In this document: in pieces, positions 1 to 64,000 of the stretch
Layout: every line of letters begins with the position of its first letter
Position numbering within the stretch: position 1 is the stretch's first letter
Assembly: GCF_002727185.1 (NCBI RefSeq)
Contig: NZ_NIZW01000001.1
Span: forward strand, 124,001-188,000
Reading direction: 5' to 3'
DNA from: Rhodopirellula bahusiensis
GTDB lineage: Bacteria; Planctomycetota; Planctomycetia; Pirellulales; Pirellulaceae
Length of the DNA: 64,000 bases
Program-made: the position numbers and the translations under genes
The notes under the pieces: generated by a model
The model's input: the letters and a program-made list of their open reading frames with translations, nothing else
Told to the model about the DNA's origin: nothing
Database searches by the model: none

Positions 1-9
1 TAAATCCCC

Positions 10-1287
10 ATGAAGGCCACTCGCCATTTCGCGTTCGACTCACCCGAAGAAGCCATCGATGCACTGGCCCTGCGACTCGGGACAACCGGCGTCCAACGCG
101 TCGAGATTGGCGAACACAGTCCATCCCAAACGCTTCATCGCCGAGTTCTCGCCGCGCCAATTCACGCCGACCGCGACAGCCCCGCGGCGGACGTGTCGGC
201 GATGGATGGATACGCGATTCGTGAATCGGACTTGTTGAAAGAAGGACCGATCGCAGTGACCGGCGAAAGCGTCCCCGGTTCACCTCCACCGCCCGCATCC
301 GACACCGGTGTCATTCGAATTTTCACCGGAGCGATCATTCCGGATGGTTGCGACCGGGTGATCCATCGAGAACACACCGATGAAACCACGGGGGCTTCAA
401 TGCCCGATTCCAGTTCGCTCGGCCAAATCCAGTGGACAGACAAAGCCAAGTCGATCCCATCGGGAGCCAATATTCGACGCCAGGGAGAAAACCTTTCTGC
501 GGGCTCGACCGCGGTCAAGGCAGGCTTGGAATTGACCTCTCCGCGGCTCGCTGCGTTGACCAACTTTGGCATTCAACAAGTCGACCTCCACACGCCTGTT
601 CGTGTCGCGGTGTTGACGACCGGAGATGAATTGGCATCCGCCACAAACTCGGATCAATCGCCATTGCCGCCCTGGAAGATTCGAAACAGCAACGCGTCGG
701 CGTTGCTCGGATTGCTGACCAACCAACCTTGGATTGAGTGTGCGTCTCCGATGCACGCAATTGACGAACCCGCCGCACTTCTGACCGCGGTGCAGCATGC
801 CATCGAGCATCATGACGTGGTGCTGATGACCGGCGGAGTTTCGATGGGCGACTACGACTACGTGCCTCGAATCTTGCGAGAAGCCGGCGCGGAGATCGTC
901 TTTCACAAACTTCCGCTGCGACCTGGCAAACCGATCTTGGGCGCCGTTCACCAAAGCGAATCCAAATCAACGCTGATCCTGGGACTGCCCGGTAACCCGG
1001 TCAGTGCAACGATGGGAGCCCGCCGATTCGCGATGCCACTGATTCGCAAATTGGCCGGCATGACAAACTGGGAGGAGTTTGCTCCGCTGGTGATGCTGGG
1101 AGAGGTCAGCGAGAAAACACTGCCGTTGTACTGGCTGCGAGGCGTCCGAATGACCCAGCCTGGCCTTGCGGCATTGGTGATCGGCAAAGGCTCGGGCGAT
1201 GTCGCCACACTCGCCGGGACTGACGGCTTCATCGAGATGCCACCGCATGCCGATTCCGCCGGACCGTGGCCATACTTCGCTTGGTAA
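10..1287 (+). CDS. moeA: molybdopterin molybdotransferase MoeA
   Basis: Inserts molybdate into adenylylated molybdopterin, the last step of molybdenum cofactor synthesis in the cytoplasm. The 425-residue length is normal for MoeA. An N-terminal linker region carries the VSAMDGYA-type motif near residue 62, and the MoCF-binding domain shows TTGDEL (about 203-208), TGGVSMGDYD (274-283) and LPGNPVS (about 326). A C-terminal domain IV follows. The ATG at 10 is the first in frame and gives a full-length protein. It is followed by a bidirectional terminator. The cofactor is needed by the molybdopterin nitrate reductase encoded at 45545-47806, although the genes are far apart. No other cofactor-synthesis gene is adjacent inside the window. 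Confidence 0.93.
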   Translation: MKATRHFAFDSPEEAIDALALRLGTTGVQRVEIGEHSPSQTLHRRVLAAPIHADRDSPAADVSAMDGYAIRESDLLKEGPIAVTGESVPGSPPPPASDTGVIRIFTGAIIPDGCDRVIHREHTDETTGASMPDSSSLGQIQWTDKAKSIPSGANIRRQGENLSAGSTAVKAGLELTSPRLAALTNFGIQQVDLHTPVRVAVLTTGDELASATNSDQSPLPPWKIRNSNASALLGLLTNQPWIECASPMHAIDEPAALLTAVQHAIEHHDVVLMTGGVSMGDYDYVPRILREAGAEIVFHKLPLRPGKPILGAVHQSESKSTLILGLPGNPVSATMGARRFAMPLIRKLAGMTNWEEFAPLVMLGEVSEKTLPLYWLRGVRMTQPGLAALVIGKGSGDVATLAGTDGFIEMPPHADSAGPWPYFAW

Positions 1288-1317
1288 GCAAAGCTCTTCA
1301 ACCCCCTCCCGACCAAC

Positions 1318-1353
1318 AAAAAACGCCCGAACATCGAAATGCTCGGGCGTTTT
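1318..1353. terminator. bidirectional rho-independent terminator between moeA and amt
   Basis: An 11-bp perfect stem (1320-1330 with 1343-1353) encloses a 12-nt loop. The stem is GC-rich in the middle and starts with an A-run and ends with a T-run, so it works as a hairpin plus U-tract read from either side. It sits exactly between the convergent moeA (+) and ammonium transporter (-) genes. Confidence 0.85.
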
Positions 1354-1376
1354 GAATTTAGTCGTCGCACGATGAA

Positions 1377-2900
1377 TCAGGCGAACTGATAGCCTTCTTC
1401 GCCGTGGTCCGAAATATCCAAACCACGTTGCTCGCTTTCAGCAGGAACTCGCAAACCGATGAAGATGTCGATCAGCTTGAGAAGAATCAAACTTCCCAAT
1501 CCAGCGAACACGTAAGTGACCAACACGGCAACGATTTGGCCAATAACCAACGTGAAGTCGCCACCCGATTCAATCAATCCGATCGGCACGCCGTCACTGA
1601 CGTCCCATGCCGCACGAGTCGCGAAAACACCGGTCAGGATCGCACCGAGTGTTCCGCCGACTCCGTGGACACCAAACGCATCCAACGCATCGTCGTAGCG
1701 AAGCTTGTGCTTCAGCGTCGAACAGGCCCAGTAGCAAATGCCACCGGCCAAAGCGCCCATTATCAAAGCCGGCATTGGCTGCACAAATCCAGCGGCGGGA
1801 GTGATGCAAACCAATCCGGCAACCGCACCACTGCTGGCACCGAGAACCGTCGGTTTGCCAAGGACCAACCACTCGAGCATCACCCAAGCAACCGCCCCGG
1901 CCGCAGCTGAAAAGTGCGTCACTGCGAAAGCGCTGGCGGTCAAATCGTCCGATGCGAGTTCGCTGCCCGCGTTGAAACCGAACCATCCGACCCACAGCAT
2001 CGCGGCACCAAGTGCCGTGTAGGTCAGGTTGTGCGGCTGCAAAGGTTCGCGTGGGTAACCCATCCGAGGACCGATCAGCAGCGCCGCGACCAAAGCCGAG
2101 ATACCACTGCTGATGTGAACAACCGTTCCGCCCGCGAAGTCGAGTGCTCCACCAGCCAAGGCTTTGTCACCCGCGAAGTACGAAAGTGGTCCTTCGTCCC
2201 AAACCCAGTGGGTCAGCGGGCAATAGATGAACGTGCCCCAGAGGATCGAAAAGACCACCATCGCACTGAACTTCATCCGTTCAGCAAACGCACCACAGAT
2301 CAGAGCCGGTGTGATGATGAAGAACATGCCTTGGAACAACATGTGAGTCATTCGGGTCATGGATCCTTCCATCGGTGTGACGGCCGCACCAAGGTCGTCG
2401 TCCCAGTACCGCTGCACGCCTTCCATGAACAAGTAATCAAAGTTGCCGAACCAACCACCGGCGCCACCAAACGCGAATGAGTATCCGTAAAGCGCCCAAA
2501 GCACCGTCATCATTCCCATCAAGAAGATGCACTGCATCATCACGCTGAGAACGTTTTTGCGACGGACCAAACCGCCGTAAAACATTGCCAGACCCGGGGC
2601 GGTCATGAACAACACCAACGCACAGCAAACCAGCATCCATCCGTTGTGGCCGGCCAGCAAAGCCTCATCGACTCCGGCTTGCAGACTTTCCAGCGTCGGA
2701 GCTTCGGACTCTTCAGCGGCGTCCGATTCCTCGGCAGAAGCTGTCGGCTCAACCGGTTCAGTCTCGGGTGTCGAGCTTTCTGGCGAAGTGGATTCCACCA
2801 CGTCGTCCTGGGCGATCACGCTCGAAACCGGCGGGCCGACCAGCGGCACTCCGAGAATGCACGTGAGCAAACAAACAACAACCAACGTGCGTGACAACAT
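1377..2900 (-). CDS. amt: ammonium transporter (Amt/MEP/Rh family)
   Basis: Inner-membrane ammonium channel of 507 residues from the chosen start. The start at 2900 gives a hydrophobic signal peptide (MLSRTLVVVCLLT...), then an acidic Ser/Glu/Pro-rich linker of about 50 residues before the first Amt helix. The open frame continues upstream to 3173, but that part is low-complexity and has no family match. Amt hallmarks are visible: FYGGLVRRKN, DFAGGTVVHISSG and FGVHGVGGTLGAILTG, which contain the twin pore histidines. The signal peptide plus long periplasmic acidic linker makes the N-terminus longer than in E. coli AmtB. No glnK/PII gene is adjacent, and I found no convincing sigma-54 site upstream. 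Confidence 0.93.
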   Translation of the reverse strand: MLSRTLVVVCLLTCILGVPLVGPPVSSVIAQDDVVESTSPESSTPETEPVEPTASAEESDAAEESEAPTLESLQAGVDEALLAGHNGWMLVCCALVLFMTAPGLAMFYGGLVRRKNVLSVMMQCIFLMGMMTVLWALYGYSFAFGGAGGWFGNFDYLFMEGVQRYWDDDLGAAVTPMEGSMTRMTHMLFQGMFFIITPALICGAFAERMKFSAMVVFSILWGTFIYCPLTHWVWDEGPLSYFAGDKALAGGALDFAGGTVVHISSGISALVAALLIGPRMGYPREPLQPHNLTYTALGAAMLWVGWFGFNAGSELASDDLTASAFAVTHFSAAAGAVAWVMLEWLVLGKPTVLGASSGAVAGLVCITPAAGFVQPMPALIMGALAGGICYWACSTLKHKLRYDDALDAFGVHGVGGTLGAILTGVFATRAAWDVSDGVPIGLIESGGDFTLVIGQIVAVLVTYVFAGLGSLILLKLIDIFIGLRVPAESEQRGLDISDHGEEGYQFA

Positions 2901-3181
2901 TCCGGGGAGTCTCCAGTGACAAGTCGATGGGGATGATGGACCATGAGACGCCGTTTTCACGTCAATGCGACCTGTGGGAAGGGTCAACGGTTCGCATCGC
3001 AGCGAGTTCACTCCCCCGAAGGAAGCCAACCGCAAACAACGCGATCGACGCGTGCGTTCTTCATGATTTCCGGTAGAATACGATGACGGCCGAACCCGGG
3101 ACACCCTGCCCTTCCTTGCAAAGGTGTCATCCTGACCCCAACCATGCCATTTCGCGGCCCTCCCACCCACCATGTGGCCCC

Positions 3182-4351
3182 ATGCGTTCCGTTTCTTTGA
3201 TCCACCAAAGCACGAAAATTGCTGGCTTTGCGCTCTTTTTGGCCCTCATTCCGGTCGCCCACGCCGCCACACCAGAGGAAATTGCCGCTCAAATTGAAAG
3301 CTTGTCCAGCGATTCATATTTGCGACGCGAGAACGCCACCAACGCACTTCTGAAAGCGGGTTCCGCCGCAATCGAGCCCTTGGTCAAAGTGCTCAAGCGG
3401 GGCGACCTGGAGACCACCCAGCGTGCGATCGGAATCCTGCAATCGATCGCCATGGCTCGGCCGATCCTGGAAGGCGATTCCGATCATCCCAAATTGGCGC
3501 GTCCTGATTCCGAGCAACCTGACGCGTGGGAGTCGCTACTGACCCTGTCGACGATGGGCGGCAGTCGCGGTGAACGAGCCACGATGGCGATCGAAGAAAT
3601 CACTCACGTCCGTCGCTCTCAAACCGTTCAAACCCTATCGATGCAAGGCGCCCTCATCGGCGTCAAAGAATTCGTCTACGGCGCCACGACCAACCTGCAA
3701 CGCGTCGTGGAAATCAACGAAGCCTACCAGGGCGACGACTCGCTACTGGAACTCTTGCGTTGGGTCGACCGCGTTGAGTTCGCCCGCATCGAAGGCCCCG
3801 CCATTCGACAAGACGTGCTGAAGGGCGTGACCCAGATGCCTGACCTCAAAACTTTGTCGCTGCTCTACGGCGACATCAACATGGAAACAATGAAGGTCAT
3901 CGGCGACTTGGAATCGATCGATCACTTAGAGTTCCGCTACGTTCCGCTCAACGAAGAACTGCTCGACGCCATCGCGACGCTTCCGATTCGCATATCGCTC
4001 ACACTCAACGGCACCGACCTTTCATCCGATCAGGTCGACGCACTGCGGCAAACCTTGCCGGGTCTGAACATCGAATTTAAACGTGGCGGCTTCTTGGGAG
4101 TCCGCTGCAACGACTCATTCAATGAATGCATTATCCAAAGTGTGGTTGACGACAGCGGCGCCGAAGTTGCTGGCCTGCAACGCGACGATGTGATCATTCG
4201 TGCCAACGGCGAACCCGTCAAAAAATTCGCGGACCTGCAAGCGGTAATCAACACGCGGGATCCTGGGCAAACGATTCGAATTGGGTACCGTCGCTTGAAT
4301 GTCGAGTATGAAACCGACGCCAAACTTGGCAAACTGACCGAACCCAACTAG
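3182..4351 (+). CDS. secreted PDZ-domain protein with HEAT/leucine-rich-like middle region
   Basis: Predicted exported protein of 389 residues, function unknown. The start at 3182 is chosen because it begins a clear signal peptide (MRSVSLIHQSTKIAGFALFL, cleavage after AHA); the frame is open upstream to 3083. Residues about 30-110 are helical and resemble a HEAT-type repeat. The middle resembles degenerate leucine-rich repeats. The C-terminal 80 residues form a PDZ domain (GFLGVRC, GLQRDDVIIRANGEPV). There is no protease catalytic domain, so a scaffold or substrate-binding role in the periplasm is likely. It is transcribed away from amt. Confidence 0.75.
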   Translation: MRSVSLIHQSTKIAGFALFLALIPVAHAATPEEIAAQIESLSSDSYLRRENATNALLKAGSAAIEPLVKVLKRGDLETTQRAIGILQSIAMARPILEGDSDHPKLARPDSEQPDAWESLLTLSTMGGSRGERATMAIEEITHVRRSQTVQTLSMQGALIGVKEFVYGATTNLQRVVEINEAYQGDDSLLELLRWVDRVEFARIEGPAIRQDVLKGVTQMPDLKTLSLLYGDINMETMKVIGDLESIDHLEFRYVPLNEELLDAIATLPIRISLTLNGTDLSSDQVDALRQTLPGLNIEFKRGGFLGVRCNDSFNECIIQSVVDDSGAEVAGLQRDDVIIRANGEPVKKFADLQAVINTRDPGQTIRIGYRRLNVEYETDAKLGKLTEPN

Positions 4352-4482
4352 TTCGCCATTAGTTCGCCATCGACGATTCGTTCTGGTCAACGCCCCACTT
4401 CTCTCATCTATCCAGCACCATCGACAACGAAGCCCCGCAGATCGACTCCGGCAACTGGCGTGATTCCAACTGGCGGTCTCGA

Positions 4483-5586
4483 GTGCGCAAGCGACTGCTG
4501 ACTTGGTTCTCGGACAACGCGCGTGATCTTCCCTGGCGACGCGATCACTCGCCGTACCGGGTTTGGATCAGCGAGATCATGTGCCAGCAAACTCAGGTGG
4601 CCACGGTTCTGCCGTACTTCGAACGCTTCCTCAGCACCTATCCAACGATTCGCAATTTGGCGGATGCGGACGAAAACCAACTGATGCGAATGTGGGAAGG
4701 GCTGGGTTATTACCGCCGCGCCCGATCGCTGCACGCCGCAGCGAAGAAGATGGTGGAAGAACACGACGGCGAGTTCCCGGAGTCCTTCGACGACGTGTTG
4801 GCATTGCCAGGCATCGGCCGCTACACCGCGGGAGCGATCCAGTCGATTTCTCGCAACCAAGCGTTTCCGATTTTGGAAGGCAACACGCAACGAGTCTTCA
4901 GCCGTTGGATCGGCTTGACCGTTCCGCCAACCGAAAAAATCGCTCAAGCCCGACTGTGGGAATTGTCGGACAAAATGCTGCCACGCCGAAAGTCAGACGA
5001 TCGGTCCAACGGCCCGGCGGGATTCAACCAAGCCGCGATGGAACTGGGCGCTTTGATCTGTTCTCCTCGCTCGCCAAAGTGCGGCGAGTGCCCGGTGGCG
5101 ACAATCTGCCACGCCAACCAACAGGGACTGCAGGACGATATCCCGGGCAAAATCAGCAAGGTCCAATACGAGTCTCGAACCGAAATCGCCGTCGTGATTT
5201 CTCGCGACGATCGGTACCTCGTGCGAACAATTCCCGAAGGAGTTCGTTTCGCCGGGATGATCGATTTCCCTCGCGCCGGTCCACCCGAAGCCGACGACGT
5301 GGTGGGAATGGAATCGTGGTTGGCAGGCCAACTGGGCGGTGATGTGACGCTCGGAATGCGTTTAAAAACCATCAAACACGCGGTCACTCGCTACCGTATG
5401 ACCTTGCACGTTCACCTTGGCGAGTGGAACGTGAACAGCGACCGCGTCGCAGAGGACGGACCGATGCCGGACTCCTGGCAGTGGGCAACGGTCGACGAGT
5501 TGGCGGACATGCCGATGAGTGTGACCGGGCGAAAAATCGTCCGCTTACTCGACCGGCCGCAGCGTTCTCTTTTCTCTGAACTCTAA
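4483..5586 (+). CDS. mutY: A/G-specific adenine glycosylase MutY, catalytic Asp replaced by Glu
   Basis: Base-excision repair glycosylase that removes adenine opposite 8-oxoguanine. The 367 residues include the helix-hairpin-helix LPGIGRYTAGA, the catalytic Glu in SEIMCQQTQV (residue 31), and the [4Fe-4S] ligands C193, C200, C203 and C209 with the usual C-x6-C-x2-C-x5-C spacing. A C-terminal NUDIX-like 8-oxoG recognition domain follows. The start is GTG at 4483. The frame stays open upstream without an ATG, so the N-terminus may be slightly longer. The position of the nucleophile-stabilising Asp (D138 in E. coli, in LDGNVKR) is Glu here (E132, ILEGNTQR), which is unusual. Confidence 0.9.
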   Translation: MRKRLLTWFSDNARDLPWRRDHSPYRVWISEIMCQQTQVATVLPYFERFLSTYPTIRNLADADENQLMRMWEGLGYYRRARSLHAAAKKMVEEHDGEFPESFDDVLALPGIGRYTAGAIQSISRNQAFPILEGNTQRVFSRWIGLTVPPTEKIAQARLWELSDKMLPRRKSDDRSNGPAGFNQAAMELGALICSPRSPKCGECPVATICHANQQGLQDDIPGKISKVQYESRTEIAVVISRDDRYLVRTIPEGVRFAGMIDFPRAGPPEADDVVGMESWLAGQLGGDVTLGMRLKTIKHAVTRYRMTLHVHLGEWNVNSDRVAEDGPMPDSWQWATVDELADMPMSVTGRKIVRLLDRPQRSLFSEL

Positions 5587-5810
5587 GCCAACTCGTCCCA
5601 TTCGGTCTCAAAACGAATCGCCTCAATTTGAGTCGCGAACCGTGACTGAGATGCTAAACTGTAAGTCCTGCCTCGAGGCGAGAAACCGACGCGTTTCGCA
5701 CTGCCTTGCCATCGGTTTTCCTGCTGCCACTGCCAGCCGAGAGAACAAGCCGGATTCGTCCGCCCGATGCTTCGTTTCAACGACGCTTCCCAAACACTTT
5801 GAATTTCACC

Positions 5811-7040
5811 ATGACCATTCATCGCTTTTTGATGTGTGCCGCGGCGACTTTGGTTGCCGCCGCTCCGACCGCTTTCGCCGCGGAAACCGTTTCACTCGGC
5901 GACCCAACACTCACCGCTGGAATCCCCGGCGATGGACCACTGACGTTGGAACAAGCCCAACGTTTCATGGCCAATCCCGACAACCATGCGGAACTGAACG
6001 TCGAACTTCCCAAAGGGTTGGACGCCGCTTCAGGAAACATCTACATCCCCGAAGACAATCCGATCACGCGGGCCAAGATTGAATTGGGCCGACAACTGTA
6101 TTTCGATCCACGCTTGTCAGCCGACGGCACGATTTCCTGTGCGACTTGTCACGCCGCTGAAACCGGCTGGGGAGCTCCGACGCAATTCGGTGTGGGGATC
6201 GGCGGCCAAACCGGCAACCGAAACTCACCGGTCTCGTTCAATCGCATTCTTAGTAAACACCAATTCCACGACGGACGAGCCGCGTCGCTGGAAGAGCAAG
6301 CGGTCGGACCGATCGCGAACCCGATCGAAATGGGCAACACCCACGAAGTCTGCGTCAAAACTTTGTCGGACAATGCGATCTACAAAGCCCAGTTCGAGAA
6401 GGTCTTCGATGACGGCGTGACGATCGACAATATCGGAAAAGCACTTGCGACGTTCGAACGAGCAATCGTGACCGGTCCGGCTCCTTACGACTATTACACC
6501 CCGTTGTCGGCATTTGAAAAGACGTTTGCCGACGATTTGGAATACCTCGATGAAGAGCCCGCACTCGCCGAGCAGTATGCCAAGCTGAAGGAAGAAGCCG
6601 CGAAAAACCCGATGTCCGAATCTTCGATCCGCGGCATGGAGTTGACGTTCGGCAAAGCCAACTGCACCGCTTGCCACGCGGGTGCCAATTTCACCGACGA
6701 ACAATTCCACAACATCGGCGTTGGAATGGACTCCGAGAAACCGGACTTGGGTCGATTCGAAATCACCAAGGACGAAAAGGATCGCGGTGCGTTCAAGACT
6801 CCCACGATGCGAAACGTCGCGGACTCTGGCCCGTACATGCATGACGGCAGCCAAGAAACGCTCGAAGAAGTCATCGCTTGGTACAACAAGGGCGGTCACG
6901 CGAATCCGCATCTCAGCGACAAGATGAAGCCACTAAAGTTGACCGAGCAAGAAGAGGCCGACTTGGTTGAGTTCATGCGTCAAGGATTGCAAAGCGACTT
7001 CCCCGTCATCGAAGCGGGACGCTTGCCAGCCGACGGCTGA
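5811..7040 (+). CDS. di-heme cytochrome c peroxidase (CCP/MauG family)
   Basis: Periplasmic di-heme peroxidase reducing hydrogen peroxide, or a MauG-like relative. The start at 5811 begins a signal peptide ending in AFA-AE; the longer frame from 5706 adds residues unlike the family. The mature protein has two c-type heme sites, CATCH at 110-114 and CTACH at 285-289, separated as in bacterial CCPs. PTMRNVADSGPYMHDG is the typical C-terminal heme pocket segment. Length is 409 residues. It stands alone between mutY and a repeat-containing gap, with no obvious partner redox protein. Confidence 0.9.
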   Translation: MTIHRFLMCAAATLVAAAPTAFAAETVSLGDPTLTAGIPGDGPLTLEQAQRFMANPDNHAELNVELPKGLDAASGNIYIPEDNPITRAKIELGRQLYFDPRLSADGTISCATCHAAETGWGAPTQFGVGIGGQTGNRNSPVSFNRILSKHQFHDGRAASLEEQAVGPIANPIEMGNTHEVCVKTLSDNAIYKAQFEKVFDDGVTIDNIGKALATFERAIVTGPAPYDYYTPLSAFEKTFADDLEYLDEEPALAEQYAKLKEEAAKNPMSESSIRGMELTFGKANCTACHAGANFTDEQFHNIGVGMDSEKPDLGRFEITKDEKDRGAFKTPTMRNVADSGPYMHDGSQETLEEVIAWYNKGGHANPHLSDKMKPLKLTEQEEADLVEFMRQGLQSDFPVIEAGRLPADG

Positions 7041-7053
7041 TCCGCGGTCAAGC

Positions 7054-7076
7054 AACCTGTAGCTCGGTGGTCCCCC
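7054..7076. repeat. 23-bp dispersed repeat, copy 1
   Basis: A perfect 23-bp match, in inverted orientation, to 62828-62850. It starts 13 bp after the peroxidase stop codon and directly precedes the larger MITE-like repeat. At the other locus the same sequence forms half of a palindrome; here only one arm is kept. Confidence 0.7.
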
Positions 7077-7085
7077 ATCAAGAAC

Positions 7086-7317
7086 GAGGTCGTGCAGTTT
7101 TCAAGTGCCGTGCTCGCGAGGTTGAAATCACCCTCCTGAACGCAGTTGGGGAGGGTCGGGATTCGAGCGTTCAGCGAGAATTCCGGGGAGGGCAATGCGA
7201 GCCGTTTCCCATGCTCGGCCCTCACCCTCGCGTACGCCTGAACGGCGCCGCTCTCCCCAAACTTCGTTTCGGGAGAGGTACGCCGTGTGCAAATCCGCCG
7301 AAAGGCGGCACAACCTC
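7086..7317. repeat. MITE-like intergenic repeat, copy 1 (partial ends)
   Basis: Closely similar, in direct orientation, to 51532-51782. The shared stretch runs from the TTTTCAAGTGCCGTGCTCGC segment to the CGCCGTGT/GCCGAAA segment, with few mismatches by eye. The ends GAGGTCGTGC (7086-7095) and GGCACAACCTC (7307-7317) are inverted copies of each other. The gap between the peroxidase and the malic enzyme (7041-7420) holds this repeat, the 23-bp repeat and no gene I can support. Short ORFs across it are not coding-like. Confidence 0.75.
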
Positions 7318-7420
7318 GAATCACGGCGGGGACCGCCGTGCCACAGTCCTGCACGCCTCGCTTTGTTCCAAAGCATTGGCTTGGTGCCAGGTGATAACCT
7401 GGCCTAACTCGCAGCCGCGT

Positions 7421-8851
7421 TCACATAATCTCTTCGGCGGGTTTGTTTCGCCGACGTGCGACGCCAGTTTCGACCGCGGCTTTCGCGACCGCCTGAGCGA
7501 CGACTTTCGCGACACGACGGTCAAACACGCTGGGGATCACATAATCATCCAGCAGATCCGACTCGGGGATCGTCGCCGCGATCGCTTCCGCGGCCGCCAA
7601 TTTCATCTCGTTGTTGATCGTCGTCGCTCGGACGTCCAACACCCCTCGGAACAAACCCGGGAAGCACAACACGTTGTTGATCTGGTTAGGGAAATCACTC
7701 CGTCCCGTCGCCATGATGCGGACGTGAGGAGCCGCGTTGGCGGGCAAGATTTCTGGATCAGGATTGGCCAACGCAAACACGATCGGATCGGCCGCCATCG
7801 CAGCCACATCTTCCGTCTGCAAAACGTTGGGTGCTGACACACCGATGAACACATCGGCTCCTTGAATCACTTCGGAAAGCTTGCCCGACGCACCACGTGG
7901 GTTGGTGTTGTCAGCGATCCACTGCTTCGATGCATCCGGCTGGCTGGGTTCGCCCGCGTGAATCGCTCCCTCGCGATCGCACACCACGATGTCCTTCGCA
8001 CCGGAGATCAACAGCAACTTCACGATCGCGGTTCCCGCAGCACCAGCACCGTTGACCACGATGCGAATCTTTGGAAGTGCTTTGCCAACGCGAAGCAAAC
8101 TGTTCTTCAGTCCCGCCAACACCACAATCGCGGTGCCGTGTTGATCGTCGTGGAAGACCGGGATCTCGAGTTCTTTGTCCAACCGTTCTTCGATCTCGAT
8201 GCAGCGTGGTGCCGAGATGTCTTCTAAGTTGATTCCGCCAAACGTCGGAGCCAACTGGCGAACGGTTTCAATGATCGCTTCGGTGTCTTGGGTGTCCAAG
8301 CAAATTGGAAAGGCGTCGACGTTCGCGAATTCTTTGAACAGCATCGCTTTACCTTCCATCACCGGCATGGCGGCGCGAGGCCCGATGTTCCCCAATCCCA
8401 AAACAGCGGAACCATCGCTGACCACAGCGACAGTATTTTGCCGAATGGTCAAAGCGAACGACGAATCGGGATCTTCCGCGATCGCATTGCATACCCGAGC
8501 AACGCCGGGTGTGTAGGCCATCGACAAATCGTCCCGCGTTTTGATCGGCATCTTTGGCAGCACTTCGATCTTGCCGCCCAAGTGCATCAGGAAGACACGG
8601 TCGGAGGTGTGCACCACCTCGACCTCTTCCACCGTGCGAAGGTGCTCAACGATCCGCTTGCCGTGGTCGACATCGCGAGCGTTGACCGTGAAGTCACGCG
8701 AGATTTTGCCACCGCGAATGTTGACGATGTCGACTGCGCCGATCGCCCCGTCCGCTTCGCCGATCGCGGTGGTGATCTTGCCCATCGCCCCGGGCGAATC
8801 GGAATAACGCAAACGGATCGTGATGGCGTACGACGGGCTGTGCTGGTTCAT
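7421..8851 (-). CDS. malic enzyme with N-terminal ACT domain
   Basis: Oxidative decarboxylation of malate to pyruvate with NAD(P)+, linking the TCA cycle to pyruvate. The 476 residues comprise an N-terminal ACT-like regulatory domain (about 1-80, YAITIRLRYSDSPGAMGKI) and then the malic enzyme domain beginning near LPKMPIKTRDDLSMAYTPGV. The catalytic FHDDQHGTA segment and the nucleotide-binding VVNGAGAAGTA Rossmann motif are both clear. It lacks the phosphotransacetylase-like C-terminal domain of MaeB. The ACT fusion suggests amino-acid or other small-molecule control. The start ATG at 8851 gives a sensible N-terminus. The next gene upstream (8971-10383) is on the same strand after 119 bp. Confidence 0.9.
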   Translation of the reverse strand: MNQHSPSYAITIRLRYSDSPGAMGKITTAIGEADGAIGAVDIVNIRGGKISRDFTVNARDVDHGKRIVEHLRTVEEVEVVHTSDRVFLMHLGGKIEVLPKMPIKTRDDLSMAYTPGVARVCNAIAEDPDSSFALTIRQNTVAVVSDGSAVLGLGNIGPRAAMPVMEGKAMLFKEFANVDAFPICLDTQDTEAIIETVRQLAPTFGGINLEDISAPRCIEIEERLDKELEIPVFHDDQHGTAIVVLAGLKNSLLRVGKALPKIRIVVNGAGAAGTAIVKLLLISGAKDIVVCDREGAIHAGEPSQPDASKQWIADNTNPRGASGKLSEVIQGADVFIGVSAPNVLQTEDVAAMAADPIVFALANPDPEILPANAAPHVRIMATGRSDFPNQINNVLCFPGLFRGVLDVRATTINNEMKLAAAEAIAATIPESDLLDDYVIPSVFDRRVAKVVAQAVAKAAVETGVARRRNKPAEEIM

Positions 8852-8970
8852 CTTGGCGAGTCACCCTTCAAGGCTGGGGTGTCGGCGGTCGGGTCAACGA
8901 GCCGACCTTGTACCACGTCGCCGCAATCACGTCATTGCCAGAGAATCTCTGCCACGTCCCTGCGCCCGGC

Positions 8971-10383
8971 TCAAGTTTCGTAGCTGATCTTGCCGTGGCG
9001 TTGCGAGCGGCTGATTTTGTCCAAGCTATAGAGTCCCGCGAGAACGAACTCGACGCACGAAGCTCGCATCGCTTCGTTTTCGCTCGCGTTGACCTCAAAC
9101 GCCCGGTCCCATGCCGGCGGAACATGCTGCAAACGCTCCGCGTACTCACTGCTCGGCAACATCGTTCCAACTTCCACTCGGACGCCGCCACGGAAGATCT
9201 CCGCGATTTCGGCCAGCCCGTGTTCTTCGATGTATTCGCCGAACACAGTTTGAATGGCTTCCGCGATCACCGAGTCGATCACTTGCTTTTCAGACATCTG
9301 ATGCGTGCCCATCAAATCCAATTCCAACTTGCCAAGCGAACTGGCATACAGATGCCCGAGGTCGCTGATCCGAGGAACGGCGGGACTCTCGCCGTGCACG
9401 ATGCCGCGTTGCCGAGCCGATGCGACGATTGTCCGGAAATTCGCCAGCGAAAAACGTGCTGACACGCCGGACGCCTGATCGATGTACTTGCTCTGGCGAG
9501 CTTGGTGGGTGATCTCCTCGATGATCTGATACATGAACAAAGGCACATGCACCGGGTAAGGACCGCCCAAATCGTCGCCAACTTCTTGCTGCAGGATTTC
9601 GATTCCCTGCGTCCGTTCGGATGGGTAGTGAGTTTGCACGATCGTCCCGATCCGATCCTTCAGCTGCGGAATGACTTTACCGGACCGGTTGTACGTCGAC
9701 GGGTTGGCCGAGAACAAAATCATCACGTCGAGCTCAAACCGAATTGGATAGCCGCGAATTTGCACGTCGCGTTCTTCCAAGATATTGAACAAACCGACTT
9801 GGACCAAATCATCCAACTCGGGCAATTCATTCATCGCGAAAATGCCGCGGTGCATTCGCGGAATCAAGCCAAACGAGAGTGCTTCCTCGGCACTCATGCT
9901 GACTCCGCCGGTCAGTTTCGCCGGATCGATTTCGCCAATGATGTCGGCGAATTTGGTGCCTGGCGACAACCGTTCCGCATACCGTTCACTGCGATGCCAC
10001 CACCCGATTTGGATGTCTTCAGGCGAATGCTCGGCGACCAAACGCTTGCCCAATGACGAAATCGGGTTCAGCGGATCCTCGTGAACGGGAAGGTCGGGAT
10101 GATCGATGTAGGGAATCCACGGGTCGAGAAATTGGACCAACTGCCGCATGATTCGGCTTTTCGCTTGGCCTTTTTCGCCCATGAACAACATGTCGTGACC
10201 GGCCAACAAAGCCAGACTGATTTCCGGAATGACCGTGTCTTCGTATCCCACGATGCCCGGAAACAACTCTTCGCGGTCGGCCAGCATCCGCGAAAAGTTG
10301 TCGCGGATTTCTTGTTTGACCGTTTTGGACTTCCATCCGCTCTCGATCAATTGCTGTAAATTGCGGGCTTCGGGGGCATCCAT
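8971..10383 (-). CDS. AAA ATPase, magnesium-chelatase subunit I-like
   Basis: MoxR/ChlI-type AAA+ ATPase of 470 residues. The Walker A is GEKGQAKSR (about residues 66-75). The Walker B/sensor region lies in [16 protein letters not shown], and [12 protein letters not shown] is the sensor-1 stretch. The start at 10383 ([12 protein letters not shown]) is preferred; ATG at 10452 would add 23 residues without family character. Such proteins normally work with a von Willebrand factor A-domain partner to insert metals or remodel protein complexes. No VWA gene is adjacent, and none of the other genes here point to bacteriochlorophyll synthesis, so a role in chlorophyll metabolism is unlikely. Exact function unknown. 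Confidence 0.8.
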
Positions 10384-10722
10384 CGTCGTTTTCGCGGGAC
10401 TTGGCACAGGGCTGGTCACGTGTGGGCTCAGGGTAAAGAGGCGTCGGTGCAAGGAAGCATCTCGCTGCGATGAATCCTATCTGATTCAATCGTATGCAAC
10501 CGGGGAGGCCCATGGTTCAGACATCTCCACCGAATCGGTGAGTCTTTCCGAATTGACGCAATCCAACCGGGAAGAGACCGCGGTGTGGCAAAAGGCCATG
10601 GAAACCGGGACTTTTGGGTCCAGGACGCGTTGACGGAACCCACGTCAGGTGCTTATCTTTCGCGGTTTGAAATTCGTCCACTCCACCCATTCGAAGATCG
10701 CCCGTTCGCGGGCTTGTCTGCC

Positions 10723-10905
10723 ATGGCCGTCCCAAAACGCAAGCACTCCAACAGCCGTACCGGCAAACGCCGCGCCCACGATCACTTGAAAAAACGTCAA
10801 GTGACGTACTGCCCGCAGTGCAGCACCGCTGTTCCAACGCACGTCGTGTGCCCCAAATGTGGTTATTACCAAGGTCGAACTGTCGTTGAAACGACCGACC
10901 AGTAA
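10723..10905 (+). CDS. rpmF: 50S ribosomal protein L32
   Basis: Small ribosomal protein of 60 residues: the basic N-terminus MAVPKRKHSNSRTGKRRAH is diagnostic, followed by a zinc ribbon CPQC...CPKC. The ATG at 10723 is internal to a longer open frame starting at 10585, whose upstream part is not coding-like. It heads the fatty-acid gene group, an order seen in many bacteria where rpmF precedes plsX-fabH-fabD. Here fabD follows after only 40 bp. Confidence 0.95.
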   Translation: MAVPKRKHSNSRTGKRRAHDHLKKRQVTYCPQCSTAVPTHVVCPKCGYYQGRTVVETTDQ

Positions 10906-10945
10906 TCTCAACCGCCACAGAATTCTGAACTGAGTACGACCTGCC

Positions 10946-11875
10946 GTGAGTCTTGACGCAGCGAAACCAGCGATCCTGTTTCCCGGCCAAGGTGCTCAGA
11001 CGCCCGGCATGGGAACATGGTTGTGCGCGGAATATTCCATCGCCAACGAATTGTTCGGTGAAGCCGCCGACGTCCTGGGATACGACCTGAAATCCCTTTG
11101 TGCGGATGGGCCTGCTGAAAAGCTGAACGAGACCGTTCATAGCCAACCGGCATTGTTCGTCGTCGGAATCGCGGCTGCTCGAGTCCATGACGACTTGAAT
11201 CCAGAGCTGGCGAAGAAGATTGTCGCCGCCGCGGGACTCAGCTTGGGCGAGTACACCGCTGTTTGCTACGCCGGTGGAGTCTCCTTCGCCGATGGTCTGA
11301 AGCTGGTTCAAAAGCGAGGCGAGGCCATGCAGGCTTGTGCTGACGCGACCGAATCTGGCATGGCCAGCGTGCTGGGTCTGGATCTTGAGAAACTGACCGC
11401 AGTTTGCGAAGAGTGCCGAAGCGGCGACGAAATCCTGCAACCGGCCAATCTTCTCTGCCCTGGCAATATCGCCGTCTCCGGACATCGATCAGCCTTGGAA
11501 CGACTCGAACCAGTCGCTTCCGCCGCGGGTGCGATGAAGGTCGTGCCACTCAGCGTCGCCGGAGCTTTTCACACTCCCATCATGGATGGCGCAGTGGAAC
11601 AACTCACACGGGCTCTAGAAGAGGTCGAGTTGTCGGACACGCGAATTCCGGTGTACAGCAACGTCGACGCGAAACCACACACTTCCGCCGACGAAATTCG
11701 TCAGTTGCTGGCACGCCAAGTCGTCAATCCAGTTCGCTGGGACGACTCCATCAACGCGATGCTCGGTGACGGAATCGATGGTTTCCTGGAAGCAGGAACC
11801 GGTCGCGTTTTGCGAGGCACGATCAAACGGATCGCTCGCAAAACACCCACGGACGGTTTCGGCGACCAACCCTGA
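10946..11875 (+). CDS. fabD: malonyl-CoA:ACP transacylase FabD
   Basis: Loads malonyl groups from CoA onto ACP for type II fatty acid synthesis. The 309 residues start at a GTG (10946). The ILFPGQGAQTPGMG oxyanion-hole motif is at the N-terminus, the nucleophile S99 is in GLSLGEYTA, and the catalytic His is H209 in GAFHTPIM. It lies 40 bp after rpmF and 179 bp before fabG. The usual plsX and fabH genes that often sit between rpmF and fabD are absent here. Confidence 0.95.
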   Translation: MSLDAAKPAILFPGQGAQTPGMGTWLCAEYSIANELFGEAADVLGYDLKSLCADGPAEKLNETVHSQPALFVVGIAAARVHDDLNPELAKKIVAAAGLSLGEYTAVCYAGGVSFADGLKLVQKRGEAMQACADATESGMASVLGLDLEKLTAVCEECRSGDEILQPANLLCPGNIAVSGHRSALERLEPVASAAGAMKVVPLSVAGAFHTPIMDGAVEQLTRALEEVELSDTRIPVYSNVDAKPHTSADEIRQLLARQVVNPVRWDDSINAMLGDGIDGFLEAGTGRVLRGTIKRIARKTPTDGFGDQP

Positions 11876-12054
11876 TTCACCGAAGTCCACACCAAGCAGC
11901 TACGAAGCGGAATTCAAATTCGACGGCCTTGGAAGGGCGTCGTACAACCGCCGATGAACGCATCTGAACGTCCTCGCTCGGAAACGGGCCAGTAAAACAT
12001 TCGCGTTCTTGCCCCACTTTCTCCCCAAACTCCCAACCCCACAGACTTGCCCCC

Positions 12055-12813
12055 ATGGATCTCTCCCTGTCGGTTGATTTGAAAGATCAGGTTGCCATCG
12101 TCACCGGTGCCAGCCAAGGTCTCGGTCGCGCGGTCGCCGTCGCACTGGGACAAAATGGAGCCCATGTGGTCTGCGTCGCTCGCAATGCAGACAAGCTGGC
12201 CGCCACCGTCGCTGAAATCGAAGCCGCCGGCGGAAAAGGCGAAGCCTTGCCTTGCGACGTCACCGATCGCAAGGCTGCGGCGGAAGCCATCGAAGGCACT
12301 CACAAGAAACACGGTCGCCTCGACATCCTGGTCAACAACGCCGGGATCACACGCGACAAACTGATGCGTGGCATGTCCGACGAAGAATGGGATTCCGTCA
12401 TCGCGACGAACCTGACCAGCTGCTTCGTTTGCTGCCGGTCGGCTGCCGGCGTGATGCGTCGCAGCAAGTACGGGCGAATCATCAACATGGCCAGCATTTC
12501 AGGTTTGATCGGCAACCCCGGCCAAGCCAACTACTCGGCCAGTAAAGCGGGCATGATCGGAATGACGCGAACGATGAGCAAGGAGCTTGTCTCTCGCGGT
12601 GTGACCGTCAACGCGGTCGCTCCCGGCTTCATCGCCAGCGAAATGACCGCTGAACTTGGTGAAGTCGTCATGGAAGAAGTCAAAAAACGAATCCCGGCCA
12701 AACGCGTTGGCAAGCCCGAGGACGTCGCAGCGGCGGTCTTGTTCTTGGCCAGCCGTGATGCCAGCTACATTTCAGGGCAAACCATCGTCGTTGACGGTGG
12801 AATGGTCGGCTAA
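12055..12813 (+). CDS. fabG: 3-oxoacyl-ACP reductase FabG
   Basis: NADPH-dependent short-chain dehydrogenase reducing 3-oxoacyl-ACP in each elongation cycle. The 252 residues show the TGASQGLG cofactor motif, NNAG, and the catalytic Y160 and K164 in YSASKAG. The C-terminal [12 protein letters not shown] is also typical. Its place between fabD and acpP supports FabG over other SDR family members. Confidence 0.94.
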
Positions 12814-12820
12814 CGGCATA

Positions 12821-12850
12821 TTGACGCGTTTTAGCTGCGTCCCCTATGTT
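12821..12850 (+). promoter_or_regulatory. possible sigma-70-type promoter for acpP
   Basis: TTGACG (12821-12826) and TATGTT (12845-12850) are separated by 18 bp in the 139-bp gap between fabG and acpP, which would leave a leader of about 95 nt. A dedicated acpP promoter would fit the high demand for ACP. Planctomycete promoter consensus is poorly constrained, so this is tentative. Confidence 0.35.
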
Positions 12851-12952
12851 CTGCCCCGAGCGGCTATGGAGTGCCGCCTCGGTTGTGCCCTGCCCCACAG
12901 ATCTGCACTTTCCCTTTTCGAACCAACTGACATTTTAATCGGAGTTACGCCC

Positions 12953-13198
12953 ATGGCGTCTATCGAAGAACGCGTGGTCGACATTGTTTCTGAACAGCTC
13001 GGCGTTGACAAAGACAAAATCACCCGCGAAACATCGTTCGTCAACGACCTCGGTGCCGACTCGCTCGATACCGTCGAATTGGTGATGGAGCTCGAAGAAG
13101 AGTTCGACATCAGCATTCCTGATGACTCCGCCGAAAAGATCCAAAAGGTCGGCGAAGCGATCGATTTCATCGAAAAGGAAAAAGGCGAAGACGCCTAG
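12953..13198 (+). CDS. acpP: acyl carrier protein
   Basis: Carrier of growing acyl chains in fatty acid synthesis; 81 residues, acidic, helical. The phosphopantetheine attachment serine is S37 in [11 protein letters not shown]. The start at 12953 is supported by a GGAG Shine-Dalgarno sequence at 12941-12944 and by the normal ACP length; the longer frame from 12656 is spurious. Sits between fabG and fabF. Confidence 0.96.
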
Positions 13199-13642
13199 TT
13201 CTTGATGAGAATGCACGCAGACGATTTCCCTCGTCTACTGATGCATCATAAATTGCACGGAACGCCTCGCGGGATCTTGCTTCAAGATCTGTGAGGGGTT
13301 TCGAATCCATGGCGGCGAAGCCGGACGCGGTTTTTGCCCATTGTGAAAATCCAGCTGTGTGAGCTCCAGCCATTCGCGCTGGAGCCCAGGTCTTTGGCAA
13401 GATCGACGGGAACCTCCGATGCCCTCGCATTCCCGCGTGGCGCGACTGGACGCAGAATCTGCGTCGCCCGGCAATCTTTCGCCAATCGCAATCATCCGCA
13501 ACGCAGACTGCATCGCCGCCATTTCGCCCTGTCATTTCGTTACAATGGCAAGGTGCTGGCGGCGTTTTTTGTTATGTTGCCTCTCGCGTGTGCCGCGGTC
13601 CCTTCTCTTAACACTCACCCACGTTAATTCGTCACCACGCTC
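13199..13642. other. 444-bp intergenic region, no gene supported
   Basis: The gap between acpP and fabF contains only short ORFs on both strands, with no recognisable family and no ribosome binding sites. It probably carries a fabF promoter or leader. I see no hairpin-plus-T terminator after acpP. Confidence 0.5.
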
Positions 13643-14932
13643 ATGACGGACGCTTCCTCAACACCTTCTTACGATCCTTCCATGTCACGACGCGTCGTGA
13701 TCACCGGTTTGGGTACCGTCACACCCTTGGGATGCGACGTCGAGACTCTTTGGTCCGCCTTGTTGGCAGGCAAATCGGGAATCCATGAGTTGTCCATCAT
13801 GGACACCTCGAAATACAAGGTTCACTTTGGGGGCGACATCCCTGAGTTCAACGTCGCGGACCATGTGGAACCCAAAGAGGCCAAGCGACTGGATCGATTC
13901 ACTCAATTCGCCGTTCACGCCGGCGCGCAAGCCGTCCTGGATTCAGGTATCGACTGGGACAAAACCGATCGCAATCGCTGCGGCGTGATCTTGGGGTCGG
14001 GAATCGGCGGCCTGAACGAGATCGAAGAACAGATCGAGCGAATGCTCAACAAAGGGCCGGACCGTGTCAGTCCGTTCACCGTCCCGAAGATGATGGTCAA
14101 CGCCGCCGGCGGTAACATTTCCATCCGGTACGGACTCAAAGGCCCCAACTACGCCGTCGCAACGGCTTGTGCCAGTGCCACCAACGCCATGGGCGACGCC
14201 CTGCGAAGCATTCGCGGCGGCGAAACCGATGTTGTGATCACGGGCGGCACCGAGGCCGCGATCACTCGAATGGGTCTGGCCGCGTTCCAAAACATGAAGG
14301 CTCTATCGACTCGCAACGATGATCCGCAACGTGCCAGCCGTCCGTTTGACTCCGACCGAGACGGATTTGTTCTCGCCGAAGGTGCCGGACTGCTCGTCTT
14401 CGAGGAACTCGAACACGCACAAGCCCGCGGCGCGAAGATCTATGCGGAAGTCCTGGGCTATGGAACAACCAGCGACGCGGGTCATATCACCGCTCCGGAT
14501 CCAGAAGGATTGGGCGCCGGCGCTGCGATGCGAGCCGCGATTCAGGACAGTGGCCGCGCGGCGACTGAAATCGATTACATTAATGCACATGGGACCAGCA
14601 CACCTTTGGGTGACAAAGCTGAAACTCGCGCGATCAAGTCAGTCTTGGGCGACCACGCCCAGAATGTTGCGATCAGCAGCACCAAGAGTGCCTTGGGGCA
14701 CTCCCTGGGTGCGAGCGGCGGGATTGAAGCTGTGATTCTGTGTCAAACAATCCAAAACAATGTGATTGCTCCTACTATTAATCTCGACACTCCAGATCCA
14801 AATTGCGATCTCGACTATGTTCCCAACCAACCGCGGGAACAAAAGGTCGATGTGGCAATGAGCAATAGCTTCGGGTTTGGGGGTCATAACGCGTGCGTTC
14901 TCTTTGGACGATTCTCTCATGACGGCTCTTGA
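13643..14932 (+). CDS. fabF: 3-oxoacyl-ACP synthase II FabF
   Basis: Condensing enzyme of fatty acid elongation. The KAS II triad is C176 (ATACASATN), H316 (NAHGTSTPLGD) and H353 (ALGHSLGASG). The frame from 13643 gives 429 residues; a second ATG at 13682 (MSRRVVITGLG) matches the common family start and may be the true one. The last 14 bases overlap the response regulator start at 14919, suggesting translational coupling. Confidence 0.94.
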   Translation: MTDASSTPSYDPSMSRRVVITGLGTVTPLGCDVETLWSALLAGKSGIHELSIMDTSKYKVHFGGDIPEFNVADHVEPKEAKRLDRFTQFAVHAGAQAVLDSGIDWDKTDRNRCGVILGSGIGGLNEIEEQIERMLNKGPDRVSPFTVPKMMVNAAGGNISIRYGLKGPNYAVATACASATNAMGDALRSIRGGETDVVITGGTEAAITRMGLAAFQNMKALSTRNDDPQRASRPFDSDRDGFVLAEGAGLLVFEELEHAQARGAKIYAEVLGYGTTSDAGHITAPDPEGLGAGAAMRAAIQDSGRAATEIDYINAHGTSTPLGDKAETRAIKSVLGDHAQNVAISSTKSALGHSLGASGGIEAVILCQTIQNNVIAPTINLDTPDPNCDLDYVPNQPREQKVDVAMSNSFGFGGHNACVLFGRFSHDGS

Positions 14933-15632
14933 TAATCCGAACTCCGATTTGTTCGACCCCAATGCATCGCCTCAGGAGGACGCTGGTCCCGAACCAGTGG
15001 TCTACATGGTCGATGACCAACAAGCCGAACTGGACTTGTTGCAACGCTGGTGCTCGCAAGAAGGCTTGAAGACGGAAACGTTTAATCAGGCAGAAGACTT
15101 GCTCAAACTTTTGCATGCTGATTCGCATGGCTGCGTCGTCGCTGACTTGCGGATGCCACGACTGAGCGGCCTGGAACTGCAAGCCGAGATGTCTCGCCGC
15201 GAGTTGACCATCCCGGTCATCTTGGTCACCGGCCACGGCGACGCGGAAAATTGCCGAGCTGCTTTCCAGCAAGGCGTCTTCGACTTCATCGAAAAGGGTT
15301 TCCGCCACGAAGAAATCCTGCACGCGATCAACAGCGCGATCCGCAAACACCGTCGTGATCGCTTTCGTTATCAAGTCCGCAAAGAGGCCCTCGACTTGCT
15401 GCGAAAGATCTCGCCTCGTGAAACAGAAGTCATGCTGTTGCTCGCCGGAGGTTCGCCTCTCAAAGGCATCGCACAGGAACTCAGCATCAGCGTTCAGACC
15501 GCTTCCAAGCACCGCGGCAGTATTTTCACCAAGCTCGGCATCGATAACGAAGTCGACTTGTACAAGATGCTCCTGGCTGCCGAAGTCAACCTGGACGCCG
15601 GACCAGCCGCATTGGTCCCGCCAGCTTCCTGA
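14919..15632 (+). CDS. FixJ/LuxR-type response regulator
   Basis: Two-domain transcription regulator of 237 residues from the ATG at 14919, which overlaps the fabF stop by 14 nt. The receiver domain (about 25-140) has the phospho-acceptor D76 (VVADLRMPRLSG), Thr in LVTGHGD and conserved K126. The C-terminal helix-turn-helix is LuxR-type (LSPRETEVMLLLAGG equivalent, residues about 165-225, QTASKHRGSIFTKLGI). No histidine kinase is encoded nearby, so it is an orphan in this window. The overlap with fabF is odd and hints that it could sense or control lipid synthesis, but nothing in the sequence proves this. Confidence 0.88.
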   Translation: MTALDNPNSDLFDPNASPQEDAGPEPVVYMVDDQQAELDLLQRWCSQEGLKTETFNQAEDLLKLLHADSHGCVVADLRMPRLSGLELQAEMSRRELTIPVILVTGHGDAENCRAAFQQGVFDFIEKGFRHEEILHAINSAIRKHRRDRFRYQVRKEALDLLRKISPRETEVMLLLAGGSPLKGIAQELSISVQTASKHRGSIFTKLGIDNEVDLYKMLLAAEVNLDAGPAALVPPAS

Positions 15633-15641
15633 TCGACTCGA

Positions 15642-16646
15642 TCACTTGCCCAGCGGCTTGGCTTCGCCCGTCGCTGGCAAGATTCGCATGGTGCCGCGAA
15701 TTCCTGGTCTCGCCTTTTCATCTGGATTGCGAAAGCTGGCCCACACCCGAATCTGTGAATTCACCGGGTGAACTTCTTGCGACACAAACGTCACCTCGCC
15801 TTGCAACTTGGTGACGGTCTCTTTGCCATCGAGTGACTCAGTCCACTCAAATTCAGCCGGACGGCTTTTGAGCTCCGGCCCATACTGGCGGCCGTCAACA
15901 AACCCGCTGACTCGGATTGGGTCCAATGAGACCAATCGCAGCAACGGCGTTCCGGCGTCCACCCATTCACCGGCCGACACCATTGTCTCGGCCACGCTTC
16001 CGACGATGGGTGATCCAATGCGATGGTCACGAAGCTTGAGCTCCGCCATTTTGAGCAGCGAACGCTTTTCGCTTGCTCGAGCCTCCGCGACCTCCAATTC
16101 CTTTCGGGCTTGTTCGATCGATAGCCCGGCCTGATCGATGACCAGCTGCAACCGATCAATCTCGGTGGCCGTCACACTGTTCTTGTAACGTTTGTTCGCG
16201 TCGATGCTCTGCTCCAACTCTCGCATCCGAACCTCGCGAGTCCGTTCGGCATATCGCTGATCAACGTCGCTGGCGGCACTCAGTTCCGCAGCTTTCGCGG
16301 CAGCTTCGGCGGCGGCCAACTCGGCTCGTGCGCGGCGATCGTCCAACTGAACGAGCAAATCGTTCTCCGAGACCCGTTGCCCTTCCGCGACCGCCAACGT
16401 AGTCACTCGCCCGGCGATGGGAGCGGCCAGTGCCAGGTCGGTGGCCAACATCGCTTGAGCTCCTTCGATCACGATTGCCGCGGACTTTGCATCGTCGGCC
16501 AGCAACGGTGAGACACCACCGATCGTTGCGGAAGCAAACAGCACTGCGATCAAGCAACGGATCGCTAGCGACCTTGTGCGTAGGCCGGGCAAACCCGCGA
16601 ATTTTGATTGGAAGCCAGAAGAAAACACCGGGCGACTCTCCGACAA
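15642..16646 (-). CDS. HlyD-type periplasmic adaptor (membrane fusion) protein
   Basis: Exported adaptor of an efflux or secretion pump, 334 residues. An N-terminal signal/anchor (SLAIRCLIAVLFASATIGG) is followed by a biotinyl-lipoyl-like half (APIAGRVTTLAVAEGQRVSENDLLVQLD). Then comes an alpha-helical coiled-coil hairpin (about 105-205) rich in Ala/Glu/Lys, the second lipoyl half (GSPIVGSVAETMVSAGEWVDAGTPLL) and a beta-barrel domain. No transporter gene is adjacent; neighbours are a response regulator (convergent, 9 bp away) and a divergent small gene, so its pump partner is unknown. Confidence 0.82.
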   Translation of the reverse strand: MSESRPVFSSGFQSKFAGLPGLRTRSLAIRCLIAVLFASATIGGVSPLLADDAKSAAIVIEGAQAMLATDLALAAPIAGRVTTLAVAEGQRVSENDLLVQLDDRRARAELAAAEAAAKAAELSAASDVDQRYAERTREVRMRELEQSIDANKRYKNSVTATEIDRLQLVIDQAGLSIEQARKELEVAEARASEKRSLLKMAELKLRDHRIGSPIVGSVAETMVSAGEWVDAGTPLLRLVSLDPIRVSGFVDGRQYGPELKSRPAEFEWTESLDGKETVTKLQGEVTFVSQEVHPVNSQIRVWASFRNPDEKARPGIRGTMRILPATGEAKPLGK

Positions 16647-16997
16647 TTTGTTTTGAGTGGATCAAACCAGATTGCCAGTCTAATTCAATTCTGGGTGCCT
16701 GCGGCCGAAGTTCAGACTGGCTCTCACCCAAGGGCGATTCAATCGAAGGGCTGCGGAAGATTGGCCGCCGTGCTCGCACCAGTTTCCACAACGCAACCGG
16801 GCTCAACGGCCGGCGGCGAACTCATGCAGTTTGAAGTGATTTGCCCTGCTTCTTGATCCGTGACGAACGCCCATTCGAGTCGGGATTTGTTACGATGCTC
16901 GCCATCGCTGAGTCGTTCCGCCGAACCCATTTGGTGTGATCGACGAAGGCACTGATTCCGTTTCGTTCTTCTTGAAAACCGCTTCCTGGAAACCCTC
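16647..16997. other. 351-bp divergent intergenic region
   Basis: Lies between the adaptor gene (-) and the small gene at 16998 (+) and so should hold promoters for both. No recognisable operator, hairpin or additional gene is visible. Confidence 0.4.
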
Positions 16998-17213
16998 GTG
17001 CAACAAGTCAAACTTTTCAAAGGCGTGGATTCCGAATTGCCTGAACTCGAACGGCAAATCAATCGCTGGATTCGCAAGAGCGGTGCTCGGGTGCTGTCCA
17101 TCAACGGGAACCTGGCACCCGCACCGGCCGCAGGCACCGGCCCGATGAACTCGTTCGCGGCCGGTGACGTGTTGATCATCGTGCACGTCGAGATCGACGC
17201 ACCCGCGAGCTGA
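16998..17213 (+). CDS. small conserved-looking protein, function unknown
   Basis: Predicted 71-residue protein from a GTG at 16998. It has a globular pattern: an amphipathic N-terminal helix (SELPELERQINRWIRKSG), a beta strand (ARVLSINGNLAP), a flexible Ala/Pro/Gly stretch, and a final hydrophobic strand (VLIIVHVEI). Codon use resembles neighbouring genes. It ends exactly where the convergent pyrE ends, with no spacer. I do not recognise a family. The alternative is a chance ORF, but the strand pattern and lack of a competing gene favour a real one. Confidence 0.55.
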   Translation: MQQVKLFKGVDSELPELERQINRWIRKSGARVLSINGNLAPAPAAGTGPMNSFAAGDVLIIVHVEIDAPAS

Positions 17214-17795
17214 TCAGGGTTCCAAACCGAAGTCGCGAATCGTCGTCAGCGTTTTCAGCTCGAGACCTTTCTTGGCGAATGCTTCCGCACCGCCGGCCAA
17301 TCGATCGATGATCGCGAGCACGTAAAGGACTTCCAGTCCGAATGCTTCGACCGCCTCAACGGCTTTCAAAGCACTGCCGCCGCTTGTAATCACGTCTTCC
17401 ACGATCACCACTTTCTGCCCGGGAGTCACGGGGCCTTCGACTTGTTGTCCCATTCCGTGGCCCTTGGGTTCCTTGCGAACCATGAACCCTTTCAGGTCCA
17501 CGTCGTCACCACCGGCGAGGGTCACGATCGAGGCGGCGATCGGATCGGCACCGATGGCCATTCCGCCGACCGCGGCGGGCATCACGCCGGATTCCTTCGC
17601 GTTGTCGAGCACGACGTCCAACATCGCTCGTCCGATCAAACAAGCTCCCTTGGGGTGCAACGTCACGCGGCGGCAGTCCAGGTAATAGTTCGCCTTTTTC
17701 CCGCTTGCCAGCGTGAACTCACCACGCTGCAAAGCTTCGGTTTCCATCAAGGCGATCAACGGGGCGAGGTCACGATTGGCCGAGTCAGACGACAT
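17214..17795 (-). CDS. pyrE: orotate phosphoribosyltransferase
   Basis: Converts orotate and PRPP to orotidine 5'-phosphate in pyrimidine synthesis. The 193 residues carry the PRPP-binding motif VVIVEDVITSGGSA and the N-terminal segment TLASGKKANYYLDCR characteristic of PyrE. The start at 17795 (MSSDSANRDL) matches the family; the frame is open to 17846, but the extra 17 residues are not conserved-looking. The stop codon abuts that of the convergent small gene. Confidence 0.93.
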   Translation of the reverse strand: MSSDSANRDLAPLIALMETEALQRGEFTLASGKKANYYLDCRRVTLHPKGACLIGRAMLDVVLDNAKESGVMPAAVGGMAIGADPIAASIVTLAGGDDVDLKGFMVRKEPKGHGMGQQVEGPVTPGQKVVIVEDVITSGGSALKAVEAVEAFGLEVLYVLAIIDRLAGGAEAFAKKGLELKTLTTIRDFGLEP

Positions 17796-18000
17796 CCAAG
17801 AATTCTCCAACGGGAAAGTGAGCGGTTCAATCGGAACGAATACCACAATCGCTGCGATTCAGACACCCGCCGCAACCGATCTCAGCCGCTCAACCACACG
17901 TTGGATCGGATTGCGATGCCAACCGGGGCCTTGCGTGTGACCAACACCAGCTAGAATACCCACTTCACTCAACCCGCATATTCTCTCGTCAGCGTGCTCC

Positions 18001-19959
18001 ATGCCATCCTCTGTTCTTCACGGCTCCTTTCGTCTCGTGGTTGCGATCGCCTTGGTCGGTGCATCGACTTGCGTGAACCAGGCTCGCGTGATCGCAGATG
18101 AAACAACTCAGTGGTTGCAGCTGATCGAGCAGTCGAAGTCCGAACTCGACGCGAACCGATTGCCGTCGGCCGAGGAAACCGAAGCGGATGTGGTGGCGTC
18201 GATGGATGCCGCGGAAGCGTTCTTTCAACGCGTGACCGATCCATCCAATCACGACGCTTGGATGAAGTTCTTGGATTTCGGTCCCCTGCGATCCGCGATC
18301 GAAAACAACGAATCGGTTGCCAAGCGAGGCAACGCCGCCGTCGAACTTTCCCAGCGACTCAGCGGCCCCGAAGAAGGTCTCGAGCTTTCTCGTTTGATTG
18401 CCTTGCGAGATTCGGTGGATCGATACCTGGCTGCCCTACGTTATGGCGATCCCAAACGCGGCCTCGCCGTGATCGACCGACAACTGACAACTCTGAGCGA
18501 AATTCTTTCGCCCAACGAAGACACTGAGGAAGCGGACGGATCGGCGCCGAGATCGCTCGCTGATCTGTCCGGCGAAGAGGTCGCACGAATCGAATCCATC
18601 GTCGACGCACTCGCCGCGGCCAATCAAGCCAGCGGTTTAGTTTCCCGAATCACCGGCCGCTATTCATCGCCCAACCTGCGTGCGTTTGTGGACGGCCGCG
18701 TGATTTCCGACGCCATCACCCGTCCGGTCAACAATCCCGAGCGAGTCAATGATTGCTTGCTCGGCACACGCATCATCGGCGACGCGAGAGTTGTTGGAAA
18801 TGTCACCGGTTCACTGTTGCCATCCGAAGGCAACGTTCGATTGTTGATTCGTCTTGATGGACAGTTTTCAACGTCAACGAAAGGCTACAACGGGCCGGTC
18901 ACTCTGCGATCATCCGGCTTCGGTCAGGTCTACGCGGCTCGCCAATTGGTCATCACTGAAAAGCGAATTTTCGCGGGCGAGCCAATCGCAACCGCCAGCC
19001 TTTCGACGCAGATCAATCAAATCAATCATCCGCTCAAACTCGTTCGCAAAATCGCTTCCAAGAAAGCGGCCGAGATGAAACCGCAGGCCGAAGCGATCTC
19101 TCGCAAGAAACTACAAGATCGAGTGCTGGAAGGCTTTCGCGAACAAACCGACGAAGCATCCACTCGCACCTTTCCCGACCTCGATGCCAAGATGAGCCCC
19201 TGGCTGCGTCGCTTGGATCTGCCCGCTCCTGTTCGCACGATCGGTTCCACCACCGATGCCGTGCATGTGCGAGCGACCATGCGTCGTCCGTTTGGCTTGT
19301 CCGCTCCCGGCGAAGCCCCTTCGCTATCAACGGTTCGCACCGCGTCGTCGCCGGGAACTTACCCGGGCGGATACAGCGCCGCGGTTCAGGTGCACGAGAG
19401 CATCCTCAACAACACGGTGATGAAGTTGTTGGCCGGCGACACCTTCACGCCTGAAAAGCTGCGTGACCTGACCAGTTCGTTTGGAATCCCGTCAGACAAG
19501 AACGACACCACCGACGAAGCATCCGCTACCAACGAAGAGCAACCCGAGAGCTTTGAAGTCGACTTCTCCGGATTTCGTCCGGTCTACTTCGAGGCTCGCG
19601 ATCAAACGCTTCGCATTGGCTTGCGTGGCGACCGTTTCGCTCAAGGTGACCGAGAGCTGGACCGTCGACTGGAAGTTTCCGCGGCGTATCGTCCCGCGAT
19701 CACCGAAGACGGCCGAATGATGCTGGTTCGCGACGAAGAGATCGACCTGAAGTTTCCTGGCGGTCGGCGATTGACGATGACCCAAACCGCGATCAAGGCC
19801 AACATCGAGGAAGGATTCGACAAGCTGTTCCCAATGACGCTGCTGCATCGCGAATGGACGCTGCCTTCGACGCTGCAACTCCCCACCCTCGCGGGACGCT
19901 CCGCCAAGGTCATCGGCATCGACGCCCAAGACGGCTGGCTCACCATCGTCGTCCGCTAG
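18001..19959 (+). CDS. large secreted protein, function unknown
   Basis: Predicted exported protein of 652 residues with a signal peptide (SFRLVVAIALVGASTCVNQA). The N-terminal third is helical and charged. The middle and C-terminal parts are beta-rich with repeated phrases on a basic background (NVRLLIRLDGQFS, TLRSSGFGQVYAARQLVITEKR). No enzyme motif, cysteine cluster or transmembrane helix is seen after the signal. The style fits planctomycete-specific secreted proteins. No operon partner: 205 bp separate it from divergent pyrE and 325 bp from the ATPase. Confidence 0.7.
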   Translation: MPSSVLHGSFRLVVAIALVGASTCVNQARVIADETTQWLQLIEQSKSELDANRLPSAEETEADVVASMDAAEAFFQRVTDPSNHDAWMKFLDFGPLRSAIENNESVAKRGNAAVELSQRLSGPEEGLELSRLIALRDSVDRYLAALRYGDPKRGLAVIDRQLTTLSEILSPNEDTEEADGSAPRSLADLSGEEVARIESIVDALAAANQASGLVSRITGRYSSPNLRAFVDGRVISDAITRPVNNPERVNDCLLGTRIIGDARVVGNVTGSLLPSEGNVRLLIRLDGQFSTSTKGYNGPVTLRSSGFGQVYAARQLVITEKRIFAGEPIATASLSTQINQINHPLKLVRKIASKKAAEMKPQAEAISRKKLQDRVLEGFREQTDEASTRTFPDLDAKMSPWLRRLDLPAPVRTIGSTTDAVHVRATMRRPFGLSAPGEAPSLSTVRTASSPGTYPGGYSAAVQVHESILNNTVMKLLAGDTFTPEKLRDLTSSFGIPSDKNDTTDEASATNEEQPESFEVDFSGFRPVYFEARDQTLRIGLRGDRFAQGDRELDRRLEVSAAYRPAITEDGRMMLVRDEEIDLKFPGGRRLTMTQTAIKANIEEGFDKLFPMTLLHREWTLPSTLQLPTLAGRSAKVIGIDAQDGWLTIVVR

Positions 19960-20005
19960 CCATCACCGGCACGCTGGTCCTCCAACACCACGCGACACCC
20001 TAGCC

Positions 20006-20200
20006 CGTACGATGGTCTTCCAAGACCGTCGACACACTCTGACTCGTACGATGGTCTTCCAAGACCGTCGACACACTCTGACTCGTACGATGGTCTTCCA
20101 AGACCGTCGAAACAATCTCACTCATACGATGGTCTTCCGAGACCGTCGACACAATCTCACTCGTACGATGGTCTTCCGAGACCGTCGAAACACACCTCGA
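20006..20200. repeat. five tandem 39-bp repeats, each with a small hairpin
   Basis: Five head-to-tail copies of 39 bp start at 20006, 20045, 20084, 20123 and 20162. Each contains GGTCTT-CC-AAGACC, or the variant GGTCT-TCCG-AGACC, so every unit can form a short stem-loop. The first two are nearly identical; the last ones drift in the spacer. Both strands stay open because 39 is divisible by three, but there is no sign of coding. The rest of the 325-bp gap (19960-20284) holds no gene. Confidence 0.9.
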
Positions 20201-20284
20201 CCGTCTCTGACGGCAGTCGCACCCAGAACAGCTGGAATGGAAATTGCGTAAGGTGATGGGAGAACTCCTTCCCAAGCCAACGCA

Positions 20285-22807
20285 ATGAATCCCACCGAAA
20301 CCCAAGCCATCGATCCCGTTTGCGGCATGTCGGTGGCCCCGTCGACCGCACTCTCCAGCCAACACGACGGGCGGACATTCCACTTCTGCTGCGCCGGCTG
20401 CCAGAAAAAATTCGAGGCTGATCCGGAAGGCGTGTTGAGAGCTCGCGAGCAAAAAGACTCCAACGCAGCCCAGCCCGAATCGTCCTGCTGCAACACGACC
20501 GAACAAGACGCACCCAAACTTCACACCCTCTCCGGGAAGGCTGGGCAAAGCGACCACAGTCATCACCCTCCCTCCGGGAGGGTCGAACAAAGCGAGGGGA
20601 GGGCCGAGCACACCCCTAGCGACACCTCCACCTGCTGCGGATCCCATCGAAAATCCCCGGCCAGCCAAGCTGCCAACCCCGACGCGGTCTACACCTGTCC
20701 GATGCACCTGGAGATCGAACAGGTCGGACCGGGAGATTGCCCGATCTGCGGCATGGATCTCGAACCCAAATTCGTCGACCCATCATCGAACGCAGACGAA
20801 GCCCAATACAACGACATGAAACGTCGGTTTTGGATTGGTGTTGCATTGTCAGTTCCGCTGCTGATCCTTTCCATGGGCCCTATGATCGGCCTCCCAATCG
20901 GCCGCTGGATCCGCCCGAACATCGAAGGCTGGCTGCAGTTCGCCCTCGCGACGCCGGTCGTTTTCTGGTGCGGATGGCCGCTGCTTGTTCGAGGTGCCAA
21001 ATCGTTCCGGTCCTGGAACCTCAACATGTTCTCATTGATCGCGTTGGGGTCGCTCGCCGCGTTTGGTTTAAGCGTGCTCGCTGTCTTGGTGCCCGACTGG
21101 ATCCCCGCGGCCTTCTACGATGCCGACCGGCCACCTCTGTACTTCGAAGCCGCCGCCGTGATCATCACCTTGGTGTTGCTCGGCCAAGTCCTCGAGCTGC
21201 GCGCTCGTCAACAAACCGGCGGTGCGATTCGCGAGCTGATGCAACTCACGCCTGAGATCGCTCATCGGATCGAAGGCGAATCCGAGCAGGATGTTTCGCT
21301 TGATGAAGTTCAAACCGGCGACCGGTTGCGAATTCGACCGGGCGAGAAGATTCCCGTCGATGGCGAAGTCATGAGCGGCTCGTCCCGAGTTGACGAGTCG
21401 ATGTTGACCGGCGAACCCGTTCCAGTTGAAAAGAACAAAGGCGATACGCTGACCGGTGGCACGCTCAATCAATCCGGTTCGCTCGAGATGACAGCCACCC
21501 AAGTCGGCAGCGACACGGTCCTGAACCGGATCGTGCAAATGGTCGCCGACGCGCAACGAAGCCAAGCCCCAATTCAGAAACTCGTCGATCAAGTGGCCCA
21601 GTACTTTGTGCCAGCCGTCATCCTCAGTTCCATTCTCGCGTTCATCGTTTGGTCAATGTTTGGCCCCGAACCTTCGCTGGCTTACGCGTTCGTTTCCGCC
21701 ATCGCCGTTTTGATCATCGCGTGTCCGTGTGCACTTGGATTGGCGACGCCGATGTCCGTGATGGTGGGCGTCGGTCGCGGTGCCAAAGAAGGCGTGCTGA
21801 TTCGCGACGCAGAGATTTTGGAAATCATGGAAAAGGTTGACACGATCGTCGTGGACAAAACCGGAACGCTCACCAGGGGACGTCCCGCCGTCACCGCTAT
21901 CGAACCGCACGGCGAATGGAGCGAACCCGATGTTCTGGCCATCGCGGCCGCGGTGGAACAGTCCAGCGAACACCCGCTTGGTCGTGCGATCGTCGAACAC
22001 GCAGACTCCATCGACACTCAAAAACGTGTCGCAAAAGATTTTCAAAGCACAACCGGAAAAGGCGTGGTTGCTCAGGTCGATGGCAAACAGGCTGCGATCG
22101 GCAACCCCAATTGGTTGTCCGATTTGAATGTGACGGGCTTGGACGCTGTGCACGATCAAGCGGAACAGCACCAGGCGGACGCAGCCACGGTGGTCTACGT
22201 CGCTATCGATCGCTCGCTCGCCGCCATCATTGCCATCAAAGATCCGATCAAGCCGAGCACGCCCGATGCGATCAAAGCCCTGCACTCACTGGGACTGCAA
22301 GTTGTGATGCTGACCGGCGACGCTCGATCCACCGCCGAGGCCGTGGCGCAACAACTTGGGATCGATGACTTCCGAGCCAACGTGTCACCGGAAGCCAAGC
22401 ACGACTTCATTCAGCAACTCAAGCAAGAGGGCAAAACCGTCGCGATGTGCGGCGATGGCATCAACGACGCACCGGCTTTGGCGGCGTCCAACGTCGGCAT
22501 CGCGATGGGAACGGGAACCAGCGTCGCGATGGAGTCAGCTGGCGTGACCTTGGTCGGCGGCGATCTGAGAGGCGTCGTGGCCGCGAAACAACTGAGCCAA
22601 AAAACGATGCGAAACATCCGGCAGAATCTCTTTTTCGCGTTCGCCTACAACGCTTTGGGAATCCCCATCGCGGCCGGACTGCTGTACCCCTTCTTCGGAA
22701 TCTTGCTCAGCCCCATGCTTGCCGCTGCCGCCATGAGCTTCAGCAGCGTCTCCGTCATCGGCAACGCCCTCCGACTCCGCACCATCCAGCTGAACGCACC
22801 GAACTAA
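20285..22807 (+). CDS. copper-type heavy-metal P1B ATPase with YHS and HMBD N-terminus
   Basis: Inner-membrane cation-exporting ATPase of 840 residues, probably Cu(I)/Ag(I). There is no classical HMA domain. Instead the N-terminus has a YHS/TRASH domain ([10 protein letters not shown]...[12 protein letters not shown], about 8-50), a His/Ser-rich linker, and a heavy-metal-binding domain ([26 protein letters not shown], shown in part). The core has CPC at 480-482, phosphorylated D524 in DKTGTLT, the TGE-like LTGEPVP, and [10 protein letters not shown]. The linker at about residues 78-120 is encoded by repeat-like palindromic DNA. It stands alone without an obvious regulator or chaperone. Confidence 0.93.
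20524..20625. repeat. repeat-like palindromic insertion inside the ATPase gene
   Basis: Contains ACCCTCCC-TCC-GGGAGGGT (20565-20583), a perfect 8-bp stem, preceded by a weaker copy (ACCCTC-TCCGG-GAAGG around 20525). It is followed by GCGAGGGGAGGGCCGAGC, which resembles parts of the intergenic MITE-like repeats. It stays in frame and encodes a low-complexity His/Ser/Gly linker between the two metal-binding domains. Confidence 0.5.
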
Positions 22808-22816
22808 ATTGATGAC

Positions 22817-22829
22817 GAGCCTTAGGCTC
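22817..22829. other. short hairpin just after the ATPase gene
   Basis: GAGCC-TTA-GGCTC begins 9 bp after the ATPase stop. There is no T-run, so it is not a classical terminator; it may be part of the REP-like DNA that follows. Confidence 0.35.
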
Positions 22830-22875
22830 ACGTTCGGAGTGGGAAACGCGGCACGCGGCGTGTCGCGTCTGACTC

Positions 22876-22907
22876 TGTTAGCGGCAGGGCGCAAGCCCTC
22901 CGGTTCC
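22876..22907 (+). repeat. REP element, copy 1 (downstream side of RAYT)
   Basis: TGTTAGCGG, then AGGGC-GCAA-GCCCT, then CCGGTTCC. The short stem with GCAA loop and tail is shared with copies at 23640-23667 (inverted) and 23714-23748 (direct). Flanks the transposase gene, as REP sequences do for their cognate RAYT. Confidence 0.75.
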
Positions 22908-22961
22908 GCACGCAACCACCAAACCGACGTCGGACTCACATTGCTGAGTCACAACGCTGAG

Positions 22962-23477
22962 TCACAACGGGTTCGCACTCGAACCGCCTGCGTCTTGAGC
23001 TTCCGACGCGTACATTGTCGCAGCCGCAAGCGAATCCTCATCAAACAAATATCTCACACTCCCCTTCCGCGTCCACCAGCGATCACGCACGCATTCTTCA
23101 GCGACACCCAACTGACGCTCACGTTCTTTCATCCGCCGCTTGCCCCACGACTTCAATTGATCTCGAACCTTCTCACCGTCGTAGTTCGGTGCCGTCACAA
23201 CAACATGACAATGGTTGGTTCGACAATTGACAGCGTGCAAATACCAACACCGCTTTTCGCAATGTTCGCGAACGACGGATTCGATCATTGTTCGCTGCTC
23301 TGGTAACAAAATGACTGTCGAATCAACCATCTGGCCACGACACCAATTCGCGAGCCGAGGTTGTGGCACCTGGTCCCCGCGATGCCACTTGGTCCAGCCG
23401 CGATCATCACCTGGCATCCAGGCTCCATAGCACGTCCAAGTCAAAAAGAATGCAATTGGGTCGTCTTGCAACCTCAA
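22962..23477 (-). CDS. REP-associated tyrosine transposase (RAYT, Y1/IS200-like)
   Basis: Single-strand-cleaving HUH endonuclease of 171 residues. The two metal-binding histidines are H89 and H91 in TNHCHVVV, and the likely nucleophile is Y156 in AAATMYASEAQ, as in Y1 transposases. The N-terminal phrase FFLTWTCYGAWMPGDDRGW is typical of a RAYT subgroup. No IS200/605 ends or TnpB are present. Instead REP palindromes lie on both sides (22876-22907, 23640-23667, 23714-23748), so it is a domesticated RAYT of the REP system. Start ATG at 23477. Confidence 0.88.
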   Translation of the reverse strand: MRLQDDPIAFFLTWTCYGAWMPGDDRGWTKWHRGDQVPQPRLANWCRGQMVDSTVILLPEQRTMIESVVREHCEKRCWYLHAVNCRTNHCHVVVTAPNYDGEKVRDQLKSWGKRRMKERERQLGVAEECVRDRWWTRKGSVRYLFDEDSLAAATMYASEAQDAGGSSANPL

Positions 23478-23639
23478 ACTCCTCGTGCGATGAGCGGTTC
23501 AGTTCGGACACCTGCTTCACTGTTCGGCGTTTCCAGCGCGAACCGTACGGTGCCGCTTGGATTCTACCCAACAATACGAGAACTCGTTTCCTGCCGCGCG
23601 GATCGTTTGGTACGTCAACCGGAAGTATGCAGCACGGCA

Positions 23640-23667
23640 CCGGGCGGCTTGCGCCACTCCGCTAACA
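23640..23667 (-). repeat. REP element, copy 2 (inverted)
   Basis: Read on the minus strand it gives TGTTAGCGG, a 3-bp spacer, then GGCGCAAGCC, matching the head and loop of copies 1 and 3 with a few changes. With copy 3, about 46 bp away in the opposite orientation, it forms a REPIN (paired inverted REPs). Confidence 0.7.
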
Positions 23668-23713
23668 AAATCCCACTCCCTTCAAGTCTTCGGTCAACCA
23701 AATCCCCACCCCT

Positions 23714-23748
23714 GCTAGCGGTAGGGCGCAAGCCCTCCGGTTCCCACA
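23714..23748 (+). repeat. REP element, copy 3
   Basis: GCTAGCGGTAGGGC-GCAA-GCCCTCCGGTTCCCAC contains the GTAG tetranucleotide common in bacterial REPs and is almost identical to copy 1. Together with inverted copy 2 it lies upstream of the RAYT. The rest of 23478-23800 holds no gene. Confidence 0.75.
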
Positions 23749-23800
23749 CGGCAATCCAGCATGCACTTTCACCGTGACACGATGCGCTGCCAGATCTCCG

Positions 23801-24157
23801 TCACTTCGTTCCGTAATCCGGCCTACTCGACTCGCGCACACCATTTGTGTTCCGGCATGACTCTAGATCTTCTCCTTGAAGCCAGCGTGCTGTCACCGTG
23901 GAAGCGGACTCGATATTACATGCAACGAAACAGGCGACGGCATTGTCCCATGTTTCGTCAGTCGACCAGTCTTCCAGATCGACCGAGATGTTGCCTCCTA
24001 AGTCCGTGTCAATCCACGCGTGCCGATTTGGAAAATCAACGCTTTGAAACGATAGTGTTGTGAGACCACACTCCGCACGATTCGTCTCTCTCACGCCGAC
24101 CTCACCGCGCAACGCGGACTGAAGTTCGAGCATTGGTTTAGATTTCGGAATAAACAC
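23801..24157 (-). CDS. hypothetical protein
   Basis: Predicted 118-residue soluble protein beginning at ATG 24157, 35 bp downstream of and co-directional with the thiamine-binding-family gene. It contains an acidic, aromatic core (WIDTDLGGNISVDLEDWSTD, ETWDNAVACF) and no signal peptide or membrane segment. I do not recognise a family. Codon usage and composition look like a real gene, but no ribosome binding site or conserved motif proves it. Confidence 0.45.
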   Translation of the reverse strand: MFIPKSKPMLELQSALRGEVGVRETNRAECGLTTLSFQSVDFPNRHAWIDTDLGGNISVDLEDWSTDETWDNAVACFVACNIESASTVTARWLQGEDLESCRNTNGVRESSRPDYGTK

Positions 24158-24192
24158 AATTCGTCCAATTCCCTCTGCTCCATTGCCTGGTT

Positions 24193-24492
24193 CTAAAGTT
24201 TCTTCTCAACCACGCTGTTGATTTTGTCTTGCATGGTTTGCTCGCGGTCGGTGCGGCTTCCGACTTTGATGCTGGTGGTGATTCGTGGGGCACCGATCGC
24301 GTGCACACGTTCGTGGCAACGTTTGATCGCAGCGAAAACTTGGTCCCAATCACCCTCGATGTTCGTGCCGTAGGCGTGAAGCTGGTGTTCCAACCCGGCT
24401 TCCTGCAGCACTTTCTGGCACTCAGCGACATACTTGCCCACCGAAACTCCCACGCCCATCGGGACGACGCACAAATCGACAATGACTTTCAT
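24193..24492 (-). CDS. MTH1187/YkoF-type thiamine-binding family protein (UPF0045)
   Basis: Small cytoplasmic protein of 99 residues with the family pattern VDLCVVPMGVGVSVGKYVAE at the N-terminus, then LHAYGTNIEGDWDQVF and IGAPRITTSIKVGSRTD. Members form ferredoxin-like tetramers that bind thiamine or related metabolites; the physiological role is unsettled. The length is typical. It may be co-transcribed with the hypothetical gene 35 bp downstream. Confidence 0.85.
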   Translation of the reverse strand: MKVIVDLCVVPMGVGVSVGKYVAECQKVLQEAGLEHQLHAYGTNIEGDWDQVFAAIKRCHERVHAIGAPRITTSIKVGSRTDREQTMQDKINSVVEKKL

Positions 24493-24803
24493 CTCGTTGA
24501 AATCCCTCGTATTCGGTCCGGGTCGGTTGATCGACCTCTGAGTTTAAAGGCTTGTACTGAGTTTAGACGCTCGCATGGGGAGTGGCAGTGGCCTCATCAC
24601 GTGCACCTCTCGCCGTCACGCTCGATCCAAGCATTCGAAAATTCGGTTTCTGACAGACTGCCGAATGATCGCAGCGACCTCGGAAGAAGATCGGACTTTC
24701 GAGATTTGCCCGCTTTCGCTAACGTCCAAACGGAATTCCAGAGTTAGGTTCATCTCCGACGGGTTTGTCGGATGAATGCAGGATGCAAGACCGGAGCGGA
24801 AAC
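24493..24803. other. 311-bp divergent intergenic region with one hairpin
   Basis: Separates the thiamine-binding-family gene (-) from the FKBP gene (+). One stem-loop is visible: TCATC-t-CCGAC (24750-24760) pairing with GTCGGATGA (24767-24775), about 30 nt before the FKBP start. No other gene is supported. Confidence 0.4.
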
Positions 24804-25349
24804 ATGAAAACTTGGTTACCAGGCTGTCTATTGGGCCTGCTGTTCATCGCTCCGGCGTGTCGATCCACTGCGCCAACCAGCCCACCCATTGTGCCGGAAC
24901 CAGACTTCCCGGTTGCCCAGGATTCCGCACCAGCGCAACGAACGTCCATCTCGTTCCTGGACAAGCCTGAACTTCAAGCGGACACGGGCCCGATGGACGC
25001 GAGTCCCGCGCCGGACTTCTCGGAAACGGACTCCGGGCTGAATTACCGGGTGCTGCGTCATTCCGATGGCAGAAAGCCGACGGCCGCCAGCACCGTGACC
25101 GTCCACTACCGCGGTTGGCTCGACAACGGAAAAGAGTTCGACAGCTCCTACGAACGAGGCGAACCGACAACCTTCCCCTTGGGAAGCGTGGTCGCCGGAT
25201 GGACCGAAGGATTGCAACTCGTTGGTGAAGGCGGAATGATTGAACTGTGGGTTCCCTCCCACCTCGGCTACGGCGAACGTGGTTCGCCCGGATCCATTCC
25301 CGCTCACGCGCACCTTCACTTCATCGTCGAACTTGTGAGCATCGACTAA
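24804..25349 (+). CDS. FKBP-type peptidyl-prolyl isomerase lipoprotein
   Basis: Exported prolyl isomerase that assists protein folding in the periplasm. The start at 24804 has a GGAG ribosome binding site (24793-24796) and gives a lipoprotein signal (MKTWLPGCLLGLLFIAPAC) with lipobox cysteine. After an 60-residue linker the C-terminal FKBP domain has VTVHYRGWLDNGKEFDSSYERG, FPLGSVVAGWTEGLQLVGEG and HLGYGERG, all standard active-site segments. Length 181 residues. Confidence 0.9.
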   Translation: MKTWLPGCLLGLLFIAPACRSTAPTSPPIVPEPDFPVAQDSAPAQRTSISFLDKPELQADTGPMDASPAPDFSETDSGLNYRVLRHSDGRKPTAASTVTVHYRGWLDNGKEFDSSYERGEPTTFPLGSVVAGWTEGLQLVGEGGMIELWVPSHLGYGERGSPGSIPAHAHLHFIVELVSID

Positions 25350-25386
25350 GCGGACAAGCGTGATTGCTTGGTGTCAAACCAATGAA

Positions 25387-25449
25387 CGGTTTTGGCGTTC
25401 GCCACTGATCCACAAGGGAACCGTAGCCAACGCCAAACGGCCAAAACCG
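25387..25449. terminator. possible terminator between convergent genes
   Basis: CGGTTTTGGC (25387-25396) is the exact inverted copy of GCCAAAACCG (25440-25449), with a second internal pair TTGGCGTT/AACGCCAA. The loop is long (over 40 nt) and there is no clean T-run. It lies between the convergent FKBP and FAD-oxidoreductase genes. Confidence 0.3.
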
Positions 25450-25480
25450 AAAGTCTCTGCCGCATCTGCTCCGTCCGCCC

Positions 25481-27583
25481 TCAGTCGCTCTTGCCTTCTG
25501 CGAGGATAAACTGCACCGCGTCAGCGATGACGTAGCCATCCGAATCGGCGTTTCGGACTTCCACGATCGCGTTCGTGCCAAACTCAAACTCACCCAGCTT
25601 GGCCCGGCCGCCGGACTTCGCATCGCGTTGATCCACTCGCACCTCATGGTGTTCTCCCGCGGCGTCGGTGATCTTCACGAATGCGTTTGTGGCTCGATTG
25701 GAATGCACCGGCCACAGCAAGTTCACATGGTAGCGTCCTGGTTGCTTTAGCTTGGCTTGATACACCGCAACGCATTCGCCCTTGCTGGCGTTGTTGTCGT
25801 GCACGTAGTTCAATCCGACTCGATTGCCTGACGAACTGCTGGTCATCCAACCGCCTTCCGTTTTCGCTTGCGAGTTGTCGACCACAATCCCATCGAGCGA
25901 CTTCGGATCGATCCCGGGTTTGGGTTTCGGGCCGGTGTAGGACAGCACTTGCTCGTCTTCCACCAAACGCTTTGCCAGCCGTTCGTAGTCGACGTCCTGA
26001 ACTGCGACTCGATCATCGATTGCCATGGCTGCGGCGGTCGCAGATGTTTGACCAAGCACCATAAAAACGGGCTCCATCCGGATCGACCCGAAGGCGATGT
26101 GTGATGCCGACAGACAAACTGGCACCAATAGATTGGACACCTCGCGTCGCTTGGGGACGAGAGATCGGTAGCTGATACCGTACGGCGGGAAACCTCCGAC
26201 CTGGACATCGCCTTCGTTGCGGACCTGGCCTTTCTCGTCCACATAGCGTTGCTGGTTGTGCGAATCCATTGTGTAGGCCGCCAATCCGATCGGATCCTCG
26301 ACCGCCAGACCCTGACAATTGCCCTGGGTCATCACGTACTCACCTACCATTCGTCGTGCCTCACGAATGTAGAGCTGATCTTGCCAGCCGTTGCCCGCTT
26401 CGAACTCATCCTTGCACATGCCCCACCGAGACACTTGATTGCGGACGTTTTCTGGGATGCGTGGGTGGTTAGCCAACGTCCACATCAACCCTTGTTGATA
26501 CAGTCGATGCTCCGCGACGATGGCCTCGCGTTCTTCGTATGTGGCTTCGGGGTAATCATAGTTTTGGCCAATGAAGTCGGTTGAGAATCCCAATCGGTTG
26601 TTGGTGTCGGTTTTGCGATTCGGCATACCAGAATTGATCCACGGCGCCGCGTTTTCACCCGCCTCGTAGTTGCGAAGCATCAGTTCGTACCACAGCGGTT
26701 GATAGCCCTCTGGTTTATGAAATGGGATGCGGTTTTTCGGGTGATCGGTCAGACACATCCGGAAGCAGTAGGCTTGCACACGATGATCAGCGGCACCTTC
26801 TTCCCCCGGCCCGTTCGGATCGATGTGTGGAAGCAACCCGCTGCTTGAGTCACCAGGGACAACGTAGGGATCGATGCCTTTTCGCAGTTGGTGATGAATC
26901 GCCATTTTGGTCTGCACCCCGTTCAGCGTTTCGCCGTACTGCTCGTTGGCTTCTCGGCCAATCGTGTAGCTCACGCCAGCGGCGGCCAACAAATCGCCTT
27001 CATAGGTCGCATCGATGAACATGCGAGCCCGATAGGTTTCACCGGATTCCATCCGAATAGCAATGATTCGAGCGGGCAGGCTGCGGGTCATCATCAACGA
27101 AGATCGATCCAACCGCTTTCCGTAATCAACACGAATACCGTCTCGCTCGATCCAGTCTTGATAGATTGACAACGCCGCGCTGGGTTCGAACGTCCACATG
27201 GCAGCTTCTCCGGCAGCAGTTTTCGACTGGCCACCACCGCGATACTCTTCCGCTCGCTGAAACTTCCACGCCGCGGCATCTTGGTAGTAGGACGAGATGT
27301 CTTCGTAAAACTCTCGAGCGATGCCACCGATGGCCGCTTTGTTGCCGATGTCGGTTTGCCCCAAGCCACCCGTCGTCAGTCCGCCGACACGTTGACTCGG
27401 TTCAATCACGATCACGGACTTGCCCATCCGCTTGGCCTGCACCGCAGCTGCGATTCCAGCCGATGTGCCGCCGTAGACGATCAAGTCCACCGGTTCAGAA
27501 TCCGCAGCTTTGGCTGGCATCGACCATACGAACAGCAGCAGCGTCAGTGAAAAACAGAGGTTCGATCGTGGTGTCAATCTCAT
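25481..27583 (-). CDS. secreted FAD-dependent oxidoreductase with golvesin-type C-terminal domain
   Basis: Exported protein of 700 residues, often annotated as xanthan lyase in planctomycetes. The start at 27583 gives a signal peptide (SNLCFSLTLLLFVWSMPAKA). The FAD-binding Rossmann motif is DLIVYGGTSAGIAAAVQAKR, followed by VIEPSQRVGGLTTGG; an FAD_oxidored domain spans to about residue 570. The last 120 residues resemble the golvesin C-terminal beta-sandwich (GRYHVNLLWPVHSN, YVIADAVQFIL). It lies 48 bp downstream of the [2Fe-2S] protein and after a sulfatase. This suggests a role in degrading sulfated or acidic polysaccharide; the substrate is unknown. Confidence 0.85.
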   Translation of the reverse strand: MRLTPRSNLCFSLTLLLFVWSMPAKAADSEPVDLIVYGGTSAGIAAAVQAKRMGKSVIVIEPSQRVGGLTTGGLGQTDIGNKAAIGGIAREFYEDISSYYQDAAAWKFQRAEEYRGGGQSKTAAGEAAMWTFEPSAALSIYQDWIERDGIRVDYGKRLDRSSLMMTRSLPARIIAIRMESGETYRARMFIDATYEGDLLAAAGVSYTIGREANEQYGETLNGVQTKMAIHHQLRKGIDPYVVPGDSSSGLLPHIDPNGPGEEGAADHRVQAYCFRMCLTDHPKNRIPFHKPEGYQPLWYELMLRNYEAGENAAPWINSGMPNRKTDTNNRLGFSTDFIGQNYDYPEATYEEREAIVAEHRLYQQGLMWTLANHPRIPENVRNQVSRWGMCKDEFEAGNGWQDQLYIREARRMVGEYVMTQGNCQGLAVEDPIGLAAYTMDSHNQQRYVDEKGQVRNEGDVQVGGFPPYGISYRSLVPKRREVSNLLVPVCLSASHIAFGSIRMEPVFMVLGQTSATAAAMAIDDRVAVQDVDYERLAKRLVEDEQVLSYTGPKPKPGIDPKSLDGIVVDNSQAKTEGGWMTSSSSGNRVGLNYVHDNNASKGECVAVYQAKLKQPGRYHVNLLWPVHSNRATNAFVKITDAAGEHHEVRVDQRDAKSGGRAKLGEFEFGTNAIVEVRNADSDGYVIADAVQFILAEGKSD

Positions 27584-27631
27584 GCAAACGTCCAAGGAGA
27601 GGGGCATCAAGGAAGGTTCGAGTCATTCCGT

Positions 27632-28045
27632 TCAGGGAGCTAATTCATTGCGAGTGAAGCAATGTTCTTCGACGACTTCGCCGCCGATCAGATGTTCTTG
27701 GATGATGCGTTCGAGCACCTCCGGCGTGCAGTCGCGATACCAAACGCCATCAGGATAAACGACCGCGATCGGCCCGGCGGCACACACCTGCAAACAATTG
27801 GCCTTGGTGCGAATGACACTGGCATTGGTACCGACCAACCCAAGTTCCTTGAGCCGCCGTTTGAGGTAGTTCCAAGATTCCAAGCTGGCGTCTTTGTCGC
27901 AGCACTTTGGTTTGGTTTGATCCGCGCACAGAAACAAATGCCGCTTTGCCGATCGGATGCCAAGCTTGCCAGCGATCTCTTGCAAAGATTCGGATTCAAC
28001 CAAGTCGTTTGATTCTTGTGAACCAGAGTTGGGGTCTGCGGTCAT
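27632..28045 (-). CDS. thioredoxin-like [2Fe-2S] ferredoxin
   Basis: Predicted 137-residue electron carrier of the thioredoxin-like 2Fe-2S ferredoxin family. Four cysteines appear in the expected order: [10 protein letters not shown] in the first loop and CLQVCAAGP in the second, followed by [10 protein letters not shown] typical of the fold. The start at 28045 overlaps the upstream sulfatase stop by 4 nt (ATGA), so the two are probably translationally coupled; the longer frame to 28234 is inside the sulfatase gene. Its functional link to the sulfatase is unclear. Confidence 0.88.
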
Positions 28046-29532
28046 GGGTTTTCCTTCGATGACGTCGATGGCTCGGGCCGTGGTTCCCAAGCGCCATAGT
28101 GTTTTGCGGATTGCCCCGACCAATATGGCGACGATCCCCACAGCGGCACCGTCGTCAGCATCGATTCCCACGCCCCCAATTCTCGAAACAGTTCGCTCAT
28201 TCGTTCGGGATGTTTCGCCGACAAATCGTGACATTCAGACACGTCGCTGGCGACATCAAACAACTCCGCGGGTCGATGCGACGGACGTAGCAATTTGTCC
28301 GCGCCGTCCAAGATCGCGGCTTGCCCCTGCAATCGCCAATACAAACGGCGAGGCGGCTCGCTACCGTCGACCAAGTGAGCCGTCATGTCGATTCCGTCGT
28401 GCGTTCCGACCAACCGGTTCATTCGCTTTCGATTCGATGCATCCTCGTGTGACATCGGATCGGCCAAAGGCAGCGGTTGCGTGCCCGCGGCGGAACAAAA
28501 CGTCGGCAGCAGATCCAGCGAACTCACCACGCCGTCGTAACGTTTTCCGGCGGGGAACTTTGCTGGCCAAGTCCAAATCATTGGCACGCGAATTCCGCCT
28601 TCGCGCATCGAACCTTTGACACCACGAAGCGGGCCGTTCCAACTGCCGTTGTTGGTTGCACCTCCGTTATCAGAAAAGAATACCAGCAGGGTATTGTCCC
28701 ATTGGCCGGTCTCTTCCAAGTGGTTTCGAATTCGGCCGACACCTCGATCCAGTGCGAACATCATCGCAGCGTAGGTTCGTCGCTTCTTGTTTTCGATATT
28801 TGCAAAGCGAGCCAAGTCCGCTTCCGTGGCATGCATCGGCGTGTGCGGTGCGTTGTAGGAAAAGAACACAAACCACGGTTGGTCCGGCGTGTCAGCTTCG
28901 TGCCGGTCGATGAACCGCAATCCTTCGTCGGTGAAGAAATCTGTCAGGTACTCACTGGAGAAGTCCTCGACTCGCTGGCCGTTGCATTCGATCGAGTGCT
29001 TCATCGTGGTGGGAAAGTAATGATGACTCCCGGTGAGCATTCCACAAAAGTGATCAAAGCCGCGGAGGTTGGGATGGTGCATCTCTCCCATTCCCAGGTG
29101 CCACTTCCCGATCAATGCGGTCGCGTAGCCGGCGGCACTCAGATGATCACCCAGTGTTCTTTCGCTCGCTGGCAATCCCAGCAACTCCGGCCGAGTCGCA
29201 TAGCTTGCGGATGATGCATTCAAGTTGCCCTCGTAGCCAAAACGCCTTGGATCACGTCCGGTCAACAAACCGGCTCGCGATGGCGAACACACGGAACTGG
29301 CCACATAGGCTTGCGAGCACAACACGCCGGATGCGGCAAGCCCGTCCAGGTTCGGTGTTTGCAATGTTTCGCTGCCCATGCACCCCATGTCACCGTAGCC
29401 CATGTCGTCCGCCAAAATCACCACGATGTTCGGCGTGGCTGACTCAGCGGCAATGGATGTTTCGGCGACGAAGGCCAAACACAAAGACAGCAAAAAGAGA
29501 CGAGAAACCGCGGCTAGAAGGGTCGCTGGCAT
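28042..29532 (-). CDS. sulfatase (formylglycine type), secreted
   Basis: Arylsulfatase-family hydrolase of 496 residues with a signal peptide ([20 protein letters not shown]). The metal site begins [16 protein letters not shown], and the formylglycine signature is C82-S-P-S-R-A-G. Start at 29532 is preferred over 29583 because it places the signal peptide at the N-terminus. It should remove sulfate esters from polysaccharides after maturation by formylglycine-generating enzyme, which is not encoded here. It is the first gene of a three-gene minus-strand operon, and its start faces the second sulfatase across 220 bp. Confidence 0.92.
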
Positions 29533-29752
29533 GATGAATGGAGGCGGGGTTCGATCAGGAAGGCGGGGAGGAAGGAGAGCCACAGTCTATTTGACACTGG
29601 GCCTCGAACCCAAGATGCTAGCGGCTCCAGCGACAAAGAAGGCAGAAAACATCCCGCCCGTCCGCTGTCGCTCCACAAGCGTTCATGTTCTTGCAACAAC
29701 GCCTGTGCCCCACCGCGTTTCGACGCACCACCCCACCACAAAATCGACCGAG

Positions 29753-31207
29753 ATGCCTGAGCCAACCTTTCTCTCAAGGGCCGCCGTTACCGTTCTCTGT
29801 ATCGTCGCGTTGGCACCCGCCTTCGCCACAGCAGAAACATCCAATCGCCCTAATATCCTGTTCATTCTGGCGGACGATTTGGCTTGGTCCGACTTGGGCT
29901 GCTACGGGCATCCATGGCACGACACTCCGCACTTGGATCGATTGGCATCAGATGGGGTTCGCTTCACCCAGGCCTACTCGCCCGCGCCAATTTGCTCCGC
30001 TTCCCGAGCGTCCATTTTGACCGGCAAGACGCCCGCTCGATTGCACTTTGAGTTTGTTACCAAGAATGAACCAGGACAACAAAAGATTGATTTGCCGACA
30101 CTGCTGTCCGCTCCGCCGCTGACGTTGAACCTGCCGCTCGCCGAGCGGACCATCGCCGAATGCTTGAACGACGAGGGCTACCAAACCGCGTTCTTTGGCA
30201 AGTGGCACGTCAGCTCGCATCATCAACGTTACTTGGGTTGGAGCCCCACGCACGGACCCAAACAACAAGGGTTTGAGGTCGCCGAAGAAGACTACGGCGC
30301 ACACCCATACAACTGGAAACGTTCACCAGTCGAACCGATCACCGAAGTCGGCACATTCGCACCCGACTCGATGGTTGACCGAGTGGGCGACTTCCTTCGA
30401 AAGCAACACGATCGCCCGTACTTCGCGATGGCGTCTTCGTTCTATGTCCACACTCCCGTTCGCACTCCATGCCGTTGGTTGCGAGAAAAGTATGACGCTC
30501 GTGTTCCCTCGAATTCTAAGAGGCGTAAGAACCGAATCGAGTACGCGGCTTTCTTGGAAACGTTTGACCATCACGTCGGGCAAATCCTCGAATCGCTCGA
30601 TGCGTCCGGACAAGCCGACCAGACCATCGTGGTTTTCTACTCCGACAACGGCGGGCATCCCGAGTACACCGCCAACGCTCCGCTGCGAGGTTCCAAGTGG
30701 AACCTGTATGAAGGCGGCATTCGTGTGCCGATGATGGTTCGTTGGCCGGACAAGATCGCAGGTAAAACCGTGAACGATCAGCCCGTCATCGGGTACGACT
30801 TGCTGCCCACGATGATCGACTGGGCCGGCGGCGATCCGCCGGAGTGCGATGGCGAAAGCATTGCGACTGCGATGCATGGTCAGGCCAAAACGACATCTAA
30901 CGAACGCTCGTTGATCTGGCACTTTCCGTATTACCATCCCGAGACCGGCTTCGCCAAAGCTCCGGATTCAATCGGCGTTGATGATTTCACAACCAGCCGG
31001 ACTCGTCCGCAGTCGGCCATTCGCCGTGGCCGGTACAAGTTGCTCCAGTTCGCGGAGGACGATCGCGTCGAACTCTACGATCTCGACACTGACATTGGCG
31101 AGCAGAATGACTTGTCCAGCGAGCAGCCTGATCTCGCTGCGAAGCTTCGACAGGAACTGCAGGAAACGCTCACTCGGCAAAACGCTCGCTTTGCCACAGC
31201 CAATTGA
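29753..31207 (+). CDS. sulfatase (formylglycine type), secreted
   Basis: Second sulfatase, 484 residues, divergent from the first. The signal peptide is RAAVTVLCIVALAPAFATA. Metal-binding starts at ILFILADDLAWSDLGC, and the maturation signature is C81-S-A-S-R-A-S, a permitted C-x-A-x-R variant. It also has GKWHVSSH and VVFYSDNGGH, both typical. The open frame upstream to 29402 overlaps the other sulfatase and is not real. Sequence differs enough from its neighbour to suggest different sulfate-ester substrates. Confidence 0.92.
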   Translation: MPEPTFLSRAAVTVLCIVALAPAFATAETSNRPNILFILADDLAWSDLGCYGHPWHDTPHLDRLASDGVRFTQAYSPAPICSASRASILTGKTPARLHFEFVTKNEPGQQKIDLPTLLSAPPLTLNLPLAERTIAECLNDEGYQTAFFGKWHVSSHHQRYLGWSPTHGPKQQGFEVAEEDYGAHPYNWKRSPVEPITEVGTFAPDSMVDRVGDFLRKQHDRPYFAMASSFYVHTPVRTPCRWLREKYDARVPSNSKRRKNRIEYAAFLETFDHHVGQILESLDASGQADQTIVVFYSDNGGHPEYTANAPLRGSKWNLYEGGIRVPMMVRWPDKIAGKTVNDQPVIGYDLLPTMIDWAGGDPPECDGESIATAMHGQAKTTSNERSLIWHFPYYHPETGFAKAPDSIGVDDFTTSRTRPQSAIRRGRYKLLQFAEDDRVELYDLDTDIGEQNDLSSEQPDLAAKLRQELQETLTRQNARFATAN

Positions 31208-31354
31208 CTCATCCGATCGCCGGTATCCAACCCGCATATTGCCGTCAAACCTTGCGGCCATTGCGGGTTCTACGTGCCGATTGAATCGAACAATGGCAGC
31301 AATCTGAATCTTCCGATTGAACCGAGTATCCCCAACATTCCCAGGATGCTCGAT

Positions 31355-32413
31355 ATGCGTTTGTGTTTCACGGCGACCACAGTCTTTCTCGCTTTGTACT
31401 CCACCATTGCCCACGCAGATTCTCCCGGCCGGAAAGATTTGGCGGACAAGCACGCTCCCGCCGGCATCATGGGCGATCACTTGCACGATAAAGGCGAGTG
31501 GATGGTCGAGTACAAGTACATGGTTATGTCGATGGAAGACAATCGCATCGGCGAGAACACGATCAGCGATCAAGACGCGATTGGTCCGGCAGGGCCTCCA
31601 CCCGGCATCATCGTCGAAGGCATCCAAACCAACGCCGGTGCCACCCCCACGCAGATGACCATGGAAATGCACATGGCACACATCATGTACGGGGCATCGG
31701 ATGACATCACGCTGTACACGATGCTGATGATGCCGGCGTTGACGATGGACCACATTCGCGGCGACGGAAACCCAGCCGGCCGGGGCGGCGAATTCACAAC
31801 CCACAACAGTGGCTTTGGTGACACGTCGTTCGGTGCGTTGCTGCGGCTCTACAGCACCGACTCGCAAGACTTCCTCGTCAACCTCGGATGCTCCGTCCCA
31901 ACCGGCGACATCTATCGCGAATCCACCGCACCGACCAACGGCATGATGTCCCAACCGTTGCCGTACCCCATGCGACTCGGCAGCGGCACGTTCAACGCTC
32001 GTCCAGGAGTGACCTGGAAATACTTCCGCGATTGGTGGAGCGGTGGCGTCCAGTTCCAAACCGATTTGCCAATCGGTCGCAACTATCGTGGGTACAGCGT
32101 CAGTGATGAGTTTCGCTTGAACTCCTGGACCAGCGTTCTGTTGACCGACAATTGGTCCGTGTCGCTCCGCGGTGAACACCTGTGGCGCACGGACTACGAC
32201 GGCGCCGACTCTTCGGCCGACAACCTGTTGATTTCCACCAACGTCGAAGAATTCCGAGGCGGTTACTGGTACAACCTCGGCATCGGCACCCAGTTGATGG
32301 CCCACGGTCACTACTTCAACTTCGAGTTCGTGCCGACCATTGCACAAGACCTGGACGGCATCCAACTGGAAACCGATTACTCCGTCATCGCCAGTTGGTC
32401 CAAGGCTTGGTAA
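31355..32413 (+). CDS. putative outer-membrane beta-barrel protein (transporter-like)
   Basis: Exported protein of 352 residues. The start at 31355 is backed by AGGA at 31343-31346 with 8-nt spacing; ATG at 31346 is an alternative. The signal peptide is MRLCFTATTVFLALYSTIAHA. The rest alternates hydrophobic and polar residues, with many aromatic strand ends and a C-terminal SVIASWSKAW, as in barrel proteins. There is a Met/His-rich segment (MTMEMHMAHIMYG). It resembles the phenol MetA-pathway/transporter-type barrel family. It follows the sulfatase by 147 bp on the same strand and is convergent with btaB, 22 bp away. Confidence 0.65.
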   Translation: MRLCFTATTVFLALYSTIAHADSPGRKDLADKHAPAGIMGDHLHDKGEWMVEYKYMVMSMEDNRIGENTISDQDAIGPAGPPPGIIVEGIQTNAGATPTQMTMEMHMAHIMYGASDDITLYTMLMMPALTMDHIRGDGNPAGRGGEFTTHNSGFGDTSFGALLRLYSTDSQDFLVNLGCSVPTGDIYRESTAPTNGMMSQPLPYPMRLGSGTFNARPGVTWKYFRDWWSGGVQFQTDLPIGRNYRGYSVSDEFRLNSWTSVLLTDNWSVSLRGEHLWRTDYDGADSSADNLLISTNVEEFRGGYWYNLGIGTQLMAHGHYFNFEFVPTIAQDLDGIQLETDYSVIASWSKAW

Positions 32414-32435
32414 GAGAACGAAGCAACTTCGCTCC

Positions 32436-33191
32436 TCAGTTGGCTGGTTTCCGACCGAGGAACAAATAGTACGGTGCCTTGATGAGCGGCATGTAGGGAA
32501 CGCTTCCCAGCCGTTCATCACAACGTTCGGTCTCGAATTGGCGGTTGAGCATCGCCAGATGATCGCTGGACAAGTAAACGTTGTCCGACGCGAACCAGAG
32601 CGACCAAAACGTTCGCCGCAGCCAACCGTGTTGACGCCTACCCGACGCAGCGTGTTTTCGCGAAACGTGAAAGTCCGTCACGGCGATGGTTCCGCCGGGC
32701 TTGAGGATTCGCCGAGCAATCAAAACGCTTTCGAACCAGTCCGGAATCATCGTCAGTGAATACGAAAACGTGACGACATCAACGCTGTTTTCAGGCAACT
32801 CAAACTTGGTCGCATCAGCATGATGCAGCGTCACATTCTTGAGCTCATGATCCTCAATCCGCTCCGACGCGACCTTCAACAGCGATTGTGAAAGGTCGAC
32901 CAAGTGAACTTCGGAAAGCGACTTCGACTGTTCTTCCACCGAGAACAAGTTGTGCCCGGTTCCGGCACCGAAATCGACCCAGACACCATCGTCAGGGAAG
33001 TCCACCCACGACATCAATTCGGATCGCCCGTGCAGCAACTTCGCTCGAAACGAATCGTAGTGGGAAGCTTGCCCTTCGTAGAAACTCTCGAGCCGTTCGC
33101 CATGTGTTTTGCCACGCACGGGACGAAACAGCAAATGCCAAAGGACTTTCAGATCGTCGAGACGTGAGGTGGGTTTGACAGCCTCACTCAT
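32436..33191 (-). CDS. btaB: BtaB-like SAM-dependent N-methyltransferase (betaine lipid synthesis)
   Basis: Predicted to trimethylate diacylglyceryl-homoserine to the betaine lipid DGTS. The 251 residues have the SAM-binding motif VWVDFGAGTGHN, acidic VHLVDLS, and RRILKPGGTIAVTDFH as motif III. The assignment rests mainly on context: its ATG overlaps the BtaA stop codon by 4 nt, and the FYEGQASHYDSFRAKLLHGR segment is typical of the BtaB group. Probably cytoplasmic and membrane-associated. Confidence 0.85.
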   Translation of the reverse strand: MSEAVKPTSRLDDLKVLWHLLFRPVRGKTHGERLESFYEGQASHYDSFRAKLLHGRSELMSWVDFPDDGVWVDFGAGTGHNLFSVEEQSKSLSEVHLVDLSQSLLKVASERIEDHELKNVTLHHADATKFELPENSVDVVTFSYSLTMIPDWFESVLIARRILKPGGTIAVTDFHVSRKHAASGRRQHGWLRRTFWSLWFASDNVYLSSDHLAMLNRQFETERCDERLGSVPYMPLIKAPYYLFLGRKPAN

Positions 33192-34435
33192 GCCGCCACT
33201 CCAGCCGATTCGGTCGTTGCGTCAGTCTCACCCGCCATGCGACCAAACAAATCGGCGATGTAGAAACTGCCATAGGTGTGGACTCGATCTCGAGCGTGCA
33301 AGGAAGTTGCCAATTCATCGTGGTAGTGAAGCAAGTCGCCCAGTTGAACTTGACTACCTTCGTGCTGCAACATCAGAGGATTGACAAAGTCGACCGCCAA
33401 GGCCGCGCTTCGCCACAAAACGCGAGCGTCGGACGTGGCACGATTCAGGATGCTCTGCCACTCCGATGCCAATAACTCGGGATAGCGGTCGTACAACCAG
33501 TCCATGTGATCAAGCAACACGAAGCGTGAAATTGGCTGATCATGCTCAGTCAAGAAACCTTCGACCGTGTTGGTGTGCGTTTGAACGCGATCAACCAAAC
33601 CGCCCTTCAACGTCTCGAAGTTTTCCTCTTTGAGATATTCCGGGCAGCATTCGGGCGTGTAGCTGCCCGTCAGATAGACTCGCCAGAAGTAGTTGTCACG
33701 CAATGGGAGCGTTTTGAAAACCGCTTCGATCCGGTCTTGGATGAACCCGCCAATGCCGCCGGGATAGCATTGATCGAGTTGGTTGCGCTGACTGCGTGGG
33801 ACACCGAGCATCGCCAGCGTCGTGTCTCGACGCAAAGCCCAACGGAGCGGTTTGCTCCAGAGCAACCGGTTGATGTCGCGTTCCTGGTAGATCTCACGCT
33901 GCTGATCTACCGATTCCGCTTTCAGCAGTTCCGCGATCGCTTCCTTCAAACCGGCAGGCCGCTTCAGGTAACCGTTGACCAACCAAGCAAACAATCCTGA
34001 CGTTCCGCGAAAGTAGAAGCTTTTACGGCGGGAAGTCCCGTCAAAGAAGTCCAAACGACGATCCCAAATCGATCGCACATCCTCAGTCAGCGAGCTGCGA
34101 ACGTGATTGTGATACAGCGATTGCCAATCGGCGTGGTAGCCGCGGCCAAACACGTCAAAAAAGTCTTGGTATTTCAATGTGCGTATTGACGCACACTTCA
34201 ATTCCAACAATGCGTTTTGTAACGGGTTCATATCGACGGCGTGCACCGACCTGGGTGACTGCAGTGCATAGTCCAGAGCATTGCACCCTGCGGACGTGAT
34301 CACGAGAACGGAATCATCTGGTCCCAGCGAGAGTGCTTGGCGGTCGATGCGGGGGTCTTCCCAGCAAGTGTTGTAGACGAGGTTCTTTTGGTGAACGACT
34401 TTGAAGCACTTGTTGCCGAGCCAGTTTGCGACCAT
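33188..34435 (-). CDS. btaA: BtaA-like SAM:diacylglycerol 3-amino-3-carboxypropyltransferase
   Basis: First enzyme of betaine lipid synthesis, moving the 3-amino-3-carboxypropyl group of SAM onto diacylglycerol. The 415-residue DUF3419 protein shows QKNLVYNTCWEDPRIDRQAL and LVITSAGCNALDYAL, the family signature, then VHAVDMNPLQNALLELK for SAM binding. It sits 48 bp after a PlcP-like phosphoesterase gene and overlaps btaB, forming a three-gene operon. Confidence 0.92.
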   Translation of the reverse strand: MVANWLGNKCFKVVHQKNLVYNTCWEDPRIDRQALSLGPDDSVLVITSAGCNALDYALQSPRSVHAVDMNPLQNALLELKCASIRTLKYQDFFDVFGRGYHADWQSLYHNHVRSSLTEDVRSIWDRRLDFFDGTSRRKSFYFRGTSGLFAWLVNGYLKRPAGLKEAIAELLKAESVDQQREIYQERDINRLLWSKPLRWALRRDTTLAMLGVPRSQRNQLDQCYPGGIGGFIQDRIEAVFKTLPLRDNYFWRVYLTGSYTPECCPEYLKEENFETLKGGLVDRVQTHTNTVEGFLTEHDQPISRFVLLDHMDWLYDRYPELLASEWQSILNRATSDARVLWRSAALAVDFVNPLMLQHEGSQVQLGDLLHYHDELATSLHARDRVHTYGSFYIADLFGRMAGETDATTESAGVAA

Positions 34436-34483
34436 GCGAGATTGACTTTCGTTGTGATGGAAAAACTTGGAATGTTCGATGCA

Positions 34484-35380
34484 TCAAGCGGCGTAACCGC
34501 TCGATGACGTCCCGGCACCTGCCGCGACGAGTTCTCTTTCTTCGGTGTCCGTCGATGCTTCTTCGTGGAAGGTTCGACTCATAGGCCCGCGTTGAGCTGG
34601 AAGACGAAGAAACAGATCCTCGTCATAGCGTCGGACCAAATGCAGTTGGCCATCGTGGCGTTCGACCAACCCGGTGCAGTTCTCAACCCAATCTCCCGTG
34701 TTGCAATACCACATCGCATTGCCCTTCACGATGTCGGGCGTGTGGATGTGACCGCAAATCACTCCGTCGCAATCGTTTTGTCTGGCATGATTCAGAATCT
34801 TGCTTTCGAACCCGCTGACAAACCGAATCCAGCGTTTGACGCGATCTTTCAAAACGGAACAAACGCCGTGCGGATTGCGATCACGATGCTGCCAAGTTTT
34901 GTGATACCAACGGTTCAGGCAAAGACAGGCGTCGTAGATCGTCGTCGTCCCCTTGGACAACCACTGAGCGTTGTTTTCGACGCAATCAAAAAGGTCACCG
35001 TGCGTGACCAAAAACTTCCAGCCGGCGACCGTTTCCAAAACGAACTCGTCTTCCACTTCAAACCGCGGCAGCGTCGCCAAGCATCCCGCACGGAAGGCGG
35101 GGTTGCGAAGAAAAGCGTCGTGGTTGCCGGAGACGTAGTGAATCTTCGTACCTCGTTGAGCAAGGCTGATCAGGTGAGCGACGATGTCGTCACACACGCT
35201 CGACCAATGCCATCCCGTGTTGATCTTCCACCCGTCGATGAAGTCGCCCACCAAATACAGTGAGTCGGGCTGAAATTCGCGAAGGAACGCGAGAAACTCT
35301 TCGGCACGCGAATGCTTCGATCCTAGATGCACGTCGCTTACCAAGAGCGTCCGGACCGGTGTCGGGGCGGGCCGCTGCAT
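34484..35380 (-). CDS. PlcP-like metallophosphoesterase (phospholipid turnover)
   Basis: Calcineurin-like phosphoesterase of 298 residues. Metal-binding motifs are in order: SDVHLGSKHSRAEEF, GDFIDGW, VSGNHDAFLR, VTHGDLFD and ICGHIHTPDI, and the C-terminal NTGDWVENCTGLVE is typical of the PlcP/COG2908 group. The family includes LpxH, but the btaA-btaB neighbours favour the phospholipase C role known for PlcP, which releases diacylglycerol from phospholipids during phosphate limitation. The start at 35380 removes a non-conserved extension to 35482. I found no convincing Pho box upstream. Confidence 0.82.
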   Translation of the reverse strand: MQRPAPTPVRTLLVSDVHLGSKHSRAEEFLAFLREFQPDSLYLVGDFIDGWKINTGWHWSSVCDDIVAHLISLAQRGTKIHYVSGNHDAFLRNPAFRAGCLATLPRFEVEDEFVLETVAGWKFLVTHGDLFDCVENNAQWLSKGTTTIYDACLCLNRWYHKTWQHRDRNPHGVCSVLKDRVKRWIRFVSGFESKILNHARQNDCDGVICGHIHTPDIVKGNAMWYCNTGDWVENCTGLVERHDGQLHLVRRYDEDLFLRLPAQRGPMSRTFHEEASTDTEERELVAAGAGTSSSGYAA

Positions 35381-35602
35381 ACCAGCTTCCTTGGCTTGGA
35401 AGGATTGGAAACGGTCGCCCCCTGCTCGAAGAAGTCCATCTTTGAGCCACTGGGATGCAATCCAATGCTGAACGACCGTCACTTGAAACTGAATTCGAGC
35501 GAAGAGTATCAGGCGAGTGTGACGTTCTTGTTAACGCCCGATGCGGGTTGCAGGAAACTTCGAGTCTCCACCGCAACCGCATCTCTCGGATTGTCACAGC
35601 GC

Positions 35603-35636
35603 AAAAAAAATCGCCCGATGGATTACATCGGGCGAT
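35603..35636 (-). terminator. rho-independent terminator of the porin gene
   Basis: An 11-bp perfect stem (35610-35620 with 35626-35636) has a 5-nt loop and is followed on the minus strand by eight T (A8 at 35603-35610). It lies about 35 bp downstream of the porin stop codon at 35670. Confidence 0.92.
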
Positions 35637-35669
35637 CGAATTCGATTTCCAATTTGTGACAAACGCGAC

Positions 35670-37307
35670 TTAGAATCGCATTTGATACTGGAAGTAGAAA
35701 AAGTCTGCGTCCAAGTCTTGCACGCCAGCGGTCGTGCTGTAGTACTTGCCAGAATTGAAGTGCGAGTACCCAACCAAAGCACTGTTGCGTGGGTTGAGCG
35801 CGATCTGGAACAAGACGTCAATCTCGTGCCCGAGTTCGCGATCGCCCGCGGCGTTGCCAGGGTTGCTTGGATTCATCACAACATTGAACGGAGTGGTTTT
35901 CTCGTCCAACATGAAGTAGTGGTACCAAAGAACCAACTTGACCTTGTCGCCAAAAATTGGCGTGATGAACTGAGCGTTGACGTCGTGGATGTTACGACGT
36001 CCGAACAAGTCCATGAAGCCCAAGTACTTGTGGGCCAGCGGGAACATGTGGTCGAAACCATCGCCACCGCGAAGTTCGTCGTCGCCACCCGAAGCGTAGT
36101 CGTACCAGAACCAGAGGGTCGGTTTCCAGTCGCTCGTCATTGCAACTTGACGTCCCAAACCACCGGTAAAGAATCCGGCGCTGTGGTCGGTTCCGTCGCT
36201 GTTGGTTCCGAACTGCGTTCCGCCTTCGTACTCGTACATCCAGTTCGAGTCCGTCTTGCCAACGATTCGGCTACCGATCGTGTGGTAATCAAAATTGGTG
36301 GTGTCGTTGTTGAGGCCGAGGTAGTAGTTTTCCCACTGCCCCAACCAAGTGTCTTTGCGGGTCATGTACGCACCAAAGAACTGAACATCTTGATTCGTGG
36401 CATCCCACTTGTCTTCGTAGGCCGCGGTGCGTTTCACGGGGTGGGTGTAGAACGCATCGATCGAACCGTCTTTGTTTGCGTAGGTTGCACGCACACCATC
36501 AAAGGTACGACGAGTGTTGGCCCAATCCAATGGCGAGATCAAACGCTGAGCACCCAACAACAACTCTTGGCGACCACCGCGAACAGACAAGTTGTCCGTC
36601 AACTGAGCTTCCAGGAACAGGTTCTGAGCTTCGCCACGATTCTCTTCGATTGGACGGTTGTTGAACAACTCTCCGCCCGAGTCCGCGTAAAGGTACTCAC
36701 CGTAGAACCGAAGGTTGTCCGACAAACGCCAGTTCGCAAACATGCGGTAGCGGGTCAGCCAAAAATTGTCGTCGTTGCCGGTGATGCCCAAGCCACGGTG
36801 ATTGTTTTCGTTGTGATAACGAACTCGTGCTTCACCACCGACGTCCAACGTGCCGTTGAGCAATCCCTTCAACGAGTCGCCGAAGAACGAAGGGCCGTCG
36901 TAGCAAGGATCATTCAAGTAGCTGAAGTCGTTGGCATAAAAGACGCCTTGGTAGGCACCTTTCATTTTTGCCATCGCGGCTTCTTTCTTTTTCTTCGTGC
37001 AGCATCCGTTTGCGCAGCAAGTGCATGGAGCTGAATACGAAGCGTAGGGGTCCGAGTAAGCGGACGAGTCCACGACAGGTTCAGCGATGGGTGATTGTGG
37101 TTCAACGATCGAGGAAGCCGAAGATGCTTCGCTCGGTGCCGTGGGGGAAGGACCGGGTTCGGTCAGTGCCCCTGAGCCCTGTTGAACGACGAGGACCTCA
37201 ACCGGTTCGAGACCGGAAGTGTCTTGAGCTTGAACGTGAGTGGAAAGGGCTGCCGTTGCGATCGTGATCGCACTGAGCAAGCGACGTTTCCATTTGCGTT
37301 GGGACAT
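35670..37307 (-). CDS. large outer-membrane porin (alginate-export-like)
   Basis: Exported 545-residue protein. After the signal peptide (LLSAITIATAALSTHVQA) comes a Pro/Ser-rich linker, a short Cys-rich stretch (CTCCANGCC) and a Lys run. A long beta-barrel region from about residue 140 to the terminal FQYQMRF matches the alginate_exp/porin family pattern. The start at 37307 has a strong AAGGAG ribosome binding site (37318-37323). The terminal aromatic residue suits BAM recognition. A strong terminator follows. Probably an abundant porin; its substrate is not evident. Confidence 0.82.
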   Translation of the reverse strand: MSQRKWKRRLLSAITIATAALSTHVQAQDTSGLEPVEVLVVQQGSGALTEPGPSPTAPSEASSASSIVEPQSPIAEPVVDSSAYSDPYASYSAPCTCCANGCCTKKKKEAAMAKMKGAYQGVFYANDFSYLNDPCYDGPSFFGDSLKGLLNGTLDVGGEARVRYHNENNHRGLGITGNDDNFWLTRYRMFANWRLSDNLRFYGEYLYADSGGELFNNRPIEENRGEAQNLFLEAQLTDNLSVRGGRQELLLGAQRLISPLDWANTRRTFDGVRATYANKDGSIDAFYTHPVKRTAAYEDKWDATNQDVQFFGAYMTRKDTWLGQWENYYLGLNNDTTNFDYHTIGSRIVGKTDSNWMYEYEGGTQFGTNSDGTDHSAGFFTGGLGRQVAMTSDWKPTLWFWYDYASGGDDELRGGDGFDHMFPLAHKYLGFMDLFGRRNIHDVNAQFITPIFGDKVKLVLWYHYFMLDEKTTPFNVVMNPSNPGNAAGDRELGHEIDVLFQIALNPRNSALVGYSHFNSGKYYSTTAGVQDLDADFFYFQYQMRF

Positions 37308-38024
37308 GGCGTTGTATCTCCTTCATGGAGTTGATTGAAAATTCGGATCATCCGGATCGAGTTGGATCGTCTTGCTTCCTTCCGCCTGAGATAAAGGAAA
37401 CGCAATGAATCAAAGATGAATCGGAATCAACATCCAGAACTTCATAGCGACCCATTTTGGCTATCGGCGCATTCAAAGTGACGCTGCATCGCCAATCGCT
37501 GAGTGTTTCAAGATGCACCCACATCAATCACGCTCAAACGTTGCAAAGGTCAAAGTCGACCAGCCCATGCACCTTTGCAGTTCTCGACTCAGTCCCAACG
37601 GAATGCCGGCTTCTATGGGAACCATCCGACCGCCATTTCGCCCGCGAATTGGCGACTGCGGAGGCATTCGGACCGATAACCACTGTTTAAGAATGGGCAT
37701 CCAATCCCGTCGCATGCTCACCACGATCGGATATTTTCGGCCCCTCAACACGGTTGCCTAATCCACGTGCAGCGAGCCGCGTGAGTTGCTGAAACCTTAC
37801 GCACCTCGCTCCGAGACGAACTTTTTCGAAATGCTCGCAACAGCAATTAAGCGCCGCGTTTTCACACTAGGCCCCCTTCAAAGGAACCCTCGCACCCAAA
37901 GGGAACATTCGCTCACTTCGCGCCCGTGCATCCGGCATGACGCTTGCGAACCGTTAAACCTGCATCACTGATGCCACTTTATTGCACATGGTTTCAGCAC
38001 TCATCTCGCAGGACGGTTTTCCCC
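37308..38024. promoter_or_regulatory. 717-bp regulatory gap between porin and nitrate cluster
   Basis: No gene is supported here. It holds the strong porin ribosome binding site at its left end and the sigma-54 promoter at 37934-37947. Two TGCACC half-sites (37514-37519, 37568-37573) lie about 370-430 bp upstream of that promoter and could be NtrC-like enhancer half-sites, but this is weak. The gap is long for this gene-dense window, consistent with complex control. Confidence 0.5.
37931..37948 (+). promoter_or_regulatory. sigma-54 (-24/-12) promoter of the nitrate cluster
   Basis: GGCATG at 37934-37939 and TTGC at 37944-37947, with GG and GC separated by exactly 10 bp. This matches most of the TGGCACG-N4-TTGC consensus. 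A start near 37959 would leave a leader of about 65 nt before the nrtA start at 38025. RpoN control of nitrate uptake and reduction genes is well established in many bacteria. Confidence 0.6.
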
Positions 38025-39644
38025 ATGCCAATTTGCCCCTCCAGCTTCTGCCTTGAATCAGAAAGCGTCCCGTTCACTCAGTCGGAATCCGACGCTTCTT
38101 CGCGAGCCGAACTGGCTCCGGTTCGCCAATCGGTATCACTGAAACAATCGGCAGGATCAACTCGGGCATCGTTCATCGCGACCTCCGGCAAACTCGCGTT
38201 GCTCGGTTTCGTTGCTCTCTCGGGCATGCTTACCGGATGCAGCGACTCAGGGGTCACGCTTGAAGATCTCGAAGCCGCCGCGGCGAAGGTGGACATTAGC
38301 AAAATCGAAATCGACGCGGAGCCTTCTGATTCCGCCGTGATGCTTGACTTGGAAAAGTCAGACCTGACGTTTGGCTTCATCAAGCTGACTGACTGTGCCC
38401 CATTGGTGATCGCCAAAGAGAAGGGCTACTTCGACGACGAGGGATTGAACGTCACGCTGGACACCCAGTCGAACTGGAAGATCCTGCTCGACAACGTCAT
38501 CAATGGGCAACTCGACGGCGCCCACATGTTGGCCGGTCAACCCATCGGTGCCACCATCGGCGTCGGAACCAAATCACCAATCGTGACCGCGTACAGCCTG
38601 GACTACAACGGCAATGGCATCACCGTCAGCAACGAAGTCTGGGCACAGATGCAGGAGAACGACCCCGCACTGAAAAGCCCGACACCGAAACACCCCATCA
38701 GCGCCGCAAGCCTGAAGCCGATCGTCGAAGAGTACCTGCAAGATGCGGGTGAACCCTTCCCGATGGGCATGGTGTTCCCGGTCAGCACACACAACTACGA
38801 GATTCGATATTGGTTGGCTGCATCGGGGATTCATCCGGGGATGTACACCGAGTCGGACATCAAAGGATTCACCGACGCACAAGTGAAATTGTCGACTGTG
38901 CCTCCGCCACAAATGCCACAAAACTTGGAAGCGGACATCGTCAAAGGTTACTGCGTTGGCGAGCCTTGGAATCAAAAGGCCGTGGTGACCGGCATCGGTG
39001 TCCCGGTGACGACGAACTACGACATCTGGAAGAACAACCCCGAGAAAGTCTTCGGTGTCACCGAGGAATGGGCAGAGAAACATCCGCAGACTCACTTGGC
39101 CGTGATCAAGGCTCTGATTCGCGCCGGCAAGTGGCTGGATTCCACCGACGAGTCCGGCAAATTGGTCAACCGCGAAGAAGCCGTCGAGATCCTCAGCCGC
39201 AAGGACTATGTCGGTGCGGAAAAGGAAGTGATCGGCAATTCGATGATGGGCACGTTTATCTTCCAATCCACGGACGTTCGCGAAATGCCTGACTTCAACG
39301 TGTTCTTCAAACACGAAGCCAGCTACCCGCACTACAGCGACGCGATTTGGTTCCTGACGCAAATGCGACGCTGGGGACAAATCACCGAATCCAAGCCTGC
39401 CAGTTGGTACGCCGACACGGCGAAGAAAATCTACCGTCCTGAAATCTATCGCCAGGCAGCCGAGCTTTTGATCAGCGAAGGCAAGTTGGATCCGAACGAG
39501 ATTCCGGCTCCTGACTACGACGGCTATCGCGCGGTCACGACCGAGTTCATTGACGGCAATGAATACGACGCGAAAGACCCGATTGGCTACATCAACAGCT
39601 TCGAAATTGGCAACAAGGATGACGAGTCCTTGGCCAAGAAATAG
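38025..39644 (+). CDS. nrtA: nitrate ABC transporter substrate-binding lipoprotein (NrtA-like)
   Basis: Captures nitrate or nitrite at the outer face of the inner membrane. From 38025 it has 539 residues with a lipobox LTGC about 72 residues in, preceded by a Ser-rich, non-hydrophobic extension; upstream starts (37944, 37971) only lengthen this. The NMT1/NrtA fold shows [20 protein letters not shown] and [16 protein letters not shown], plus [11 protein letters not shown]. It is the first gene of the nitrate cluster, 81 bp before the permease. The long N-terminal extension is common for planctomycete exported proteins. Confidence 0.9.
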
Positions 39645-39725
39645 CTGCAACCGCCGGGTTCGCAGCAGCCCGGCGTCTTCCTTCTTTTTGCATTCAATCC
39701 CTCACGATTTCTGGACATATCCCCG

Positions 39726-40841
39726 ATGAACTGGCGTGGCAATCTTCTCCGTTTCTGTGACGTGGCCGGTCTTCCGATTCTTGAGCCGTTCGTTCGCTTG
39801 GCAGCAGGCGAGGACAAACGAGAACAGTGCATCGGAATCGCCAAGTTCATCTTGCTGCCTATCGGGGCAGTCTGCGTGTTCCTTTTGTTGTGGGCGGGAG
39901 CCGCTTCCAACGTCGTGACCGACAGTGCCAAACTGCCAAGCCCTCAAGCGACTTGGGCCGCGGGCAAGCAACTGATCGGGATGCACTACGATCAGCGTGC
40001 AGCTGACAAAGCTGCCAAGCAAGCAAAGTTGACCGAAGCAGTTCAGTTGTTGGCCGAGTCAAACGCTTACACCGCTGCTGCGGCCGAGGCCTCCGGCGAA
40101 ACACAAACACTTCTCGAAAACAAATCTCTGGCGCTGAAGAAGCGAGCCGTCACGGCCGCCAACTTCACGCCGTCGAGCGCCCCAACATTCATCGACCAGA
40201 TCTGGACCAGTGTCAAAACCGTCTTCTTCGGCTTCTTCCTGGCCACGATCGTTGCGGTTCCCGTCGGCGTTCTTTGCGGGATGAGCCCCTGGTTCAACGC
40301 CGCCATGACACCGTTCATTCAGATTTTCAAACCGGTCAGTCCGCTGGCTTGGCTGCCTTTGGCATTCATCGTCATCATGTGGTACTACGCCGGTTACTCC
40401 AGCGGTGAAACGTTCTTCAACAAAGCTTTTTTGATCTCAGCGTCGACCGTTTGCCTGTGCTCGCTGTGGCCCACGTTGGTCAACACGACGCTTGGTGTCG
40501 CCAGCGTTGACAAGGACTTCATCAACGTTGCCGACGTGCTGCGACTGTCTTGGTGGCAACGTTTGACCAAGATCATTTTGCCCGCCAGTTTGCCCCTGAT
40601 GTTTGCGGGAATGCGAATCAGCCTGGGCGTCGGTTGGATGGTTTTGATCGCCGCCGACATGCTGGCTCAAAACCCAGGTCTTGGGAAATTCGTTTGGGAT
40701 GAATTCCAAAACGGAAGCGAACTGACCTACGCACGCATCGCCTTCAGCGTGATCGTTATCGGGATGATTGGATTGGTCTTGGACCGGATCATGATCTTCT
40801 TCCGCAACTTGGTCAGCTTTGGCAATCCATCCCCTGTTTGA
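39726..40841 (+). CDS. nrtB: nitrate ABC transporter permease (NrtB-like) with coiled-coil insertion
   Basis: Inner-membrane permease of 371 residues, longer than usual NrtB. TM1 (about 40-62) is followed by roughly 95 extra residues rich in Ala, Lys, Glu and Gln ([20 protein letters not shown]) that look like a coiled coil, before the BPD_transp_1 domain. That domain has the usual [20 protein letters not shown] and the EAA-like loop [20 protein letters not shown] contacting the ATPase. Downstream ATPase gene follows after 47 bp. Confidence 0.9.
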
Positions 40842-40888
40842 TTTTGGATGTCTCGGTTTCTTCTCTTTCATCATCCATGGGTGCAAAC

Positions 40889-41836
40889 ATGAGCACGGTT
40901 CTCGAAACAACGCCAACGATCAAACGACGACCTGTCTCGTCGGCTCCTAAACCCATCCTTCAAATGCGAGGCGTTTGCAAAGGGTACGGCAGTGGAGTGA
41001 CACGCAACGAAGTCCTGCAGAACATCAACCTCAACGTTCGCGAAGGCGAGTTCTTGGCGGTGGTTGGTTTCAGCGGCAGTGGCAAAACGACGTTCACGCA
41101 GTTGCTGGCTGGATTGATCGCTCCTGATCAAGGCACCATCACCATGAATGACGAGCCCATCAAGGGCCCGTCCCCAGATCGAGGAATGGTGTTTCAAAAT
41201 TATTCGCTGCTGCCTTGGCTGACCGTTCGTGGCAACATCGCTTTGTCCGTCAACGCGGTCTTCAAAGAATGGTCGCGTGAGCAACGCCGCGAACACGTCG
41301 AGAAGTTCATCGACATGGTCGGACTCAGCCACGCGGCGCATCGCCGGCCGCATGAGTTGTCCGGCGGGATGCGTCAACGAACCAGCCTCGCTCGGACGTT
41401 GGCACTCAAACCCAAAGTCTTATTGCTCGACGAACCACTGTCCGCACTCGACGCACTAACACGCGGACAGCTCGGGGATGAAATCCTGAAGATCTGGAGC
41501 GAAGAAAAGCAAACGTGCGTGATGATCACCAACGATGTCGACGAAGCCATCATGGTCGCCGATCGCATCGTGCCGCTGAACCCGGGCCCCAACGCTTCGC
41601 TTGGACCCGTGTTCACGGTTGGCATCGATCGCCCTCGCAACAAGACCGAACTGAACGACAACGAAGAGTTCAAAGGGCTTCGCAACGCCGTCACCAACTA
41701 CTTGGTCGCCGTTCGTCAAAAGGCACGCCGAGATGAGTCGGCAGCCAACCCAACCAAAGCGTTCCGATTGCCCGACATCGAACCCTCCGACCTGACACGT
41801 CCGACGCGAGCCGTCTTCAACACCGGTCCTCGCTAG
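40889..41836 (+). CDS. ABC transporter ATPase of the nitrate system
   Basis: Nitrate/taurine-type ATPase, 315 residues. Walker A is FSGSGKTT, the signature is ELSGGMRQR, and Walker B is [12 protein letters not shown]. The start at 40889 is preceded by GGGTG; ATG at 40877 is also possible. Unlike cyanobacterial NrtC it has no fused substrate-binding domain, only an extra C-terminal tail of about 60 residues. Works with the next ATPase as a heterodimer on the permease. Confidence 0.9.
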
Positions 41837-41925
41837 TCGTTCTGATTCGTGGTGCGTTCGCTTCGGCAACGCCCCCACCGTTGTGAATCCCCAACACTTT
41901 CACCTTCCAAAACACTGAACCGAAC

Positions 41926-42774
41926 ATGCGCGGCTACGTTGAAATGTTCCGTCTCGGCAAGACATACGACACCCACAATGGGCCGGTCGTGATCGTCGAG
42001 GAATTCGATCTCAACCTTGAAAAGGGCGAGTACGTTTCACTGCTTGGTCACTCCGGTTGCGGCAAGAGCACGGTGCTGACCATGGTCGCCGGACTCAACC
42101 CAATCACCACGGGCGGAGTCGCCATCGATGGTCGCGAAATTGATGGTCCCGGCCCCGATCGCGGTGTCGTGTTTCAATCACCATGTTTGATGCCATGGAT
42201 GACGGCACTTGAAAACGTGATGCTGGGTGTGAACCAGGTTTATTTGCAAGCCAGCAAGAAAGACCGTCGCGATTTGGCTTCGTACTATCTCAACCTCGTC
42301 GGCCTCGGCAGCAACCTGCACAAACGAGCCAAGGATCTCAGCCAAGGCATGCAACAACGCGTCGGCATTGCCCGAGCGTTTGCGTTGCGACCGAAAATGC
42401 TGTTGCTCGACGAGCCTTTCGGCATGCTGGATTCACTGACGCGAATGGAATTACAAGAGATCCTCCTGGAGATCCTGATTCGCGACAAAGTCACCACGGT
42501 GATGGTCACGCACGATGTCGACGAAGCGCTATTCATGAGTGATCGCGTGGTGATGATGACCAACGGTCCACGCGCCAAAGTCGGTGCCATCTTCAGCTTG
42601 CCGTTTGATCGCCCACGCGTTCGGGCCGATGTGCTCGATCACCCGGAGTACTACGACTTTCGCGGCAAGATGATTCAGTTCTTGGAAGACCAAGACCACA
42701 AGAAGCTGAAAGCCGATGCGGAGAAACGGGCCAAAGCCCAAGAAGAAGAACTCGCAACCGCCAGTGCCACATAA
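41926..42774 (+). CDS. ABC transporter ATPase of the nitrate system, second subunit
   Basis: NrtD-type ATPase of 282 residues: Walker [10 protein letters not shown], signature DLSQGMQQR (an Asp-Leu-Ser-Gln variant of LSGGQ), Walker [14 protein letters not shown] and the H-loop VTHDVDEAL. The tail is charged and helical. It lies 89 bp after the first ATPase and 12 bp before the GAF-like gene. Two different ATPases with one permease gene is the arrangement of cyanobacterial nrtABCD. Confidence 0.92.
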
Positions 42775-42786
42775 AGGGTTGCCAAC

Positions 42787-43722
42787 ATGACGTCGACCTT
42801 CCTTCCTGAACCATCCAACGCTTCGATTAACTTGCGTACCTCATTGCCACCGCTCGCCGTTTCAGATCAATGCTATCTGCAAGGCGTTCATGTCTGCGAC
42901 GTCACCGGCACGGGAGACCTTTCTCCTGATTGCGACGCCAGCGCACTGCCGATCGCGCAGCGCTGCCTGCATGAATCCGATGCGATCGTGGTGCAAGACC
43001 CATCGCTGCTTCCAACTGACGTTTCCGCGGCAATGGCGATTCCGGTTCACTGCGACGGAGCCGTTCAGTCCGTCATCGTCTTGTTCGCGAAATCTGCCAA
43101 TGAAGCGATCCCCGATCCGGTCGGAGTCTTCGAAGTTTGGCGTCCCGTCGGCCCGTACGATGAAGTCGCCTTGCGGGAAGGCTACTACGGCAAACTCGAA
43201 CGATTCCAAAACGTCAGCTCGTTTGTTCGCTTTGAAAAGGGCAATGGACTTCCTGGTGTGGTTTGGGAGCAAGGTCGAGCGTTGGCGCAAGATGACCTCG
43301 CCAACCACATGGGTTTCTTGCGTGCGGCGGGTGCGTCCGCTGACCTGCTCAATTCGGCCGTCGGGCTGCCCATTTTTGCTGAGCAATACCTTTCCACCGC
43401 CATTCTCATTCAGTCCAAGCGATCTCCGATGGCTCGAGCAATCGAGGTCTGGAACATCGACGGCAAGGAATGCGAACTGACCAGCCAAGCGTACGGCGAT
43501 GTGGAGCAAGCGTTTCGACTCGATTCCGGAACACGTGTTCCGTTGGCGACCGGCATCCTGGGTTTGGTCGCGGAGCACCAGCGTGTTGTGTTGATCGAAG
43601 ACATGGAAGCCCTGCTGCTCACTCGACCGGCCGATCGCGTCATGCCGAGTCCCACCGCTGGGCTCGCCATCCCGTTCTTTGACGGATCCCATCTCAGCTC
43701 CATCACCGTTTTGATGTTCTGA
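42787..43722 (+). CDS. tandem GAF-like protein in the nitrate cluster
   Basis: Predicted 311-residue cytoplasmic protein with no output domain. Two segments look like GAF domains: GLPGVVWEQGRALAQDDLAN...SAVGLPIF (about 155-205) and ATGILGLVAEHQRVVLIEDM...TAGLAIPFF (about 255-305). A degenerate third lies near residues 65-105 (AMAIPVHCDGAVQSVIVLF). It sits 12 bp after the ATPase and 5 bp before the DmsBC-like gene, so it is co-expressed with transport and reduction genes. It may sense nitrate or redox state, or be a structural partner; neither is proven. Confidence 0.7.
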   Translation: MTSTFLPEPSNASINLRTSLPPLAVSDQCYLQGVHVCDVTGTGDLSPDCDASALPIAQRCLHESDAIVVQDPSLLPTDVSAAMAIPVHCDGAVQSVIVLFAKSANEAIPDPVGVFEVWRPVGPYDEVALREGYYGKLERFQNVSSFVRFEKGNGLPGVVWEQGRALAQDDLANHMGFLRAAGASADLLNSAVGLPIFAEQYLSTAILIQSKRSPMARAIEVWNIDGKECELTSQAYGDVEQAFRLDSGTRVPLATGILGLVAEHQRVVLIEDMEALLLTRPADRVMPSPTAGLAIPFFDGSHLSSITVLMF

Positions 43723-43727
43723 TTCTC

Positions 43728-45548
43728 ATGTCCAGCCTTCTTCCTACCGATTCGAACTTCGCCCACCCCGATGGCGCTGCGCAAGTCGCAGTGCCATCAC
43801 CGGGGTTGCCGATCGAAGGCCAAGGCGACTCGTTCGACCTGGTCAGCCTCCTGCTGCAAGAACAGCAAACGCTGACCGCGGTGGAAGACTTTGCTTCGGC
43901 ACATGACGCCGGAACCGCTGAAGAACAGACCGCGGCTCCGACAGCCGACCAACCCGCGCAAGCACGCTACTATTCCAAGCTGATGCCCGCCAGTCCGCCG
44001 GGTCCGGGACAGCAATTCGCTTTCGATGTCAACCTCGACACGTGCAGTGGCTGCAAGGCCTGCGTGGTGGCTTGCCACACAATGAACGGCCTGGACGAGA
44101 CCGAAAGTTGGCGCCGCGTTGGCACCTTGGTCATCGGAGAAACCGAGTCTACGCCCGAACCGGAAACCGCGACGATTCCCGCCGCGATCGGCGTGCAACA
44201 CGTCACGACCGCATGCCATCACTGCGAAGACCCAGGCTGCCTGAACGGTTGCCCGGTCAAAGCATACGACAAAGATCCCGAAACAGGCATCGTCCGGCAC
44301 CTCGACGATCAATGCATCGGATGCAAGTACTGCACGATGATGTGTCCTTACGAGGTCCCCAAGTACAGCAAACGTTTGGGCATCGTTCGCAAGTGTGACA
44401 TGTGTCACCAAAGACTGTCCGTTGGCGAAGCACCCGCGTGTGTGCAATCGTGCCCCAACGAAGCGATTGCAATTCGCGTCGTTGAACAGCAATGTCAAGA
44501 AGTCCCCGCGGATGAGCGTTTGGTTGCCGGAGCACCGCTTTCGTCGATCACGCGACCAACCACCGTCTTCCGCAGCGAAGACCCGAACAAACGATTCCAA
44601 GGCGTCGCGCAGGACAACTGGATTGACGAACCTGCCGAAGACCACTGGCCGCTCGTTGGATTGCTGATTGCCACTCAAGTTGGCGTGGGAATGCTGCTGA
44701 CCGAGCGAATACTGGCCGGGATCGGATGGCTGGCAGGTTCACCGATGCCCACCGAGACGACTCGTTGGACCGCGACGGTGGCTCTGGTGATTTCGATGGT
44801 TGGAATGAATCTGGCTCCACTTCACCTCGGCCAACCCCTGCGATCCTGGCGGATCTTCTTGGGACTGCGAACGTCATGGCTCAGCCGCGAAGCAGTTCTC
44901 CTGGGTAAATTTGTGGGCATCCTGACGATGGGCGTCGTCGCGATGTGGCTGCCTGCGGTGTCCGAATACTTACCGAGTTGGGTATCGATCCCCGACTGGG
45001 TTCCCGGACTGATCCTGCTCGGAGCCATCACGTTCGGAATCGCAGGATTGTTCAGCAGCGCGATGATTTACATCGCGACCAAACGTGTTCTCTGGCGTTT
45101 CGATCGAACGATGATTCGGTTCATGGGAACCGCGCTGATTGGCGGCATGGCAACCAGTGCGTTGGTGATCGCCGCGACGACGCAGCAACGAAGTTCCGTC
45201 TCGATCTTGCTCGGCCTGACGACCGTCGCTTTGATCGCGAAACTGGCTTGGGAACACAGCATTCTGCTTCGCAGTGAACCAGGACCAAAGAACGACTCAT
45301 GGGATCGACGCAGCCAACGATTGGTCCGTCATCACCTTTCCAAATGGAGTCTGGGACGAGTCGCATTCGGCTATGGCGGCTTGGCGTTGTTGGTTCTTTC
45401 AACGGTCTTGGCAATTGGCGGCTCGATGACGTTGATGGCTCTTTGCACTTTGGCGGCAACTTTACTTCTGGTGGCAGGCGAGACCACCGAACGATTGATC
45501 TATTTCTCTAGTGTTGTTCACGATCGCATGCCGGGGACCCTCCGATGA
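43728..45548 (+). CDS. DmsB-DmsC fusion: four-cluster ferredoxin plus membrane quinol anchor
   Basis: Electron-transfer protein of 606 residues. After an acidic/Pro-rich N-terminus (about 90 residues) comes a DmsB-like domain with four cysteine groups: [38 protein letters not shown] and CDMCHQ...CVQSCP, enough for four [4Fe-4S] clusters. From about residue 305 it has around eight hydrophobic helices of the DmsC type, which in DMSO reductase oxidises menaquinol. No Tat signal is present. Its stop overlaps the nitrate reductase start by 4 nt, so it is the likely electron donor to that enzyme. Confidence 0.88.
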
Positions 45549-47806
45549 GTATCTCAACGAAAGACATCCGGAACGGCGTCGCGAAAGGATTCCAGTTGCC
45601 AACTTTGTTGCAACGACGAACCGGGCCGATGACCCGCGAGTTGATCCTTCATCCCGGTGATCACGGGTTGGGGATGACACACGACTCACTGGCGGCAGAC
45701 ACAACGACCACGGCAACGTGTGGCTACTGTGCGACCGGTTGCGGGTTGCGATTGCACTTAAAGGATGGCGAAGCCGTTGGACTGACTCCCGAAACGACCT
45801 ACCCGGTCAACTTAGGCATGGCGTGCCCCAAGGGTTGGGAAGCCCTGCGAGTTTTGGATTCTCCCGAACGAGCCACCCAGCCGCTGCTTCGTGACGACTC
45901 CGGAAAGCGATCGCCGATCACGTGGGACGACGCTTTCACGAAGTTCTGCGACGGCATGAAGAAGGTCCAAGCCGAACATGGGCCCGAGTCCATCGCGTTT
46001 TTGTCGACCGGACAAATTGCTTGCGAGGAGATGGCGTTCCTCGGCGCATTGGCACGATTCGGGATGGGGATTCGCCACTGCGATGGGAACACGCGTCAGT
46101 GCATGGCAACCGCGGTCACCGCTTACAAAGAGTCCTTCGGGTTCGACTCGCCGCCGTACACCTACGACGATTTCGAACAAAGCGATTGCTTGGTCTTCAT
46201 CGGAGCCAACCCTTGCATCGGGCACCCGATCATGTGGGAACGCGTGCTTCGCAATCCCAACAATCCGGAGATCATCGTCATCGATCCTCGGCGGACCGAA
46301 ACCGCCGCTGCGGCAACCCAGCACTTGCAGTTGCGACCCAAGAACGACTTGGCGTTGCTGTACGCGATCACGAACGAATTGATCACACGTGACTTCGTCG
46401 ACCATGATTTCGTTCAAAACCACACGCAAGGTTTTGACGAACTGCGTGAGCACGTTGCCCAGTACGATTTGGCAACCGTTTGCGAAGAAGCCGGCTTGGG
46501 CGTCGATGACGTGTCCCATGCGGTGGAAGCGATCGGGCGAGGCCGCGCGGTTTCACTCTGGTGGACGATGGGGGTCAACCAAAGTTACCAAGGCACTCGC
46601 ACCGCTCAAGCGATCATCAACATCGCTCTGATCACCGGAAACATTGGGCGTCCCGGAACGGGAGCCAATAGCATCACCGGTCAATGCAACGCGATGGGCT
46701 CGCGGTTGTGGAGCAACACAACCAACCTGTTCGGGCATCATTCCTTCGACAACGATGCGGACCGTCACAAGGTTGCTGAAGCACTCAACATTCCCGTCGA
46801 GCAAATCCCTACGACAACCAGTTGGAAGTACGACCGAATCATCGAAGGCATTCGCAACGGCGAGATCAAAGGCCTGTGGGTCGTGGCAACCAATCCGGCA
46901 CACAGTTGGATTGACCAGGGCGATGTTCGAGAGTTGTTCGATCAATTGGATTTCCTGGTCGTCCAAGACATGTACCAAACAACGGAGACCTGCTCGCACG
47001 CGGACTTGATTCTTCCGTCGGCAGGATGGGGCGAAAAAGAAGGCACGTTCATCAACAGCGAACGCCGCTACGGATTGCTCAAAAAGGTTCGCCACGCACC
47101 CGGCCAAGCTCTCGCCGATTTTCAAATTTTTCGCGGGATCGCACATCGCTGGGGTCTCGGTGACATGTTCGCCGATTGGTCATCGCCCGAAGCCGCGTTT
47201 GAAATCATGCAACGTGCCAGTCGCGATCAGCCCAGCGACATCACGGGCATTCAAGGCTACGAACAAATCGATCGCTGCGGCGGCATCCAGTGGCCATGGT
47301 CAGAAGATCATGCGAGCGGAGGATTCGAACCGGAACAACAACGCCGATTATTCGCCGATGGCCAATTCTTCTACGACGACAAACGAGCCCGTTTGATTGT
47401 CGATGACGTTACCCCAATGCCAGAACCGTCGGATGGCGATTATCCCGTTGTGTTGCTGACCGGCCGGGGAACCGTCAGCCAATGGCACACACAAACGCGA
47501 ACTCGCCAAAGCCCACTGCTTCGTTCGCTGTATCCGAACCAACCTTATGTCGAGATGCATCCCAACGACGCGGAAGAACTTGGCATCGAACACGGCGACC
47601 TGGTTCGCGTCCGATCACGCCGCGGCCACGCCGACGCGACGGCTTGCCTGACCCACTCGGTCCAGCCCGGACAAGCCTTCATGCCGATGCACTACGAGTG
47701 CACCAATCGGCTGACTCTTTCTCACTTTGACCCACACAGTGGCCAACCCAGCTACAAGGACTGTGCGGTACGTATCGCCCCCGTTTTGACAAGCGACCAT
47801 GACTGA
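45545..47806 (+). CDS. narB: assimilatory nitrate reductase, molybdopterin catalytic subunit
   Basis: Reduces nitrate to nitrite in the cytoplasm. The 753-residue bis-MGD oxidoreductase has an N-terminal [4Fe-4S] site C59, C62, C66 and C94 (CGYCATGCG...MACPKG). The molybdopterin core includes [11 protein letters not shown] and [19 protein letters not shown], typical of NarB/NasC, and a C-terminal dinucleotide domain ([17 protein letters not shown]). It lacks the C-terminal [2Fe-2S] and FAD domains of NasA/NasC types and has no Tat signal. Overlaps the DmsBC-like gene before it and the nitrite reductase after it. Confidence 0.92.
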
Positions 47807-49640
47807 CCAACAGGACTCCAAACCGTTTTCTGACGAACAACAGCAATACCTCGCCGGCTTCACCTTCGGCGCCGATGTCGCTCGCGCCGTTCAAGGCCTG
47901 CCCGTCATCTCAGGTTCAGGCGGTCAGGGGACAACGCTTGCGATTGGTGCGGGTTCCACGACGGTTGACGGCGAATCGGTGCCAACGGGCCCCGACCGAT
48001 TCGCTTTCGAAGCCCAATCAGCGGTACTCGCGGCAGGCAAAAAGCTTTCGAAAGAAGAGCAAGCCAAACGTGACAAAAACCCGCTCGACATGTGGGACGA
48101 AATGCAGGCTCGCAGCGACGCGGGCGAGTTCCCCAAGAGCACGGACGTGTTCCTGCAAAAGTTCCACGGGCTGTTCTATGTCACGCCGGCTCAAGACAGC
48201 TTCATGTGCCGGTTGCGACTTCCCGGTGGTCAGATCCAAGCTTGGCAATTGAGAGGCTTGGCTGATCTGGCAGACCGATCCGCTGGCCCGTACCTGGACC
48301 TGACCACTCGCGGCAACATCCAACTGCGTGAGATCCCCGCGGACCAAGCCATGAACATTTTGTTCGGCACCCGCGAGCTGAACATCGTTCCGTTGGGCAG
48401 TGGCGGCGACAACATTCGTAATTGCACCAGCAGCGCAATGTCGGGCTTGGACGCGGACGAATTGATCGAAACCCTGCCGCTCGCCAAACGCATGCACCAC
48501 TACATACTCAACCATCGCGAGATGTACGGGTTGCCTCGCAAGTTCAACATCGCCTTCGAAGGCGGTGGCCGAATTGCATCACTCGAAGACACCAACGACA
48601 TCGGTTTCAAAGCCGTTCGCGTGCTCGACGAGAACGCGTCGGAGGACTTGCCCGCCGGCGTCTACTTCCAACTTTGTTTGGGTGGCATCACCGGTCACAA
48701 AGACTTTGCCCGCTACACCGGCGTGCTGCTTCGCGAAAGTGAATGCGTGGAGGTTGCAGCCGCGATTGTTCGAGTCTTCATCCGAACCGGCGACCGCACC
48801 GACCGCAAAAAAGCACGGCTGAAATACGTTCTCGATGACATGGGATTCGAGAAATTCATCGGGGAAGTCGAATCGCAAATGGGCCGAACGCTGACCAAGG
48901 TCGATGTGAACCGTTTGACCGTCCAGGATATTGAGGACCGCAGTGCTCACGTCGGTGTGTTCCCGCAAAAACAGCCCGGTTTGAATTCGCTCGGAATCGT
49001 CTTCCCCGTCGGGCGGATGACGACCGACCAAGCTCGAGCACTGGCCGATTTGTCGCTCCGCTATTCCAACGGTGACATTCGACTTACCGTTTGGCAAAAC
49101 CTGATTCTGACCAATATCACCGATGCTGATCTGCCTGCCGTTCAAGCCGGAATCCGCCAGTGCGGCCTCGACTACGAAGCCAACTCTGTGCGAGCCGGCT
49201 TGGTCGCCTGCACTGGCAGTGCTGGATGCAAATTCGCCGGTGCACCGACGAAAGCGAATGCCATCGAAATCGCCGAACGTATCGAAAGCGTTCTGACTCT
49301 CGACCAACCCATCAACATTCACTTGACCGGTTGTCACCACAGTTGTGCTCAACACTACATCGGTGACATCGGCCTGATCGCTTGCCAAGTCGAAGTCGGC
49401 GACGACATGGTCGATGGCTACCACATTTGCCTCGGCGGCGGATGGGGTTCACGCCAAGGAATCGCTCGCGAAATCTACCAGTCGATACCATTCGCCGACG
49501 TCCCTGATTTGGTCACCGGCATTCTGGCGGGCTACCAACAGAACCGCGTTGATGCCAACGAGTCATTCAACCAATTCGCCAGCCGACTCAGCGACGACGA
49601 ACTGAAGGGTTTGGTCGCCACGCCTTCCATCGTTTGCTAA
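47799..49640 (+). CDS. nirA: ferredoxin-type siroheme nitrite reductase NirA
   Basis: Six-electron reduction of nitrite to ammonium. The 613-residue protein has duplicated ferrite-like and siroheme/Fe-S domains. The siroheme-[4Fe-4S] ligands are C471, C477, C512 and C516 (CTGSAGC...GCHHSC). It overlaps the nitrate reductase gene by 8 nt. The N-terminal 100 residues are longer and more variable than in plant/cyanobacterial NirA. The likely electron donor is the flavoprotein encoded 84 bp downstream or a ferredoxin. Confidence 0.92.
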
Positions 49641-49724
49641 CTCCCGTTTTCTGCCTCACGAAAACGACTCACCGAACTTTCGATCATCTCACCACGATTC
49701 GATTCATTCCCAGGATTGATCCCG

Positions 49725-51314
49725 ATGTCCAGCTACATTCCAGAAACGGCTCCTTTCAACGAACAACAACGTGCTTGGCTGAACGGCTTTTTCGCAGGTC
49801 TAACCGGCATCCAAGAGAACTCCGGCGGCAGCGTTGCCACCGCGATGGCGGCCGGATTGCCGTCCGCTGAAACAGTTGTCGAGGAAGAGGAGGATTTTCC
49901 TTGGCACGACGATTCATTGCCGATCGTTGATCGGATGGAACTCGCCGAAGGCAAACCGCTCGAGCGGAAACTGATGGCCGCGATGGCCCAATTGAACTGC
50001 GGATCGTGTGGTTACATCTGCCAAACCTACAGCGAAGCGATCGCATCCGGCGAAGAATCCAATGTTTCGCTCTGCAGTCCGGGCGGCAAAGAAACGAAGC
50101 AAATGATCAAGAAGTTGATGGCGGAAGCCGGTGACACCCCAAAGCCTTCGAGCAATGGGTCAGCAACCAATGGTGCGGCCACCAACGGCGCCGCCGCGTG
50201 GTCTCGGAAGAACCCGTATTCGGCCAACCTGATCGAATCCCGCCCGCTCAACCAAGAGGGTTCTGCCAAAGACACCCGCCACGTCGCCATCGATCTGGCG
50301 GGATCGGGAATGAAGTACGAAGTGGGTGATGCACTCGGCATCTACCCCACCAACTGCAGCGATCTGTGCGGAACGATCATTGATCGCTTGGCCGCTGATT
50401 CGCACGTCAAAGTGGCAACTCCATTGGGCAATACCAAGCCGTTGCTCGAAGCATTGCAAGAAGATTGTTGCTTGAAAGATCCTTCCGATGAGTTGATCGA
50501 ACTGCTGGTCGGACGCACGCCAAAGGAAGACGCTCAAACGACACTCAATCACTTGCTCGCCGAAGGAGTTCCGGAAGGATTCGATGTGCTCGACGTGCTC
50601 GAAGTCGCGTCTGGATCAACGATCACCGCGACGGAATTTCTGGAGTGCCTCGATCCGCTGAACCCGCGTTTGTATTCCATCGCCAGCAGCATGAAAGAAG
50701 TCGGGGACCAAGTTCACTTGACCGTCGGCAAAGTCGTCTTCGAAAGGGAAGGACGCGTCCGAAAAGGAGTCGCCAGCACCATGCTGGCCGATCGAGTTGC
50801 CACGGGCGAGAGCATGCGAGTCTTCGTCCAACCCAACCATGGTGGGTTCACCGTTCCTGCGGATGAGAACGTACCGATGATCATGGTCGGCCCCGGGACC
50901 GGCATCGCCCCCTTCGTGGCCTTCCTGCAAGAACGTGCGTCCCGGAAATCGCCGGGCGACAACTGGTTGTTCTTTGGCGACCAACACGAAGCTTTTGACT
51001 TCTTGTACGAATCTGAATTGACGCAGTACGTCCACTCTGGCGTGCTCTCAAGACTGGACACCGCGTTCAGTCGCGACGGCGACACAAAGGTCTACGTGCA
51101 AGACAAGATGCGTGAGAACGCGGCCGAGCTCTGGTCGTGGCTGAACCGCGGTGCCCACTTCTACGTCTGCGGCGACGCAACGCGAATGGCGGCCGACGTC
51201 GACCGAGCCTTGCTGCAGATCATCACCCAAGAAGGCCGCATGTCAGAAGACGAAGGCAAAGCCTACTTGAAAACCATGACGAGCGAAAAACGATACGTCC
51301 GCGACGTGTATTGA
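49725..51314 (+). CDS. CysJ-like FAD/NADPH reductase with four-Cys motif replacing the flavodoxin domain
   Basis: Predicted NAD(P)H-dependent electron donor for the nitrite reductase, 529 residues. The start at 49725 has CAGGA at 49711-49715; an upstream TTG at 49716 is unlikely. The C-terminal 370 residues are the CysJ/FNR-type FAD domain (NPRLYSIASS, GVASTMLADR) and NADPH domain (IMVGPGTGIAPFVAFLQ, YVCGDATRMAADV). There is no FMN flavodoxin domain. Instead residues 92-117 have C-x2-C-x3-C-x17-C (CGSCGYIC...C), similar to but one residue shorter than the FeS domain of RnfB-type proteins. A Ser/Asn/Ala linker follows. Confidence 0.85.
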   Translation: MSSYIPETAPFNEQQRAWLNGFFAGLTGIQENSGGSVATAMAAGLPSAETVVEEEEDFPWHDDSLPIVDRMELAEGKPLERKLMAAMAQLNCGSCGYICQTYSEAIASGEESNVSLCSPGGKETKQMIKKLMAEAGDTPKPSSNGSATNGAATNGAAAWSRKNPYSANLIESRPLNQEGSAKDTRHVAIDLAGSGMKYEVGDALGIYPTNCSDLCGTIIDRLAADSHVKVATPLGNTKPLLEALQEDCCLKDPSDELIELLVGRTPKEDAQTTLNHLLAEGVPEGFDVLDVLEVASGSTITATEFLECLDPLNPRLYSIASSMKEVGDQVHLTVGKVVFEREGRVRKGVASTMLADRVATGESMRVFVQPNHGGFTVPADENVPMIMVGPGTGIAPFVAFLQERASRKSPGDNWLFFGDQHEAFDFLYESELTQYVHSGVLSRLDTAFSRDGDTKVYVQDKMRENAAELWSWLNRGAHFYVCGDATRMAADVDRALLQIITQEGRMSEDEGKAYLKTMTSEKRYVRDVY

Positions 51315-51511
51315 TCGTCGGTGTCAGCCGCCGGCCGTTGGGACCGGTTATTCGACGTAAGTCTTGCTGTGGCGATCCAGGAACGACTCATTGAAAAAGT
51401 TCAATTGACAATTGTAAACTTCTCGGCTGAAGAATCGACTTCGATCGCGCGGTGGTAGAAGGCTTCCCTAGTTTGATGTGCGGATGCACACGGCGGAACC
51501 TTCCCAACCTT

Positions 51512-51801
51512 GGCTCCCCTCGCCCCGCTTCGAGGTTGTTCAGTTTTCAAGTGCCGTGCTCGCGAGGTTGAAATCACCCTCCTGAACGCAGTTGGGGAGG
51601 GTCGGAATGCGAGCGTTCAGCGAGAATTCCCGGGAGGGTAGTGCGCGCCCTTTCCCATGCTCGGCCCTCACCCTCGCGTACGCCTGAACTGCGTCGCTCG
51701 ACCTCTCCCCAAACTTCGTTTCGGGAGAGGTGCGCCGTGTAAAAATCTGCCGAAAAGCGGTATCAGAAAACTGCACGACCTCCTTCGGGGCGAGGGGAAC
51801 C
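51512..51801. repeat. MITE-like element with long terminal inverted repeats
   Basis: The 5' arm (about 51513-51548) and 3' arm (about 51766-51801) are inverted copies over about 35 bp. CCCCTCGCCCC...GAGGTTGTTCAGTTTTC pairs with GAAAACTGCACGACCTC...GGGGCGAGGGG, with few mismatches. The inner 215 bp are nearly identical to 7095-7308. There is no ORF of note. I cannot identify a clear target-site duplication. The rest of 51315-51915 contains no gene; an AT-rich palindrome CAATTG-A-CAATTG lies at 51402-51414. Confidence 0.75.
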
Positions 51802-51915
51802 AGAATGCTTTTCGACGGATGCGTTTGAATGCATCGCGGGGAAGCAGGTGAATCGTTGCCCGATCTTCGATCGCGTCAACGCTGTATTCTTTGCAGCATT
51901 GACGATTGCCCCAAC

Positions 51916-52530
51916 CTAAACCTTCCGCAGCAGGTGCATTCCCTCACGGCCTCGATAGGTCAGCAGCAACGCACCGACCGATCCGCGGGCGTCGACGACC
52001 GTTTCGAAGAACTCGTTTTCGCCGGGCCAAGGGAATGCGAAGAAGAGGTCGAAGTCTTCGATCTCCAATCCAATCTCGTCGTAGAGGTCACCTTCTTCGG
52101 TGTCTACGTTGCGGACCTCGGCGGCAATCTCAGACAACTCGTCCACGCCACGTGGCACAAAGCTACCGCAATGAATCTGAGCGCCGTTGTCCAGCGAATC
52201 GGCGACCTTCTGAGCCGCAGCGACCAGCCTCGGTTCGATCTCGATTCCGACGGCTTCCATTCCTCGCAGCGACGCCAGCATCGCACCAACGGAGAACCCA
52301 GCGCCGAGTTCGCAGAAACGGTTGCCCGCTAGAAGATGATTCTGTTCGATCCACGTCATCGCTTGATCGAGCAGATGAAAATCGCAAGTGACGAAGTTTT
52401 CGATCACGGTTTCGTCGGCCAACATGAACGCTTCGATCGCGTCGTTGGCCGTGTCGATCAAATGCTCCGCCGAATCGTGATATGGGAGACTCTTGATTGA
52501 ATCCGGAATATCAATTGGCTGCCACGCCAT
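51916..52530 (-). CDS. SAM-dependent methyltransferase-like protein
   Basis: Predicted cytoplasmic protein of 204 residues. It has the methyltransferase motif I FCELGAGFSVGAMLASL and motif II VGIEIEPRLVAAAQK, then an acidic strand in DFDLFFAFPWPGE where motif IV would be. No catalytic signature reveals the substrate. It is 31 bp downstream of the truncated kptA on the same strand. The GADVL-type catalytic residues of known rRNA methylases are absent, so I do not assign a specific role. Confidence 0.72.
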   Translation of the reverse strand: MAWQPIDIPDSIKSLPYHDSAEHLIDTANDAIEAFMLADETVIENFVTCDFHLLDQAMTWIEQNHLLAGNRFCELGAGFSVGAMLASLRGMEAVGIEIEPRLVAAAQKVADSLDNGAQIHCGSFVPRGVDELSEIAAEVRNVDTEEGDLYDEIGLEIEDFDLFFAFPWPGENEFFETVVDARGSVGALLLTYRGREGMHLLRKV

Positions 52531-52561
52531 CGCATCGCTCCTGTTGCATACCTGACGAAGT

Positions 52562-52798
52562 TCAAAGAGCTTGGATGCGTTGACCGTCGTCGCTCAGTGC
52601 GAACAGCGGCGTTTCGTGACCCGCGACGACCTGATGAACCTGTTCGACGGTGATCGATTTCCCGGACGCATTGGCCTTCGTCACCAATTCATCAACCGAG
52701 GCGAAACCGTCGGCATCCAGAGTCAAGCCGATGGATTGCGGCTCATGCCGCAGGATGAAAGTCAGGTACTTGCTGATTCGCGTGAGTCGTTTGTTCAT
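52562..52798 (-). pseudogene. truncated RNA 2'-phosphotransferase (KptA) N-terminal domain
   Basis: The 78 residues match the N-terminal winged-helix domain of KptA/Tpt1 (RISKYLTFILRHEPQSIGLTLD, DGFASVDELV, FALSDDGQRIQAL) and then stop where full KptA (about 180 residues) continues with the NAD-binding catalytic half. Only 31 bp remain before the next gene, so the catalytic half is missing rather than frameshifted. The RHEP motif is present but the other catalytic arginines are not. It is either a decaying gene or a stand-alone RNA-binding domain. Confidence 0.7.
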
Positions 52799-52890
52799 CC
52801 CGCCAGTCTAAACACCAACGGCATCTCCGTCGCCGGGTGAACGGCAGCGGATTCACATTTCTCAGCGGACCTAATATCCGACGTCGAAAA

Positions 52891-55800
52891 TCAGGCCGTG
52901 CCGCGAAGTTTCGCGGGCGAATCGCACAAATCGTTGTGGTGGTGAGCCGTGCGTTCGACGGTGAAACGAATTTGATCTTCGCTGTGCTCGCTGGTGATAA
53001 AGAACCGCAACCGCGCGGCTGACTCATCGACGGCCGGGTACAGAATCGGTTGGACGTTGATGCCGTCTTTCTTCAGCCGGTTGCTCAATCGCAGTGCCAG
53101 CAAGCTGTTCCCGGTGATCACGGGGACAACGGGGGTCCCGCAACTGTCTCCGGTGTCCAATCCCGCGTCCTTGCACAAGCTCAAGAACAGTTCGCTGTTG
53201 TGGCGAAGACGCTGGACTCGTTCTGGTTCACGTCCCAGCACGTCCAACGACGCGATCGCCGCGGCGACCTGGCCGGGAGGCATGCCAACGCTGAAGACAA
53301 ACCCAGGAGCGGTGTAACGAAGTAACTCGACCAATGCTTCACTGCCAGCGATGTAGCCGCCGCAGGAGGAGGCTGATTTGCTGAGCGTGCCCATCCAAAT
53401 ATCAACGTCGCGAGCATCGAAGCCAAAGTGTTCGGCGATGCCGTGACCGGTCTCACCCATCGTTCCAAAGCTGTGGGCTTCGTCGACCATCAACATCGCG
53501 CGGTGGCGTTTCTTGACTTCGACAAACTTTGGAACGTCGGCGAAGTCGCCGTCCATGCTGTAGACGCCCTCGATGATGATCAACGTCCGACGATATTGAC
53601 CACGCAAAGCGGTCAACATTTTGTCCAATGCTTCGTAGTCATTGTGCGGGAAGGGACGACGCTTGGCACCGGACAGCAAGGCACCTTGGACGATGCTGTT
53701 GTGCGACAGTGCGTCGTGCAAGATCAAGTCGCCTGGTCCGACCAAGTGACCGATCGTCGTTTCGTTGGTCGCGTGACCGCCAACCATCGTGATGGAACTT
53801 TCGACTCCGACCCACTTCGCGATCTTGCGTTCGAGTTCACCGTGGATGGGCTTCTCGCCGCTGACCAAACGGCTGGCTGATACGCTGGTTCCGTACTTGG
53901 CGATCGCATCGGCGGCCGCCTTCGAAACCTCTGGGTGACCGCTCAGGCCCAAGTAGTTGTAACTGGCGAAACTGATCAGCGATTTTCCATCGACAATCGT
54001 TTTGTCGCCGACGACACAATCGTGAACGGTGAAGTATGGATTCGGGACTCCCGTCAATTGCATCTGACGCATCGTCGATTTCAACCGGCGGTACTCAGCA
54101 AACTGAGTCACGTCATCTTCGGGTTCGACTTGCGGAGTCTGCATGACTCGAGCGAGCGGGCCTTCGCCGTCGGTCCTGGCTTCGCCGTTGGCGTTCGTGT
54201 TGACGAGATCGTCATCGCCATCACGCTGTGTGTCACCGCGTCCCGCCAAGAACTGTTCGGCTCGACCGAGGGCGCCCGCGGGCAGATAACGTTCAACAGC
54301 GGTCGCGATTTGGCCGATTGTTTCGATTTCATCCAGCACTTGCTCGGGGAAGCGACCACCAAAGGTGCGTTCCAGGTTCCTGGCGATCTCGAGTCGTTCC
54401 AGACTATCAAGTCCCAGGTCGAGCACGATGTTGGTATCGGGATTGATCGATCCAGCTCGCTCGCCAGCAATGGCACGCACGTGCGACACGATCGCCTCGG
54501 CAACCACCGGATCCGATGCCGTGTCCAATCCGCTCGCGTCGGACGCGGCAGCGGCCTTCATCATCGTTTCGCCAGCCAAACCGGCGTTGTGCAGCGAAGT
54601 TTCTTCGCCGCGAATCCACTGGGCGATGACCTTCAATTCTTTGTCGCGAACAGCGTGCAAACACGCGTGACGCTGAATTTTTCCGCTGCTGGTTTTGGGA
54701 ACCGAGCTGTTGCGAACCAAGTAGATCGCATCTGGCGGCAGGTCGTGATCTTCCGTCACTGCGCGACGAATCGATTGCAGGTGATCGTCCCAATCCAAAT
54801 CTCGCTTGCGAACGGTCTCCGCGACGATGATCAATTTTTCGCGTCCGGTTTCGGTTTCATCGCTGTCCGCGTTCATCGCGAAAGCGGCGACGGAGCCGGC
54901 TTGCACGACATCGCTGGCGTGCTCCACCGTCGCTTCGATGTCTTGTGGGTAACGGTTGACGCCACGGACGATGATCATGTCCTTCAGACGACCGGACACA
55001 TACAGCTGACCGCCGTACAAGAACCCGAGGTCGCCTGTTCGAAGGAAGGGGCCGTCGCCCTCGGCGGTCATCGCGGCAAATGTTTTGGTTGATTGTTCGC
55101 GACGTTGCCAATACCCGCGTCCGACCGATGGGCTCTGCACCCAGATCTCACCGATCGCATCGGCTGGCAAAGTCTGCCGCGTGTCCGGATCGACGATCAA
55201 GACTCGTTCGCCGGGCAAGACTTGGCCGCAACCGACCAATTCTCGCGTGGCACGTTTGGATGTTTCGGCTGGGGACGCGGCAACCGCGTCAGAAACTTCC
55301 ACAGCGGGACGCACGGCCTTCTCATCCAGAGCGGGCCCATCGAACTGTTGCAACACCGGGCGAGGTGCTTGCGGACCGCCAGTCACGATCAGCGTTGTTT
55401 CCGCCATGCCGTAACACGGCAAATGCGAGGTGTGACGGAAGCCATATTTTCCGAATCGTTCCGTGAACGCATCCAACGTCGATGAACGAACCGGTTCGGC
55501 TCCATTGAAAGCGATCTCCCACGAGGAAAGGTCGATGCCTTCGAGTTCTTCGTCGCGAATTTTGTCGACGCACAATTGGTATGCGAAGTTCGGCCCACCA
55601 CTGATCGTGACTTGAAGTCGAGCGATCGTTTGCAACCAACGAGCGGGCCGCTGCAGGAACGCCATCGGGCTCATCAGAATGTTGTGTCGTCCGACAAACA
55701 TCGGCATCAACACACCACCGACCAAACCCATGTCGTGGTAAGTCGGCAACCAAGACGCGCCGATGATGGTCGACTGCGGTTCAAACCCGTGCAGGATCAG

Positions 55801-56478
55801 TTCGCTGTTGGCGATCAAGTTGGCCTGCGTCAGCATCACGCCTTTGGGTGACCCGGTCGAACCGGATGTGTACTGCAACACACCGAGCGCTTCGCTACGA
55901 AGTTTCGGGCATCGCCAATGAGCCGCGTCCCGTTTGCTGGGAACGTCGGTTCCCAAGAGTTGGACACCGACCAGATCTTCGTGCAGTTCATTGCCTGACA
56001 GCTGATCGACGACCGAGCGGGTCGACAGAGCCCAACGGGCATCGGCATCGACAACGATCGAACGGATCCGAGAGGCTTTGCGGTTGCGGCGTGGAGGATA
56101 GGCCGGAACCGCGATCGCACCGGCCGCGTGGGTCGCGAACAGGCCGATGACAAAATCAAGACCTGGCGGGTAGAGCAACAGCACACGGTCGCCGGCTCGG
56201 ATGCCGCAGCGACCTTGCAAGTATCCGGCCAGCCCGCTGACTTCTTTCCACAATTCGGCGTACGAAAGCGTTTGATCCGAGCCTTCCCCGTCGGTGAACG
56301 TGAACGCGGGAGCGTCTGGGCGCACGTCCACCCAGTGTCGCAAAACCGAGACAAAATGGTCGCGAGGGGGCGCTTCGTTTTTGAAATACTGTTGGAGGTC
56401 CACCGAATTCAACCTGTTGCAATGATGCCGTCGCAGAACAATCTCGTTCTCTCTTGACCGTATTCTCGGACGCTCCAT
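52891..56478 (-). CDS. fatty acyl-AMP ligase / acyl carrier protein / alpha-oxoamine synthase fusion
   Basis: A 1195-residue trifunctional protein. Domain 1 (about 30-630) is a FAAL-type adenylating enzyme: P-loop YTSGSTGSPKGVML near residue 203, AVPAYPPRRNRKAS, CYGMAETTLIVTG and VNRYPQDIE. Domain 2 (about 660-740) is an ACP with phosphopantetheine serine S692 in LGLDSLERLE. Domain 3 (about 800-1195) is a PLP alpha-oxoamine synthase: SYNYLGLSGHPEV, DEAHSFGTMG, and the PLP lysine K1034 in GTLSKSAS. This order would activate a fatty acid, load it on the built-in ACP and condense it with an amino acid, as in the first step of sphingolipid synthesis. The start ATG 56478 adds about 25 basic residues; GTG at 56403 or TTG at 56412 is also possible. 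Confidence 0.88.
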   Translation of the reverse strand: MERPRIRSRENEIVLRRHHCNRLNSVDLQQYFKNEAPPRDHFVSVLRHWVDVRPDAPAFTFTDGEGSDQTLSYAELWKEVSGLAGYLQGRCGIRAGDRVLLLYPPGLDFVIGLFATHAAGAIAVPAYPPRRNRKASRIRSIVVDADARWALSTRSVVDQLSGNELHEDLVGVQLLGTDVPSKRDAAHWRCPKLRSEALGVLQYTSGSTGSPKGVMLTQANLIANSELILHGFEPQSTIIGASWLPTYHDMGLVGGVLMPMFVGRHNILMSPMAFLQRPARWLQTIARLQVTISGGPNFAYQLCVDKIRDEELEGIDLSSWEIAFNGAEPVRSSTLDAFTERFGKYGFRHTSHLPCYGMAETTLIVTGGPQAPRPVLQQFDGPALDEKAVRPAVEVSDAVAASPAETSKRATRELVGCGQVLPGERVLIVDPDTRQTLPADAIGEIWVQSPSVGRGYWQRREQSTKTFAAMTAEGDGPFLRTGDLGFLYGGQLYVSGRLKDMIIVRGVNRYPQDIEATVEHASDVVQAGSVAAFAMNADSDETETGREKLIIVAETVRKRDLDWDDHLQSIRRAVTEDHDLPPDAIYLVRNSSVPKTSSGKIQRHACLHAVRDKELKVIAQWIRGEETSLHNAGLAGETMMKAAAASDASGLDTASDPVVAEAIVSHVRAIAGERAGSINPDTNIVLDLGLDSLERLEIARNLERTFGGRFPEQVLDEIETIGQIATAVERYLPAGALGRAEQFLAGRGDTQRDGDDDLVNTNANGEARTDGEGPLARVMQTPQVEPEDDVTQFAEYRRLKSTMRQMQLTGVPNPYFTVHDCVVGDKTIVDGKSLISFASYNYLGLSGHPEVSKAAADAIAKYGTSVSASRLVSGEKPIHGELERKIAKWVGVESSITMVGGHATNETTIGHLVGPGDLILHDALSHNSIVQGALLSGAKRRPFPHNDYEALDKMLTALRGQYRRTLIIIEGVYSMDGDFADVPKFVEVKKRHRAMLMVDEAHSFGTMGETGHGIAEHFGFDARDVDIWMGTLSKSASSCGGYIAGSEALVELLRYTAPGFVFSVGMPPGQVAAAIASLDVLGREPERVQRLRHNSELFLSLCKDAGLDTGDSCGTPVVPVITGNSLLALRLSNRLKKDGINVQPILYPAVDESAARLRFFITSEHSEDQIRFTVERTAHHHNDLCDSPAKLRGTA

Positions 56479-56796
56479 GACCAGTCATGCGGTGCGAAGG
56501 GGCAATCAGTCATTGACGCAATGATGCACCAACGGCGCGTTTCGGCCAAGGGTTGGCCCCACCCTGACTCCTGGAACCTTCCTGCAGAGGGGGCGAGGTC
56601 GTCGCATCACTCCGCTGGAAACTGTTTGCGTCGACATCTCAAGATCGAGTTGCTACCCCGCTATGATGGCTTATTCGAGGTGCCCAACGCCACCTGACAT
56701 TGACGAAAAACCCCCACGTTGTCTCTGTGGCGACCTTTCGGGTAAACCAGACCAACGCCCACCCTCCTATTTCCGATCGAACGGACCCTATCGCAG
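56479..56796. other. 318-bp divergent intergenic region
   Basis: Lies between the fusion gene (-) and the flavin oxidoreductase gene (+), so shared promoters are likely. TTGACG-like hexamers occur near 56513 and 56700, but no convincing matching -10. No gene supported. Confidence 0.4.
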
Positions 56797-58107
56797 ATGA
56801 GTACGCCGAACATGAAGGATTTCTACGATTGCGTGGTGATTGGTGGAGGCCCGGCCGGCGGTACCGCAGCAGCGATCGTGGCTGAATCGGGTGCCAGCAC
56901 GCTGTTGATCGAACGAGACCCTGTGCCTCGGTTTCACGTCGGCGAGTCGCTGATGCCCGAGTGCTACTGGCCGCTGGAACGACTGGGGTTGATCGATCAG
57001 GTCAAACGATCGGGCTGGCAGACCAAGAAAAGCGTTCAATTTGTCACCCACACGGGCAAAGAGTCTGCCCCATTCTTTTTTCGCGAACATGATGAACGGG
57101 AGTGCAGCACGACTTGGCAGGTCGAACGCAGCGAATTCGACAAAATGCTGTACGACCGTGCATCCGAGCTGGGAGCCGACTGTTTCGACCGAACTCGATT
57201 GATTGACGTACAAACGGAAGCCGGCGAAACGCCTGATCAACCGGTTGCTCGCGCCGTGGTCGTCAAAACCGCCGATGGAACCGAGAAAACGATCGGCTGC
57301 AAAGTCGTCGTGGATGCAACGGGCCAACAAGCGTTTCTGGCCGGGAAGATGGGACTGAAGGAGATCAATCCTGATTTGAAGAAGGCCGCGATTTGGACGT
57401 ACTACCGCGATGCGGTTCGCGGCGAAGGCGACAACGACGGGGCCACAATCATCCTGTACACCAAATCGCGAGACTCGTGGTTCTGGTTCATCCCGCAATC
57501 TCGTGGCATCACCAGCGTCGGCTGCGTCGGTGACAATGACTACTTGCTCAAGGGCCGCGGAACGCCCGAGGAAATCTTCGAGGAAGAGTTGGCCAATTGC
57601 CCGGGACTCGCTCCACGTTTGGCCAATGCAACTCGCGTGGGCAAAATCACCACGGCGAAAGAATTCAGCTACATGACCCGCCGTCACGCTGGACCGGGCT
57701 GGGTCCTGATCGGCGATGCACTCGGATTCATCGATCCGGTTTACTCCTCCGGCGTCTACTTCGCTCTCGAAATGGGCGTTCGCGCGGGCGACGCGATTGT
57801 CGATGGCCTGAAGAAAAACGACCTGTCACCGGAACAACTTGGAAACTGGACCGAAGATTTCAAAGAAGGTGCGTCGAGAATTCGCGAACTTGTGCACGCG
57901 TTTTATAACAAGGATTTCAGCATCGGGCGGTTCATGAAGGAACATCCCGAGTACCGCGGCAACGTGACGGACTTGCTGATTGGAAGGGTATTCCACGAAG
58001 ATGCGGGCAAAATGTTCCCGGCCCTCGATCGTTCGATCGAAATGGCTCGGGCCAATGCCATGTCCAAGGCCGATTCGATGGCCGATACCAAACCCATGTC
58101 GACTTAA
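56797..58107 (+). CDS. flavin-dependent halogenase-family oxidoreductase
   Basis: FAD-dependent enzyme of 436 residues. The N-terminal dinucleotide motif is VVIGGGPAGGTAAA, followed by VGESLMPECYW; the GDALGFIDPVYSSGVYFALE region near the C-terminus binds FAD. The WxWxIP motif that marks flavin halogenases is present (W228-F-W230-F-I-P), and K77/K78 could supply the catalytic lysine. Relatives also include non-halogenating dehydrogenases and geranylgeranyl reductases, so chlorination is not certain. It overlaps the HAD gene by 1 nt (TAATG) and is divergent from the acyl-ligase fusion, suggesting a shared pathway. Confidence 0.82.
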   Translation: MSTPNMKDFYDCVVIGGGPAGGTAAAIVAESGASTLLIERDPVPRFHVGESLMPECYWPLERLGLIDQVKRSGWQTKKSVQFVTHTGKESAPFFFREHDERECSTTWQVERSEFDKMLYDRASELGADCFDRTRLIDVQTEAGETPDQPVARAVVVKTADGTEKTIGCKVVVDATGQQAFLAGKMGLKEINPDLKKAAIWTYYRDAVRGEGDNDGATIILYTKSRDSWFWFIPQSRGITSVGCVGDNDYLLKGRGTPEEIFEEELANCPGLAPRLANATRVGKITTAKEFSYMTRRHAGPGWVLIGDALGFIDPVYSSGVYFALEMGVRAGDAIVDGLKKNDLSPEQLGNWTEDFKEGASRIRELVHAFYNKDFSIGRFMKEHPEYRGNVTDLLIGRVFHEDAGKMFPALDRSIEMARANAMSKADSMADTKPMST

Positions 58108-58763
58108 TGTCCCAATCCAATCCTGAAGCCGCTTCGTCACTCAGTCCTAGTGAATCCGGACAACTGCATCTCGATACAGCAATCTCCCAAGATTTGGCGG
58201 AACGCTACGAGGGTCTGATCTTTGACTGCGACGGAACGCTGACCAATTCGATGCCGCTGCACTACCTAGCGTGGCACGAAACCATGACACGTCACGGCAT
58301 CGAGTTCCCCGAAACGCGATTTTACGCGATGGGTGGCATGCCCAGCGAAAAGATCATCGCGGTGTTGAGTTCGGAACAAGGCGTGACGGTCGACGTTGAT
58401 TTGGCGACCGAAGAAAAAGAGGCCAACTTCATCGCTCGCATCCCGAACGTCGAGCGTTTGGCTCACGTCACCGACATCGCGGAACGCCACCTCAATCGCA
58501 TCGCCATGTCCGTGGCCAGCGGAGGCATGCGGGACATCGTCGCGGATCAATTGCGAACGATCGGCGTCGCGGATTGGTTCCCTGTCTTGGTCGGCAGCGA
58601 AGACACTGAGCTGCACAAGCCCGAACCCGACGTGTTCTTGTGTGCTGCCGAGCGAATGGGCGTGGATCCCAAACGCTGCCTCGTTTTCGAAGACAGCCCC
58701 CTCGGTTTCGAAGCCGCCCAGAAAGCCGGCATGGATTGGGTCGACGTTCGAATCAACGCATAG
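58107..58763 (+). CDS. HAD-superfamily phosphatase (beta-phosphoglucomutase-like)
   Basis: Predicted 218-residue phosphatase or phosphomutase. The four HAD motifs are visible: LIFDCDGTLTNS, MSVASGGMRD, HKPEPDVF and LVFEDSPLGFEAAQ. The cap region between motifs I and II is helical, as in subclass I. Start ATG overlaps the previous stop codon by one base, indicating coupling with the flavin enzyme. The substrate is unknown; a phosphorylated intermediate of the neighbouring pathway is a possibility. Confidence 0.88.
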   Translation: MSQSNPEAASSLSPSESGQLHLDTAISQDLAERYEGLIFDCDGTLTNSMPLHYLAWHETMTRHGIEFPETRFYAMGGMPSEKIIAVLSSEQGVTVDVDLATEEKEANFIARIPNVERLAHVTDIAERHLNRIAMSVASGGMRDIVADQLRTIGVADWFPVLVGSEDTELHKPEPDVFLCAAERMGVDPKRCLVFEDSPLGFEAAQKAGMDWVDVRINA

Positions 58764-58860
58764 CGTCTGCTCTTGCTTGAAACGTTCCTTCCCTGGCGAC
58801 AATCGAGCAAGAATTGCCACGATAGGAACTGCACGCCTCCCAAGTCGATGGACTAAAATC

Positions 58861-58878
58861 GTGGCATGAACATGCCAC
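58861..58878. promoter_or_regulatory. 18-bp palindrome across the start codon of the cytochrome gene
   Basis: GTGGCATG-AA-CATGCCAC is a perfect 8-bp inverted repeat with a 2-bp centre covering the ATG at 58866 and the in-frame ATG at 58872. As DNA it could be an operator; as RNA the loop is too short for a good hairpin. Confidence 0.4.
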
Positions 58879-61355
58879 AAGCCACCTCGAATAGCTGCCA
58901 CGAGTCGCACACACGTGTCGCGGTTGCTCTGGCCATCGTTCTCAGTTCGGTTTCGATTCCGTGCGTGTCGACTGCGAGCGAACCGACTTCGGTCGCCGGC
59001 CCGGCCATCCAGTCGTTTCTTCGAAACCATTGCTTCGACTGCCATTCGGATGGAGCCTCGGAGGGCGGGCTCGAGTTTGATGTTCTTGGGAAATCCATCA
59101 CCGGAACAGCAGACTTGGCCGCCTGGGTCCGCATTCATGACCGAGTTCAATCGGGAGAGATGCCGCCTCCTGATTCCGCCAACTTAAGTGCGTCCGAACG
59201 ATCCGAATTCACAAGCGCTCTGGCGGCTCCGTTGAGGCGACATCACGCGTCCGAAAAAGGCACCGTCCTGAGGCGACTGAATCGTCGCGAATACGAGAAC
59301 ACGCTCAACGATTTGTTTGGCACCGCCGTCGAACTTGAAACGTTGCTCCCCGCCGACGGACGCAGCCACGAATTCGACAACGTGGGTGAAGCTCTTGGGA
59401 TCTCAATGGTCCACTTGGAACGCTACCTCGATGCAGCCGACTTGGTCTTGGAAGCGGCGATCGCGAAGACAGCTGAAGCACCGTCCACTCACGTGATCGA
59501 AACCCACTACGCCGAAACTCGCGAAGCCAAGACTCACCTGGGCAAAGTTTGGAAACAACTCGACGATGGTTCCGTCGTGTTCTATCAAGCTTTCGGTTAC
59601 CCCGATGGCATGCTGCGTACCAGCAGCATCCCAGAACCTGGCCGCTACCGAATCGCAATCACCGGTTACGCATATCAAACGGATGAGAAGATTCCGTTCT
59701 TTGTCGGCGCCAAAAGTTTTGCTCGCGGAAGCGAGCAGCCGACGCTCGGTTACTTCGACATGCCACCGTTGGGATCAAGCGGTGAGATGACAACAATCGA
59801 GCTGACCGCGCACTTGGAACACCGCTACATGCTGAACATCATTCCGTATGGTTTGGTGGTCAGTGATTACAACATCCGCAAAGATGGCGTGGATGGTTAC
59901 AACGGTCCTGGGTTGGCAATATCGAAGGTTCGTTTGGAAGGCCCCCTGCACGACGAATTCCCATCCCGCGGTCATCGTTTGATTTTCGACGACTGGCAAC
60001 GCGAAGAGATCATTCCCAACCCACCGTCACAGCGTGAGAAGTCCTGGTACAAGGCAAAGTTCAACCTGTCCAGCGACAAGGTGGACCAAGCACTGCAAAG
60101 TACTTTGCAACGCGTTGCGTCCACTGCAATGCGACGTGAAGTTGCGGCAGAAGAGCTGTCCCCATACATCAATCTTTTTCACACCGAACAAGAACGCGGG
60201 GCTGACAACGAAGAGGCACTGCGAACCGCGGTTGCGGCTATCCTTTGCTCGCCCGACTTCTTGTATTTCCGGGAACCCGCTGGCGAGCTGGACGACCACG
60301 CGATCGCGACTCGATTGTCATACTTCTTGCATCGCACCACGCCGGACGAGGAACTGCTTCGAGCGGCGGATCGCAACGAGCTGACGAAGTCGACTGAATC
60401 GCTGCTTGGTCACGCGAAACGAATGGTTGCCGACCCACGCTTTGAACGATTCGTGGTCGACTTTACCGACGCTTGGCTGAATCTGCGTGACATCGATCAA
60501 ACCAGCCCCGACCAAAAGCTGTTCCCCGAATACGACAAATACCTTCGAGACAGCATGGTCGAAGAAACGCGTCAATTTATTGCGACCCTGATACACGAAA
60601 ATTTGCCAATCACGAACTTGGTGAAATCCAATTTCGCGATGTTGAACTTGCGTCTGGCCGATCACTACGGCATCGAAGGAGTCGACCATGCGGACGTTCG
60701 CCGAGTGGAACTCCCCAAAGACTCCGTCCGCGGTGGATTGCTCGGCCAAGCCAGCGTGTTGAAGGTCACCGCCAACGGAACCAACACGTCGCCAGTCGTT
60801 CGCGGCGTGTGGGTGACGGAACGTTTGCTGGGCGTGCATCCGGCACCGCCTCCGCCGGGCATCTCTGGTGTCGAGCCTGACATCCGCGGAGCCGCAACGT
60901 TGCGTCAGCTTCTCGACCAACATCGAAACGAAGACTCTTGCCGCGCCTGCCACGCGTTGATTGACCCGCCCGGATTCGCACTGGAAAGCTTCAACCCGAT
61001 CGGCGGTTGGCGTGATCGCTATCGAAGCCTCGGCGAAGGCGAACGAATCGATCTGCGAGTCAACAATCGTCGAGTCCAATACCGTCTGGGATTGCCGGTC
61101 GATTCCAGCGGATCATTGCCATCGGGTGAGTCCTTTGCGGGCTTCGAAGCGTTTCGCGAATGCCTGCTGAAAGATCCGGATCAATTGGCCAGGTCACTGA
61201 TCACCAAGTGGCTGACGTTTGCGACGGGACGCGAAATGGGATTTTCGGATCGCGAAGAAATTGAATCGCTCGCTCGTCAATCCGCCCAACGAGGTCACCG
61301 TCTGCGTGTGATGCTCGCCCTCGTCATCGCCAGCGACATCTTTCGCACGAAGTAG
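58866..61355 (+). CDS. planctomycete cytochrome/DUF1587-1592-1588-1585 protein
   Basis: Large exported protein of 829 residues, typical of planctomycetes. The signal is RVAVALAIVLSSVSIPCVSTA. A cytochrome-c-like motif HCFDCH lies near residue 56 (PSCyt1-like), followed by LRRLNRREYENTLNDLFG (DUF1587), FLHRTTPDEELL (DUF1592), CRACHALIDPPGFALESFNP (DUF1588) and a C-terminal FATGREMGFSDREE (DUF1585). The function is unknown; an oxidoreductase acting on carbohydrates is often suggested. It is followed 80 bp later by the DUF1552 gene, its usual partner. Confidence 0.92.
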   Translation: MNMPQATSNSCHESHTRVAVALAIVLSSVSIPCVSTASEPTSVAGPAIQSFLRNHCFDCHSDGASEGGLEFDVLGKSITGTADLAAWVRIHDRVQSGEMPPPDSANLSASERSEFTSALAAPLRRHHASEKGTVLRRLNRREYENTLNDLFGTAVELETLLPADGRSHEFDNVGEALGISMVHLERYLDAADLVLEAAIAKTAEAPSTHVIETHYAETREAKTHLGKVWKQLDDGSVVFYQAFGYPDGMLRTSSIPEPGRYRIAITGYAYQTDEKIPFFVGAKSFARGSEQPTLGYFDMPPLGSSGEMTTIELTAHLEHRYMLNIIPYGLVVSDYNIRKDGVDGYNGPGLAISKVRLEGPLHDEFPSRGHRLIFDDWQREEIIPNPPSQREKSWYKAKFNLSSDKVDQALQSTLQRVASTAMRREVAAEELSPYINLFHTEQERGADNEEALRTAVAAILCSPDFLYFREPAGELDDHAIATRLSYFLHRTTPDEELLRAADRNELTKSTESLLGHAKRMVADPRFERFVVDFTDAWLNLRDIDQTSPDQKLFPEYDKYLRDSMVEETRQFIATLIHENLPITNLVKSNFAMLNLRLADHYGIEGVDHADVRRVELPKDSVRGGLLGQASVLKVTANGTNTSPVVRGVWVTERLLGVHPAPPPPGISGVEPDIRGAATLRQLLDQHRNEDSCRACHALIDPPGFALESFNPIGGWRDRYRSLGEGERIDLRVNNRRVQYRLGLPVDSSGSLPSGESFAGFEAFRECLLKDPDQLARSLITKWLTFATGREMGFSDREEIESLARQSAQRGHRLRVMLALVIASDIFRTK

Positions 61356-61435
61356 CTGCCATCCTCTCCTGATCTGACGCCACACACTCTGACGCCTCAA
61401 ACGATCGCGTCGCCCACTGTCCCTTCGAGAACACC

Positions 61436-62749
61436 ATGTTGATTCCCTCGCGTCCGATGTCTCGCCGACGATTGTTGCGAACCGCCGGTGGTGCGGCGCT
61501 AGCATTGCCGTTCTTGGAAGCGATGGGGCCGTCGCTCGGCCAGCGTGTTTTAGGTAACGACCGGGCCTCAGATTCTGAATCAACACCCAAACGTTTTGTC
61601 GCCATCTGTGCCTCATTGGGTTTTCACGGCGAGCATCTTTTCCCCGAATCATCGGGACGCGATTACGCGGTCACTCCGTACCTCGAAAAAGTCAAGCAAC
61701 ACCGGGATGACTTCAGCTTGTTCTCGGGACTGTCTCACCCCGAGCAAAACGGCAACAACGGTCACGCGTCTGAGTTGACCTGGTTGACCGCGGCGAGGCG
61801 TCCGGGATTGGCCGGATTTCGAAACACGATCTCGCTCGATCAACGAATCGCGAGTCAGATTGGATTGAAGACCCGCTTCCCGTTCTTGGCGTTGACCACC
61901 GGCGGCCAATCACTTTCGTGGACGTCCAGCGGTGTCGAGATCCCCGCCCAACATTCGCCCGCCAAACTTTTCGCAGCGATGTTCGTTGATGGGAAACCAC
62001 ATGAGATTGAAACGGACCTGGATCGCCTTCGTCGCGGTCGCAGCGTTCTCGACACGGTCGGCGAACGAGCCAAAGCCCTCAAACACGAACTCGGAATTCG
62101 CGACCAGCAGAAACTCGACGAGTACCTTCTTTCCATTCGCGACCTGGAATCGCGACTGCAGCAATCGGAGGGCTGGGTCCGTCGCCCCAAGCCGGTCGTT
62201 GATGAACAACCCGTTTCGGACATCAACGACAAGGCACTCGCAATTGAACGCCAGCGTTTGATGTACCGGATCATCGCCCTGGCGTTGCAAACAGATTCAA
62301 CAAGAACGATCACGTTTCAATTGGCCGGGCTGAATTCAGTCCCGCAGATCCCAGGTGTGCAGAGCGATTGGCATGGCTTGTCGCATCACGGCAAAGACCC
62401 GGAGAAGATCGCTGAACTGAAACGAATCGAAGCGGCAGAATGGGGAGCATTTGGCGAATTCCTCGATCAATTGAAATCAATCCAAGAAAACGACCGACCG
62501 CTGCTGGACCAGACCGCAGTGATGTTCGGGTCCAATCTAGGAAACGCGAGCGCTCATGACTGGCGGAACCTTCCGATCCTGTTGGCCGGTGGAGGCTACC
62601 GCCACGGAGAGTACGTCGCTCACGATGCGTCGAACAACACGCCGCTCTGCAACTTGTACGTCGAACTGGCCCAGCGAATGGGCGTCGAAATCGACGTCTT
62701 CGGTTCCAGCACCGCGACTGGTATCAAAGGCCTCGAATCCACGACGTAG
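61436..62749 (+). CDS. DUF1552 secreted protein (Tat-like signal)
   Basis: Exported protein of 437 residues with a twin-arginine-like signal (MSRRRLLRTAGGAALALPFL), then FVAICASLGFHGEHLFPE and LFSGLSHPEQNGNNGHASEL, characteristic of DUF1552 proteins. The fold is thought to resemble alkaline-phosphatase/sulfatase-like hydrolases, but the catalytic role is not known. It nearly always follows a DUF1592/1588 cytochrome, as here. The start at 61436 or ATG at 61457 is possible; both give the Tat-like signal. Confidence 0.9.
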   Translation: MLIPSRPMSRRRLLRTAGGAALALPFLEAMGPSLGQRVLGNDRASDSESTPKRFVAICASLGFHGEHLFPESSGRDYAVTPYLEKVKQHRDDFSLFSGLSHPEQNGNNGHASELTWLTAARRPGLAGFRNTISLDQRIASQIGLKTRFPFLALTTGGQSLSWTSSGVEIPAQHSPAKLFAAMFVDGKPHEIETDLDRLRRGRSVLDTVGERAKALKHELGIRDQQKLDEYLLSIRDLESRLQQSEGWVRRPKPVVDEQPVSDINDKALAIERQRLMYRIIALALQTDSTRTITFQLAGLNSVPQIPGVQSDWHGLSHHGKDPEKIAELKRIEAAEWGAFGEFLDQLKSIQENDRPLLDQTAVMFGSNLGNASAHDWRNLPILLAGGGYRHGEYVAHDASNNTPLCNLYVELAQRMGVEIDVFGSSTATGIKGLESTT

Positions 62750-62755
62750 CGAAAC

Positions 62756-62774
62756 GGCCCAATCACGTTGGGCC
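62756..62774. terminator. possible hairpin terminator after the DUF1552 gene
   Basis: GGCCCAA-TCACG-TTGGGCC, a perfect 7-bp stem starting 7 bp after the stop codon. There is no T-run after it, so it may be a processing or partial terminator rather than a classical one. Confidence 0.45.
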
Positions 62775-62821
62775 AACCTGTAGGTGGTCTCCGCCGTGAG
62801 TGCGCGACAAGCAGTGCAAGT

Positions 62822-62850
62822 CTCGGTGGGGGACCACCGAGCTACAGGTT
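62822..62850. repeat. palindromic repeat including the 23-bp dispersed repeat, copy 2
   Basis: CTCGGTGG-GGGA-CCACCGAG (62822-62841) is a perfect 8-bp stem, and 62828-62850 is the exact inverted copy of 7054-7076. An imperfect inverted half (AACCTGTAG-GTGGT) begins at 62776, so the whole gap between the DUF1552 gene and pgi is repeat DNA. Confidence 0.7.
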
Positions 62851-62869
62851 ACCGATCGCTTCAAAGAAC

Positions 62870-64000
62870 TCAGCGGCCGAGGTTCTTGTTCATGTTGGTC
62901 TTGTACTGTTCCACGCCCGGTTGCCCGTATGGGTTGATGCCCAACAAGCGTCCTTCGATCACGGTCGCGATCATCAGCATTTGGAACAGCTGCCCCAACA
63001 CATGCGTGTCGATCTGCGGCAAGATGATGTCGGTCGTCGGACGTCCATCCGCATGCAGTGCGTCATTAGTCCCCTTGATCGCAGCCGCCATGATGTCTGG
63101 CAACGTTTTTTCAGCGATGTCGTTCAACGTGTCTTGGTTGCGGTTCGATTGACCGACGGCCAACGAATCGGTCCGTTGCGATTCCACGATCACATTGTTG
63201 AAGACTTTGTCGTTGCGACCTTGTTGGTGCTGTTGGTGGCGACTGTGCAAATCGCGAGTGTTCAGTGTCGTCAGTGGAGTGACACCCTTGCCGTCTTTGC
63301 CGTTGGACTCGGCCAGCAATTGGTCGTACCACATTCCGACTGACTCAAGTGCTTTGCTCCACACGCTCATCACGCGAATCGATTTGTCGCGGTGCTGCGA
63401 AAGCAGGTGATTCACGGCGACGTACTGCATCACCACGTTGTCGGCGTAGTCCGCCGTCTTGAAGTGCTCGTTCATCGCGACGGCACCCTCGAGCAACTTC
63501 ATGCAGTCCAGCCCCAGGAAAGCAGCAGGGACCAAACCAACGGGCGACAGCACGCTGAAGCGACCGCCGACACCATCGGGCACTGTGAAGATTTCATCGC
63601 AACCGATTTCGGTCGCCAGATCATGCAGCTTTCCACTTTCGCCGGTCACGGGAACGACCAAACGAGACAACCATTCCTCGGACTCGGCCCCCAGTTCGGA
63701 TTCCAAATTGGCGAGGAAATGACGGAACGCGACGGCGGTTTCCATTGTTCCGCCGCTCTTGCTGATCACGATGATAGCGTGACGTTTTTCGGCGTCGCTG
63801 TCCGCGTATCCACCCGCTCGCACGCGTTGCAAAAGCGAGTCAGAGGCGTCGTTGTCGACGTTGTTGCCCTCGAAATACATCCGAGGCTTGCTGCCTCGGG
63901 CAGCCCGGCTCATCTCGTTGTGATACGGGTCGCAGCAAGCTTCCATCATCGCTCGGGCACCCATGTAGGACCCACCGATCCCCAAAACCACGGCTGCGTC
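62870..64000 (-). CDS. pgi: glucose-6-phosphate isomerase (partial at window edge)
   Basis: Interconverts glucose 6-phosphate and fructose 6-phosphate in glycolysis. Only the C-terminal 377 residues are inside the window; the frame stays open through the right edge at 64000, so the start lies outside. Motifs are VLGIGGSYMG, VISKSGGTMETA for sugar-phosphate binding, and LPQIDTHVLGQLFQMLMIATVIEG, shown by segments. Ends with GINPYGQPGVEQYK and NKNLGR as in bacterial Pgi. Confidence 0.93.
   Translation of the reverse strand, partial: DAAVVLGIGGSYMGARAMMEACCDPYHNEMSRAARGSKPRMYFEGNNVDNDASDSLLQRVRAGGYADSDAEKRHAIIVISKSGGTMETAVAFRHFLANLESELGAESEEWLSRLVVPVTGESGKLHDLATEIGCDEIFTVPDGVGGRFSVLSPVGLVPAAFLGLDCMKLLEGAVAMNEHFKTADYADNVVMQYVAVNHLLSQHRDKSIRVMSVWSKALESVGMWYDQLLAESNGKDGKGVTPLTTLNTRDLHSRHQQHQQGRNDKVFNNVIVESQRTDSLAVGQSNRNQDTLNDIAEKTLPDIMAAAIKGTNDALHADGRPTTDIILPQIDTHVLGQLFQMLMIATVIEGRLLGINPYGQPGVEQYKTNMNKNLGR

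Follow-up and report, generated by a model that had tools for sequence, protein, structure and literature searches.

A predicted single-chain, ACP-fed alpha-oxoamine synthase from Rhodopirellula bahusiensis, probably involved in the synthesis of an envelope lipid

The fusion protein described here, encoded in a stretch of 64,000 nucleotides from Rhodopirellula bahusiensis (the window), is probably a self-contained, ACP-fed long-chain alpha-oxoamine synthase that serves the synthesis of an envelope lipid. In the proposed mechanism, a fatty acyl-AMP ligase (FAAL) domain would adenylate a free long-chain fatty acid, most likely of C16–C18, and the ACP domain of the same chain would then receive the acyl group on the phosphopantetheine arm of S692. 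The alpha-oxoamine synthase (AONS) domain, with PLP on K1034, would condense this acyl thioester with serine, alanine, or glycine, with loss of CO2, to release a long-chain alpha-aminoketone, for example 3-oxo-sphinganine. In Pirellulales, aminoketone formation would probably be the first committed step toward an envelope lipid or a lipid anchor, and the enzymes for reduction and any N-acylation would be encoded elsewhere in the genome. No paper joining the activation of free fatty acids with the synthesis of aminoketone lipids as in this fusion was found in a literature search.

A preliminary description of the locus had proposed one chain of 1195 residues with FAAL, ACP (S692), and PLP-dependent AONS (K1034) domains, and both the open reading frame and the domains are indeed present (Table 1). 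The Pfam scan returned AMP-binding (residues 47–457), AMP-dom_DIP2-like (500–620), PP-binding (662–728, 49 bits against a cut-off of 20.8), and Aminotran_1_2 (834–1174). In the predicted structure, the helical segment of the ACP is flanked by low-confidence linkers (626–653 and 748–786). The alignment of many relatives to the fusion starts only near residue 24–26, and the frame of the R. baltica fusion begins just before that point, so translation may in truth begin at a GTG near 56403 (residue 26) instead of the ATG at 56478.

Table 1. Features of the fusion locus (positions in the window).
Feature	Position	Strand	Basis
FAAL-ACP-AONS fusion protein	52891..56478	-	1195 aa as called, single ORF
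FAAL domain, residues about 41-621	54616..56358	-	Pfam, PDB sequence, fold match
ACP domain, residues about 656-746	54241..54513	-	Pfam PP-binding; helical segment in model
Codon of S692, predicted phosphopantetheine site (LGLDSLERLEI)	54403..54405	-	Invariant in 20/20 rows
PLP alpha-oxoamine synthase (AONS) domain, residues about 788-1185	52924..54117	-	Pfam Aminotran_1_2; AONS trees
Codon of K1034, predicted PLP Schiff-base lysine	53377..53379	-	Aligned to K244 of S. multivorum SPT
Codon of H926, predicted PLP-stacking, carboxylate-anchoring histidine	53701..53703	-	Aligned to H138 of S. multivorum SPT
Flavin oxidoreductase (halogenase / geranylgeranyl-reductase type), divergent neighbour of the fusion	56797..58107	+	Pfam, NCBIfam
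HAD phosphatase (beta-phosphoglucomutase / YqaB type), neighbour	58107..58763	+	Pfam, NCBIfam

The first domain is nearer to FAALs than to acyl-CoA ligases, both by sequence and by fold. Its best PDB sequence is 7r7f, and its best fold match is the FAAL of the Synechococcus olefin synthase (TMt 0.86, 44% identity), two of whose three structure entries have palmitoyl- or stearoyl-adenylate bound. All fold matches ranked 1 to 27 are FAAL, FadD32, or FadD23 structures, with 5d6j counted as FAAL-type through the sequence it shares with 5ey8. In the NCBIfam scan, models named FAAL, FadD32-like, or fatty-acid--AMP ligase scored 314–422 bits, and the best acyl-CoA ligase models scored 306 (PRK07768) and 179 bits (PRK06187), with models of neither type reaching their curated cut-offs. 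FAALs are described as rejecting CoA and loading holo-ACP (PMC8460268). A second phosphopantetheinyl transferase candidate of Sfp size (a frame of 281 aa) is found in the same genome.

As for the other two domains, S692 and K1034 are invariant in all 20 aligned rows, that is, the window and 19 relatives picked from 80 loci, an alignment that also underlies the structure model. The catalytic residues of Spt for PLP and substrate are all present in the fusion AONS: H926, D999, H1002, T1031, K1034, and R1158 correspond to H138, D210, H213, T241, K244, and R367 of S. multivorum SPT, where H138 stacks on PLP and anchors the carboxylate (PMC10196870). These six residues are present in 32–33 of 33 fusion rows (among them the window and five rows that represent two fusion types at greater distance), K1034 and H926 in 32 each; both the PLP lysine and the histidine are missing from one relative (L128). 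The Arabidopsis LCB2 row holds the same catalytic residues, and they are not diagnostic of Spt, because nearly all AONS rows have them. An AOS from Nostoc that falls outside the SPT clade was reported to make no 3-ketosphinganine in E. coli (PMC8895605), and fold and residues therefore do not prove activity.

The chemistry advanced in the preliminary description, from free fatty acid to acyl-AMP, acyl-ACP, and a condensation that joins the acyl group to a small amino acid and releases CO2, is supported, with the condensation itself a predicted step. The analogy made there with the three-protein AasR/AcpR/SPT system of Caulobacter also holds. As described for Caulobacter crescentus and E. coli BL21, this system follows the same route from a free fatty acid through a dedicated acyl-ACP to a PLP-dependent AONS (PMC9386255). 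However, AasR, AcpR, and SPT are the products of three separate genes, unlike the single-chain fusion, and their SPT belongs to another AONS clade. The SPT clusters read from E. coli and Pseudomonas include an epimerase/dehydratase gene, presumably of the CerR type, whereas none was present in the fusion flanks scanned.

Phylogenetically, the fusion AONS belongs to neither the BioF nor the bacterial Spt lineage, and groups with RkpG-type and PKS-fused AONS, to which it is 50–56% identical. These three types form a clade of 46 rows in a 77-row tree (support 100/98) and of 28 rows in a 62-row tree (99/99). The first tree comprised 25 of the 80 fusions on named contigs; the second retained six of these, with L128 among the 19 omitted, and was also built without L168, L152, and L148 (long or near-duplicate). 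AU tests, whose groups were named once the first tree had been viewed, rejected the union of the fusion group with five bacterial SPT rows (p 8.8e-7), with bacterial SPT plus LCB2 (p 2.5e-6), and with BioF (p 1.2e-8). The assignment of the third domain to the Spt lineage in the preliminary description thus gives way to an RkpG/PKS-type placement, and a tight grouping with BioF, which had been named there as evidence against the proposal, is not observed.

The same results bear on a role in biotin synthesis, where FAAL-ACP would stand in for BioW or BioC and the AONS would act as BioF. BioWF fusions (PMC9544090) resemble the present protein in joining an acyl-activating enzyme to an AONS; unlike it, they are two-domain proteins that convert pimelate to a CoA thioester and have BioF activity. 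The best curated model for the AONS is in fact the bioF model TIGR00858, although its score (353.9 bits) falls below the cut-off of 426.45. The genome holds a separate BioF-like gene that scores 389.9, likewise under the cut-off, and the FAAL domain resembles long-chain enzymes. Given the TIGR00858 cut-off, the separate gene, and the AU test, this highly improbable role was rejected.

A true sphingoid-base synthase, which would convert serine to 3-oxo-sphinganine in a Pirellulales sphingolipid route that arose independently of those of Caulobacter and Bacteroidota, is a possible, though less probable, identity for the fusion. Plant and yeast LCB2, which pairs with LCB1 in a heterodimer and takes acyl-CoA as substrate, is the sister of the fusion/RkpG/PKS-AONS group in two trees (98/92 in the 62-row tree), and when 119 Planctomycetota genomes were searched with LCB2a, five members of the group ranked first. 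Nevertheless, three other members ranked only 23rd, 25th, and 37th, the identity between the fusion AONS and LCB2 is 31–32%, no higher than that to bacterial SPT, and none of five diagnostic columns of the clade (26-row group, Acidisoma and Nocardia left out) was common to both LCB2 rows. The equivalents of Ser81, Thr241, and His138 are present, but Ala79 of S. multivorum SPT, which contacts the side chain via water (PMC10196870), is replaced by Ser867, and the active-site residues do not fix the choice of amino acid. The rejected unions with bacterial SPT, with or without LCB2, also speak against this identity, as does the lack of ceramide genes among the five flanking open reading frames scanned. 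In a Black Sea study, homologues outside the Spt-like clade were treated as likely uninvolved in sphingolipid synthesis (PMC11334938). Among the matches listed for Rhodopirellula lipids, no usable report on sphingolipids or aminolipids was found.

The nearest AONS outside Planctomycetota include the RkpG type, and at the annotated loci most members of the clade are part of, or adjacent to, a type I PKS, an acyl-ACP maker; for one member, from Acidisoma, no PKS was found within the 11 kb read. An acyl-ACP maker adjoins the AONS in the RkpG-type loci of Sinorhizobium meliloti, Caballeronia, Paraburkholderia, Pseudomonas, and Shinella. All five annotated loci have a PKS-sized neighbour, and at four of them it is annotated as type I PKS. 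In the S. meliloti record (labelled pSymB), whose genes we take to be RkpG and RkpA, the PKS-sized neighbour is annotated as an SDR and is presumably RkpA. SDR genes occur in four of the five loci, capsule or polysaccharide-export genes in four, and an LTA-synthase-like gene in three. The genes rkpA and rkpGHIJ are believed to build, modify, and transport a lipophilic molecule that carries or anchors the K polysaccharide (PMC3557214). By comparison, the aminoketone of the fusion might become the carrier or anchor of a surface polysaccharide, with FAAL-ACP in the same chain replacing the RkpA-type PKS that supplies the acyl chain from a neighbouring gene. Such an rkp/wcb-like route is rather unlikely: no RkpA-type PKS, SDR, or capsule-export gene was found among the five flanking open reading frames of the window scanned with Pfam, and the shared neighbours inspected at other loci, which were annotated in part, are not of the rkp kind.

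The PKS-AONS proteins of the clade (from Streptomyces anthocyanicus, Planktothrix, and planctomycetes) also carry ACP and AONS in one chain, although their acyl chain is built by KS-AT modules, unlike that of the fusion. In the one planctomycete PKS-AONS scanned with Pfam, a FAAL stands in front (FAAL-ACP-KS-AT-AONS). PKS-fused AONS are believed to yield cyclised or secreted small molecules in natural-product pathways, and the fusion could similarly provide an aminoketone from alanine, glycine, or another amino acid to be cyclised or secreted. Such a secondary metabolite is an unlikely product, in view of the neighbourhoods of the gene and its wide conservation. A literature search for 'saframycin Mx1 synthetase' in Rhodopirellula gave no match.

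The fusion is no rarity in its order, assumed here to be Pirellulales, and is widely conserved among the genomes sampled. A co-linear chain in one frame is found in 73 of the 80 named-contig relatives, with 46–72% identity in the best aligned piece, which excludes chance; the remaining seven run past contig ends. This AONS occurs inside a frame of 1000–1400 aa in 111 of 146 genomes, a count that rests on the AONS and on frame length, with many of these genomes also listing a FAAL match of equal frame length. The other 35, some of them 99% complete, lack a frame of this size with a strong match to the AONS. Its retention in the 111 genomes makes a core role likelier than a sporadic metabolite. 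In its own genome, no AONS was found beyond the fusion and the BioF-like gene.

The preliminary description had also put forward the divergent flavin oxidoreductase and the HAD phosphatase, whose reading frames do share base 58107, as a pair that could modify the product. At E 1e-60, 82 of the 97 genomes searched in the order, its own included, have a match to the flavin gene, which mostly lies away from the fusion wherever the places of both are listed. By eye, it lies within 12 kb in at least seven of the 82, its own included, which amounts to loose synteny, in a count where the fusion is unplaced for about nine genomes and many assemblies split both genes across contigs. Five genomes of one family have it 7–11 kb away and divergent, with beta-barrel-like, rhomboid-like, and other genes in between (identified from their sequences, the barrel also by profile); in a further genome the flavin gene and the fusion share a strand and lie 4 kb apart. 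No recognisable biosynthetic cluster was seen at the loci with a nearby flavin gene that were read, and the beta-barrel, too divergent for counting, was found by single-sequence search in six of 97 genomes. No match to the HAD phosphatase (E 1e-15) was found at any of the 80 fusion loci, 55 of them with at least 3 kb upstream, and no HAD match was found beside the flavin gene in the best 29 relatives of the 82 matching genomes. A conserved flavin/HAD unit was therefore rejected, and the proposed partnership is unsupported.

The neighbours of the 80 relatives were clustered and annotated in part. Besides the fusion, no family in the clustering was common to more than 17 of the 80 loci; the largest one, when counted by profile, occurred in 24 of 56. 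An asparagine-synthase-domain protein and rex (named from its Pfam domains) are confined to subsets of loci, as are families that we take, from the start of their sequences, to be rplM, rpsI, and tadA. None of ten families inspected, by sequence or Pfam, was biosynthetic. Within the window, five flanking open reading frames scanned with Pfam, three of them also with NCBIfam, gave no SDR, epimerase, or acyltransferase match. Elsewhere in the genome, the best CerR-like (33%, on another contig) and RkpH-like (32%) matches are generic.

Most sampled genomes of an aquatic bacterial order carry an enzyme expected to channel free fatty acids into aminoketone lipids, and its one-chain design makes loading, amino acid, and product testable with a single purified protein. 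A more far-reaching view, and an unlikely one, is that Pirellulales have an unrecognised core lipid of the outer membrane whose sphingoid-type base would come from this single-chain, ACP-fed synthase. The catalytic domain would then belong with the eukaryotic LCB2 lineage rather than with bacterial Spt, and eukaryotic serine palmitoyltransferase and this planctomycete/capsule-lipid enzyme would have a common ancestor separate from the known bacterial sphingolipid enzymes. The kinship of the fusion AONS with LCB2 bears on the origin of eukaryotic sphingolipid synthesis. Should the product prove to be a sphingoid-type base, Pirellulales would count among the sphingolipid producers, and surveys based on Spt-clade genes could overlook them; if it is not, they would have a new envelope lipid.

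The window encodes a single protein in which a fatty acyl-AMP ligase (FAAL), an acyl carrier protein (ACP) and a PLP alpha-oxoamine synthase (AONS) are joined, as the preliminary description had claimed. Pfam places an AMP-binding, a DIP2-like AMP, a phosphopantetheine and an aminotransferase class I/II domain, in this order, within one open reading frame of 1195 residues (table). The AlphaFold2 model of this fusion, obtained with a 20-row alignment, is moderate (mean pLDDT 74.6, pTM 0.51); it holds low-confidence linkers between the domains (residues 626–653 and 748–786), and the mutual orientation of the domains is not to be taken from it.

Coordinates of the fusion, its domains and the neighbouring flavin and HAD genes
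Feature	Position	Strand	Source
FAAL-ACP-AONS fusion ORF, 1195 residues	52891-56478	minus	ORF reading of window
AMP-binding domain of fusion	residues 47-457		Pfam
DIP2-like C-terminal AMP domain of fusion	residues 500-620		Pfam
Phosphopantetheine domain of fusion	residues 662-728		Pfam
Aminotransferase class I/II domain of fusion	residues 834-1174		Pfam
Flavin oxidoreductase ORF, divergent from fusion	56797-58107		ORF reading of window
HAD ORF	58107-58763		ORF reading of window

The first domain scores 314–422 bits against models called FAAL, FadD32-like or fatty-acid--AMP ligase, versus 306 bits (PRK07768) and 179 bits (PRK06187) for the best acyl-CoA ligase models, none of these models passing its own cut-off. 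The nearest solved FAAL, by both sequence and fold, is that of the Synechococcus olefin synthase (7r7e/f/g; 44% identity, TM 0.86 on target), whose engineered variants have been solved with stearoyl-adenylate (7r7f) and palmitoyl-adenylate (7r7g). Because of these ligands in the nearest relative, a C16–C18 free fatty acid is the likeliest predicted substrate. In the ACP, the serine aligned to S692 (the predicted phosphopantetheine site, in the motif LGLDSLERLEI) does not vary across all 20 aligned rows. PF01648 occurs in two proteins of the genome, with frames of 126 aa (AcpS size) and 281 aa (Sfp size). The same genome also holds a second FAAL-ACP protein of 780 aa, lacking AONS according to Pfam (locus L051, 9248–11587(+), contig C2).

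The third domain had been described as similar to serine palmitoyltransferase (Spt), but phylogeny did not place it with bacterial Spt. In trees of 77 and 62 domains, the AONS of the window falls into a clade of fusions, RkpG-type proteins and PKS-AONS (support 100/98 and 99/99, respectively), while bacterial Spt and cysteate-C-fatty acyltransferase (CFAT) form one clade, and BioF and Kbl form separate ones. The union of the 28-row fusion/RkpG/PKS-AONS group as a clade with bacterial Spt (AU p 8.8e-7), with bacterial Spt plus the eukaryotic LCB2 lineage (AU p 2.5e-6), or with BioF (AU p 1.2e-8) was rejected, p values that are optimistic because the groups were defined after the first tree had been seen. 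The separation from BioF, which the preliminary description had left to phylogeny, is in agreement with the last of these values.

The residues H926 (predicted to stack on PLP), D999, H1002, T1031, K1034 (the predicted Schiff-base lysine) and R1158 align with H138, D210, H213, T241, K244 and R367 of the S. multivorum SPT, and are retained in 32–33 of 33 fusion rows. The exception is locus L128 (10007–13483, from a marine Pirellulaceae MAG, ALOHA), where the lysine is replaced by Thr and the PLP-stacking histidine by Asp, and whose AONS looks catalytically dead. The position of Ala79 in the S. multivorum SPT, described as contacting the substrate side chain via water (PMC10196870), is occupied by Ser867 in the window, and by serine in all 26 clade rows compared. 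Judging from this position, the amino acid partner of the fusion may or may not be serine.

The closest AONS on plasmid records share 50–56% identity with that of the window, and include proteins from S. meliloti, Pseudomonas, Caballeronia, Paraburkholderia, Shinella and Methylobacterium, as well as a Streptomyces KS-AT-ACP-AONS (domains assigned by sequence reading) and a Planktothrix PKS-AONS; the identity of the ceramide-cluster Spt of E. coli and Pseudomonas is approximately 31–35%. The S. meliloti protein, which we take to be RkpG, is encoded in a locus with the order PKS-sized gene, AONS, SDR and capsule genes. PMC3557214 describes rkpA and rkpGHIJ as presumed to act in the synthesis, modification and transport of a lipophilic molecule that serves as carrier or anchor of the K polysaccharide.

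The sister of the fusion/RkpG/PKS-AONS clade is Arabidopsis LCB2a alone in the 77-domain tree (97/91), and LCB2a together with yeast LCB2 in the 62-domain tree (98/92); a single clade of LCB2 and bacterial Spt was rejected (p 1.9e-4). With LCB2a as the query against 119 Planctomycetota genomes, the top five matches were members of the clade, the fusion of the window being third, and three further members appeared only at the 23rd, 25th and 37th positions. The LCB2 branch is long, LCB2 is 31–32% identical to the window AONS, which does not exceed its 30–35% identity to bacterial SPT, and not one of the clade's five diagnostic columns is common to both LCB2 rows. Among the plasmid matches listed for LCB2a, the best-ranked is a Bacillus glycine C-acetyltransferase and the best by bits is the Planktothrix PKS-AONS. 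The bacterial sampling of this comparison consisted of plasmids, planctomycetes and PDB only. The kinship with LCB2 is treated as a lead.

The best 80 loci from a contig scan for relatives of the fusion belong to Rhodopirellula, Rubripirellula, Stieleria, Roseimaritima, Pirellula, Blastopirellula, Mariniblastus, Bythopirellula and other genera, and to one Kuenenia-labelled MAG. The match extends in a single frame from residue 45 or earlier to residue 1160 or later in 73 of them, and the remaining seven frames leave the contig end. The order, taken as Pirellulales from the kin genera, was surveyed in 146 genomes including that of the window: a FAAL or AONS match at E 1e-100 or better is present in 142 and lacking in four, 115 reach at least E 1e-115 for the AONS, and 111 have this AONS within an open frame of 1000–1400 aa. 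For many of these 111, the FAAL and AONS matches listed have the same frame length. By these matches, the fusion gene is widely kept across the order. In a draw of 199 genomes from the phylum, where up to three candidates per genome were scored, a close co-linear chain was found, among the matches listed, in the genome of the window and in the two further genomes drawn from its family and order. For four genomes of a different family, the matches listed include a more distant type whose AONS lies in a ~1100 aa frame; the one member scanned is FAAL-ACP-AONS by Pfam. A third FAAL-ACP-AONS protein of 1109 aa (Pfam) is encoded at locus L040 of genome G121 (7623–10949(-)); its AONS adjoins a Streptomyces SDR-AONS, outside the RkpG/fusion clade, in both trees, which suggests more than one origin for this architecture.

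Other proteins carry related domains in different arrangements. Locus L048 (9152–15283(-)) encodes a 2044 aa FAAL-ACP-KS-AT-AONS protein (Pfam), a form between the fusion and PKS-AONS. Ten genomes of the family to which the window belongs (locus L039, 418–8082(+), and nine others) have, in addition to their fusion, an AONS in a frame of ~2.6 kaa, with 61–62% identity to the window AONS; in genus g158, this AONS is nearer to that of the window than the AONS of its own fusion is. AONS like that of the fusion also occur in frames of 390–660 aa in 21 genomes of the order (e.g., G283:C192 and G205:C42), most at 50–53% identity and additional to a fusion. Finally, three consecutive genes at locus L135, on the Legionella lytica plasmid NZ_CP071528.1 (5863–10731), encode a CFAT-like AONS, with cysteate-C-fatty acyltransferase as its best PDB match, a FAAL-ACP-ComA fusion of 970 aa and a ComB-type phosphatase. 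Together they resemble a pathway that would draw on acyl-ACP to form a cysteate-derived sulfonolipid base.

The adjacent flavin oxidoreductase and HAD phosphatase, whose reading frames overlap by one base as first described (table), had been proposed to modify the product, a role that conservation beside the fusion does not favour. No HAD match at E 1e-15 was found in any of the best 80 fusion loci, 55 of which have at least 3 kb of upstream sequence, and none adjoins the flavin gene in the 29 best-matching relatives examined, some of which are truncated at contig ends; a FAD protein at 25–27% identity occurs in only two of the 80. Matches to the flavin oxidoreductase at E 1e-60 are present in 82 of 97 genomes of the order, and listed positions compared by eye place it less than 12 kb from the fusion in at least seven of these 82, the window's own included, with about nine genomes unplaced and the two genes on separate contigs in many. 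In five genomes of one family it lies 7–11 kb away and divergent, with beta-barrel-like, rhomboid-like and other genes in between, and in one more it lies 4 kb away on the same strand. This arrangement points at best to an old synteny, and not to an operon. The flavin/HAD pair was rejected as a conserved functional unit, given that none of these 80 loci and 29 relatives has a HAD match beside the respective gene.

The most repeated neighbour found is a BBP7-like beta-barrel protein with a Pfam score below the cut-off (e.g., 6908–8158(-) in locus L053). Its gene lies within 1.5 kb downstream of the fusion in 24 of the 56 loci with at least 2 kb of sequence on that side, with convergent orientation in 23, and is co-directional and upstream in the five-genome family (L216–L220); the window's genome has its best homologue on a different contig. 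This neighbour hints at a role in the outer membrane, no more than that.

Caulobacter and E. coli BL21 use a dedicated acyl-ACP synthetase to charge a dedicated ACP, and SPT prefers the resulting acyl-ACP (PMC9386255). Unlike that system, where the three activities reside in separate proteins, the window protein holds them in one chain, and its AONS comes from the RkpG/PKS line. The fusion would release a long-chain alpha-aminoketone. This product has to be considered with caution, because a Nostoc AOS outside the SPT clade formed no 3-ketosphinganine in E. coli (PMC8895605), and because a Black Sea survey reporting 138 Planctomycetota MAGs with Spt-like proteins considers homologues that fall beyond its clade unlikely to be connected with sphingolipids (PMC11334938). 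No paper joining fatty acyl-AMP ligase with alpha-oxoamine synthase was found in the open-access literature searched, and no title or abstract start among the matches listed describes a FAAL-ACP-AONS fusion; the main text of a 2025 FAAL review (PMC11837247) contains no oxoamine, aminotransferase, pyridoxal, palmitoyltransferase, sphingo- or planctomycet- words. The domains of the fusion and its type of reaction are already known; their one-chain form is widespread in the order and, as far as searched, uncharacterised.
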